A stretch of 38,469 nt of DNA from Thiobacillus sp. Lineage in GTDB: Bacteria; Pseudomonadota; Gammaproteobacteria; Burkholderiales; Thiobacillaceae. Both the position numbers and the translations under genes were made by a program. The notes below the pieces were generated by a model that had not been told where the DNA came from, did no database searches, and was given only the letters and a program-made list of their open reading frames with translations. Below, one piece after another: positions 1 to 38,469 of the stretch; the stretch's first letter is position 1, and every line of letters begins with the position of its first letter. Where the stretch lies: assembly GCA_024709165.1 (NCBI GenBank), contig JANJXF010000089.1:1-38469 (forward strand), given 5' to 3'.

Positions 1-1
1 C

Positions 2-1102
2 GTCCCGGGCGGCGACGGGCTGTTGCGCATCTCGCCCCTGACACCGGCCGCGGCCGGGCTCACCGTGCTGGCGATTCCGCCCGACGACGCCCATTCCGCG
101 CTGCCGCGCGCACTGGCACGCAACGCGCCGCAGCAGCACGAAGCCGGCATGGCCGACGGCGCGCTGGTGGACGAACAGGTGGCGCGCCTGCTCGGTGTGT
201 CGCGTTTCATCTGCCAGCCGCTGGGCTTGCCCGACGGCCAGACCGGCGTGCTGCTGGCGGGCGATGCCCTGCCGACCGCCGCCGCGCAGCCGCTGTGGCG
301 CTTCGTGTTTGCCGAATGCACCGGGGCCTGGCGCGCGGAGCGGCGCGACGTGCCCGTGGCAGGCACGCCCGGCGCGGCGGCGGCGGACGCCATTCCACGC
401 GACCGCGTGCGGCGCGCCATCCACGAGGTGGCCAATCCGCTCACCATCATGCGCAATTACGTCAATCTGCTGTCCGAACGGCTCGGCACGGATTCCGCGG
501 TGCAGCGCGATCTTTCCATCATCGGCGACGAGATCGAACGCGTCGCGCGCATCGTGCGCGGCATCACCACGGCCGAGACGGTCGAAGCGGCGCCCCTGCC
601 GCTCGAACTCGCCTCGGTCAACAGCGTGGTTTCCGAACTCGTGCGCATGGCGCTGGGCACGCTCTTCACGCCCAACAAGGTCAGTGTGCAGATCGACCTC
701 AATCCCGATGTGCCGCCGTTGCCGCTGCAGAAGGACCTGTTGAAGCAGGTGCTGTTCAATCTGGCGAAGAATGCAGTCGAGGCGATGACCACCGGCGGAC
801 ATCTGCGGTTCACCACGCGGCTGGTTGACGAAACGGGCCAGCGCATGGTCGAAATCGAGGTCGCCGACACCGGTCCCGGGTTGCCGCCGGCGGTGGCCGC
901 GCATCTGTTCGAGCCCGTTGACACGCACAAGGGTGGCGAGCACGCCGGCCTCGGGCTCGCCATCAGCCGCGGCCTGGTCGAGCGCATGAACGGCACTATC
1001 CTGTGCAGCAGCACGCCGCAAGGCACGCGTTTCCACGTCCGCCTACCCACCTTGCAGAGCGGACACACCCAACCCACGACAATGCGCTACGGGTCGACGT
1101 AA
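2..1102 (+). CDS. Sensor histidine kinase, 5' end outside the window
   Basis: The reading frame is open to the left edge, and the first possible start in the window (a TTG at 23) has no convincing ribosome site, so the true start is probably upstream. Residue numbers below count from that TTG. The first 110 or so visible residues look like a GAF-like or other input region with no clear signature. A HisKA-like dimerisation segment follows with phospho-acceptor His at about 134 in HEVANPL, then an HATPase_c domain with an N-box (NLAKNAVEAM), a G1 box (ADTGPGLP) and a G2-type AGLGLAIS. No membrane segment is visible, so the visible part is cytoplasmic. The stop lies 21 bp before a response-regulator gene, which makes that protein the likely phosphorylation partner. 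The input signal cannot be read from the sequence. Confidence 0.85.
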   Translation, partial: VPGGDGLLRISPLTPAAAGLTVLAIPPDDAHSALPRALARNAPQQHEAGMADGALVDEQVARLLGVSRFICQPLGLPDGQTGVLLAGDALPTAAAQPLWRFVFAECTGAWRAERRDVPVAGTPGAAAADAIPRDRVRRAIHEVANPLTIMRNYVNLLSERLGTDSAVQRDLSIIGDEIERVARIVRGITTAETVEAAPLPLELASVNSVVSELVRMALGTLFTPNKVSVQIDLNPDVPPLPLQKDLLKQVLFNLAKNAVEAMTTGGHLRFTTRLVDETGQRMVEIEVADTGPGLPPAVAAHLFEPVDTHKGGEHAGLGLAISRGLVERMNGTILCSSTPQGTRFHVRLPTLQSGHTQPTTMRYGST

Positions 1103-1123
1103 CCCGAGCCCGAGGAGAACTCA

Positions 1124-3328
1124 ATGTCCGACGAAAAGCACGATATCCTCCCGCCAGGCAACACGGTCAGCGCCTTCCCCGCGCGTTCGCGCGTGCTGGT
1201 GGTCGACGATGAACCCCTCATCCTGGAGGGTCTGGCGCGTCTGCTGGAAGGCCGCGAATACGACGTCACCACGGCCGGCGGCGGCTGCGACGCGTTGATC
1301 GCGGTCGGCAAACAGCAGTTCGACATCGTGCTGCTCGATCTGGGCATGCCCGACCTCAACGGCACGGAAGTCCTGCGCTTCATCGCCGACCGCAGCGCCG
1401 ACACCTCGGTGATTGTCGTGTCCGGAGACAGCTCCATCGACGCGGCGATCCGCGCGCTGCGCGGCGGTGCCACCGATTTCGTGCGCAAGCCCTACGAGCC
1501 CGAGGAGCTGCTGCGCCGCATCGACAACACACTGGTGCGGCGCCGCCTGGAAAAGGAAAACAACTACATCCTGCAGCGTCTACAGCAGTCGGAGAAGTGG
1601 CATCGCTTTCTCGTCAACAGCTCGCCTGATTTCATCTACACCCTCGACAGCGAAGGCCGCTTCACTTTCGTCAACGACCGTGTCGAGAGCCTGCTCGGCT
1701 ACCGGCGCGAGGACCTGCTCGGCCAGCACTACAGCTTCATCATCCACGAGGACGACCTCGCCCGCGCCGAGCACGTCTTCAACGAGCGCCGCGCCGGCGA
1801 TCGCAGCGCACGCAACACCGAGATCCGTCTCAAGTGCAACCCGGGCATGCGCCGGCCGCGCCCGATGAACTGCCGTTGTCGTGCCGTCGAGCTGACCGCC
1901 ACCGGCATGTACGACGTGGAGGCCGGTCCCTTCGAGGGGCGCTTCATCGGCAGCTACGGCGTCGCCAAGGACATCACCGAGCGCAAACAGGCCGAGGAAA
2001 CCGTACATTTCCAGGCCTACCACGATCTGCTGACCGGCCTGCCCAACCGCGCGCTGTTCCGCGATCACCTCGGCCTCATGCTGGCACAGGCGCGACGCAA
2101 CCAGAAGCCGCTGGCGGTGCTGAGCCTCGACCTCGACCACTTCAAGGTCATCAACGACTCGCTCGGCCACGCCATCGGCGACGAAATGCTGCTCGCGGTC
2201 GGCACGCGGCTGCGCCAGTGCCTGCGCGAGGGCGACACCCGGGCACGCCTGGGGGGCGACGAGTTCGCGGTATTGCTGCCGACGCTGGTGTCGCGCAGCG
2301 ACGTCGATCACATCTGCCGCAAGATCATCCAGGTGCTGTCCAAGCCGGTGTACGTCAAGGGCCACGAGATCTACATCTCGGTGAGCATCGGCGCTTGCGT
2401 CGCACCGGATGACGGCGAGCAGATCGACAGCCTCATCCGTCAGGCCGAAATCGCCATGTACCAGGCCAAGACGCAAGGACGCAGCCGCTTGCAGTTCTGG
2501 GAGTCCGGCATGCAGGCACCCTATTCCGAGCGCATGCAGATCGAGACCGACCTGCGCCGCGCCCTGTCGCGCAACGAATTCGTGCTGTTCTTCCAGCCGC
2601 AGGTCGACACCGTCACCGGCGAAGTCCACGGCTTCGAGGCGCTGCTGCGCTGGTGGCATCCGCAGCGCGGCCTGCTCACACCGGCAGATTTCATCGCCGT
2701 GGCGGAGGAATCCGGAGTCATCGTGCCGCTGGGCGACTGGGTGCTGCGCGAGGCCTGTGCACAAATGGCCGACTGGCGCAAGGCGGGCCTGGTATCGGTG
2801 CGCCTGTCGATCAATATTTCAGCGCGCCAGCTGGAAAGCCCGGATTTCGTCGAGAGCGTCATGCGCGCCTTGCAGGTGCATGGCCTGGACGGGCGCAACA
2901 TGGAACTGGAGATCACCGAGAGCCTGCTGATGCGCGACTTCGAGGCCAACGCGATCAAGCTCGGACGTCTGTCCGCGACCGGCATCCGTCTCGCCATCGA
3001 CGACTTCGGCACCGGCTACAGTTCATTCAAGTACCTGTCGCGCTTCCCCATCCACACGCTGAAAATCGACCAGTCCTTCGTGCAGGATCTCGAACGCGAG
3101 GAGAATCTCTCCATCGTCAACGCGATGGTGGCGATGGGGCGAGGCATGAACCTCAACGTCGTCGCCGAAGGCGTGGAGACCGAGGCGCAGCGCGCGCGCC
3201 TGGAAAAGATGCAGTGCCCGGAAATCCAGGGTTACTACTGCCGCGGCCCGCTCTCGTCGCAGGATGCCACCGCCCTCATCGCCCAGCACGCACGCGGCTT
3301 CGATTCCACGCATCGCGCCGCAGGGTAA
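1124..3328 (+). CDS. Response regulator with PAS, GGDEF and EAL domains
   Basis: A 734-residue protein. The start follows a GAGGAG ribosome site. An N-terminal receiver domain (about residues 22-140) has the acidic pair D28/D29, phospho-acceptor D72 and a conserved Lys in the FVRKPY stretch. A PAS domain follows (about 155-285), then a diguanylate cyclase domain with an intact GGDEF motif and an RxxD inhibitory site (REGD) five residues before it. The C-terminal EAL domain keeps EALLRW, ITESLL, DDFGTGYSS, KIDQSF, EGVET and QGYYCRGPLS, so the phosphodiesterase residues also look complete. Both making and breaking c-di-GMP are possible; which dominates cannot be told. It lies just downstream of a histidine kinase gene. 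It converges with spoVR, leaving only 4 bp between the stops. Confidence 0.95.
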   Translation: MSDEKHDILPPGNTVSAFPARSRVLVVDDEPLILEGLARLLEGREYDVTTAGGGCDALIAVGKQQFDIVLLDLGMPDLNGTEVLRFIADRSADTSVIVVSGDSSIDAAIRALRGGATDFVRKPYEPEELLRRIDNTLVRRRLEKENNYILQRLQQSEKWHRFLVNSSPDFIYTLDSEGRFTFVNDRVESLLGYRREDLLGQHYSFIIHEDDLARAEHVFNERRAGDRSARNTEIRLKCNPGMRRPRPMNCRCRAVELTATGMYDVEAGPFEGRFIGSYGVAKDITERKQAEETVHFQAYHDLLTGLPNRALFRDHLGLMLAQARRNQKPLAVLSLDLDHFKVINDSLGHAIGDEMLLAVGTRLRQCLREGDTRARLGGDEFAVLLPTLVSRSDVDHICRKIIQVLSKPVYVKGHEIYISVSIGACVAPDDGEQIDSLIRQAEIAMYQAKTQGRSRLQFWESGMQAPYSERMQIETDLRRALSRNEFVLFFQPQVDTVTGEVHGFEALLRWWHPQRGLLTPADFIAVAEESGVIVPLGDWVLREACAQMADWRKAGLVSVRLSINISARQLESPDFVESVMRALQVHGLDGRNMELEITESLLMRDFEANAIKLGRLSATGIRLAIDDFGTGYSSFKYLSRFPIHTLKIDQSFVQDLEREENLSIVNAMVAMGRGMNLNVVAEGVETEAQRARLEKMQCPEIQGYYCRGPLSSQDATALIAQHARGFDSTHRAAG

Positions 3329-3332
3329 ACGG

Positions 3333-4865
3333 TCACATGGGGGGCGCGCACTCGCCCACCGGCAGAACGGTGCCATCCTCGTCCTGGCTTTCGATGCGTA
3401 CGGGGTAACCCCACAGACGGGCGGCGTGGCGCAGCATCTCCGGCGTGGAGTCGCCGAGCGGGCGACGGTCGTGCATGGTGTGACGTAAGGTCAGCGAACG
3501 ATCGCCGAAGACGTCGACGGCATACACCTGGATATTGGGTTCGCGGTTACCGAGGTTGTAGTGCTCCGCCAGCTGCCGGCGCACCGCACGGTAACCCGCA
3601 TCGTCATGAATCGCGGCGACCTCCAGCTGGTCGTCGCGGTCGTCGTCGACCATGGCGAACAGCTTGAAGTCGCGGATCAGCTTCGGCGACAGGTACTGCG
3701 CGACGAAACTCTCGTCCTTGAAGTTGCGCATGGCGAAGTCGAGCGACTTCACCCAGTCGCTGCCAGCCAGGTCAGGAAACCAGCGGCGGTCCTCCTCGGT
3801 GGGATGTTCGCAGATGCGCCGCAGGTCGCTGAACAGGGCGAAACCCAGCGCGTACGGGTTAAGACCGTTGTAGAAGCGGGCGTGGTAAGGCGGCTGGTAC
3901 ACCACGTTGGTGTGCGACTGCAGGAACTCCATCATGAAGCCGTCGGTGAGGCGGCCTTCCTCATACAGGTGGTTGAGCAGCGTGTAGTGCCAGAAGGTGG
4001 CCCAGCCCTCGTTCATCACCTGGGTCTGGCGCTGCGGGTAGAAGTACTGCGCGATCTTCCTCACGATGCGCACGATCTCGCGCTGCCAGGGCTCCAGCCG
4101 CGGCGCATGCTTCTCGATGAAATACAGCAGGTTCTCCTGCGGCTCCGCGGGGAAGCGCGCCGCCTGCCTGGCACGTGCATCCTCCTGACGCGACGGCAGG
4201 GTGCGCCACAGATCATTGACCTGCGACTGCAGGTAGGCCTCGCGCTCGGCCTGGCGCACCTGCTCCTTGGCCATCGACAGGCGCGCGGGGCGCTTGTAGC
4301 GGTCGACACCCAGATTCATCAGGGCGTGGCAGGAATCGAGCAACTCCTCGACCGCTTCCTCGCCGTGGCGCTGTTCGCATGCGGCGATGAAGTTGCGCGC
4401 GAATACCAGGTAGTCGAGGATGCCCTCGGCGTCGGTCCAGGTGCGGAACAGATAATTGCCCTTGAAGAAGGAATTGTGGCCGTAGGCGGCGTGTGCGATC
4501 ACCAGCGCCTGCATCGTCATGGTGTTCTCTTCCATGAGGTAGGCGATGCAGGGGCTGGAATTGATGACGATCTCGTAGGCCAGGCCCATCTGGCCGCGCT
4601 TGTAGCTCTTCTGGGTGGACAGAAAATGCTTGCCGTAGGACCAGTGGTGATAGCCGACCGGCATGCCCACCGAGGAATAGGCATCGATCATCTGCTCGGA
4701 GGAGATGATCTCGATCTGGTTCGGATAGGTGTCCAGCCCGTAGTGGGCGGCGACGCGGGCGATTTCGCGGTCGTAGGTCTCGATCAGCTCGAAGGTCCAC
4801 TCCGAACCCTCGGAGATCGGCTGCCGCACCGGGGCCGGCGGGGCGATTGCGCGGTCGGTTTCCAT
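3333..4865 (-). CDS. SpoVR family protein
   Basis: A 510-residue soluble protein of the SpoVR/YcgB family. In Bacillus, SpoVR affects spore cortex formation. In proteobacteria the family is co-conserved with PrkA and YeaH, and its biochemical activity is not established. Recognisable family features are the HYGLDTYPNQIEI segment near the N-terminus, the MNEGWATFWHYTLL histidine/glutamate-rich region in the middle, and a C-terminal segment ending in the proline-rich PVGECAPPM. It is the last gene of a three-gene minus-strand operon, and one base separates it from the preceding yeaH-type gene. It probably shares the sigma-54 promoter upstream of prkA. Length and motifs look complete. Confidence 0.93.
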   Translation of the reverse strand: METDRAIAPPAPVRQPISEGSEWTFELIETYDREIARVAAHYGLDTYPNQIEIISSEQMIDAYSSVGMPVGYHHWSYGKHFLSTQKSYKRGQMGLAYEIVINSSPCIAYLMEENTMTMQALVIAHAAYGHNSFFKGNYLFRTWTDAEGILDYLVFARNFIAACEQRHGEEAVEELLDSCHALMNLGVDRYKRPARLSMAKEQVRQAEREAYLQSQVNDLWRTLPSRQEDARARQAARFPAEPQENLLYFIEKHAPRLEPWQREIVRIVRKIAQYFYPQRQTQVMNEGWATFWHYTLLNHLYEEGRLTDGFMMEFLQSHTNVVYQPPYHARFYNGLNPYALGFALFSDLRRICEHPTEEDRRWFPDLAGSDWVKSLDFAMRNFKDESFVAQYLSPKLIRDFKLFAMVDDDRDDQLEVAAIHDDAGYRAVRRQLAEHYNLGNREPNIQVYAVDVFGDRSLTLRHTMHDRRPLGDSTPEMLRHAARLWGYPVRIESQDEDGTVLPVGECAPPM

Positions 4866-4866
4866 C

Positions 4867-6129
4867 TCAAGCGGCCTTTTTCTGGAACAGCTCGCGGAAC
4901 ACCGGATAGATGTCTTCCAGCGTGAGGATGCGCTGCATCGCGAAGCGCGGGCTCATCGCCTTCACCTGCGCGTAATGGTGCCACAGGCTCTGCGGTTCCT
5001 CGGCCTCGATCTCGACGTAGGCGAAATGCTGCACCAGCGGCAGGATCTTCTGCATCAGGAGTTCACGGCAGCGTGGCGAGTCGTCGTCCCAGTTGTCGCC
5101 GTCGGACGCCTGCGCCGTGTAGATGTTCCAGCTGGCGGATGGGTAGCGAGCGAGAATGATCTCGTACATCAGTTCCAGCGCGCTGGAGACCACCGTGCCG
5201 CCGGATTCGCGCGAGGCAAAGAACTCCTCCTCGTCGACCTCCTTGGCCACCGTGTGGTGGCGGATGAACACCACGTCGATGCGTTCGTAGTTCTTCGTCA
5301 GAAAGAGATACAGCAGCATGAAGAAGCGCTTGGCGATGTTCTTGCGGTTCTCGTCCATCGAGCCCGACACGTCGAGCAGGCAGAACATCACCGCCTGGCT
5401 GCTCGGGGTCGGCTGGTCGACGCGGTGGGCGTAGCGCAGGTCCCAGGTGTCGAGGAAGGGCACCGCAGCGATGCGCGCCTTGAGCGCGGCGATCTCCTCC
5501 CGCAGCGCGTCGGCCTCGGCGCCGGTCCCCAGTCCCAGCGCCTCCAGTTCGGCGAGCTGGTTCTCGGCGTCGCGCAGGGCCTCGTGCGGGCCGGCACCCA
5601 TCGCCAGCCGCCGGCCGATGGCCTGCTTCATCGAGCGCACCACGTGCAGGTTGGACGGGTTGCCCTGACTGACGAAGCCGGCGCGCGCCCGCTTCACCTC
5701 GGGCACAGCGGCGAGCTGCTTCTTCACCAGGTCCGGCAGGGCGAGATCCTGGAAGAAGTACTCCAAGAACTCTTCCTTCGACAGCTCGAACACGAAGTCG
5801 TCCATGCCCTCGCCGTCGGGCGATCCGCCGCTGCCACCTCCGCCGGCCCCGCCCTCGGGGCGGTCGACGCGGTCGCCGCTGACGAATTCGCGATTGCCCG
5901 GCAGCACGATGTTGCGCCGCCCGCCGGGACCGTGATGGAAGGTCGGCTCGGACAGATCCTTGGACGGGATCGAGATCTTCTCGCCACGCTCGAGGTCGGC
6001 CACCTTGCGCCCGGATACCGCCTCCGCCGCCGCCTTGCGAATCTGCGTCTTGAAGCGGCGCAGAAAGCGCTGGCGGTTGACGGCGCTGCGGTTCTTGCCG
6101 GACAGGCGGCGGTCGACGAGCTGGCTCAT
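4867..6129 (-). CDS. yeaH: YeaH/YhbH family protein (DUF444) with VWA-like domain
   Basis: A 420-residue protein of the YeaH/YhbH (DUF444) family. The start chosen is MSQLVDRRLSGKNRSAVN at 6129; the frame is open further upstream but only into the prkA gene end. The N-terminal third is basic, then comes a Gly-rich linker near residues 90-108. The C-terminal half is a von Willebrand A-like domain with a metal-site DVSGS motif at residues 253-257. In Escherichia coli yeaH is co-transcribed with yeaG (prkA) and the pair helps survival in prolonged nitrogen starvation. The prkA-yeaH-spoVR order here is the conserved arrangement. A role as a partner of the PrkA kinase is inferred from context. Confidence 0.93.
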   Translation of the reverse strand: MSQLVDRRLSGKNRSAVNRQRFLRRFKTQIRKAAAEAVSGRKVADLERGEKISIPSKDLSEPTFHHGPGGRRNIVLPGNREFVSGDRVDRPEGGAGGGGSGGSPDGEGMDDFVFELSKEEFLEYFFQDLALPDLVKKQLAAVPEVKRARAGFVSQGNPSNLHVVRSMKQAIGRRLAMGAGPHEALRDAENQLAELEALGLGTGAEADALREEIAALKARIAAVPFLDTWDLRYAHRVDQPTPSSQAVMFCLLDVSGSMDENRKNIAKRFFMLLYLFLTKNYERIDVVFIRHHTVAKEVDEEEFFASRESGGTVVSSALELMYEIILARYPSASWNIYTAQASDGDNWDDDSPRCRELLMQKILPLVQHFAYVEIEAEEPQSLWHHYAQVKAMSPRFAMQRILTLEDIYPVFRELFQKKAA

Positions 6130-6142
6130 GGAGGACTCCCGC

Positions 6143-8062
6143 TCAGGACGCCTTCCTCGCGCGCAGATACCATTCAGCGAGCAGGCGCACCTGCTTGTCG
6201 GTATAGCCCTTGGCGACCATGCGCGCAACGAAATCCTGGTGTTTCTTCTGTTCGTCGCTGGATGCCTTGGCGTTGAAGGAAATCACCGGCAGCAGGTCCT
6301 CGGTGCTGGAGAACATGCGCTTCTCGATCACCACCCGCAGCTTCTCGTAGCTGGTCCACGCCGGATTCTTGCCGTGGTTCTGCGCGCGGGCGCGCAGCAC
6401 GAAGTTGACCACCTCGTGGCGGAAGTCCTTCGGGTTGGCAATCCCCGCCGGTTTCTCGATTTTCTCCAGTTCGGTGTTGAGCTGGCCGCGGTCGAGAATC
6501 TCGCCGGTGTCGGGATCGCGGTACTCCTGGTCCTGGATCCACATGTCGGCATAGGTCACGTAGCGGTCGAAGATGTTCTGGCCGTACTCCGAGTAGGATT
6601 CGAGGTAGGCGGTCTGCAGCTCCTTCTCGATGAACTCGGCGTAGTGCGGCGCGAGGTATTCCTTGAGAAAGGCGACATAGCGCTGTTCGGTTTCCGGCGG
6701 CAGCTGTTCCTGCTCGATCTGCTGCTCCAGCACATAGAGCAGATGCACCGGGTTGGCGGCGATTTCGCTGTGGTCGAAGTTGAACACGCGCGACAGGATC
6801 TTGAACGCGAAGCGCGTCGAGATGCCGGTCATGCCCTCGTCGACGCCGGCGAAGTCGCGGTATTCCTGGTAGCTTTTCGCCTTGGGGTCGGTGTCCTTGA
6901 GGTTTTCGCCGTCGTAGATGCGCATCTTCGAATAGATGCTGGAGTTTTCCGGCTCCTTCAGCCGTGTGAGCACCGAGAAGCGCGCCAGCATCTCCAGCGT
7001 GCCCGGCGCGCACGGTGCCTCGGAAAGCGAGCTGTGGTGCAAGAGCTTCTGGTAGATTTTCATCTCCTCCGACACGCGCAGGCAGTACGGCACCTTGACG
7101 ATGTAGATGCGGTCGAGGAAGGCCTCGTTGTTCTTGTTGTTGCGGAAGGTGGTCCACTCGCTCTCGTTGCTGTGCGCCAGCACCACGCCGTCGAAGGGAA
7201 TCGCGCCAAAGCCCTCGGTGCCCTTGTAGTTGCCCTCCTGTGTGGCGGTAAGCAGCGGATGCAGCACCTTGATCGGCGCCTTGAACATCTCGACGAACTC
7301 CATCAGGCCCTGGTTGGCGAGGCTGAGTCCACCGGAATAGCTGTAGGCATCCGGGTCGTCCTGGGAGAATTTCTCCAGCTTGCGAATATCGACCTTGCCG
7401 ACCAGCGAGGAGATGTCCTGGTTGTTCTCGTCACCCGGCTCGGTCTTGGAAATGCCCACCTGCCCCAGCACCGACGGCCAGCGCTTGATCACGCGGAACC
7501 TGGTGATGTCGCCGTTGTATTCGTGCAGGCGCTTCACCGCCCACGGCGAGAGCACGCGGCCGAGATAGCGGCGCGGGATGCCGTATTGCTGTTCGAGAAT
7601 GGTGCCGTCCTCGTCGGCCGAGAACAGTGACAGCGGCGAATCGTTCACCGGCGAACCCTTGATCGCGTAGAACGGCGCCTTCTCCATGAGGTGCTTGAGC
7701 TTTTCCGCCAGCGAGGACTTGCCGCCGCCGACCGGCCCGAGCAGATAAAGGATCTGTTTCTTTTCCTCCAGACCCTGCGCGGCGTGGCGGAAATACGAGA
7801 CGATCTGCTCGATCGTGTCCTCCATGCCGTAGAAGTCCCTGAACGCGGGATAGACCTTGATCATCTTGTTGGAAAAGATGCGCGACAGGCGCGAATCCTT
7901 GCGGGTGTCGACCAGCTCCGGCTCGCCGATGGCAGCGAGCATGCGCTCGGCGGCGCTGGCGTAGGCCATGCGGTCCGCCTTGCAGATGTCGAGGAATTCC
8001 TCGAGCGAGTATTCCTCTTCCTCGCGGCGGTAGCGTTCGATGTACTGGTTGAACAGGCTCAT
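6143..8062 (-). CDS. prkA: PrkA family serine protein kinase / AAA+ protein
   Basis: A 639-residue cytoplasmic protein of the PrkA/YeaG family. The start at 8062 (MSLFNQYIERYRRE) is preceded by a strong AGGAGG ribosome site. The longer open frame beginning at 8116 would run into the promoter and is rejected. An AAA+ domain carries a Walker A motif GPVGGGKS at residues 109-116; the C-terminal part matches the PrkA kinase-like domain in character. Family members were reported as serine kinases, and some studies report protease activity, so the catalytic role is not fully settled. It is the first gene of the prkA-yeaH-spoVR operon, a stress or starvation module, here with a sigma-54 promoter. 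Confidence 0.95.
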   Translation of the reverse strand: MSLFNQYIERYRREEEEYSLEEFLDICKADRMAYASAAERMLAAIGEPELVDTRKDSRLSRIFSNKMIKVYPAFRDFYGMEDTIEQIVSYFRHAAQGLEEKKQILYLLGPVGGGKSSLAEKLKHLMEKAPFYAIKGSPVNDSPLSLFSADEDGTILEQQYGIPRRYLGRVLSPWAVKRLHEYNGDITRFRVIKRWPSVLGQVGISKTEPGDENNQDISSLVGKVDIRKLEKFSQDDPDAYSYSGGLSLANQGLMEFVEMFKAPIKVLHPLLTATQEGNYKGTEGFGAIPFDGVVLAHSNESEWTTFRNNKNNEAFLDRIYIVKVPYCLRVSEEMKIYQKLLHHSSLSEAPCAPGTLEMLARFSVLTRLKEPENSSIYSKMRIYDGENLKDTDPKAKSYQEYRDFAGVDEGMTGISTRFAFKILSRVFNFDHSEIAANPVHLLYVLEQQIEQEQLPPETEQRYVAFLKEYLAPHYAEFIEKELQTAYLESYSEYGQNIFDRYVTYADMWIQDQEYRDPDTGEILDRGQLNTELEKIEKPAGIANPKDFRHEVVNFVLRARAQNHGKNPAWTSYEKLRVVIEKRMFSSTEDLLPVISFNAKASSDEQKKHQDFVARMVAKGYTDKQVRLLAEWYLRARKAS

Positions 8063-8109
8063 GACGTCCTCCTGGTCGGTGAATCGGTGACCGGCGCGCT
8101 GTTGCTCGC

Positions 8110-8124
8110 GCAACATTCGTGCCT
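8110..8124 (-). promoter_or_regulatory. Sigma-54 promoter for the prkA operon
   Basis: Read on the minus strand this is AGGCACGAATGTTGC. It contains the diagnostic GG and GC dinucleotides separated by exactly 10 bases (-24/-12) and matches the consensus GGCAC-N5-TTGC core. The predicted start of transcription is about 12 bases further on, near 8098, giving a leader of about 36 bases before the prkA start. The E. coli counterpart operon is known to be NtrC/sigma-54 controlled, so the same logic seems kept here. No upstream activator site was recognised with confidence in 8125-8291. Confidence 0.8.
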
Positions 8125-8291
8125 GAATCCTTAACGGTCACAATTCGACGGGGTTGAGGAAAATTAGTGCCGCGGGAAAGAAATTTTTTTGCGCGAAAAA
8201 TGGAGCGTGGAAAGCCCTTCCTTGCCGGTTGGGGAGGGGCACACTCAAGCGCCGATTCCCGCGCCGCGCCAGCCACGCCCGCTGCCACCGC

Positions 8292-9665
8292 TCACGATTG
8301 GCCGCGCGCCGCTTCCCGCTGCCCCGGCAGGCGCACCGCGAATCGCACCCTGCCGTTCGCCACGCTGGCGCTCACGCTGCCGTCGTGGGCCTCGACAATC
8401 GAGCGCACGATGGCAAGGCCGAGGCCCACGCCTTCGACGCCGCTGCGGCGTGCGGGGTCGCCGGTGTAGAAGCGGTCGAACAAGCGTGGCAGTTTTTCCG
8501 GCGCGATCTCACCCGGGTTCTCGACGTCGAGCAGGACGTCGCCGTCCTGTTCCAGGTGAACGGTGACGATGGCGTCGTCCGGGCTGTGGCGAATGGCGTT
8601 GGAAAGCAGGTTGGACAGCGCGCGGCGCAGCATCAGGCGGTCGCCGGTCACCGTGGCGGCACCGTCGAGCACGAGGCGAATTCCGCGTTCCTCGGCGACG
8701 AGTCCGTGGAACTCGATCAGGGTACGCACTTCGTGCGCGAGATCGACGACATCGCGGCGCGGCACGACCTGGCGGTTGTCGGCCTTGGCGAGAAACAGCA
8801 TGTCCTCGATCATGCGTGCGAGCCGTTCGTATTCTTCCATCGCGGACTGCAATACTTCACGGTAGTCGGCGGCGCTGCGCTCGCGCGTCAACGCGACCTG
8901 GGTCTGCGTCATCAGGTTGGAAATCGGCGTGCGCAGTTCATGCGCAAGATCGGCAGAAAACGCGCTCAGCCGGTGGAAGGCGTCTTCCAGGCGATCGAGC
9001 ATGGCATTGAAGGCGATGGCGAGCACACGGATTTCTGCCGGAAGGGGTGCATGCGGAATGCGCTCGCTGAGTCGTGTGGCGGACAGGCGCGTGGCGAGCC
9101 GCGTCATGCGGTCGAGCGGCGCCAGCCCGGCGCGGGTGGCGAGCCAGCCGAGCGCCGCCATGGCGAACATGGCGAGCACGGTGGCGCCGACGACGAGCGC
9201 GTGGAAACGGTCGAGGAAATGCTGGTGGTGCGTGACGTCCAGTGCCAGCGCCACGGTGAGCTGCGTCCGACCCGCCGCCACCCGCGTGGCGAAGCCGCGC
9301 CAGGTGCGGCCCTGCGCCGTCCAGCTGGCGAGTGCCGCGGGTTCCCGCGGCAGGCCCTGCGGCAGCCCGCGACCGCTGGCATACCAGACGTGGCCAGCGG
9401 CGTCGATGAGTGCAACCGCGAGGCTGTGATGGCCGATCAAGGCGTCGTCGATCTGTTCGGGCACGGCGGCGAGCGCGTCGGGACGGTCTGCGCGCGCCAG
9501 CAGGTTCTGCACGAGAGCGAGCGTGCCGTCGAGCTCGTGGCGGTCCATCTCGACAAAGTGGGCATCGACCGCGCGCGCGACGATCCAGCCGAGCACCAGC
9601 AACACCACGGCGGCGCTCGCCGCGAACAGCAGGCTGATGCGGGTGGTCAACGAGACGGAATTCAC
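8292..9665 (-). CDS. Heavy-metal-type sensor histidine kinase (CusS/CopS-like)
   Basis: A 457-residue membrane sensor kinase. The GTG start at 9665 overlaps the response-regulator stop by 4 bases (GTGA), which decides the start and implies translational coupling. Transmembrane segments lie at about residues 12-33 and 155-178, enclosing a periplasmic sensor loop of about 120 residues with several His (THHQHF near its end). A HAMP region follows, then HisKA with phospho-acceptor His at about 242 ([12 protein letters not shown]), an N-box ([10 protein letters not shown]) and a G2 box (GVGLGLAIV). The layout is that of CusS/CopS/CzcS-type kinases, and it lies divergent from an RND metal-efflux operon that it probably controls. 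Which metal it senses is not readable. Confidence 0.93.
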
Positions 9666-10339
9666 CCCGGCGCTTCCAGCACGTAGCCCATGCCGCGCAC
9701 GGTATGGATGAGTTTCGGCTCGAAACCGTCGTCGATCTTGCCGCGTAGACGGCGTACCGCGACGTCGATGACGTTGGTATCGGAGTCGAAATTCATGTCC
9801 CACACCTGGGAGGCGATGAGCGAACGCGGCAGCACCTCGCCCTGACGGCGCATCAGCAGCTCGAGCAGGGCGAATTCCTTGGCGGTCAGATCGATGCGCC
9901 CGCCGGCGCGGCTGGCGCGGCGGCGCAGCAGATCGAGTTCCAGATCCGCGACGCGCAGCACGGCGGCGTCGATGCCGGCACGCCCACGCCGGGTGAGACT
10001 GCGCACGCGAGCCAGCAGCTCGGCGAAAGCGAAGGGCTTCACCAGGTAGTCGTCAGCGCCGAGCTCCAGACCCTTGACGCGGTCCTCGACGGCATCGCGC
10101 GCGGTAAGGAACAGCACCGGCGTGTCCAGCCCGGCGCGACGCACGCCGCCGAGCACCTGCCAGCCGTCGAGGCCGGGCAGCATGACGTCGAGAATGAGCA
10201 GGTCGTAGGACTGACTGCGTGCCAGTTCGAGTCCGTCCCAGCCGTCGCGCGTGAGATCGACGACGAAACCCGCCTCGGTGAGGCCCTGTTTCAGGTAATC
10301 GCCGGTCTTGATCTCGTCTTCGACGATGAGGATTTTCAT
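9662..10339 (-). CDS. OmpR-family response regulator (CusR/CopR/CzcR-like)
   Basis: A 225-residue response regulator. The receiver domain has acidic residues near E7/D8, phospho-acceptor D51 (LILDVMLPG) and a conserved Lys in [10 protein letters not shown]. The C-terminal winged helix (about 125-225) shows the usual FALLELLMR and [13 protein letters not shown] elements. It is first in a two-gene operon with the sensor kinase (4-base overlap). It is divergent from the RND operon, with a perfect ATGAC-N6-GTCAT dyad in the 139-bp gap. That dyad has the half-site and spacing of the CusR box, so the protein probably activates the efflux operon in response to metal, plausibly copper or silver. Confidence 0.95.
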
Positions 10340-10395
10340 GGCGAAAAGCTAGGGAGACCTGTCCATCCTGCCACAAACGGGCGGGCACGTCGCCA

Positions 10396-10413
10396 GATGA
10401 CGGAAATGTCATC
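10396..10413. promoter_or_regulatory. CusR/CopR-type operator dyad
   Basis: A perfect inverted repeat GATGAC-GGAAAT-GTCATC in the divergent region between the response regulator (start 10339) and the outer-membrane efflux gene (start 10479). The ATGAC-N6-GTCAT pattern has the arms and spacing of the CusR box of enterobacteria. The site is 65 bp from the efflux gene start and 56 bp from the regulator start, so it could serve both directions. Binding by the adjacent regulator is inferred. Confidence 0.6.
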
Positions 10414-10478
10414 TTCGCGTCAGGCTCGCGTACCCCGCCGGCCGGCACACTGCAGGCAGTATCGTTCCGGGCCGCGCC

Positions 10479-11678
10479 ATGCCGTCTGTCTCGCTCATTC
10501 TTGCCGGGCTCCTGTGCACGCTGTCGTGCATTGGCGGCGTGCGCGCGGACAGCCTGGCCACGGCGCTGGACGCGGCATGGGCACGGCACCCGCAGGGTGC
10601 GGCGCTGGCCGCGCGCGGCGACGAGGCGTCGGCGCGCATGGCGTTGGCGGCATCGCTGACCGCGGGGCCGCCCAGCCTTGCTTTCGGCCACCTAGGTGGC
10701 GGTTTCGGGCAGGACGGTGGCCGGCGCGAATGGGAAATCGAACTCGCCGCACCGCTGTGGCTGCCGGGCCAGCAGGCTGCGCGCCAGCGCGAGGCCGCCA
10801 GCGGCGCAACCGTGCTGGCCGCGACGCACGCGGCGCTGCGTCTGCAACTGGCAGGCGCGGTCCGCGAAGCCGGCTGGGCAGTGGTTGCCGCACGCGCCGC
10901 GCTCGACCTGGCGCAACAGCGCGAAGCGTCGGCGCGCGCCCTCGAAGCCGGGGTGCAACGCCGCCATGCCGCAGGCGAACTGGCACGCATCGACGCCAAC
11001 CAGGCGCGGAGCGAGCGTCTTGCCGCAGAGGCCGAGGTGGCGGATGCCGCGACGGCACTGCGCGGAGTCGAGCACGTCTGGCGCACACTCACCGGCCTGC
11101 CGGCGCCGGTCACGATCGACGCCGAACGCGTGGCCGACGCCAGCGGCGAGGACCCCCCGCAACTGGCTGCAGCCATCGCGGCGCTGCACGCGGCACAGGC
11201 GCGTGTGCAGGTGAGCCGAGCCAGCCGCCGCGACCCGCCGGAACTTGCGCTGCGGGCGGTGCGCGAGCGTGACGCCGTGGCGGAACCGTGGAGCAGCCAG
11301 TGGGGTGTGCAGGTCAGGCTGCCGTTTTCCGCTGGCGCCCAGACGGCGCTCAACAATGCCACCGCACAGGCCGAACTCGCCGAAGCCACGGCGGCGGTGG
11401 AACAGGCACGTCTCGCCCACACGCTCGACGTGGCGCGTGCGCGCGCAGAGCTCGATGCGGCGGTGCAGCGCGACGAAGCGGCGGCGCAGCGTCAACGGCT
11501 CGCCGCCGAGTCCCTGCAACTGATCGAAAAGTCCTTCGCGCTCGGCGAATCCGATCTTGCGACCCTGCTGCGTCTGCGGGCGGCGGCGCTGGATGCGGAC
11601 GCCGAGCGTGCGCACCGGCGCGTCGCCCGCACGGCGGCGGTGTCGCGTCTCAACCAGGCACTTGGAGTGCTGCCATGA
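10479..11678 (+). CDS. Outer-membrane efflux protein, TolC/CzcC family
   Basis: A 399-residue protein with an N-terminal signal peptide (about residues 1-23, ending VRA). It has long Ala/Gln/Arg-rich helical stretches with the two-fold internal repetition typical of outer-membrane factors of tripartite pumps. Characteristic segments include LARIDANQARSERLAAEAEV in the first half and GESDLATLLRLRAAALDAD near the end. It would form the outer-membrane channel for the CzcB-like adaptor and RND pump encoded downstream. Its stop overlaps the next start by 4 bases (ATGA), so the operon is translationally coupled. A CusR-type dyad lies 65 bp upstream. Confidence 0.93.
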   Translation: MPSVSLILAGLLCTLSCIGGVRADSLATALDAAWARHPQGAALAARGDEASARMALAASLTAGPPSLAFGHLGGGFGQDGGRREWEIELAAPLWLPGQQAARQREAASGATVLAATHAALRLQLAGAVREAGWAVVAARAALDLAQQREASARALEAGVQRRHAAGELARIDANQARSERLAAEAEVADAATALRGVEHVWRTLTGLPAPVTIDAERVADASGEDPPQLAAAIAALHAAQARVQVSRASRRDPPELALRAVRERDAVAEPWSSQWGVQVRLPFSAGAQTALNNATAQAELAEATAAVEQARLAHTLDVARARAELDAAVQRDEAAAQRQRLAAESLQLIEKSFALGESDLATLLRLRAAALDADAERAHRRVARTAAVSRLNQALGVLP

Positions 11679-12202
11679 AGTGCATCCCTGTCTTTCTCCT
11701 GGCGGCCTGCGCTGCCTTGCCTGCGTGGGCGGGCGGCGACCCAAGCGACGGCCACACCCACGGCCCCGCCGAAACCGCACCGATCGCACTCGATGCGCCG
11801 CGCGCGACGGCGCACTCGGAAGACTTCGAGCTGGTCGTGGTGCCGGCGGCGGGCGAACTGCGGCTGTATCTGGACCGCTACGACACCAACGCACCGGTCA
11901 CCGGCGCGCGCGTCGAAGTTGAAAGCGCTGCCTTGCGGGCGGCTGCGCGCGAGGTTGAGCCGGGCGTCTACTCGGTACCGGGCGAGGCGTTCATTGCACC
12001 GGGCCAACACCCGCTCAGCGTCACCGTCGAGACTGACACCACCGCCGACCTGCTCGCCGCCACGCTGGAAATCGCCGCCGCAGTGCCGGTCGTCAAGGTG
12101 GCGGCTTTCCCACAGTGGGTGCCCTGGGCCGGTGCCGGCGGATTGCTGGCCGGTGCCGCGATCGTGGCGTTGCGCAGGCGGCGGCGGGGGAGCACGGCAT
12201 GA
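11675..12202 (+). CDS. Periplasmic, C-terminally anchored accessory protein of the RND operon
   Basis: A 175-residue protein with a signal peptide (cleavage about residue 18, after PAWA). A short His-containing stretch (DGHTHGP) follows, then a beta-rich middle with ELRLYLDRYDTNAPVTGA. A C-terminal transmembrane helix (about 148-168) ends in a run of arginines, so the body should face the periplasm. I do not recognise a named family. The middle part resembles the FixH/Ig-like domains found beside metal RND systems. It overlaps both neighbours by 4 bases (ATGA), so it is made with the pump components and probably assists them, for example in periplasmic metal delivery; that role is inferred from position. 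Confidence 0.8.
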   Translation: MKCIPVFLLAACAALPAWAGGDPSDGHTHGPAETAPIALDAPRATAHSEDFELVVVPAAGELRLYLDRYDTNAPVTGARVEVESAALRAAAREVEPGVYSVPGEAFIAPGQHPLSVTVETDTTADLLAATLEIAAAVPVVKVAAFPQWVPWAGAGGLLAGAAIVALRRRRRGSTA

Positions 12203-13347
12203 ATGACGCGACCCGTTTTACCCTTTCCATTGCCGCGCTGCTTTTCGGCGTGTGGAGCGCGCCGGTCGACGCGCACGGCGGCGAGGACCATTCCCACGAC
12301 ATCGCGCCGCCCGAAGTCGCACGGGAATTTGATCCCCGCGCCCCGGAAGTTGCCAGGGCCCGCCGCATGCCGGACGGCAGCCTGTTTGTGCCAAAAGCCG
12401 CGCAGCGCGCCATCGGCGTGCGTCACCTCATCGCGGAGGTCCGCGACATGCCGCTGAGCGTACAACTGAATGGCCGTGTGATCGCCAATCCGGCCAGCGG
12501 CGGGCGCGTGCAGGCCCTGCAGCCGGGGCGCATCGCCCCCGGACCCGGCGGCCTGCCGCTGCCGGGGCAGCGCGTCGCGCGTGGACAGGTGCTCGCCCTG
12601 CTGCATCCGGCCACGAGCAGCATCGAGCGCGGCAACCAGCAGGACCGGCTGGCGGAACTGGAGGCGGAACTGGCGATCGCCGAACGCCGCCACGCGCGCT
12701 ATCTGCAACTCGAAGGCGTGGTGCCACAGAAAGATGTCGACGCCGCGCGCGACGAGCGTGACGCCCTGCGCAAGCGTCGCGCCGCGGTCGCCGCGAGTCT
12801 GGGCACGGCGGAAGCCCTGCGCGCCCCCGTGTCCGGTGTCATCGGCGCGACACATGTGATGGCGGGACAGGTGGTGGACGCACGCGAGATCCTGTTCGAG
12901 ATCGTCGACCCGGCCCGGCTCGCGGTTGAAGCGCTTGCCTATGACGCGGCGCTGGCCGCCACCATCCGCAGCGCCAGCGCAACGCTGCCCGGTGCCGAGA
13001 CCCTGCCGCTCACGTTTCTGGGCGGTGCACGCGTGCTGCGCGAACAGGCGTTGCCGCTGTTGTTCCGCATCGACGTCCCCGATGCACCGGTGGCGGTGGG
13101 CGAGCCGCTCACCGTCATCGCGCAGACACGCACCACGCAACGTGGCGTCGCACTGCCCGCCGCCGCGTTGGTAAAGAACGGCACCGGTGCCGGCGCGGTG
13201 TGGATACGCGACGGCGCGGAGCGTTTCATCCTGCGCGCAGTGGAGGCCCAAGCCCTTGACGCCGCGACCGTCGTTGTATCGGCCGGCCTGGCCGCCGGCG
13301 AACGTGTCGTAACCGCGGGTGCAAGCCTGCTGTCACAGATACGCTGA
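12199..13347 (+). CDS. RND efflux periplasmic adaptor, CzcB/HlyD family
   Basis: A 382-residue membrane fusion protein. The start is set by the ATGA overlap with the gene before. A signal peptide (about 1-25) is followed by a His-rich stretch HGGEDHSHD that may bind metal. Next come a lipoyl-like half (RVQALQPGRI), a coiled-coil hairpin (about 145-200, RLAELEAELAIAERRHARYL), the second lipoyl-like half (LRAPVSGVIGATHVMAGQVV), a beta-barrel domain and a membrane-proximal domain ending GERVVTAGASLLSQIR. It links the inner-membrane pump to the outer-membrane channel. The N-terminal histidines fit metal efflux rather than drug efflux. Confidence 0.93.
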   Translation: MNDATRFTLSIAALLFGVWSAPVDAHGGEDHSHDIAPPEVAREFDPRAPEVARARRMPDGSLFVPKAAQRAIGVRHLIAEVRDMPLSVQLNGRVIANPASGGRVQALQPGRIAPGPGGLPLPGQRVARGQVLALLHPATSSIERGNQQDRLAELEAELAIAERRHARYLQLEGVVPQKDVDAARDERDALRKRRAAVAASLGTAEALRAPVSGVIGATHVMAGQVVDAREILFEIVDPARLAVEALAYDAALAATIRSASATLPGAETLPLTFLGGARVLREQALPLLFRIDVPDAPVAVGEPLTVIAQTRTTQRGVALPAAALVKNGTGAGAVWIRDGAERFILRAVEAQALDAATVVVSAGLAAGERVVTAGASLLSQIR

Positions 13348-13355
13348 GCACGCCC

Positions 13356-16300
13356 ATGTTCGCATCCGTCGTCCGCGCCAGCCTGCAGCAACGCCTGCTC
13401 GTCCTCGGCGCGTCGCTCGTGCTGATGGTATGGGGCATGCTGACATTGCGGCAGATGCCGGTCGACGTGCTCCCCGACCTCAACAAGCCGACGGTGACGC
13501 TGCTGACCGAGGCTGGCGGCATGGCACCGGAGGAAGTCGAGCAGCTCGTCACCTTCCCCATCGAGACCGCGATGAACGGCATGCCCGGCGTGACGCGGGT
13601 GCGTTCGGTGTCGGGGATCGGCCTGTCCGTGGTCTACGCGGAATTCGACTGGGGCACGGACATCTACCGCAACCGCCAGCAGGTTGCCGAACGGCTCAAC
13701 CTGGTGCGCGAGCAGCTGCCTCCCGGCATCGTGCCGCAGGTCGGACCGATCGCCTCCATCATGGGCGAGATCCTGCTTATCGCCCTGCCCGCCGACCCCG
13801 CGCGTGCAAGTCCGATGCAGGTACGCGACTACGCGGACTGGGTGGTGCGGCCGCGTCTGCTCACCGTGCCGGGAGTGGCTCAGGTCGTCGCCATCGGCGG
13901 CGAGGTGCGCCAGTACCGTGTCGAGCCCGACCCGGTGCGCCTGCAGGCGTTGGGTATTTCGCTCGCCCGGCTGGAAGAGGCGCTGCGCGATTTCGGCAGC
14001 AACACCAGCGGCGGCGTGCTCGAAGCACAGGGGCGCGACTATCTGATCCGCCACATCGGTCGCACCCAGCGTATCGAGGATCTGGAGAATCTTGTCGTCG
14101 CCCTCAACGACAGCCAGCCGATACTGCTGAAACAGGTTGCCGGCGTGAGGCTGGCGCCCGCCGTCAAACGCGGCGATGGCGGCTACAACGGCAAGCCCGC
14201 GGTAATCCTGTCGGTGCAGAAGCAGCCCGGCGCCGACAGCGTCGCGCTCACCGCTGCGATCGAAGACGCGCTTGCGGGCCTCGCGTCGGCGCGGCCCGCC
14301 GGCATCGAAGCGCCGCACTTCGTGTTCCGTCAGGCCGACTTCATCGAACGCGCGGTCGGCAACGTCGAGGACGCGTTGCGTGACGCCGCCTTCCTCGTCG
14401 CGGTGGTGCTGTTCCTGTTCCTGCTCAAGGTGCGCACCACCGTCATCGCGCTGACCGCGATCCCGGTTTCGCTGCTGGCCACGGTGCTGGTGTTCGCCTA
14501 CTTCGATCTCTCCATCAACACCATGACGCTTGGCGGACTCGCCATCGCCATTGGCGAACTGGTCGACGACGCCGTGGTCGGCGTCGAAAACGTCATGCGC
14601 CGCCTGCATCTCAACCGTGCCGCCGCCACCCCGCGCCCCGCGCTCGAGGTGATCGCGCACGCCACGCTGGAAGTGCGCTCCGCCATCCTGTACGCCACCC
14701 TTATCGTCGTCCTGGTCTTCGTGCCGCTGTTCGCGCTGCCCGGTATCGAAGGACGCCTGTTCACCCCGCTGGGCATCGCCTACATTGTCTCGATTCTCGC
14801 CAGCATGGTGGTGGCCGTCACGCTGACCCCGGTTCTTTCCTATCTCCTTCTCGCAAGGAACCCGCACACTCCCAGCCGCCTTCTCTCCTCATTCCTCCGT
14901 TCTCCGTCGTCGGAAACCCCCAGCCCGCTCGTCGCCTGGCTCAAGCGCGTGGATACGCATGTACTCGACTGGTCCTTTGCCCATGCACGAACGCTGCTCG
15001 TGGCGGCGCTCGCGCTGGTGGCACTGGCCGCGGCGAGCGCAGCCCTGCTGCCGCGCAGCTTCCTGCCGCCGTTCAACGAAGGCACGCTCACCATCAACGT
15101 GCTGCTCGACCCCGGCACCGCGCTGGCGGAGTCGAACCGAATCGGCGCACTGGCCGAAACCCTCATCGCCCAGGTGCCCGAGGTGACGCAAGCGGGCCGG
15201 CGCAGCGGACGCGCCGAGCTGGATGACCACGCGGAAGGTACGCATTACACCGAAATCGACGTCGATCTGCGCCCCTCCGCACGCAGCCGCGATGCCGTCA
15301 TCGCGGACCTGCGCGCACGCCTTGGCGTCCTGCCGGCAACGATCAACATCGGCCAGCCCATCTCGCACCGGCTCGACCATCTGCTTTCCGGCGTGCGCGC
15401 GCAGATCGCGCTCAAGATCTACGGCGACGATCTCGACACCCTGCGCGGGCTGGCCGACGGCCTGCGCGAGCGTCTGGCCGGCATTGCCGGCATCACCGAC
15501 CTGCAGGTCGAAAAGCAGGTGCGGGTGCCGCAGGTGAAGGTGCACGTGGATTACACCGCCGCCGCACGCTACGGCGTCACGCCCGGAGAGCTGCTGCGCA
15601 CGCTCGAGCGCCTGGTCGGCGGTACGCACGTCACCCAGATCGTCGACGGCAGCCGCCGCTACGATCTTGTCGTGCGCCTGCCGGACAGCGGCCGCGGCAT
15701 GCAGGCGCTGCACGAATTGCTGGTCGAGACACCCGGCGGCCGCGTGCCGCTGGCGCAGCTTGCGCGCATCGAGGACAGCGAGGGCCCCAACCAGATCGGT
15801 CGCGAGAACGTGCGCCGCCGCATTGTGGTGTCGGCCAATGCGAGCGGGCGCGCCCTGTCGGACGTGGTCGCCGATATCCGTACCGAGCTGGCGGCGCAGC
15901 CCGTGCCGGAAGGCTACTTCACCGCCCTCGAAGGCCAGTTCCAGGCGCAGGAAGCGGCCGTCCGCCGCATCGCGCTGCTCGCCGCCGCATCGCTTGCGAT
16001 GGTCTTCCTCGTGCTCTACGGCCGTTACCGCTCCACCGTGCTCGCGCTCATCGTCATGGGCAACATCCCGCTCGCCCTCGTCGGCAGCGTCGCCGCCCTG
16101 TGGATCGCCGGTCAGCCGCTGTCGGTCGCCGCCCTCGTCGGCTTCATTACGCTCACCGGCATCGCCACGCGCAACGGCATTCTCAAGATCAGCCACTACA
16201 TCAACCTGTGCGCCTTCGAAGGCGAAACTTTCGGCAAGCCGATGATCGTGCGTGGCTCGCTCGAACGGCTCACCCCCGTACTGATGACCGCGCTCGTCAC

Positions 16301-16499
16301 CGCCATCGCGCTCGTTCCGCTCCTGCTGTCCGCCGACGCACCCGGCAAGGAAATTCTCTATCCCGTCGCCGTCGTCATCTTCGGCGGCCTCGTCAGCGCC
16401 ACGCTGCTCGACACCGTGCTCACCCCTGCGCTGTTCTGGCGGTTCGGCGAAAAGCCGCTGGCCCGCCTGCTGCAGGAACCAGGCCGTGAGAGTTTTTGA
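13356..16499 (+). CDS. Heavy-metal RND efflux permease (CzcA/CusA family)
   Basis: A 1047-residue inner-membrane proton-driven pump with the 1 + 5 + 6 transmembrane layout of RND proteins and two large periplasmic loops. The TM4 signature is GELVDDAVVGVEN at residues 400-412 with Asp404 and Asp405, the expected proton-relay acids, so it belongs to the heavy-metal (HME) branch. I do not see the methionine residues that carry Cu/Ag through CusA; the segment at about residues 667-690 (SHRLDHLLSGVRAQIALK) has none. Substrate therefore cannot be called copper with safety; zinc, cobalt, nickel, cadmium or copper are all open. It forms a tripartite pump with the genes on its left. Confidence 0.93.
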   Translation: MFASVVRASLQQRLLVLGASLVLMVWGMLTLRQMPVDVLPDLNKPTVTLLTEAGGMAPEEVEQLVTFPIETAMNGMPGVTRVRSVSGIGLSVVYAEFDWGTDIYRNRQQVAERLNLVREQLPPGIVPQVGPIASIMGEILLIALPADPARASPMQVRDYADWVVRPRLLTVPGVAQVVAIGGEVRQYRVEPDPVRLQALGISLARLEEALRDFGSNTSGGVLEAQGRDYLIRHIGRTQRIEDLENLVVALNDSQPILLKQVAGVRLAPAVKRGDGGYNGKPAVILSVQKQPGADSVALTAAIEDALAGLASARPAGIEAPHFVFRQADFIERAVGNVEDALRDAAFLVAVVLFLFLLKVRTTVIALTAIPVSLLATVLVFAYFDLSINTMTLGGLAIAIGELVDDAVVGVENVMRRLHLNRAAATPRPALEVIAHATLEVRSAILYATLIVVLVFVPLFALPGIEGRLFTPLGIAYIVSILASMVVAVTLTPVLSYLLLARNPHTPSRLLSSFLRSPSSETPSPLVAWLKRVDTHVLDWSFAHARTLLVAALALVALAAASAALLPRSFLPPFNEGTLTINVLLDPGTALAESNRIGALAETLIAQVPEVTQAGRRSGRAELDDHAEGTHYTEIDVDLRPSARSRDAVIADLRARLGVLPATINIGQPISHRLDHLLSGVRAQIALKIYGDDLDTLRGLADGLRERLAGIAGITDLQVEKQVRVPQVKVHVDYTAAARYGVTPGELLRTLERLVGGTHVTQIVDGSRRYDLVVRLPDSGRGMQALHELLVETPGGRVPLAQLARIEDSEGPNQIGRENVRRRIVVSANASGRALSDVVADIRTELAAQPVPEGYFTALEGQFQAQEAAVRRIALLAAASLAMVFLVLYGRYRSTVLALIVMGNIPLALVGSVAALWIAGQPLSVAALVGFITLTGIATRNGILKISHYINLCAFEGETFGKPMIVRGSLERLTPVLMTALVTAIALVPLLLSADAPGKEILYPVAVVIFGGLVSATLLDTVLTPALFWRFGEKPLARLLQEPGRESF

Positions 16500-16524
16500 T
16501 CCCCTCGTTGATAAGGAGCGAACC

Positions 16525-16902
16525 ATGTACCGTCTCGTCCACACCCTCCCGCTCGTTCTGCTGCTCGCCGCCGGTCCGCTGCATGCGCACCAGGATCATC
16601 TCGTGCCGCAGCACGGCGGCGTCACCGCCGAAGCCGGTTATTTCCAGATCGAAGCCGTCACCCAGGGCGCGCGCATCATCCTGCATCTCAGCGACCACGG
16701 CGCTCCTGTCGCCGCCGCGGGCGCCAGCGGCAAGCTCACCCTGCTGTCCAACGGCAAGAAGAGCGAAGCCGCTCTTGCCGCCAGCGGTCCGCACAGCCTC
16801 GCCGCCAGTTTTGCCGCCCGCCCCGCGCCCGGCGCCAAGGCCATTGCCACCATCGACATCCCCGGCAAGGGCGTGGGCAACGTGCGCTTCGTGCTGAAGT
16901 AG
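16525..16902 (+). CDS. Small periplasmic protein ending the RND operon
   Basis: A 125-residue secreted protein. The start at 16525 follows AAGGAGCG at 8-9 bases; an upstream in-frame ATG at 16486 lies inside the pump gene and has no such site. A signal peptide (about 1-20, ending LHA) leaves a mature N-terminus HQDHLVPQHGG, rich in histidine and a plausible metal site. A beta-rich domain with QGARIILHLSDHGAPVAA follows. The body resembles small periplasmic proteins often found beside copper and heavy-metal RND genes, which have no assigned biochemical role. It lies 25 bp after the pump gene and probably belongs to the same transcript. A metal-binding or delivery role is inferred. Confidence 0.8.
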   Translation: MYRLVHTLPLVLLLAAGPLHAHQDHLVPQHGGVTAEAGYFQIEAVTQGARIILHLSDHGAPVAAAGASGKLTLLSNGKKSEAALAASGPHSLAASFAARPAPGAKAIATIDIPGKGVGNVRFVLK

Positions 16903-17106
16903 CGCCAAAGCCCCCACACCTGCCAGAGGTTCCGCCCGGAGAGGTCGAGCCGGGCGCCGATGAGCGACATGCAGTGGATAATGACGCGGCGCGACCGCAG
17001 CACAATCATCGGCGCTGCCCGGCTGCGGCAGTCGCGCGCATTCGACATTCCTGCCGCCCTTGGCTAGAGTGATTGATCCCGCTCATGTCCGAAGGAGGTT
17101 ATGCTC

Positions 17107-18549
17107 ATGGATCAGAAGAAGCTCACCACCGTCGCCGGCTGTCCGGTCGTCGACAACCAGAACGTGATGACCGCCGGCGCGCGCGGACCGCAACTCTTGC
17201 AGGACGTCTGGTTCCTGGAGAAGCTCGCCCACTTCGACCGCGAAGTCATTCCCGAGCGCCGCATGCACGCGAAAGGGTCCGGTGCCTACGGCACGTTCAC
17301 CGTCACCCACGACATCACCCGCTACACCCGCGCCAGACTTTTCTCGGCGATCGGCAAGAAGACCGATCTGTTCGTGCGTTTCTCGACCGTCGCCGGAGAA
17401 CGCGGCGCGGCCGACGCCGAGCGCGACATCCGCGGCTTCGCGGTCAAGTTCTATACCGAGGAAGGCAACTGGGACCTGGCCGGCAACAACACGCCCGTGT
17501 TCTTCCTGCGCGACCCGCTGAAGTTCCCCGACCTCAACCACGCGGTCAAGCGCGATCCGCGCACCAACCTGCGCAGCGCGCGCAACAACTGGGATTTCTG
17601 GACGCTGCTGCCGGAAGCCCTGCACCAGGTCACCGTCGTCATGTCCGACCGCGGTATTCCGGCGAGTTACCGCCATATGCATGGCTTCGGCTCGCACACC
17701 TTCAGCCTGATCAACGCGCAGAACGAACGCTTCTGGGTCAAGTTCCATTTCAAGTCCCAGCAGGGCATCAAGAACTGGACCGACGCCGAGGCCGAGGCCG
17801 CCGTCGGCAAGTGCCGCGAAACCCACCAACGCGATCTGTATGAGGCAATCGAGCGCGGCGATTTCCCGAAGTGGACGCTGTACGTGCAGGTCATGCCGGA
17901 ACTCGATGCCGAAAAGCTGTCCTACCATCCGTTCGACCTGACCAAGGTCTGGCCGCACAAGGACTACCCGCCGATCGAAGTCGGCGTGCTGGAACTGAAC
18001 CGCAACCCCGCCAACTATTTCGCCGAAGTCGAGCAGGCCGCCTTCAACCCGGCCAATGTCGTGCCGGGTATCGGTTTTTCGCCCGACAAGATGCTGCAGG
18101 GCCGCCTGTTTTCCTATGGCGACGCGCAACGCTATCGGCTCGGCGTCAACCACGGCCTGATCCCGGTCAACGCCGCGCGCTGCCCGGCGCACAGCTACCA
18201 CCGCGACGGCACCATGCGCGTCGACGGCAACTTCGGCAGCACCCTGGGCTACGAGCCGAATGGCTACGGGGAATGGCAGGAACAGCCGGATTATCGCGAA
18301 CCGCCGCTGAAAATAGACGGCGCCGCGGACCACTGGAACTTCCGCGAAGACGACGACGATTACTACAGCCAGCCGCGCGCCCTGTTCCGCCTGATGACCC
18401 CGGCACAGCAACAGGTGCTGTTCGACAATACCGCGCGTGCCATGGGCGATGCGCCGGACGAGATCAAGCGCCGCCACATCGCCAACTGCACGAAGTGCGA
18501 TCCCGCCTATGGCGCGGGTGTTGCCAAGGCGCTCGGTCTGCCGGCCTGA
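17107..18549 (+). CDS. katA: Monofunctional haem catalase, small-subunit type
   Basis: A 480-residue catalase that breaks down hydrogen peroxide in the cytoplasm. Catalytic His54 lies in HAKGSGAYG, the active-site Asn at about 127 in GNNTPVFF, and the haem-ligand Tyr337 in [17 protein letters not shown]. The length fits small-subunit (clade 3) catalases. Start choice: an ATG at 17101 is only 2 bases from the strong AAGGAGG ribosome site, while the ATG at 17107 is 8 bases away; the second is preferred ([11 protein letters not shown]). It has its own 200-bp upstream region and appears monocistronic. A role in defence against peroxide, possibly linked to metal stress from the neighbouring efflux genes, is inference. 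Confidence 0.96.
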
Positions 18550-18595
18550 ACGAGTGCGGCGGGGCGGGATTCGGGCTGCGTTGTGAAAAATATTA

Positions 18596-18624
18596 TTGCC
18601 GACCGCGGGCTTGGCCGCTATACT
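18596..18624 (+). promoter_or_regulatory. Sigma-70 promoter for rpmE
   Basis: TTGCCG at 18596-18601 and TATACT at 18619-18624 are separated by 17 bases, a near-consensus housekeeping promoter. The expected start of transcription is about 18631, leaving a leader of about 35 bases before the L31 gene. Confidence 0.75.
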
Positions 18625-18664
18625 CTTGAGCTCTTCAAATTTTCAACCTGTTTAAGGAATTGCC

Positions 18665-18871
18665 ATGAAAGCCGGCATTCATCCCGATTACAAAGACGTT
18701 GCCGTGACCTGCTCCTGCGGCAGTGCGTTCGTCACCCGCTCCACGCTGGGCAAGGACAAACTGCATATCGAAGTCTGCGCCGCGTGTCATCCGTTCTACA
18801 CCGGCAAGCAAAAGATCGTCGATACCGCCGGCCGCGTCGAGAAGTTCCGTCAGCGCTACGGCATGAAGTGA
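18665..18871 (+). CDS. rpmE: 50S ribosomal protein L31, zinc-binding form
   Basis: A 68-residue L31 of the C+ type. It keeps the cysteines of the zinc site, CSC near residues 16-18 and CAAC at residues 37-40, and the family pattern MKxxIHPDY at the start. It is a component of the large ribosomal subunit at the intersubunit bridge. The ribosome site AAGGAATTGCC precedes the ATG. The gene has its own sigma-70 promoter and a strong terminator, so it is transcribed alone. Presence of the zinc-binding form rather than a Cys-less paralogue implies dependence on zinc supply. Confidence 0.97.
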
Positions 18872-18890
18872 GCAGTTCTGCCTGACCACG

Positions 18891-18913
18891 AAAAGCGGCT
18901 TCGGCCGCTTTTT
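18891..18913 (+). terminator. Rho-independent terminator after rpmE
   Basis: AAAAGCGGC and GCCGCTTTT form a perfect nine-base-pair stem around the very stable TTCG tetraloop, and the T-run continues to 18913. It begins 20 bp after the L31 stop. Confidence 0.92.
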
Positions 18914-18998
18914 GCTTTTCTGCTTGCTTTTTCGCGATTCTGCAACAGTGCCGCAACGGTATGATTCCAGCTTCATTCACTCCACGGAAATAAACGAC

Positions 18999-20450
18999 GT
19001 GTATCCGAAGACGCTTCGCCGTATCGCGTTCGCCGCGGCCGGCGCGCTGGCGCTAAGCCATTGCGCGCAGAACCCGGTCACGGGCGACAAGGATTTCGTG
19101 CTGATGTCCGAGGCGCAGGAAATCCAGATGGGTCTGCAGGCCCACAAGGACGTGCTGAAGGAATATCCGGCGCTGGAGAACGTCGCGTTGCAGGCCTACG
19201 TGACCGAAGTGGGCCTGCGCCTGGCGCAGCAGAGCCATCGGCCGCAGCTGAAATGGCATTTCACGGTGGTGGACAGCCCGGACGTCAACGCCTTTGCGCT
19301 GCCCGGTGGCTACGTCTACATCACACGAGGCATCATGGCCTACCTGAATTCGGAAGCCGAGCTCGCTGGGGTGATCGGCCACGAGATCGGCCACGTGACC
19401 GCGCGTCACGGTGTGCGTCAGCAAAGCGCACAGACCGCGGCGGGTCTGGGGGCGGTGCTCGGTTCGGTGCTGGTGCCGGGACTGGGCAACCGGGCCGGTG
19501 CAAACCTGCTGCAGACGCTGGCGCAGGCGTGGACGGCTGGCTATGGGCGCGATCACGAACTGGAGTCCGACCGCCTCGGCGCGCAGTATCTCGCGCGATC
19601 GGGTTATGCGCCGCGGGCAATGATCGACGTCATCGGCGTGCTGAAAAACCAGGAGGTGTTTGCGGCGGAACAGGCGAAGCGCGAGGAGCGCCAGCCGCGC
19701 AGCTATCACGGCACCTTCGACACCCACCCGAGTAACGACGTCCGCCTGAAGCAGGTAGTGGGCGAGGCGGACAAGTACGTGGTGGTGGCGCCGCGCGAGG
19801 GCCGGAACGAATACCTGCAGCAACTGGCAGGCGTGGTGTTCGGCGACAGCCCGGAACAGGGGCTGATCCGCAACAATCAACTGCTGCACCCGGCGCTTGG
19901 CCTCGCCATGCAGTTTCCGCCCGGCTGGCGGGTGGACAACCGGCCCGACCGGGTCGTCGCGCTGAGCCCGAAGGGCGATGCGCTGGTGGAGCTGCGGCCG
20001 GGCCCGCGCAACGACCGACCACTGGAAACCCTGCAGAAGGGCCTCAAGCTCGACGCCGGCACGCGCTACGATACCGGCCGCTTGAGTGGCCACCCGGCGG
20101 CGTTCGCTGCGGGGGCGCAGCAGGGGAAGCCTGTCCTCGTCGCCGCCGTGGTTTTCAAGGACACCCAATATCTCGTCGCCGCCATGGCGCGCGACAAGTC
20201 CGTATACGACCGCGAACGGGTCAGGTTGCGCAACGCGCTCAACAGCTTCCGCGCGCTGACCGCGGCAGAAGCGAATGAAGCGAGGCCATATCGACTGCGG
20301 CTCGTCACGGCGCAGCCTGGCACGACCATGGCCGGGCTGGCGCGGCAGTCGCCGCTGGGCGCTACGGCCGAGAGCCAGTTGCGCCTGATGAATGCCCTGT
20401 ACCCCGGCGGCGAGCCGCAAGCGGGACAGCTCATGAAAATTGTCCAATGA
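18999..20450 (+). CDS. M48 family metalloprotease, probable lipoprotein (BepA/YfgC-like)
   Basis: A 483-residue periplasmic zinc protease. The GTG start at 18999 gives a basic-hydrophobic signal peptide ending in ALSHC, so Cys22 is a likely lipid attachment site; His at -1 is unusual for a lipobox. The zinc motif HEIGH is at residues 128-132, with the third ligand probably Glu187 in HELESDRLG. The C-terminal part (about 280-483) is a domain common in this family, ending in a LysM-like segment (LRLMNALYPGGEPQAGQLMK) that may touch peptidoglycan. BepA-type proteases act in outer-membrane protein quality control; that role is inferred from family. It follows the L31 terminator and probably has its own promoter. 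Confidence 0.9.
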   Translation: MYPKTLRRIAFAAAGALALSHCAQNPVTGDKDFVLMSEAQEIQMGLQAHKDVLKEYPALENVALQAYVTEVGLRLAQQSHRPQLKWHFTVVDSPDVNAFALPGGYVYITRGIMAYLNSEAELAGVIGHEIGHVTARHGVRQQSAQTAAGLGAVLGSVLVPGLGNRAGANLLQTLAQAWTAGYGRDHELESDRLGAQYLARSGYAPRAMIDVIGVLKNQEVFAAEQAKREERQPRSYHGTFDTHPSNDVRLKQVVGEADKYVVVAPREGRNEYLQQLAGVVFGDSPEQGLIRNNQLLHPALGLAMQFPPGWRVDNRPDRVVALSPKGDALVELRPGPRNDRPLETLQKGLKLDAGTRYDTGRLSGHPAAFAAGAQQGKPVLVAAVVFKDTQYLVAAMARDKSVYDRERVRLRNALNSFRALTAAEANEARPYRLRLVTAQPGTTMAGLARQSPLGATAESQLRLMNALYPGGEPQAGQLMKIVQ

Positions 20451-20463
20451 GTGCGCTGTGCTG

Positions 20464-22014
20464 ATGTTCACCAGGCTTTCCCCGGCGCACGCCGGCCTGC
20501 TGCTGCTGTGTGCGGCCTGGGTCGTGCCGGGACTGACCGGCCACGCACCGTGGAAAGGCGGCGACGGCGATCACTTCGTGACGCTGTGGCTGTGGCTGCA
20601 ACAGGGCGTGGCGCTCGGCGATGCGCCGCCGCTGTATTTCTGGACGGCTGCGGCCACGGCCTGGCTCACTTCGCCTTTTCTTGCCCTCGCCGACGGCGCG
20701 CGTCTCGCCTCGGGCGTGTTCGTTGCTCTGGCCCTGTGGTTCACCGCACGGGCGGCGCAGGCGCTGTACGGCGCCGAACACCGCTGGGCCGCCACGCTGG
20801 TGCTGATGGGCAGCGTCGGCCTTCTGGTGCGCGGGCACGAACTCAACGCACACACTGCACAGCTCGCTGCCGCGGCCATCATGCTGGACGGCATCGCGCG
20901 CCTGCCGCAGGGACGCCGCGGCGGCGAACTCCTCACGCTGGGCGCAGTCTTGCTGCTGCTGGCCGGCGGCACCGCCGAGGCCGCGCTGTTTCTGGCCCTG
21001 GCCGCGGCGCTGGCGGTACGGGTCGCGACGCACCGCACCCCGCTCGCGCACCGCGCACTGGCATGGAGCCTCGCCGGCACGCTGGTTTTTGCAGCAGCTT
21101 GGATTGCCTGGCTCGGTGCGCGGCAGGCCACGTTGTCCACCGCGCTCGGCCTGGATCGCTGGATCGATTTCACGAACCTGCGGCCCCTGTATTACCCCGG
21201 CATCCTCGGCTGGTTCGCATGGCCGGCCTGGCCATTCGCAGCGTGGGCGTTGTATCGCGGGCGCCGCGGGTGGCGCACGGCCGCGATCGCGCTACCCGCG
21301 CTGGCGTTCGCCGGCCTGCTGGCGCTTTATGCGTTCATGGCGCACCCAGGAGAGGAACGCGGCCTCGTCCTGCTCCTGCCGCTCAGCCTGCTCGGGGCGG
21401 CCGGCGTGCTCACTCTGCGCCGCGGCGCGGCGAACGCTATGCTGTGGTTCGCGGTGATGTTGTTCGGCTTCATCGCGCTGCTGTTCTGGGCTTACTGGAG
21501 CGCGCACGATCTGGGCGTGCCGGCGCGACTGGCGCGCCGGCTGCTCCGCTTCGGCGTGCCCGATGTCGGCACGCTGCGGCCGTGGGCGCCGGTGCTGGGG
21601 GCGCTCCTCACGCTTGCATGGATCGGGCTTCTGACTCGGGTGCAACGCTCGCCTTTGCGCCCCGCGCTGGTGTGGGCGGCCGGCATGACTTTCATCTGGA
21701 CCCTGCTGCTGGCGCTGTTTCTCGCGCCGCTCGACCGTCGCCTGTCGTACGTGAGCGTCGCGGAAGAATTGGCTGCCCGCGTGCCCCCCGGCGCCTGCGT
21801 CCAGACCTACGACGTGCGTCGCACGCAGCGTCTGCTGCTTGCGTACCACAGCGGGCGCACGCTGGCACCGGCCGATCTCGACTGCGGCTGGCTGCTGCTG
21901 GAAACCCGCACCCGCGGCATCGAGCCGCGCGTGCCGGATACCTGGGTCAAGCAATGGGACGGCGCGCGCCCCGGCGAGCGCACCGACCGCTTCCACCTCT
22001 ATGTGCGCCGCTGA
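20464..22014 (+). CDS. Membrane glycosyltransferase, ArnT/GT39-83-like
   Basis: A 516-residue integral membrane protein with about 11-13 predicted hydrophobic helices. The N-terminal pattern LTGHAPWKGGDGDHF after the first helix, with acidic residues on the first periplasmic loop, is typical of ArnT-type and other GT-C enzymes. These transfer sugars from polyprenyl-phosphate donors to lipid or protein acceptors in the periplasm. The C-terminal periplasmic part holds CVQTYDVRRTQRLLLAYHSG. The start is uncertain: GTG at 20458 or ATG at 20464, both without a strong ribosome site. It begins right after the protease stop and overlaps mobA by 14 bp. Donor and acceptor cannot be told. Confidence 0.8.
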   Translation: MFTRLSPAHAGLLLLCAAWVVPGLTGHAPWKGGDGDHFVTLWLWLQQGVALGDAPPLYFWTAAATAWLTSPFLALADGARLASGVFVALALWFTARAAQALYGAEHRWAATLVLMGSVGLLVRGHELNAHTAQLAAAAIMLDGIARLPQGRRGGELLTLGAVLLLLAGGTAEAALFLALAAALAVRVATHRTPLAHRALAWSLAGTLVFAAAWIAWLGARQATLSTALGLDRWIDFTNLRPLYYPGILGWFAWPAWPFAAWALYRGRRGWRTAAIALPALAFAGLLALYAFMAHPGEERGLVLLLPLSLLGAAGVLTLRRGAANAMLWFAVMLFGFIALLFWAYWSAHDLGVPARLARRLLRFGVPDVGTLRPWAPVLGALLTLAWIGLLTRVQRSPLRPALVWAAGMTFIWTLLLALFLAPLDRRLSYVSVAEELAARVPPGACVQTYDVRRTQRLLLAYHSGRTLAPADLDCGWLLLETRTRGIEPRVPDTWVKQWDGARPGERTDRFHLYVRR

Positions 22015-22570
22015 GCGTGTTGCCGCGGTGATCCTCGCCGGCGGCCAGGGGCGCCGCATGGGCGGTGCCGACAAGGGGCTGATGGAATACCGTGAGCGCC
22101 CGCTGATCGAGTGGGTGCTCGATGCCCTGGCACCGCAGGTCGAGGAAATCCTCATCAGCGCCAACCGCAACCTCGATCGCTACGCGCGCTATGGCCGGCG
22201 TGTGTTGCCCGATACCTTGCCCGATTTTCCCGGTCCTTTGGCCGGCGTGCTCGCTGCGCTCGATGCGGTGGCGGCCGGGTGGCTGCTGGCGGTGCCGTGC
22301 GATACGCCCCACCTTCCCGCCGATCTCGCGCTGCGCCTGCTCGACGCGGCGCAACGCGAGGGGGTGCCGCTCGCGGTTGCGGAAGACCCGGAGCGGACGC
22401 ACCCTAGCTGCTTCGTCGTACGCACCGATCAACGGGCGGATCTGGCCACGTTCCTCGAACGCGGCGAGCGCGCGGTGCGGCGCTGGCAGGCTGGTCTGGC
22501 TTCGGTGAACGTGTGTTTCGACGCGGCGGCGTTCGCCAACCTCAATCGGCCCGCCGACCTTCGCGCCTAG
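22001..22570 (+). CDS. mobA: Molybdenum cofactor guanylyltransferase
   Basis: A 189-residue MobA-type nucleotidyltransferase that joins GMP to molybdopterin to form the bis-MGD precursor used by enzymes such as nitrate reductase. The signature ILAGGQGRRMGGADKGLM starts at residue 11, and the catalytic-metal region AVPCDTPHLP follows. The ATG at 22001 lies 14 bp inside the preceding glycosyltransferase gene, an overlap that implies coupled translation. The length is normal for the family. The gene indicates that the organism uses dinucleotide-type molybdenum enzymes, in keeping with the large Mod region 9 kb away. Confidence 0.92.
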   Translation: MCAAERVAAVILAGGQGRRMGGADKGLMEYRERPLIEWVLDALAPQVEEILISANRNLDRYARYGRRVLPDTLPDFPGPLAGVLAALDAVAAGWLLAVPCDTPHLPADLALRLLDAAQREGVPLAVAEDPERTHPSCFVVRTDQRADLATFLERGERAVRRWQAGLASVNVCFDAAAFANLNRPADLRA

Positions 22571-22715
22571 CCCGGGTATTTCACCAGCCCTCCACTGAGT
22601 GCTTGTCCTGGGCGCTCCATGGTCGTTCAGATAGATCCTCGTAGCCATGACAGGCCATACAGACGCCGGGCAATCAAGTTGCGCAGCGGATGCCGGATGC
22701 GTTCCGGATCGCTTG

Positions 22716-23954
22716 TCAGCACGCGAATTCTTTGATGGGAGTTTCCGGCTTCCTGGCCGGTTCCGCGCATCCGCCCGCGTCGTCGGGCCGCGGGCCGGTC
22801 AGCACCGGCCAGAAACGGAACAGGAAGAGTACCCAGGCCGCCATCCAGCCCAGCGCCGAAATACCCAGGAATAGGTGATTCATCCCGACCCAGGTGAGGA
22901 TCGAGGAGAGCACCCGGACCAGGGTGGCCACCACGATCAGGCCGGCGGCGAGAGGAATCCAACGCCGTCGGTCAAGCCAATAGCCGGCGTGGATGCGTCC
23001 AGCCACGACCATGACCACGAAGATCGCCAGGCTCATGGCGCCAGTCAGCAGCAGATGGCGGCCGGCCGAAACCATCGGCCAGCCGGCCAAAATCGCCGCG
23101 CCGATCAGTCCGTACCCCAAAGCCATCAGCCAGTAGACCACATACGGCAAGAAAACCCAGCGGTTGAGCAGATACCGGCCGATGTGCCAGTCGTTGAGCA
23201 AGTTGAACAGCGCCGCCATCGCGGCCAGGGCCAGCCAGCCGGTGACCGGATTGCCCGGTGCCAGATATTCCGCTGCGGTGAACAGGCCGATGGCGAAGGT
23301 GGCCAGATTGCGGCGCGGCGGCCGGGCCCGGTAGTCGACACCGGTGACGCCCTCCACGTCCAGCATGCCGTTGATCAGACGCATGGAAATGCGGCTCATG
23401 GCGAGCACGATCAGGATCATCAGCACGCCCGCGGCGACGTGCAGCCAGGTCAGAGGGTCGGCGAAATACACGCCGGCCTGGGCGGCGGCCAGCGCCGCGA
23501 GGGCGAACAGAAGGGACAGGTGCGGCCGGCCCGGATCGCGCCAGACGGGCGGCGCGAACAGGCTCAGCAGCCAGGCTGTGAAAGCGAGGTTGAGCGCCGC
23601 CGCCGGCCAGATTCCGAGGCTGCCGGACAGCCAGTAGGCCGCCCGCCCGGCCAGCCAGAGCAGGGTGAGTCCGAGCAACCGGCGCCGGTCGACGATGGCG
23701 CAGCCGGTGAATTCCGGCACGGCGGTGAGCAGGAAGCCCGCCACCGAGGCCATCGCTAAACCGTACAGCAGTTCGTGGGCGTGCCATGCCACCGGCCCGC
23801 CCGGCACGCCGGGCATAGGCAGGCCGCCCGCCAGCATGGCCGTCCAGGCCGCCAGCAGCAGCACGGCGTAGACCGCCGTCGCCAGGTAGAACGGCCGGAA
23901 GCCGCACAGAAACAGCGGATGCGCGGCCAGCCGGGCGAACGCGTCGCGGCTCAT
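22716..23954 (-). CDS. nnrS: NnrS family haem/copper membrane protein
   Basis: A 412-residue protein with about 12 transmembrane helices. NnrS proteins bind haem and copper and protect against, or respond to, nitric oxide in denitrifiers. Family marks include HPLFLCGFRPFYL near residues 12-24, WHAHELLYG near 57-65 and the ARPPRRNLATFA segment in the second half. It is the last gene of a minus-strand run and overlaps the ATPase gene by 4 bases (ATGA), so it is translated together with an ABC importer and a TonB receptor. That coupling suggests the imported compound is needed for, or reacts with, NnrS. Length looks complete. Confidence 0.92.
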   Translation of the reverse strand: MSRDAFARLAAHPLFLCGFRPFYLATAVYAVLLLAAWTAMLAGGLPMPGVPGGPVAWHAHELLYGLAMASVAGFLLTAVPEFTGCAIVDRRRLLGLTLLWLAGRAAYWLSGSLGIWPAAALNLAFTAWLLSLFAPPVWRDPGRPHLSLLFALAALAAAQAGVYFADPLTWLHVAAGVLMILIVLAMSRISMRLINGMLDVEGVTGVDYRARPPRRNLATFAIGLFTAAEYLAPGNPVTGWLALAAMAALFNLLNDWHIGRYLLNRWVFLPYVVYWLMALGYGLIGAAILAGWPMVSAGRHLLLTGAMSLAIFVVMVVAGRIHAGYWLDRRRWIPLAAGLIVVATLVRVLSSILTWVGMNHLFLGISALGWMAAWVLFLFRFWPVLTGPRPDDAGGCAEPARKPETPIKEFAC

Positions 23955-24748
23955 GGCCTGTCCTTCGCCCGTCCGGCGGCGGCCGAGGCCAGCGCCACGA
24001 CCGAGCCGCCAGCCTGCTGCCCGGGCAGGCCGAAGCCGGCGCGCACCGCCGGCTCGTCCATGAACGCCGCCGTGGTGCGGTAGATCCAGCCATCGTCACG
24101 TTGCCCGCGCGGACGGTCCAGTCGGTATTCGCCGACGATGCGGCCGGGCGCCGGCGCCATCATCAGGATGCGGTCGGACAGGCGCACGGCCTCCATCAGG
24201 TCGTGGGTGATGGTCAGCAGGCTGGCCCGGCGGGCGGCGATCTCGCCGAGCAGTAGCGCGTACAGCTCCGCCTTCAGGCCGACGTCGAGGGCCGAGAAGG
24301 GCTCGTCCAGCAGCAGCAGGTCCGGTTCCAGCACGAACGCCCGCGCCAGCGCGACCCGGCTCTGCATACCGCCGGAAAGCTGGTGGGGAAACTTGTCCAG
24401 GTCGGCGTTGGCCAGCCCCAGGCGCAGGCCCATCGTGGCCGCGCGGCGCTCCCGTTCGCGCCGCGCGACGCCCACCGCCTTGAGGCCCAGGGCGATATTG
24501 TCCAGCGCGGTCTGCCACGGCAGCAGGCGGGGCTGCTGGAAGACGCAGGCCGGACGGGCGTAGCCGTTGTCGATGCGGCCCGCACTGGGCCGCTCCAGTC
24601 CGGCGATCAGGTTCAGCAGAGTGGTCTTGCCGCAGCCGGAGGGGCCGACCAGAGCCACCGATTCGCCGGCCGGAAGTTCGAGATCGATGTCCGCGAGCAC
24701 GTCCGCGAGGCCGAAGCGATGGCCGAGGCCTGTGACCCGCAGCGTCAT
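23951..24748 (-). CDS. ABC importer ATPase, nitrate/sulfonate/taurine-type
   Basis: A 265-residue ATPase. Walker A is GPSGCGKT at residues 35-42, the Q-loop is near VFQQPRLLPWQ (69-79), the signature LSGGM is at 124-128, and Walker B LLLLDEP ends near 150. The H-loop follows in LLTITHDLMEAV. The family resembles SsuB/TauB/ThiZ ATPases. The start at 24748 lies inside the end of the permease gene with an ATGA overlap. The C-terminal tail of about 50 residues (RTTAAFMDEPAVRAGFGL) is longer than the core domain needs. Together with the permease and binding protein it forms one importer of unknown substrate. Confidence 0.92.
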   Translation of the reverse strand: MTLRVTGLGHRFGLADVLADIDLELPAGESVALVGPSGCGKTTLLNLIAGLERPSAGRIDNGYARPACVFQQPRLLPWQTALDNIALGLKAVGVARRERERRAATMGLRLGLANADLDKFPHQLSGGMQSRVALARAFVLEPDLLLLDEPFSALDVGLKAELYALLLGEIAARRASLLTITHDLMEAVRLSDRILMMAPAPGRIVGEYRLDRPRGQRDDGWIYRTTAAFMDEPAVRAGFGLPGQQAGGSVVALASAAAGRAKDRP

Positions 24749-25533
24749 AGCGCCGTCCTCCAGTTTTCCACCTCGCGTTTGATCGGCTCCAACACCAGGT
24801 ATTCCGCCGTCAGCAGCAGACCCACGACGGCGGCAATCCAGGCCATTGAGGCGGCGGTGTCGAGATGCGCGCGCGACACCGCCAGCGCTGCGCCGACGCC
24901 GTCCGGCGTGGCCAGCAGCTCGGCCATTACCACGATCTTCCAGGACATGCCCAGGGCGGCGATCCAGGCTGGAAACAGGTAGGAGACGACGTGCGGCAGA
25001 TAGACGTCGGAGAGCGTCATGCGCAGCGGCAGACGGTAGGCATGGGCCACGTCCTTCAGTTGGCCGTCGAGCGTGCGTGCGCCCTGCAATGCGCCGACGA
25101 AGATGATGGGAAAGCAGGCGATGAATACGGTGAACACCGGCGTAGCGTCGCCCGTGCCGAACCATAGCAGGGCCAGCACCAGCCAGGCGATGGGCGGCAT
25201 GCCCACCAGCACGGTGACGATGGGGCGCGACATCACCGACGCGGTCACCGACAGACCGGCCAGGAGTCCGAGTACGCTGCCGGCGGCCAGCGACAGAGCG
25301 AAGCCGGTCAGCGCGCGCTTCGCCGTGACGGCCAGCTCGGGCCAGGCGGCGCCCGCGTCGACGAGGGCGCCGAGCTGCACAAAGGTCGCCAGCGGCCCCG
25401 GCAGCACCAGATCGCCGTAGATCTGGCTGCCCCAGTCCCACAGTGCCAGGAACATGAACAGGCTGGCCAGCGCGCCCCAGCCGCTCCACAGGTAGGCGGG
25501 GATGCCGGCGAACCAGGCGCGCAGCAGGTTCAT
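24745..25533 (-). CDS. ABC importer permease, SsuC/TauC-like
   Basis: A 262-residue inner-membrane permease with about six hydrophobic helices of the binding-protein-dependent transport family. The cytoplasmic coupling (EAA-like) loop is seen in HAYRLPLRMTLSDVYLPHV, and the MPPIAWLVLALLWFGTG segment is typical of nitrate/sulfonate/taurine-type permeases. The start at 25533 overlaps the binding-protein stop by 4 bases, and its stop overlaps the ATPase start by 4 bases. It should pair with that ATPase as a homodimeric channel. The substrate is unknown. Confidence 0.92.
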   Translation of the reverse strand: MNLLRAWFAGIPAYLWSGWGALASLFMFLALWDWGSQIYGDLVLPGPLATFVQLGALVDAGAAWPELAVTAKRALTGFALSLAAGSVLGLLAGLSVTASVMSRPIVTVLVGMPPIAWLVLALLWFGTGDATPVFTVFIACFPIIFVGALQGARTLDGQLKDVAHAYRLPLRMTLSDVYLPHVVSYLFPAWIAALGMSWKIVVMAELLATPDGVGAALAVSRAHLDTAASMAWIAAVVGLLLTAEYLVLEPIKREVENWRTAL

Positions 25534-26615
25534 GGCCTGCCGCCCGCGGCGGGGGCGTAATAAAACCCGTCGTCCGGCAGCTTGCCGCCCAGCAGCGCCG
25601 GCTGTTTCGCATGCAGCCGCCGGAAGAAGGTGTCCAGTTCCGGCCGCGCCTCGGCGGCGGAGACGAAGCGCATCTGACTGACGGCCACGGAATCGGCCAC
25701 TGCCTCGGGCGTCAGCATATCGACGCGTTTGGCGACCAGCTTGCCGCACTCGTTCGCATGCGTCTGGCACCAGGTCAGCGAGGCGGCGTAGGCGGCCTGG
25801 AAGCGCGCCACCAGGTGCGCGTCCGTCCGCGCGCGGCCCAGTGCGGCGATGCCCGCCTGCGGCAGGCGCGCCTCGGTCTTGAACACGCGACCCCATTCCT
25901 TCTGCAGGTCCACGCTGCGATACAGCTCCGGCGCGACGAGGCTGACCGGGAAGGAGCGGGTTTTGCGCAGAGCCGTGGAGACCGCCGGTTCCGCCAGCAA
26001 AGCGTGATCGACGCGGCGCATCACCAGGAGCTGCATCGCGTCCAGCGGGCTGGCGACGTAGCGCAGCTTGAAGTCGCGGCGCGGGTCGATGCCCTGCGCT
26101 TCCGCCAGCAGGCCGAAGACGATGTCCGGCATGTCGGCGCGGAAGGGCAGGGCGATCTCCTTGCCCTTGAAACCCGCCAAGGTCTTCAAGGTCGGGTCGC
26201 GCGAGACCATCCACAGCACGCCCCAGGTGGAGACGTTGAGGAGGCTCAGCCTGACGCCCCGGTTGTACAGGTTGGCGGCCACGTTGGTGGGCATGGCGAT
26301 GAAGTCCGCCTTGCCTTCCAGCGCGAGCACCCGCAACTGGTCCGGGTCTTTCCAGGCCACGAACTCGACCTGGTCGGCGACGTCCTTCAGCGCCCCACTC
26401 TCGACCATGTGGATGAGCGGGTTGGAGACCGAGGCGTAGGGCCCGGCCAGGACGAGTTTGGGCAGCTTCGCGGCCTGGGCGGCGCCGGCCAGCAGCAGAA
26501 ACGCAAGGACGATCGCGACATGCAGCAGGCCGGATATGCCCGCGCCCCCGTTTGCGGGGGCGGGGCGCGCGGCGGCGCGGGAGAGGGCGCCGTTCGCTGT
26601 CGAGCCGATACGCAT
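25530..26615 (-). CDS. ABC importer substrate-binding protein, NMT1/SsuA-like
   Basis: A 361-residue periplasmic protein with a long N-terminal region whose hydrophobic signal peptide runs to about residue 48 (ends GAAQA). The mature part begins KLPKLVLAGPYASVSNPLIH and has the two-lobed periplasmic-binding fold pattern of the NMT1/SsuA/TauA superfamily, including GKADFIAMPTNVAANLYNRG and GFKGKEIALPFRADMPDI. These features do not fix the ligand. Its ATG shares one base with the TonB receptor stop (TGATG), a strong sign that both act on the same compound, first across the outer and then the inner membrane. Confidence 0.88.
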   Translation of the reverse strand: MRIGSTANGALSRAAARPAPANGGAGISGLLHVAIVLAFLLLAGAAQAAKLPKLVLAGPYASVSNPLIHMVESGALKDVADQVEFVAWKDPDQLRVLALEGKADFIAMPTNVAANLYNRGVRLSLLNVSTWGVLWMVSRDPTLKTLAGFKGKEIALPFRADMPDIVFGLLAEAQGIDPRRDFKLRYVASPLDAMQLLVMRRVDHALLAEPAVSTALRKTRSFPVSLVAPELYRSVDLQKEWGRVFKTEARLPQAGIAALGRARTDAHLVARFQAAYAASLTWCQTHANECGKLVAKRVDMLTPEAVADSVAVSQMRFVSAAEARPELDTFFRRLHAKQPALLGGKLPDDGFYYAPAAGGRP

Positions 26616-28753
26616 CAGAAATGTCCTTTCAGGATGAGTGTCAGGCTGCGTCCCGGCGCCTGGATTTCCCTGCCGGAAATGCCGTCCGCCAGGTGGTCAT
26701 GGTAGCCCTTGTCGAAGAGGTTGGTCAGCGCGGCGTCCAGGTCCAGGCCGGCCAGCGCGCCGACCTTGCCGAAGCCCCAGCCGGCGAACAGGTCGGCGGT
26801 GGCGTAGCCGGGCGTGGCGTTTTCCGTGCCGTTGCTGAACTTGACGGCGATGCGGTCCTGCTTCGCCACACCGCGCGCCTGGGCGCGCCAGCGCAGGCCG
26901 CGTTCTACCGGCCGGCCGAAGCCCAGGCGCAGTTCGGGGGCCGGCGTCTGGTAGAGCGGCTCGTCGTCCTGCTCGTTCTCGCCGCGCAGCCAGGTGAAGG
27001 CCGCGTCGAGTACGTGGCCGCCCACGGGCAGGCTGGCGCCGCCCTCGACGCCGTAGATCACCACTTTGTCGAGGTTTTCGGTCAGCTTGATCGGCAGGCC
27101 GGTGCCCGGATGCGTCGTTCCCGTGATGCGCCCGGCGATGAAGTCCTTGACCGTGGTGTGGAAGACCGCCGTGCGGTATTCGAGCCGGCCCGAACGGCCC
27201 TTGGCGCCCAGCTCGAACGAGGTGGAGAACTCCGGCTCCAGTTGCGGATTGCCCACCACGTAATAGCCGTCGCCGCGCGCCGAATCCTCGAAGCGCTCGC
27301 GCATGTCCGCCGCCCGGTAAGCCTGGCCGATGTTCACGTAGGGCTTGAAGGCGTCGGACAGGTCGTAGAGGCCGCCGACGGACCAGGAGACGGTGTTGTC
27401 GGTGTGCTGCAGGCCGGTGGTCTGGGCCGCGGGGCCGCTGCCTTTCTGGCGGGCGTCGCCGCTGATCCGGTCGTAACGCACACCGGCCAGAATCTGCATC
27501 GCGCCCAGGCTGAATTCGTCCTGCGCGAACAGGCCGGCGGAGGTCATCTCGCCGTCCGAGAACGGATCGTTGCGCACGTTGTTGTTGAAGGCCGGCGCGT
27601 TGGTGTCCATGTAGCGCTCGGGGTCGCCGGTCATCTTCCAGGCGTCGAGACCGAGGGTCAGGATGTGCGCGTCGGCCGGGGCCGAGACGTAGGACGCGCG
27701 CACGCCGGTCGTGGTGAAGGTCACGTCGTTGCGCACGTAGTCGCGCCCCAGATTGGCTGTCCAGGCGCGAATCTGCCGGAACACCTCCTGCCGGTACAGC
27801 TCGGCGGACGCCCGCCCGCCGCCCAGATTGCCCTCGATGCCGATTTCGTACAGCTCACGCGATTGCTCCGGCGAATGCAGCGTCACCGTGCCGAGCAGCG
27901 GCGGAATGCCCGCCCCGCCCGGGTGGCCGCCGGTGCGCGCCGAACCGGGATACCAGACGTCGCGGTCGGCATGGCGCTGCAGATTCAGTTTCAGTTCCAC
28001 GCCGCCCAGCCGGTGGCGCGTCTTCAATAGCAGCGAGTCGGATGCGTAGCCGGTGTGGTCCACCATGCCGTCCGGCGCATCGTAATCGTCGACGTGACGG
28101 CCGGCGGCCCCCAGCACCAGGGCGTGATCCGCGTTGCCGTAGCGCCCGAGCAGCGCGCCGTTGAAGCCCGCGTCCGCGCTCGACAGGCCCAGGCTGAAAC
28201 GGCCGTCCCAGCCGGGCGTTTTTTTGAACGTCGCTTCCGGCGTGATCAGATTGATCACGCCACCCATCGCGCCGCTGCCGTACAGCACCGAGGTCGGCCC
28301 CTTCACCGCCTCGGCGCGGTCGAGCAGGCCCAGTTCCAGGAAGGACGCGATCGCACCCACCGGTTGCGCCGAGTTCACCCTGACGCCGTCCACCAGCACC
28401 ACCACACTCTCCTTCTTCAGGCCGCGCAGCACGGGGTTCTGTCCCCAGGCGCCGTCGCTGTGGACCGCCAGGCCGGGTTCGCCCCGGAACAGGCCGCCGC
28501 CGACGCCGCTGTCGCCGGGGCGGCCGAGCACTTCGATCGCGTTGGCGGTGGCTAGGGGGTCGGCGGCGTAGCCTTTCGCAGTGACGACCAGTTCGGGCAG
28601 GACGGTGGCGTCCGCCTGCGCCTGCGCCGGTATCGTCGCGGACGAAAGTATCAGCGCGAGAAGCGATACCGGCGCCCGGTACGCCAAATTGAATGGTGCT
28701 GGTGCAGGTTGCCTGGATGAAAGTGCGTTCGAGACGTGTGGGTCGGTTGCCAT
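26615..28753 (-). CDS. TonB-dependent outer-membrane receptor (ABC/NnrS-linked)
   Basis: A 712-residue receptor. The start at 28753 (MATDPHVSNALSS) follows an AGGAAT ribosome site; the open frame runs further but looks non-coding. An extended signal region ends near residue 48 (IPAQA). A TonB-box-like LPELVVTAKG and a plug domain with VLRGLKKESVVVLVDGVRVN follow, then a 22-strand-type barrel with GYYVVGNPQLEPEFS. The final residue is Phe, as in outer-membrane barrels. The plug and the YRAADMRERF region resemble haem or metal-complex receptors, but no certain ligand motif is seen. It heads an operon of five overlapping genes ending in nnrS. Part of its barrel (LRGENEQDDEPLYQTPAPEL) matches a receptor scrap just upstream. 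Confidence 0.92.
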   Translation of the reverse strand: MATDPHVSNALSSRQPAPAPFNLAYRAPVSLLALILSSATIPAQAQADATVLPELVVTAKGYAADPLATANAIEVLGRPGDSGVGGGLFRGEPGLAVHSDGAWGQNPVLRGLKKESVVVLVDGVRVNSAQPVGAIASFLELGLLDRAEAVKGPTSVLYGSGAMGGVINLITPEATFKKTPGWDGRFSLGLSSADAGFNGALLGRYGNADHALVLGAAGRHVDDYDAPDGMVDHTGYASDSLLLKTRHRLGGVELKLNLQRHADRDVWYPGSARTGGHPGGAGIPPLLGTVTLHSPEQSRELYEIGIEGNLGGGRASAELYRQEVFRQIRAWTANLGRDYVRNDVTFTTTGVRASYVSAPADAHILTLGLDAWKMTGDPERYMDTNAPAFNNNVRNDPFSDGEMTSAGLFAQDEFSLGAMQILAGVRYDRISGDARQKGSGPAAQTTGLQHTDNTVSWSVGGLYDLSDAFKPYVNIGQAYRAADMRERFEDSARGDGYYVVGNPQLEPEFSTSFELGAKGRSGRLEYRTAVFHTTVKDFIAGRITGTTHPGTGLPIKLTENLDKVVIYGVEGGASLPVGGHVLDAAFTWLRGENEQDDEPLYQTPAPELRLGFGRPVERGLRWRAQARGVAKQDRIAVKFSNGTENATPGYATADLFAGWGFGKVGALAGLDLDAALTNLFDKGYHDHLADGISGREIQAPGRSLTLILKGHF

Positions 28754-29138
28754 GATGAATTCCTGAAAAAATGAAATGAATGGATTAATTGGCTGGCTTG
28801 GGGTGGATGGGGTCGGGGCAAACGCTGGCCGGCACAAGGGGGCGTGATTTCGCGTCTGAACAGCTTCCCGGAATCGGCGACGTCTGTTCTTGACCGGGAC
28901 CAACTGTCGACGGGCCGTTTCACCCGGTGCGCCAGAATTATCTTTGCCATAGTCAATTGCAGATTTTTGTCCGGAATATTGCCTTCCCACTCGGGTACGC
29001 CGATGGCCGGATGCTCATGACAGACCTTGTGGGCAGGATTCTTCAAACCGATGCGCAGTGAGCGGCCCTTCGCCAAGTCAGAAAACGATGATTTGTGTGG
29101 CGGCACACATAGATTTCATGCGGGTTTCCTGCCAATTT
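28754..29138. other. Gene-free leader of the TonB receptor operon
   Basis: No reading frame here has convincing codon use. Open frames on the minus strand run through it but lack ribosome sites and family resemblance. The base composition is visibly less GC-rich than the coding DNA around 28920-28980. It should hold the promoter of the receptor operon. I looked for cobalamin, TPP and molybdenum-cofactor riboswitch landmarks and did not find a convincing set. Confidence 0.5.
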
Positions 29139-29414
29139 TTAGTGCCCAGGCTGGCGGCTCACGAGTAATTTCAGGTGGTGCCGAGATCGAGTGTGCCGAA
29201 TCCTGGCGTTTGGTCCCCCATGGCGTTGTGCGGGTGATGGGGCGGATGCGTTTGCTTCCATCTGTCCACGGTGCGGATCGGTAAATGAGGTCGGCCCTTC
29301 CCTGGTCAGCGACAGATCGTTGGCCGGCATCCGGTATAAGGGTTCGTTCTGGTCCTTGTTCTCTCCGCGTATCCGCGGCAACTTCAGCATCAGTCCTTGG
29401 TCGCTCCGTGTCAT
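29139..29414 (-). pseudogene. TonB receptor remnant
   Basis: A 91-codon frame whose residues about 14-35 (IRGENKDQNEPLYRMPANDL) align with LRGENEQDDEPLYQTPAPEL in the barrel of the intact receptor at 26615-28753. The remainder of the frame (ending SRQPGH) does not look like a receptor or any protein I know. The ATG overlaps the stop of the preceding ABM-like gene, which is probably chance. I read it as a scrap of a deleted haem-type receptor gene left beside the haem locus. A new small protein is possible but less likely. Confidence 0.6.
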
Positions 29415-29734
29415 GTCGCGTGTCTGTCAGTGCGTGGCTCGAATCCCTTCGCGCCTATGTTGGTGCGTATCGACTCGGCGAAGGCTTCGCGTTGCAGGCC
29501 CATGCCGTTCAGCATCCATACGCCGACCCAGGTGCGGGTGAAGCGCTCGAAGCTGGCTTGGCTGTCCCAGGCGAGTAGCAGGACGAAGGTGTCGTGCCGT
29601 TCACGCGGAGGAGTGAGCTCGCAGGAGACCAGACCGATCGCTTGCTGCAGCGAACCGCGCGCGGCGCGCCAGGCGTGCTGGAACTGGTCGCGATAGCGTG
29701 GCAGGACTGGAAAATGATAGGCGATGGCCAGCAT
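29411..29734 (-). CDS. Antibiotic-biosynthesis-monooxygenase-like (ABM) small protein
   Basis: A 107-residue protein with the dimeric alpha-beta barrel pattern of the ABM superfamily, seen in YHFPVLPRYRDQFQHAWRAA, the strand HDTFVLLLAW and FERFTRTWVGVWMLN. Members beside haem-uptake genes include IsdG-like haem-degrading enzymes and many of unknown role. The Asn/Trp/His set of IsdG cannot be confirmed here, so a haem-oxygenase function is only a possibility. The start shares one base with the stop of the shortened hmuS (TGATG). The last 10 or so residues (GFEPRTDRHAT) look atypical, as if the end were altered by the rearrangement that left the receptor scrap next to it. Confidence 0.7.
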   Translation of the reverse strand: MLAIAYHFPVLPRYRDQFQHAWRAARGSLQQAIGLVSCELTPPRERHDTFVLLLAWDSQASFERFTRTWVGVWMLNGMGLQREAFAESIRTNIGAKGFEPRTDRHAT

Positions 29735-30024
29735 CAGCGTGTCTCCATGCTTTCGGCCAGCATGCGCCAGCCGATGGTTTCGGGAATGCCTGGATTGTGC
29801 TTGCCGAAAAAGCAGGCGATGAATTCGCCCCGCGTGTCGAATAACTCGATCGAGGTGGCGCCGCCGTTTGTGGTGGGCTTCCGCACCAGCCAGCTGCGCT
29901 TCGGAGGTACGCCGAGCTTGTGTGCGGTCTCGCGGATGCGCAGCCGGTTCTGCGCGCTGACAGCATGCCAGGCGTTGCGTGGGGCCTGCGGCGAAGTCGT
30001 GTCCAAAGAGGACAGGGTGTTCAT
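29734..30024 (-). pseudogene. hmuS: hmuS/hemS-type haem-processing gene with large internal deletion
   Basis: A 96-codon frame. Its first part (NAWHAVSAQNRLRIRETAHK) resembles the start of HmuS/HemS proteins. From RSWLVRKPTTNGGATSIELF to the end it resembles the C-terminal tail of that family, for example the ESWITRKPTKDGFVTSLELF stretch of HemS as I recall it. Full-length family members have about 345 residues, so about 250 residues from the middle are missing. The reading frame is kept across the joint, which lies near LGVPPK. The haem-binding centre is lost, so normal activity is not expected. It lies in the Fur-type haem locus downstream of hemP. The start at 30024 is chosen by the match; the frame is open upstream without meaning. 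Confidence 0.75.
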
Positions 30025-30037
30025 GCGGATGTCTTTC

Positions 30038-30310
30038 TCAAATTCCGGACAAAGGACGATGCGCCGCCCCGGTTCTGCCGGTGCGTGGTGCCCCAGCCGG
30101 TGAGCGGCGCGCACGGGTGACGGCTCCGCGCGTTCGGTGTCGAGATCGTCGGCTGGGTTGCGGCAGGCTTCGCGCTGCACGGCACTGAGACTGTCGTGTT
30201 CGGCAGCACGTTCGAGCAGCAGACGGGCGGAGCGTGACCGGTTCGATGCGGCCATCGGGCAGATAAGCTTCGCAGGTGACCTCGGGGATCGTGTTGCCGA
30301 TCGCAATCAT
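30038..30310 (-). pseudogene. Possible peroxiredoxin-like N-terminal fragment
   Basis: An ATG at 30310 has a good AAAGGAG ribosome site. The first 27 codons look like a true protein (IGNTIPEVTCEAYLPDG, in the style of the N-terminus of Prx5-type peroxiredoxins, which begin with xIGxxIPxVT). After PVTL the frame turns into Arg/Pro/Ser-rich sequence with no active-site Cys motif, which suggests a frameshift or deletion. A switch to the +1 frame gives another open stretch but no recognised domain. The family call is tentative. Confidence 0.35.
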
Positions 30311-30407
30311 GACGGGCTCCTTTAATGCAGGATGGGACGTGAGATCGAAACGGGTGCATCGGTCGTGACCGCGCGCCATTCGAATGACAGCCGATGGCAG
30401 GCGTTGG

Positions 30408-30563
30408 TCAGACGGGACTGGATGCGCGGTCGCGTAACCAGGCGAGATGCTGTTTGATCATGCGGGCGAGCTTGCGGCAGCCGGTCTGCTGATAGCGTTG
30501 AATCAGCCAGAGCGTGGCGGCAATGACGATGTCGGTGGTGTCGTGCGGCTGGGGGGCGGGCAT
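30408..30563 (-). CDS. 51-residue protein of the haem locus
   Basis: A short gene with an AAGGAGA ribosome site six bases before the ATG. The product is one amphipathic, basic, probably all-helical protein: TDIVIAATLWLIQRYQQTGC followed by RKLARMIKQHLAWLRDRA. I do not recognise the family. It lies between hemP and the damaged hmuS, on the same strand, so it would be part of the Fur-controlled transcript. The Trp/His/Cys content of the helix might suit haem or metal contact, but that is a guess. It is supported by ribosome site, position and sensible composition only. Confidence 0.55.
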   Translation of the reverse strand: MPAPQPHDTTDIVIAATLWLIQRYQQTGCRKLARMIKQHLAWLRDRASSPV

Positions 30564-30659
30564 GCCAGTCTCCTTTGGTTACGGGGCTGGCTGGCGCGAA
30601 TGCGCGGGCGGGCGGGAATATCGGGGGTCTTGCGGCAGGCTGTGCGGCTGCCGAACGGT

Positions 30660-30875
30660 TTACTTGGTCAGGATCAGCTTGCCGTTCTTGGTGATGCGCA
30701 GGTGATAGTGCTCGTCGTTGTGCCTGATCAGTATTTCCTGGGCACCTTGGAATAAAACGGCCGTCGGGATGGGGCTCGACGGAAAATTCCGTTGTCCGGG
30801 TTGGACAGGAGAACGGATGGCGGAAGGTTTGGATGCGTGCATGGAAAACTTCTGTGCGACGGAATCGGGTGTCAT
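30660..30875 (-). CDS. hemP: Haem-uptake protein HemP
   Basis: A protein of up to 71 residues. Its C-terminal 30 residues (ILIRHNDEHYHLRITKNGKL, then ending ILTK) carry the HemP pattern, in which a short beta structure ends in KLILTK. HemP is found at the head of Fur-controlled haem-uptake operons, where in Burkholderia-type bacteria it is needed for expression of the haem receptor. Two starts are possible: 30875 (weak ribosome site) or 30842 (AGAAG upstream, 60 residues, closer to usual length). A Fur box lies 45 bp upstream of the first. Here the partner genes downstream are damaged, which leaves the role of HemP open. Confidence 0.85.
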   Translation of the reverse strand: MTPDSVAQKFSMHASKPSAIRSPVQPGQRNFPSSPIPTAVLFQGAQEILIRHNDEHYHLRITKNGKLILTK

Positions 30876-30919
30876 GGCGGGCTCGTGGTACGGGCGGGAT
30901 GAATTGATTTGCTACAAAT

Positions 30920-30938
30920 AATAATGATTCTCATTTAT
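30920..30938. promoter_or_regulatory. fur box: Fur box upstream of hemP
   Basis: AATAATGATTCTCATTTAT matches the classic 19-base Fur consensus at 14 positions and forms an imperfect dyad (AATAATGA facing TCATTTATT). It lies in a markedly AT-rich patch 45 bp before the hemP start. Iron-dependent repression of the haem locus is therefore expected. Confidence 0.8.
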
Positions 30939-30948
30939 TAGTCAAGGG

Positions 30949-31029
30949 GGCTATCGTGACAGTGACTCTCGCGATAGCCAGCCGCTGTCTCGTGACAGGG
31001 ACGGTGTGCGCCCCAGCTTTGGCGCGCAC
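30949..31029. repeat. Three adjacent hairpins between hemP and modG
   Basis: Three inverted repeats follow one another. GGCTATCG/CGATAGCC is at 30949-30979, CTGTC-TCGT-GACAG at 30985-30998, and GTGCGCCCC/GGCGCGCAC with one mismatch at 31006-31029. They start 16 bp after the modG stop on the minus strand. No long T-run follows any of them, so they are not standard terminators, but together they could stop or stabilise the modG transcript before the hemP promoter. Confidence 0.5.
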
Positions 31030-31044
31030 ATGCAGGGGGCGTGC

Positions 31045-31473
31045 CTAGATCCCGGTGGCGAGAATCACGTGGGAAGCCTTGATGATGGCGGAAGCGGGTA
31101 AGCCGACGTCGAGGCCGAGCGAAGCCACGCTTTCGTTGGTAATGATGGCGTTCACCGTCAGACCGCCGTCGGTCTGCAGGCTGACCTCGGTATTGACGGC
31201 GCCCTTCACCAGCCGACTGACCGTGCCGCGCAGATGATTGCGCGCACTGGTCTTGAGACCGGTGTCGTCGGTCAGCAGGATGACCCACGGCGCCTTGATC
31301 AGGGCCACCACCGGGCTGCCTTCGCGCAGGCCGAGCGCTCTCACGCTGCCGGCGGTGATCACGGAAACGACGCGGTCGCCGCTATCCAGGGTCACCTCCA
31401 CCTCGGCATTGACCGGGCCGGTGACGATGGCGGCGACCTTGCCTGCGAACTGATTGCGCGCACTGCTTTTCAT
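31045..31473 (-). CDS. modG: Molbindin with two Mop domains (ModG-like)
   Basis: A 142-residue protein made of two Mop (TOBE) domains. Each begins with the molybdate-site motif SARNQF or SARNHL (about residues 3-8 and 74-79), and the copies end in ALIKAPWVIL and AIIKASHVIL. The size is that of the Azotobacter ModG type, a cytoplasmic molybdate store or buffer. The start at 31473 follows a GAGGAG ribosome site; the longer open frame runs into the AT-rich regulatory region. It is divergent from modE, sharing an intergenic region with ModE-like boxes, so ModE control of modG is likely. Confidence 0.93.
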   Translation of the reverse strand: MKSSARNQFAGKVAAIVTGPVNAEVEVTLDSGDRVVSVITAGSVRALGLREGSPVVALIKAPWVILLTDDTGLKTSARNHLRGTVSRLVKGAVNTEVSLQTDGGLTVNAIITNESVASLGLDVGLPASAIIKASHVILATGI

Positions 31474-31512
31474 CCGGATTCTCCTCACATGATGGCGGGG
31501 ATCACACGACCC

Positions 31513-31531
31513 ACACTTGAAACGCAAGTGT
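31513..31531. repeat. Inverted repeat in the modG leader
   Basis: ACACTTG and CAAGTGT form a perfect seven-base dyad around AAACG, 40 bp upstream of the modG start. It may be an operator or a transcript hairpin. Its half-sites (ACTTG/CAAGT) also occur, turned the other way, before the small ModE paralogue at 35207. Confidence 0.4.
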
Positions 31532-31570
31532 AGCTGCGAAGCGGGGAGGCCGGGGCAAAAAATCGCATGG

Positions 31571-31592
31571 TTATGTAATAGATTACATATAT
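31571..31592. promoter_or_regulatory. ModE-like box 1 (modG/modE intergenic)
   Basis: The core is TTATGTAATAGATTACATAT, containing the perfect dyad TATGTAAT-AG-ATTACATA. Read as TTATGTA-N6-TACATAT it has the half-sites and six-base spacing of described ModE operators (GTTATAT-type arms). It lies 98 bp from the modG start and about 138 bp from the modE start. Confidence 0.65.
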
Positions 31593-31633
31593 ACATGCGC
31601 GGCAAAGCAATCCACATTACCCTGATTTGCACG

Positions 31634-31652
31634 GGTATATGCCATTGATAGC
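31634..31652 (-). promoter_or_regulatory. ModE-like box 2 (weaker, modG/modE intergenic)
   Basis: On the minus strand it reads GCTATCAATGGCATATACC. It shares GCTAT, then TGGCA, then an ATA run with the box at 35882-35904 in front of the second TonB receptor. It is less regular than box 1. It lies about 78 bp before the modE start. Confidence 0.4.
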
Positions 31653-31729
31653 CATGGTCCGTCTGTTCAAGCCCGCGTCGATATGGTGTAATGCCCCATA
31701 ATTTGATTCACCATGCAACGAGGTGGCAC

Positions 31730-32518
31730 ATGCATCTGGTTGGACGCATTCACCTGGATACCGACGAGGGGGTGTTGCTTGCAGGCCAGCGCGTGCATCT
31801 GCTGGAAGCCATCGAACGACACGGCTCGATCCAGAAGGCCGCGAAAGAAGTCGGGCTTTCTTACAAGTCCGCTTGGGAAGCCGTGAATTCGATGAACAAC
31901 CTGTGCGACCCGCCGCTGGTGCTCAGGGAGGTGGGGGGCCGACGTGGCGGCGGCAGCCGGCTCACCGAGCACGGTCGCAACATGGTCACGCTGTTCCGCG
32001 CGGTGGAGACGGAGTACCAGCACGCGCTGGACAGACTGGGCGGGGACCTGAGCGACCTGCGCAACTTCAACCGCCTACTCAACCGTTTTTCGATGAAGAC
32101 CAGTGCCCGCAACCAGTTCCACGGCACGATCACGGCCCTGATCCAGGAGCCCGTCAACTTCGAGGTCCGCCTGCGTCTCGACGACTGGAACGAGATCGTT
32201 GCCGTGGTCACAAACGAAAGCGCGGCGCACCTGGAGCTGCGTGTGGGCATGCCGATCCTGGCCCTGGTCAAGGCACCTTCCGTTCTGCTGCTCACCGATC
32301 CGCAGATCAGGATTTCCACCCGCAACAAGCTGTGGGGAACGGTGTACGACATCCGGCCCGGCCCGGTCAATGCCGAGGTCACCGTGGCCCTGCCCAGTGG
32401 CAAGACCGTCATCGCGGTGATCACGCGCGAGAGCTGCGATGATCTCGGCCTTGCGGCGGGAACGCCGGTGTGTGCCGCCTTCAAGTCCTCCAGCGTGATC
32501 CTCGCGGTCATGAACTGA
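31730..32518 (+). CDS. modE: Molybdate-dependent transcriptional regulator ModE
   Basis: A 262-residue protein, the same length as E. coli ModE. The start at 31730 follows GAGGTGG; an upstream in-frame ATG at 31691 lacks a site. The N-terminal winged helix (HTH about residues 33-56, GSIQKAAKEVGLSYKSAWEA) is followed by two Mop domains at about 123-188 and 196-260, beginning TSARNQFHG and STRNKLWG. With molybdate bound, ModE represses the transporter and activates some molybdenum-enzyme genes. It leads the modEABC run and is divergent from modG. The ModE-like boxes upstream suggest autoregulation. Confidence 0.96.
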   Translation: MHLVGRIHLDTDEGVLLAGQRVHLLEAIERHGSIQKAAKEVGLSYKSAWEAVNSMNNLCDPPLVLREVGGRRGGGSRLTEHGRNMVTLFRAVETEYQHALDRLGGDLSDLRNFNRLLNRFSMKTSARNQFHGTITALIQEPVNFEVRLRLDDWNEIVAVVTNESAAHLELRVGMPILALVKAPSVLLLTDPQIRISTRNKLWGTVYDIRPGPVNAEVTVALPSGKTVIAVITRESCDDLGLAAGTPVCAAFKSSSVILAVMN

Positions 32519-32554
32519 TTTTTTCATCCATCTTTCCCCCGTGAGGAACAATCC

Positions 32555-33304
32555 ATGAAGTTCACCCAACTCGGCTGCGTGGCGGGCCTGTGCCTGCTGG
32601 CCTTCCGTGTCGACGCCGGCGAGGTGCGCGCCGCGGTGGCGGCCAATTTCACCGTGCCGGTACAGAAGATCGCCGAGCAGTTCCAGGCCGATACGGGCCA
32701 CACCGTCAAGGCCAGCTACGGCTCTACCGGAAAGTTCTATTCTCAGATCAGGAATGGCGCGCCCTTCGACGTCCTGCTGGCGGCCGACGACACCACGCCG
32801 GAGAAACTCGGCAAGGAAGCACTGGGTGACCCGGCCAGCCGCTTCACCTACGCCATCGGCAAGCTGGTGCTGTGGAGCAAGAAACCCGGCTACGTCGACG
32901 CCCAGGGCCACGTCCTGCAAGGCAAGTTCGCCAGGCTCGCCATCGCCAATCCCCGGCTCGCACCCTACGGCGTCGCCGCCCAGGAAACCCTGGAAAGTCT
33001 GGGGCTGTGGGGTAGCCTCCAGGGCCGCATCGTCATGGGCGAAAGTATTTCCCAGACCCAGCAGTTCGCCGATACCGGCAATGCCGACATGGCCTTCATC
33101 GCGCTGTCGCAGACCCTCAAGGACGGCAGGACCATCGAGGGCTCCCAGTGGGTGGTGCCCAGGCATCTCTTCAACCCCATCCGCCAGGACGCCATCGTTC
33201 TTGCGACCGCGCAGGACAAGGACGCCACCGAGGCCTTCATGAAATACCTGAAGAGCGCCAAGGCCGTCGCCATCATCAAAAGCTTCGGCTACGATCTGCC
33301 GTAA
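32555..33304 (+). CDS. modA: Molybdate ABC transporter substrate-binding protein
   Basis: A 249-residue periplasmic binding protein with a signal peptide ending near residue 21 (FRVDA). It carries the molybdate-binding signature seen in ModA: AAVAANFTVP at the start of the mature part, YGSTGKFYSQIRNGAPFDVL, and LAPYGVAAQETL. It captures molybdate (and usually tungstate) in the periplasm for ModBC. The ribosome site GAGGAA precedes the ATG. It lies 36 bp after modE and is followed by modB after 63 bp, all on one strand. Confidence 0.95.
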   Translation: MKFTQLGCVAGLCLLAFRVDAGEVRAAVAANFTVPVQKIAEQFQADTGHTVKASYGSTGKFYSQIRNGAPFDVLLAADDTTPEKLGKEALGDPASRFTYAIGKLVLWSKKPGYVDAQGHVLQGKFARLAIANPRLAPYGVAAQETLESLGLWGSLQGRIVMGESISQTQQFADTGNADMAFIALSQTLKDGRTIEGSQWVVPRHLFNPIRQDAIVLATAQDKDATEAFMKYLKSAKAVAIIKSFGYDLP

Positions 33305-33367
33305 AGCGTTCGGCAGCCGCACCGCCCAGGGTGCCGCGGCCGTCGTGACCCGCCCAGTGCCGCACCG

Positions 33368-34036
33368 ATGACTCCCGAAGACCTGTTGGCCGTCTGGCTC
33401 ACCCTCAAGCTCGCCGGCACCACCACCCTGATCCTGCTGATCGTCGCCACGCCTCTCGCCTGGTGGCTGGCGCGCACGCGCTCGCTCTGGAAGGGTCCGG
33501 TGGCAGCGCTGGTCAACCTGCCGCTGGTGCTGCCGCCCACGGTGCTGGGCTTCTATCTGCTGCTGGTCATGGGGCCGCACGGTCCGGTCGGCCGGTTCAC
33601 CGAAACCCTCGGTCTCGGCCGCCTGCCCTTCACCTTCTGGGGCCTGGTGGTCGGATCCGTGCTCTTTTCGCTGCCCTTCGCCGTGCTGCCCATCCAGAAT
33701 GCCTTCGCCGCCATGGGCGAGCGGCCCATGGAGGTGGCAGCCACCCTGCGCGCCGGCTTTCGCGACCGTTTCTTCAGCGTTGCCGTGCCACTGGCCAAAC
33801 CCGGTTTCCTCAGCGCCATCGTCCTCGCCTTCGCTCACACCGTGGGTGAATTCGGCGTCGTCCTCATGCTCGGCGGCAACATCCCGGGCGAAACCCAGGT
33901 GGTCTCGGTGGCCATCTACAATCACGTCGAAGCGATGGACTACGGCGCGGCGCATCTCCTCGCCGGCGGCATGGTGGCCTTCTCCTTCCTGGTGCTGCTG
34001 TCCCTGAACCTGCTGGCGCGGAGGCGCCCGGCGTGA
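33368..34036 (+). CDS. modB: Molybdate ABC transporter permease
   Basis: A 222-residue inner-membrane permease with about five or six helices. It has the ModB marks [16 protein letters not shown] and GPVGRF near the first third. The cytoplasmic coupling loop is [20 protein letters not shown], and [20 protein letters not shown] follows. It forms the channel for molybdate with ModC. The GTG start of modC overlaps its stop by 4 bases (GTGA). No strong ribosome site is seen for modB itself, so it may rely on the modA transcript. Confidence 0.95.
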
Positions 34037-35106
34037 GCATCCGCGCACGCTACCGTCTGGACCGCGGCGGGTTCGTGCTCGATGTCGATCTGCAGATGGC
34101 GGGGCAAGGGGTCACCGCCGTGTTCGGCCCGTCGGGTTCCGGCAAGACCACGCTGCTGCGCCTCATCGCCGGGCTCGACCGCGCCCCCGGCTATCTGGAG
34201 GTGAACGGCGAAATCTGGCAGGACGATACGGCGCGGCTGTTCCTGCCAACCCACAAGCGCGCCCTCGGCTACGTGTTCCAGGAAGCCAGCCTGTTTGCGC
34301 ATCTGTCCGCGCGCCGCAACCTCGAATACGGCATGAAACGCGTGCCGTCGGACGAGCGGCGGGTGCCCATGAATCGGGTTCTGGACCTGCTCGGCATCGG
34401 CCACCTGCTCGACCGCATGCCGGAAAGCCTGTCGGGCGGCGAGCGTCAGCGCGTCGCCATTGGCCGCGCCCTGCTCACCAGCCCGCGCGTGCTGCTCATG
34501 GACGAGCCGCTGTCCGCGCTCGATCTCGCCCGCAAGCAGGAAATCCTGCCCTACCTGGAACGCCTGCACGACGAGCTGGAGATCCCCATCCTCTACGTCA
34601 GCCACGCCGCCGACGAGGTCGCGCGCCTGGCCGACCACATCGTCGCCCTGGATGGCGGCCGCGCCGTCGCCGAAGGACCCCTGGCCGACACGCTGGCGCG
34701 CCTCGACCTGCCCATCCGCCTGGGCGACGACGTGGGGGTCGTGCTCGATGCCCGCGTCGGCGAGCGTGACGCAACCTGGCACCTGGCCAGAGTCTCTTTC
34801 GCCGGCGGCACGCTATGGGTGCGCGACACCGGGCTGCCGGCCGGCCACCGCGTGCGCATTCGCATTCTCGCCCGCGACGTCAGCGTGGCGCTGGAACACC
34901 ACGTGCGCACCAGCATCCTCAATCTCCTGCCGGGCACGGTCGAGGCCATTGCCGACGAAAGCCACCCCGCCGTGGCATTGGTACGGGTGAATGTCGGCGG
35001 GCAGCCGATCGTCGCCCGCGTCACCCGGCGTTCCGCCGCCGCACTCGGCCTCACGCCGGGGATGCCGGTCTGGCTGCAGATCAAGGCCGTCGCGCTGATC
35101 GGCTGA
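34033..35106 (+). CDS. modC: Molybdate ABC transporter ATPase
   Basis: A 357-residue ATPase. Walker A is GPSGSGKT at residues 32-39, the signature LSGGE is at 133-137 and Walker B VLLMDEP lies near 153-159. The C-terminal TOBE/Mop domain (about 290-355, [13 protein letters not shown] and [20 protein letters not shown]) is the regulatory molybdate-sensing module of ModC. The GTG start overlaps the modB stop. The length is the normal ModC length. This is the third gene product in the window with Mop-type molybdate-binding domains, after ModG and ModE. Confidence 0.96.
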
Positions 35107-35163
35107 CCGGAAGCCGCGAGCCGAGTCTGGTGCGCCGTCGCGATGGTCGAAGGCGGGCGTGAG

Positions 35164-35175
35164 CAAGTAAACTTG
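35164..35175. promoter_or_regulatory. Small palindrome before the ModE paralogue
   Basis: CAAGT-AA-ACTTG, a perfect dyad with five-base arms, 31 bp before the start of the small regulator gene at 35207. It could be an autoregulatory operator. It is short enough to occur by chance. Confidence 0.3.
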
Positions 35176-35206
35176 TCATCGACCCGACCCACCCGACAGG
35201 CTTGCG

Positions 35207-35602
35207 ATGAAGCGAAAAGCGCCCCACCGTGTCCCTTCCCCCACCCGCCCGCGCCTGCGTGTGCTGCTGGGAGAGAGCATCGCCATCGGCCCGGGCAAGG
35301 CCGCGCTGCTGGAAGCGATCGCGCGCCATGGCTCGATCTCGGCTGCTGCGCGCGCCAACGGCATGTCCTACCGCCGCGCCTGGAATTTGGTCGACACGAT
35401 GAACAAGTGTTTCGTCGCGCCGTTGGTGGACAGCAGCGCCGGTGGCGCCCACGGCGGGGGGGCCAGCGTTACGGCGCTGGGGCAGGAGGTGCTGGCCGCT
35501 TATCGCGACATGGAAATCAAGGCCGCCCGCGCCGTGGCGCATGAGTTCGCGGCTTTCGAGCGCTTCCTGGCGCCGCCGCAGGCGACAGCGCCCGAGGCGT
35601 GA
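35207..35602 (+). CDS. Single-domain ModE-type winged-helix regulator
   Basis: A 131-residue DNA-binding protein. The winged helix (GSISAAARANGMSYRRAWNL at about residues 46-65, then DTMNKCFVAPLV and a Gly-rich GGAHGGGASVT wing) matches the N-terminal domain of ModE in this same window, but there is no Mop domain. Such one-domain forms (ModE_N, sometimes annotated LysR-type or winged-helix) cannot bind molybdate as ModE does. They may sense another cue or compete for ModE sites. A basic, proline-rich N-terminal tail of about 18 residues precedes the domain. It lies between modC and the second TonB receptor gene and is a candidate regulator of that receptor. Confidence 0.85.
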   Translation: MKRKAPHRVPSPTRPRLRVLLGESIAIGPGKAALLEAIARHGSISAAARANGMSYRRAWNLVDTMNKCFVAPLVDSSAGGAHGGGASVTALGQEVLAAYRDMEIKAARAVAHEFAAFERFLAPPQATAPEA

Positions 35603-35881
35603 AAGAAAGATCAACCCGGATTGTCCATCAGCGGCAGGCGTTTCGCGTGCGGTGCGAAACGCGCGATCGAACCATCACGGCATCGGGTCGAGGGCGGCTC
35701 TCCTACAACGACCGCGCACCAGCGCCTTCATGCTCTCCGCGTGCTCGTCGCGAGCGATGCGTACGCACCCACAGCCGTCATCGGCCCGGCGAGCCTCCTG
35801 TCGGCAAATCGGCCTGTGCGCAAGACGCGAGGCCGAATGGGCAATCCGGGATCAAACGATCTTGATCGCAGACACGCCGCC

Positions 35882-35904
35882 GTGATATATTGCCATGCAT
35901 AGCG
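35882..35904 (-). promoter_or_regulatory. ModE-like box 3 (before second TonB receptor)
   Basis: On the minus strand the box begins CGCTATGCATGGCAATATAT and ends CAC. It agrees with box 4 at nearly all of the first 13 bases (G-Y-TATGCATG-R-C) and then in the ATATAT run. As half-sites it is GCTATGCA-N6-TATATCAC. It faces box 4, with 55 bp between them. Confidence 0.55.
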
Positions 35905-35959
35905 CAAGCGGCGCTCAAGTTCAGTAAGTTGGCCGTCATGGCCATTTTTTTCGATTATC

Positions 35960-35982
35960 GTTATGCATGACTATATATATCG
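35960..35982 (+). promoter_or_regulatory. ModE-like box 4 (before second TonB receptor)
   Basis: The box begins GTTATGCATGACTATATATA and ends TCG. Half-sites GTTATGCA-N6-TATATATC have the arms and spacing of ModE operators. It lies about 180 bp before the receptor start, in the AT-rich part of the intergenic region. Confidence 0.6.
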
Positions 35983-36163
35983 CAAGCTCACCCGGTCGGG
36001 ACACGCCGCGGCGTGCCAGCATGACGCCGGGGACGATCTTTTTTCGCCGGAGAGGTTCGTGCCGGTGCTGCTGAAGCACTTGCGGAACGCGATGGCCGGG
36101 CAACCGGGCGTGGGCGTCCCGGTCGCTTGTCCCCGTTTCCACTGATTCATCCAGGAGCCGTCC

Positions 36164-38161
36164 ATGCGTCCCCCCCGACCACGCTTTCTTTCCGTCCTGA
36201 TCGCCAGCCTGCTCACACCCGTTGCAGCATCCGCAGCGGATGCCGTTTTCGAACTGGGCACCATTCTGGTGACCACGCCACGCACCGAGCTGGGCGAGAT
36301 CGCTTCCGAACAGGTGGCGTCCGTGGTCACCCGCGCCGACATGGAAACGCACAACCGCGAAACCGTGGGCGACGCCATCAACCTGCTCGCCGGAGTGACG
36401 CTGTCGACCAACTCGCGCAACGAGCAGACCGTCTATCTGCGAGGTTACGACCCCCGCCAGGCGCCGCTGTTCATCGACGGCATCCCGGTCTATGTGCCCT
36501 ATGACGGCTACGCGGATTTCGGCCGTTTCGGCACCGCCGACCTCGCCGCGATCCAGGTCGCCAAGGGCTTCAGTTCGGTGGCCTACGGGCCCAACACCCT
36601 GGGCGGCGCCGTCAACCTGATCTCGCGCAAACCCGGCCTTTCCTTCGAGGGGGACGTCCGTGCCGGCTTTACCGGAGAAGGCGGGCGGCACGCCTCGGTC
36701 AACGTGGGCAGCAATCAGGGCAGGTGGTACATCCAGGCTGGCGCCGCCTACCGCGAAGCCGACGGTTTCCGCATGTCCTCGGACTTCAAGCCCACGGCAA
36801 CCGAAGATGGCGGGCGGCGCAACAATTCGTACCATCAAGACAGCAAGGGCACGCTGAAGGTGGGCTACACGCCCGGCGGTGGCGACGAATACGCGCTGAA
36901 CTACATCAGGCAGGATGGAAAAAAAGGCCAACCGCCCTCCACGGTCCCGACAGCGCGCTACTGGCAATGGCCCAAGTGGGACAAGGAAAGCCTCTATTTC
37001 ATCTCGCGCACCGGGCTGGGGCCTCATGAAACGCTGAAACTGCGTCTCTACACCGACCGGTTCGACAACGGAGTGAACAGCTACACCAATGACACCTACA
37101 CGGTATTGAAGCCATCCGGCCCGGGCAGCGTCGCAACGGGCCGCAGCACCTATCACGACACCACCGCTGGCGGCTCGGCCGAACTGGAGTCGCGCCGTTT
37201 CAGCGGCCACACCCTGCGCTTCGTGGGGCACTACAAGAGCGACCGGCACGAAGAGCGGGACGGCAACGATCTGCTCAACACCGATTTCGAGGACAGCCTG
37301 CGCTCGCTGTCCGTGGAGGATGGCATCCAGCTTGGCGACCGGACCGTGCTGTCGATCGGCCTTGCCCATCACGAACTCGCCCCGGACAAGGTTTACAAAT
37401 CCGGCCCCGGCCCGGCCTACGCCTTGCCCGACGAGCAAAGCTCGACGGATCCGCAAATCGGTCTTTTCCACGACTTTTCCCTGACCGCACGTCTGTACGC
37501 CACGATTGCCGAGAAAACCCGCCTGCCGACGCTCAAGGACCGCTATTCCGCGCGCCTGGGCAATTTCATCCCGAATCCGGACCTGGGGCCGGAGCAGGCG
37601 CGCAACTACGAAATCGGTTACCAGGGCCAGCCTTGGGCCGGCGCCGTGGCCGAGGCGGCCGTGTTCTGGAACGCCATCCGGGACAAGATTCAGGAGGTGC
37701 GTCCCAATCCAGCATTGAATTGCTCTGCGACCAACCAGTGCCAGATGCAGAACGTCGGCGAGGCGCGCATGAGGGGGGTCGAGCTTGGCCTGAACACGCC
37801 TCTCGGCACGCAGTGGGAGCTCGGTGGCAACGTGACCTGGATGGACGTGGAAAACGTCAGCGACCCCGCGGTCAAGCTCACCGGCATCCCGGAAACCAAG
37901 CTCATTCTCCATGCCCTGTGGCGGCCGATGGAAAAGGTGGAACTGGTTGCGCTCGCCGAGCATGACGGCGGCCGCTGGGCGAGCAATACGGTCAAGCTCG
38001 ACGGCTTTACCACCCTCAACCTGAAGGCGGTCTGGCGGCCGCTGAAGACCCTGTCCGCCGAGCTGGGCGTGAACAACGTCACCGACGAGAACCATGAACT
38101 CGACCAGGGCTTCCCGGCCGCCGGGCGGATGGGGTTCGCCAACCTGGGGTACCGGTTCTGA
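36164..38161 (+). CDS. TonB-dependent outer-membrane receptor, molybdenum-linked
   Basis: A 665-residue receptor with a signal peptide ending near residue 25 (AASA) and an ILVTTPRTELG TonB-box region. The plug domain carries TVYLRGYDPRQAPLFIDGIP and ends near LISRKP. A barrel with KTRLPTLKDRYSARLGNFIP and PNPDLGPEQARNYEIGYQGQ follows, and the terminal residue is Phe. It resembles ferric-siderophore and other metal-complex receptors. The start at 36164 follows CAGGAG. Two ModE-like boxes lie upstream and modEABC is next door. Its stop overlaps, by TGATG, the start of a gene resembling molybdenum-hydroxylase accessory proteins. Import of a molybdate, tungstate or molybdophore complex is the best guess; iron-complex import cannot be excluded. 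Confidence 0.93.
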   Translation: MRPPRPRFLSVLIASLLTPVAASAADAVFELGTILVTTPRTELGEIASEQVASVVTRADMETHNRETVGDAINLLAGVTLSTNSRNEQTVYLRGYDPRQAPLFIDGIPVYVPYDGYADFGRFGTADLAAIQVAKGFSSVAYGPNTLGGAVNLISRKPGLSFEGDVRAGFTGEGGRHASVNVGSNQGRWYIQAGAAYREADGFRMSSDFKPTATEDGGRRNNSYHQDSKGTLKVGYTPGGGDEYALNYIRQDGKKGQPPSTVPTARYWQWPKWDKESLYFISRTGLGPHETLKLRLYTDRFDNGVNSYTNDTYTVLKPSGPGSVATGRSTYHDTTAGGSAELESRRFSGHTLRFVGHYKSDRHEERDGNDLLNTDFEDSLRSLSVEDGIQLGDRTVLSIGLAHHELAPDKVYKSGPGPAYALPDEQSSTDPQIGLFHDFSLTARLYATIAEKTRLPTLKDRYSARLGNFIPNPDLGPEQARNYEIGYQGQPWAGAVAEAAVFWNAIRDKIQEVRPNPALNCSATNQCQMQNVGEARMRGVELGLNTPLGTQWELGGNVTWMDVENVSDPAVKLTGIPETKLILHALWRPMEKVELVALAEHDGGRWASNTVKLDGFTTLNLKAVWRPLKTLSAELGVNNVTDENHELDQGFPAAGRMGFANLGYRF

Positions 38162-38469
38162 TGCGCGCGCTCAGACCGTGCGCCATCGTGTGCGGCGCCG
38201 ACGCGGTCGCCTGCGCGGTGGCGCTGCGGCTGGTCGAAGCGGGCTACGCGGTCCTGCTGGCGGCAGATGCTGCGCCGGCCATCATGCAACGCGGGTCCTC
38301 ATTTGCCGATGCCACCCTCGACGACGAAGCGGGCCTGGAGGGCGCCCATTGCCGCCGGGTTGGCGACGCCAGCGACTGGCTGCGCGACGGCGCACACGAC
38401 GTCGCCTGCTGTGCCCAGCCGCTCGATACGCTGCTGTCCATCCTCGAACCGGAAGTGCTGGTGGGTGCC
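38161..38469 (+). CDS. YqeB/EF2563-like molybdenum-hydroxylase accessory protein, 3' end outside window
   Basis: The first 103 codons of a gene that runs off the right edge. The ATG shares one base with the receptor stop (TGATG). The visible part, AIVCGADAVACAVALRLVEA then GYAVLLAADAAPAIMQRGSS and FADA, follows the N-terminal pattern of the EF2563/YqeB family: a Rossmann-like start, then a conserved (R)(R/G)(T/S)xxFA(E/D)A stretch. That family is linked to selenium-dependent molybdenum hydroxylases and XdhC-type maturation. The usual GAGD-type loop is replaced by CGADAVA, so this is a diverged member. The family call rests on the N-terminal third only. Confidence 0.6.
   Translation, partial: MRALRPCAIVCGADAVACAVALRLVEAGYAVLLAADAAPAIMQRGSSFADATLDDEAGLEGAHCRRVGDASDWLRDGAHDVACCAQPLDTLLSILEPEVLVGA

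Follow-up and report, generated by a model that had tools for sequence, protein, structure and literature searches.

A TonB-dependent receptor under ModE-like boxes as a candidate outer-membrane importer of molybdenum in Thiobacillus

Described routes for molybdenum across the envelope

Porins are generally assumed to let molybdate through the outer membrane. MolABC of Haemophilus influenzae (HI1470/1471/1472), which we take to be a FecCD-type molybdate/tungstate importer, is to our knowledge accompanied by neither an outer-membrane receptor nor ModE control. The ModE regulon with its ModABC transporter shares its operator consensus with the locus described here, where mop and modEABC adjoin a receptor gene; among the ModE targets named in the accessible text of PMC545781 and PMC9542535 there is no outer-membrane receptor. 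TonB-dependent uptake has been shown or predicted for nickel, cobalt and copper (MnoT, OprC), and a substrate survey of TonB receptors (PMC3400609) gives none for molybdenum, the string 'molybd' occurring 0 times in its main text. In the literature searched, partly accessible and mostly outside subscription journals, we found no TonB receptor described as carrying molybdenum. Pseudomonas aeruginosa has an outer-membrane step for molybdate, involving a T6SS-secreted ModA and IcmP, but IcmP is described as an insulin-cleaving metalloproteinase rather than a TonB receptor and the ModA there is secreted (PMC8602904, in the part available).

The window analysed here, a stretch of 38,469 nucleotides from a Thiobacillus sp. 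(contig JANJXF010000089.1), carries near its end a TonB-dependent receptor gene. Judging from sequence comparison, we think it quite probable that this receptor is a ModE-controlled TonB route for molybdenum, with tungsten possible, that feeds a MolABC-like importer.

The receptor operon and its ModE-like boxes

Table 1. Coordinates of the features discussed, in window positions.
Feature	Start	End	Strand	Match or score
Mop, two molybdate-binding TOBE domains	31045	31632	-	TIGR00638 and PF03459, over cut-off
ModE-like palindrome between mop and modE	31567	31594		14/20
ModE, full length, HTH and two TOBE	31691	32518	+	TIGR00637 99.2 bits (cut-off 98.5); TIGR00638 over cut-off
ModA, molybdate-binding protein	32555	33304	+	TIGR01256, over cut-off
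ModB, permease	33368	34036	+	TIGR02141, over cut-off
ModC, ATPase with TOBE	34033	35106	+	TIGR02142, over cut-off
HTH-only ModE-type regulator, without Mo-binding domain	35207	35602	+	TIGR00637, E 8e-25
Second ModE-like box	35879	35906		13/20, weak by itself; also present in three relatives
Main ModE-like box	35957	35984		16/20, top match in whole window
TonB-dependent receptor, 665 aa	36164	38161	+	PF07715 (E 1.2e-18) and PF00593 (E 1.5e-36), both over cut-off
YqeB-like/NifQ fusion, N-terminal 103 aa, cut by contig end	38161	38469	+	TIGR03309, E 4.7e-9

An earlier sequence-only reading had placed the receptor directly after modEABC and a ModE-type regulator, and profile searches confirm this gene order; the overlap it had noted between the receptor stop and the next start is present as TGATG at 38159-38163, with one base shared. 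The start of mop lies at 31632 in the ORF list, while a codon-usage caller favours 31473. By eye, the receptor appears to have a hydrophobic leader or signal peptide followed by a TonB box, LGTILVT, at residues about 31-37, and the host genome holds six TonB matches (PF03544). Against NCBIfam the receptor fell under the cut-offs in the best 25 of 32 matching families (BtuB, CirA, FepA, haem, copper and PqqU models).

The short regulator is over the cut-off for PF00126 and under that for TIGR00637 (86.7 versus 98.5 bits), and a profile search found no TOBE domain in it. A similar HTH-only ModE directly precedes the receptor in Niastella, where the receptor is 39% identical to ours. As described in the accessible part of PMC545781, the HTH-only ModE proteins of two Desulfovibrio species and D. 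psychrophila also consist of a single ModE DNA-binding domain with no molybdenum-binding domain, but the palindrome predicted for Desulfovibrio is a different one, whereas the boxes beside the HTH-only protein in the window follow the E. coli-type consensus.

Boxes were scored against atCGnTATATA-N6-TATATAnCGat (maximum 20), taken from the text of PMC545781 available to us. The main box exceeds the highest scores of both null sets, which were 14 when the window was resampled 40 times under a first-order Markov model and 15 when the 561-base upstream region was resampled 2000 times; the score of the second box was reached by 60 of 2000 local resamplings. Both boxes were found again in L012 (scores 17 and 13), L013 (15 and 15) and L016 (15 and 15), and in a four-sequence alignment the invariant columns cluster in the two boxes. 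The pair of ModE-pattern boxes claimed by the sequence-only reading thus stands, one strong and one weaker, both conserved in three close relatives.

The operon goes on beyond the window. Another contig of the same genome, C183, overlaps the window end by 141 identical bases, a sequence with no exact match elsewhere in the assembly, and carries the rest of the fusion gene (L033:1-849), followed by a binding protein, a FecCD permease, an ATPase, a small protein and a methyltransferase. In this continuation and in three relatives, a YqeB-like N-terminus is joined to a NifQ domain (PF04891, E 8e-31 to 7e-35 in the relatives); in the host's own fusion, split over two contigs, the NifQ match is by homology. 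The first cysteine of the NifQ motif C-x4-C-x2-C-x5-C is absent from L033, L012, L013 and L016 and present in the eight other homologues with an aligned C-terminus. The gene was rejected as a YqeB equivalog: TIGR03309, whose cut-off is 220 bits, matches the N-terminal part alone, at 36 bits (the 103 residues in the window) and 45 bits. Given this low score and the fusion to NifQ, we speak of a resemblance. The likeness of the 103 residues to the YqeB/EF2563 family, which the sequence-only reading had proposed, therefore survives, and its further claim that the receptor is coupled to a molybdenum-hydroxylase accessory gene was wrong as stated; the counter-case it had set for this gene, that it would prove unrelated to that family, is borne out in part. 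As nifD gave no match in the host genome (87% complete) or in the genomes G013 and G014, the role of the NifQ domain there probably lies outside nitrogen fixation.

By homology, the ABC proteins of the operon are of the MolABC-like importer type. The nearest solved structures to the permease and ATPase are Haemophilus HI1471 (E 1.8e-60) and HI1470 (E 2.7e-38), respectively, which form the MolB/MolC pair; for the binding protein HI_1472 (MolA) comes second (E 4.1e-10), outscored by 4pag, which is annotated only 'periplasmic binding protein'.

Relatives of the receptor and their neighbourhoods

Relatives of the receptor form a clade with 100/100 tree support that spans Pseudomonadota and Bacteroidota in the GTDB sense and comprises 41 loci, with L128, whose row in the tree was miscalled, included by the 86% identity of its true frame to L096 rather than by tree; the 15 loci outside include L061 despite its FecCD and PBP neighbours. 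Twenty of the 41 have a host genome that encodes the green-sulfur FMO protein, and among same-genus relatives of the host only 2 of 35 hold the receptor.

Molybdenum, tungsten or nif genes stand within 9 kb of the receptor at 29 of the 41 clade loci and at 0 of the 15 others. Fisher values for the clade overstate, since its loci lack independence: 21 of them come from one Bacteroidota subclade. Because the reference set behind this count drew partly on clade loci, the neighbour test was repeated with references from the window alone, which gave 20 of 40 versus 0 of 15. A box of at least 14/20 precedes the receptor, or the operon that holds it, at 28 of 41 clade loci, again against 0 of 15 outside and 29 of 771 among other genes of the same loci. 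These counts support, well outside the window, the core of the sequence-only reading, namely a TonB receptor linked to molybdenum and preceded by ModE-like boxes, and its proposal to look for mod, mop or Mo-hydroxylase genes beside receptor homologues turned up mod, Mop, Tup or nif genes. Thirteen clade loci failed the automatic box scan, of which hand checks rescued three (L012, L041 and L060); the ten left without an upstream 14/20 match at N6 spacing include L043 and L044, which sit beside tup or mod genes. Among the boxed other genes are several likely regulon members, namely ModE, CobA-like genes, second receptors and a binding protein.

A same-genome control covered 16 clade hosts and G647, the host of L061, with at least 150 receptor rows; among the matches listed for these 17 genomes, a TOBE domain lay within 15 kb of 6 of the 17 surveyed receptors versus 3 of 149 others. 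In seven loci nif genes, with NifD and NifB among those identified, stand no more than 9 kb from the receptor. Of 40 clade hosts searched for nifD, 24 gave a match (20 of these over cut-off), versus 0 of 13 others. The Mo/W and nif neighbours of clade receptors include Mod, Mop, ModD, Tup and nif genes. At L040, L058 and L059 the receptor is accompanied by a binding protein and a di-haem oxidoreductase, with no molybdenum gene found nearby.

The upstream box tells when the receptor is made and not which substrate it carries. The receptor might bring in some other metal or nutrient wanted at low molybdenum, such as an iron or vanadium chelate, only its regulation being molybdenum-linked. The top NCBIfam matches of the window receptor, all below cut-off, are siderophore, haem and B12 models, and the VnfA1-dependent genes that Azotobacter vinelandii activates when molybdenum is absent include three for TonB siderophore receptors, in operons that likewise hold putative ABC components, one of them ending in a NifD-like gene (PMC9542535). 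Those operons differ in being VnfA1-activated, and the accessible text of PMC9542535 reports neither a ModE box nor a molybdenum substrate for them. Since Mod, Mop, ModD and Tup genes stand nearby and the ABC partners have HI1470-1472 as closest or second-closest solved relatives, we regard this account as quite unlikely. An iron receptor in particular, which the sequence-only reading had named as a counter-case, was rejected on finding a Fur-like match at only 1 of 41 clade loci, with a Fur consensus that agrees with one printed in PMC545781.

A cobalamin or corrinoid receptor of BtuB type, a further counter-case of that reading, also largely fails and seems to us extremely improbable. The plug shows BtuB-like similarity, and 12 clade loci have a CobA/SUMT-like gene close to the receptor, which continues to speak against the rejection; set against this, TIGR01779 scores 129 bits versus 600, the permease is closer to HI1471 than to BtuC, and the CobA-like genes of L094, L103, L106 and L111 have ModE boxes of their own. 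A riboswitch scan of 34 sources, among them L033 (which has no receptor) and L061 (outside the clade), found cobalamin riboswitches only in L110 and L112, both away from the receptor, so that none of the 32 clade loci covered (of 41) has one at its receptor. The 32 are all clade loci except L097, L098, L099, L102, L104, L108, L126, L127 and L128, and they include 10 of the 12 CobA-like loci (all but L099 and L128).

Import of ready-made molybdopterin or Moco-like compounds would fit a small protein of PF00174 (molybdopterin-binding) fold, exported-looking by eye, within 9 kb of the receptor in 19 of 41 loci; 15 of the 19 come from one Bacteroidota subclade, however, and the nif, NifQ and mod neighbours would be left unaccounted for, so that we find this very improbable.

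ModE, TOBE and MolA proteins are known to bind both molybdate and tungstate. A receptor for tungsten, or one shared by molybdate and tungstate, would overlap with the molybdenum route favoured here and could explain L043, where TupABC-like genes, all below cut-offs, directly precede the receptor. We consider it unlikely, as both the nif genes near the receptor in seven loci and the NifQ domain of the fusion favour molybdenum; the present data nonetheless do not separate the two metals as substrate.

A probable molybdenum route and its possible substrate

Under the ModE-controlled molybdenum route that we favour, ModE would bind the upstream boxes when molybdenum is ample and hold the operon off, as ModE biology suggests, and shortage would allow its expression. 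The receptor, powered by TonB, would then carry a molybdenum species to the periplasm, most likely one that is complexed or in some other way scarce, and homology and operon order suggest that the FecB-type binding protein, together with its FecCD/FecE partners, would take molybdenum over the inner membrane in parallel to ModABC. In the cytoplasm the YqeB-like/NifQ fusion, by virtue of its NifQ domain, probably receives or processes it.

According to a review, the bioavailability of thiomolybdate is very poorly understood, and microbes may have ways not yet known of reaching molybdenum in sulfidic porewater (PMC3440940); nitrogen fixation with molybdenum nitrogenase continues in low-molybdenum sulfidic water (PMC8346585). 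It is conceivable, if rather doubtful, that the receptor is a dedicated TonB route for non-molybdate molybdenum in sulfidic habitats, such as thiomolybdate or other sulfur- or organic-bound forms; the receptor and the MolABC-like importer would bring in what ModABC could not use, and the fusion would take it over as a Mo-S unit. If true, this would explain how green sulfur bacteria and thiobacilli supply their molybdenum enzymes where sulfide removes molybdate.

A ModE-boxed TonB receptor is conserved in two phyla and, in several green sulfur bacteria, lies close to nif genes; this suggests that some bacteria spend energy on molybdenum import. Since many relatives, from green sulfur bacteria and from other groups, lie beside molybdenum or nif genes, some bacteria probably scavenge external molybdenum actively. 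The family offers a deletable gene for testing molybdenum acquisition, and its clade-specific receptor residues are R121, F122, D226, D273, Y278, R460 and R604.

Gene order, ModE boxes and the operon at the receptor

The sequence-only reading proposed that a TonB-dependent receptor imports molybdenum under the control of two ModE-like boxes, and both boxes are indeed present 5' of the gene. When matches to the ModE palindrome consensus (taken from PMC545781) are scored out of 20, the box at 35957 reaches 16, the top match of the window; the maximum was 14 when the window was resampled 40 times under a first-order Markov model, and 15 over 2000 resamplings of the upstream region. The box at 35879 scores 13 and is weak if taken alone, since 60 of the 2000 upstream-region resamplings equal it. 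Both boxes also occur at L012, L013 and L016, the loci of the three nearest relatives, and many invariant columns of the four-sequence alignment fall inside them.

Protein family searches bear out the order Mop, full ModE, ModA, ModB, ModC, HTH-only ModE-type regulator and receptor, and the TGATG overlap between the receptor and the next gene is genuine. The HTH-only regulator, in which these searches found no TOBE domain, scores 86.7 bits, under the TIGR00637 cut-off of 98.5. HTH-only ModE proteins adjoin the receptor in L014 and L056 too, and a search at E 1e-5 found no TOBE domain in the genomes of Niastella (G800) and G799. The receptor matches 32 NCBIfam models and has no NCBIfam substrate assignment, because the matches listed (25 of 32) are all under their cut-offs; the colicin I receptor ranks first among related solved structures, in alignments that cover parts of the receptor only. 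The same receptor lies in the same place in a same-genus genome (G014, locus L013). Elsewhere in the window, a second TonB receptor matches haem-like models under cut-off, and its gene is lined up with those for NnrS, a permease, an ATPase and a binding protein of the phosphonate type, the last also under cut-off.

The window is an entire contig (G000:C196, 38,469 bases) of a 2.65 Mb assembly, 87% complete and in 219 contigs, and its end truncates the gene 3' of the receptor after 103 codons. Contig C183 of the same genome (L033) starts with 141 bases identical to the window end, an overlap not found elsewhere in the assembly, and continues with the rest of the truncated gene. After this come genes for a FecB-type binding protein, a FecCD permease and an ATPase, then those for a small unassigned protein and a methyltransferase. 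The truncated gene had been likened to the YqeB/EF2563 family, a likeness that stands for a YqeB-like N-terminus, at 45 bits where the cut-off is 220 (tested in L016), and not for the remainder: the intact homologues in L012, L013 and L016 contain a NifQ domain (E values from 8e-31 to 7e-35). Compared with eight other NifQ homologues with an aligned C-terminus, this domain keeps the last three motif cysteines and lacks the first, and no nifD match was found in the three fusion hosts tested (G000, G013 and G014). The nearest solved relatives of the permease and the ATPase are HI1471 (E 1.8e-60) and HI1470 (2.7e-38); for the binding protein 4pag, named simply "periplasmic binding protein", comes first (5.4e-23) and HI_1472 second (4.1e-10). 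We take HI1470-1472 to be the molybdate/tungstate importer MolABC. A class I SAM methyltransferase gene recurs immediately 3' of FecE in L041 and L060, and one or two genes further on in L033 and L016; DUF4213/DUF364 'putative heavy-metal chelation' genes lie within the molybdenum receptor clusters of L012 and L013.

Coordinates of genes in the receptor clusters and elsewhere in the window
Feature	Positions
HTH-only ModE adjoining receptor	window 35207-35602; L014:9326-9691; L056:8454-8795
YqeB-like/NifQ fusion	L012:12015-13103; L013:9927-10976; L016:10349-11401; window 38161-38469 + L033:1-849
Second receptor-like genes with box	L095:2-1780; L101:311-2377; L106:16540-18570; L109:14744-16762; L111:16947-19001
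CobA/SUMT-like methyltransferase beside receptor, green sulfur bacteria	L093:7599-8396; similarly L094, L103, L106, L111
Class I SAM methyltransferase	L033:4107-4901; L016:15140-15934; L041:14281-15078; L060:11872-12675
DUF4213/DUF364 genes	L012:9099-9974; L013 about 12013-13286
Luciferase-like monooxygenase	L044:2939-3919; L045:12178-13191
Second TonB receptor and its line of genes	window 22716-28990 (-)

Distribution and neighbourhood of the receptor clade

The receptor is rare inside its genus, with hits in 2 of 35 relatives at an E threshold of 1e-30. With the threshold set to 1e-60, 7 of 369 genomes from the class have it, its own counted, as do 10 of 398 from the phylum, counting its own and two already found, and 45 of 296 from the phylum of Niastella. 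The loci analysed include all 13 further Pseudomonadota loci, 38 from 37 genomes of Niastella's phylum, and Niastella; seven matching genomes were left out. In the tree the window receptor belongs to a clade of 40 rows (support 100/100); outside it lie L061 and 14 rows from the phylum of Niastella. A further locus, L128, was placed in the clade by identity, since its correct frame shares 86% identity with L096, a clade member, and no more than 28% with any outside row, so that 41 clade loci are compared with 15 others. The bacteriochlorophyll protein FMO, which marks green sulfur bacteria, was found in 20 of 39 genomes tested, and these 20 are all clade hosts.

The expectation that homologues would lie beside mod or mop genes more often than other receptors is upheld: a ModE, Mop, ModABC, ModD, Tup or nif match lies within 9 kb in 29/41 clade loci versus 0/15 others, or 32/41 versus 0/15 if the PF00174 fold is added. 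As some references came from the clade itself, the test was rerun with the Mod proteins encoded in the window as sole references and the window itself excluded, giving 10/19 non-green-sulfur clade loci, 10/21 of the green sulfur group (the 20 FMO genomes and L128) and 0/15 others. FecCD is nearby in 20/41 clade loci, the window being scored as without it because its copy sits on C183, versus 1/15 others. Seven loci hold nif genes, identified in L107 via NifD and NifB; L104 and L107 carry a ferredoxin-like gene, under the NF041612 cut-off. Of the 40 clade hosts tested for nifD, 24 have a match (20 over cut-off), versus 0 of 13 others. In 17 genomes, all clade hosts except the one that carries L061, 6 of 17 surveyed receptors have a TOBE domain no more than 15 kb away, versus 3 of the 149 other receptors among those listed for the same genomes. 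Luciferase-like monooxygenase genes occur within the receptor clusters of L044 and L045.

ModE boxes of at least 14/20 lie upstream of the receptor or its operon in 28/41 clade loci versus 0/15 others, and hand checks of L012, L041 and L060 raise the former to 31/41. Of the 771 other genes at these loci, 29 reach 14; among the 15 listed with a score of at least 15 are ModE, CobA-like genes, second receptors and a binding protein that belong to these clusters. Per-region resampling (p at most 0.02) supports a ModE box in 28/41 clade loci and 0/15 others; for a Fur box, as an iron receptor would have, the figures are 1/41 and 0/15. Because clade rows are related, these boxes are not independent events, and the spread over two phyla, together with the arrangements that Niastella, Thiobacillus and the green sulfur group each have separately, carries more weight than the p values. 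After hand checks no 14/20 box was found in ten clade loci (L042, L043, L044, L059, L092, L098, L101, L109, L110 and L112), of which L043, L044, L092 and L110 nonetheless adjoin mod, tup or modE genes. In L095, L101, L106, L109 and L111 a further gene of the cluster resembles the receptor in part and has upstream of it a ModE box that scores 15-16.

A CobA/SUMT-like gene near the receptor in 12 clade loci would, taken alone, suggest corrinoids, but no cobalamin riboswitch was found at the receptor in 32 clade loci scanned, including 10 of those 12, and the CobA-like genes of L094, L103, L106 and L111 have ModE boxes of their own; we consider a cobalamin receptor very improbable. That the receptor serves tungstate, or molybdate and tungstate in common, is unlikely but less remote, as TupABC-like genes adjoin it in L043.

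A candidate outer-membrane molybdenum route

The best-supported reading of these sequences is that the receptor provides a ModE-controlled, TonB-driven step that would carry molybdenum across the outer membrane to a MolABC-like importer, which would take it over in parallel with ModABC. As ModABC already takes molybdate, what enters through this receptor and the second importer may be a different form of molybdenum, perhaps a chelate, a thiomolybdate or a very dilute species. A sulfur-bound form would be an attractive candidate given the habitats of green sulfur bacteria and Thiobacillus, although Niastella does not fit a strictly sulfidic account.

TonB receptors have been described for nickel, cobalt, copper and manganese (PMC3400609, PMC8602904), and in the literature searched molybdenum uptake is ascribed to ModABC-type systems and to a T6SS ModA-IcmP route (PMC8602904); in Azotobacter, VnfA1-controlled receptors are produced without molybdenum (PMC9542535). 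The machinery is thus known, whereas molybdenum as a substrate class of TonB receptors is not described, and no report of such a receptor was found, in the literature searched, whose coverage is incomplete.

Three clade loci count against the molybdenum reading, as do the ten loci without a box, the CobA/SUMT-like neighbours and the rarity of the receptor in its genus; these three may represent another layout for molybdenum uptake. L040, L058 and L059 hold a binding protein (SBP_bac_6) and a DHOR di-haem oxidoreductase, with ExbB/ExbD too in L040; no molybdenum genes were found in any of the three, and despite this L040 and L058 have boxes of 15.
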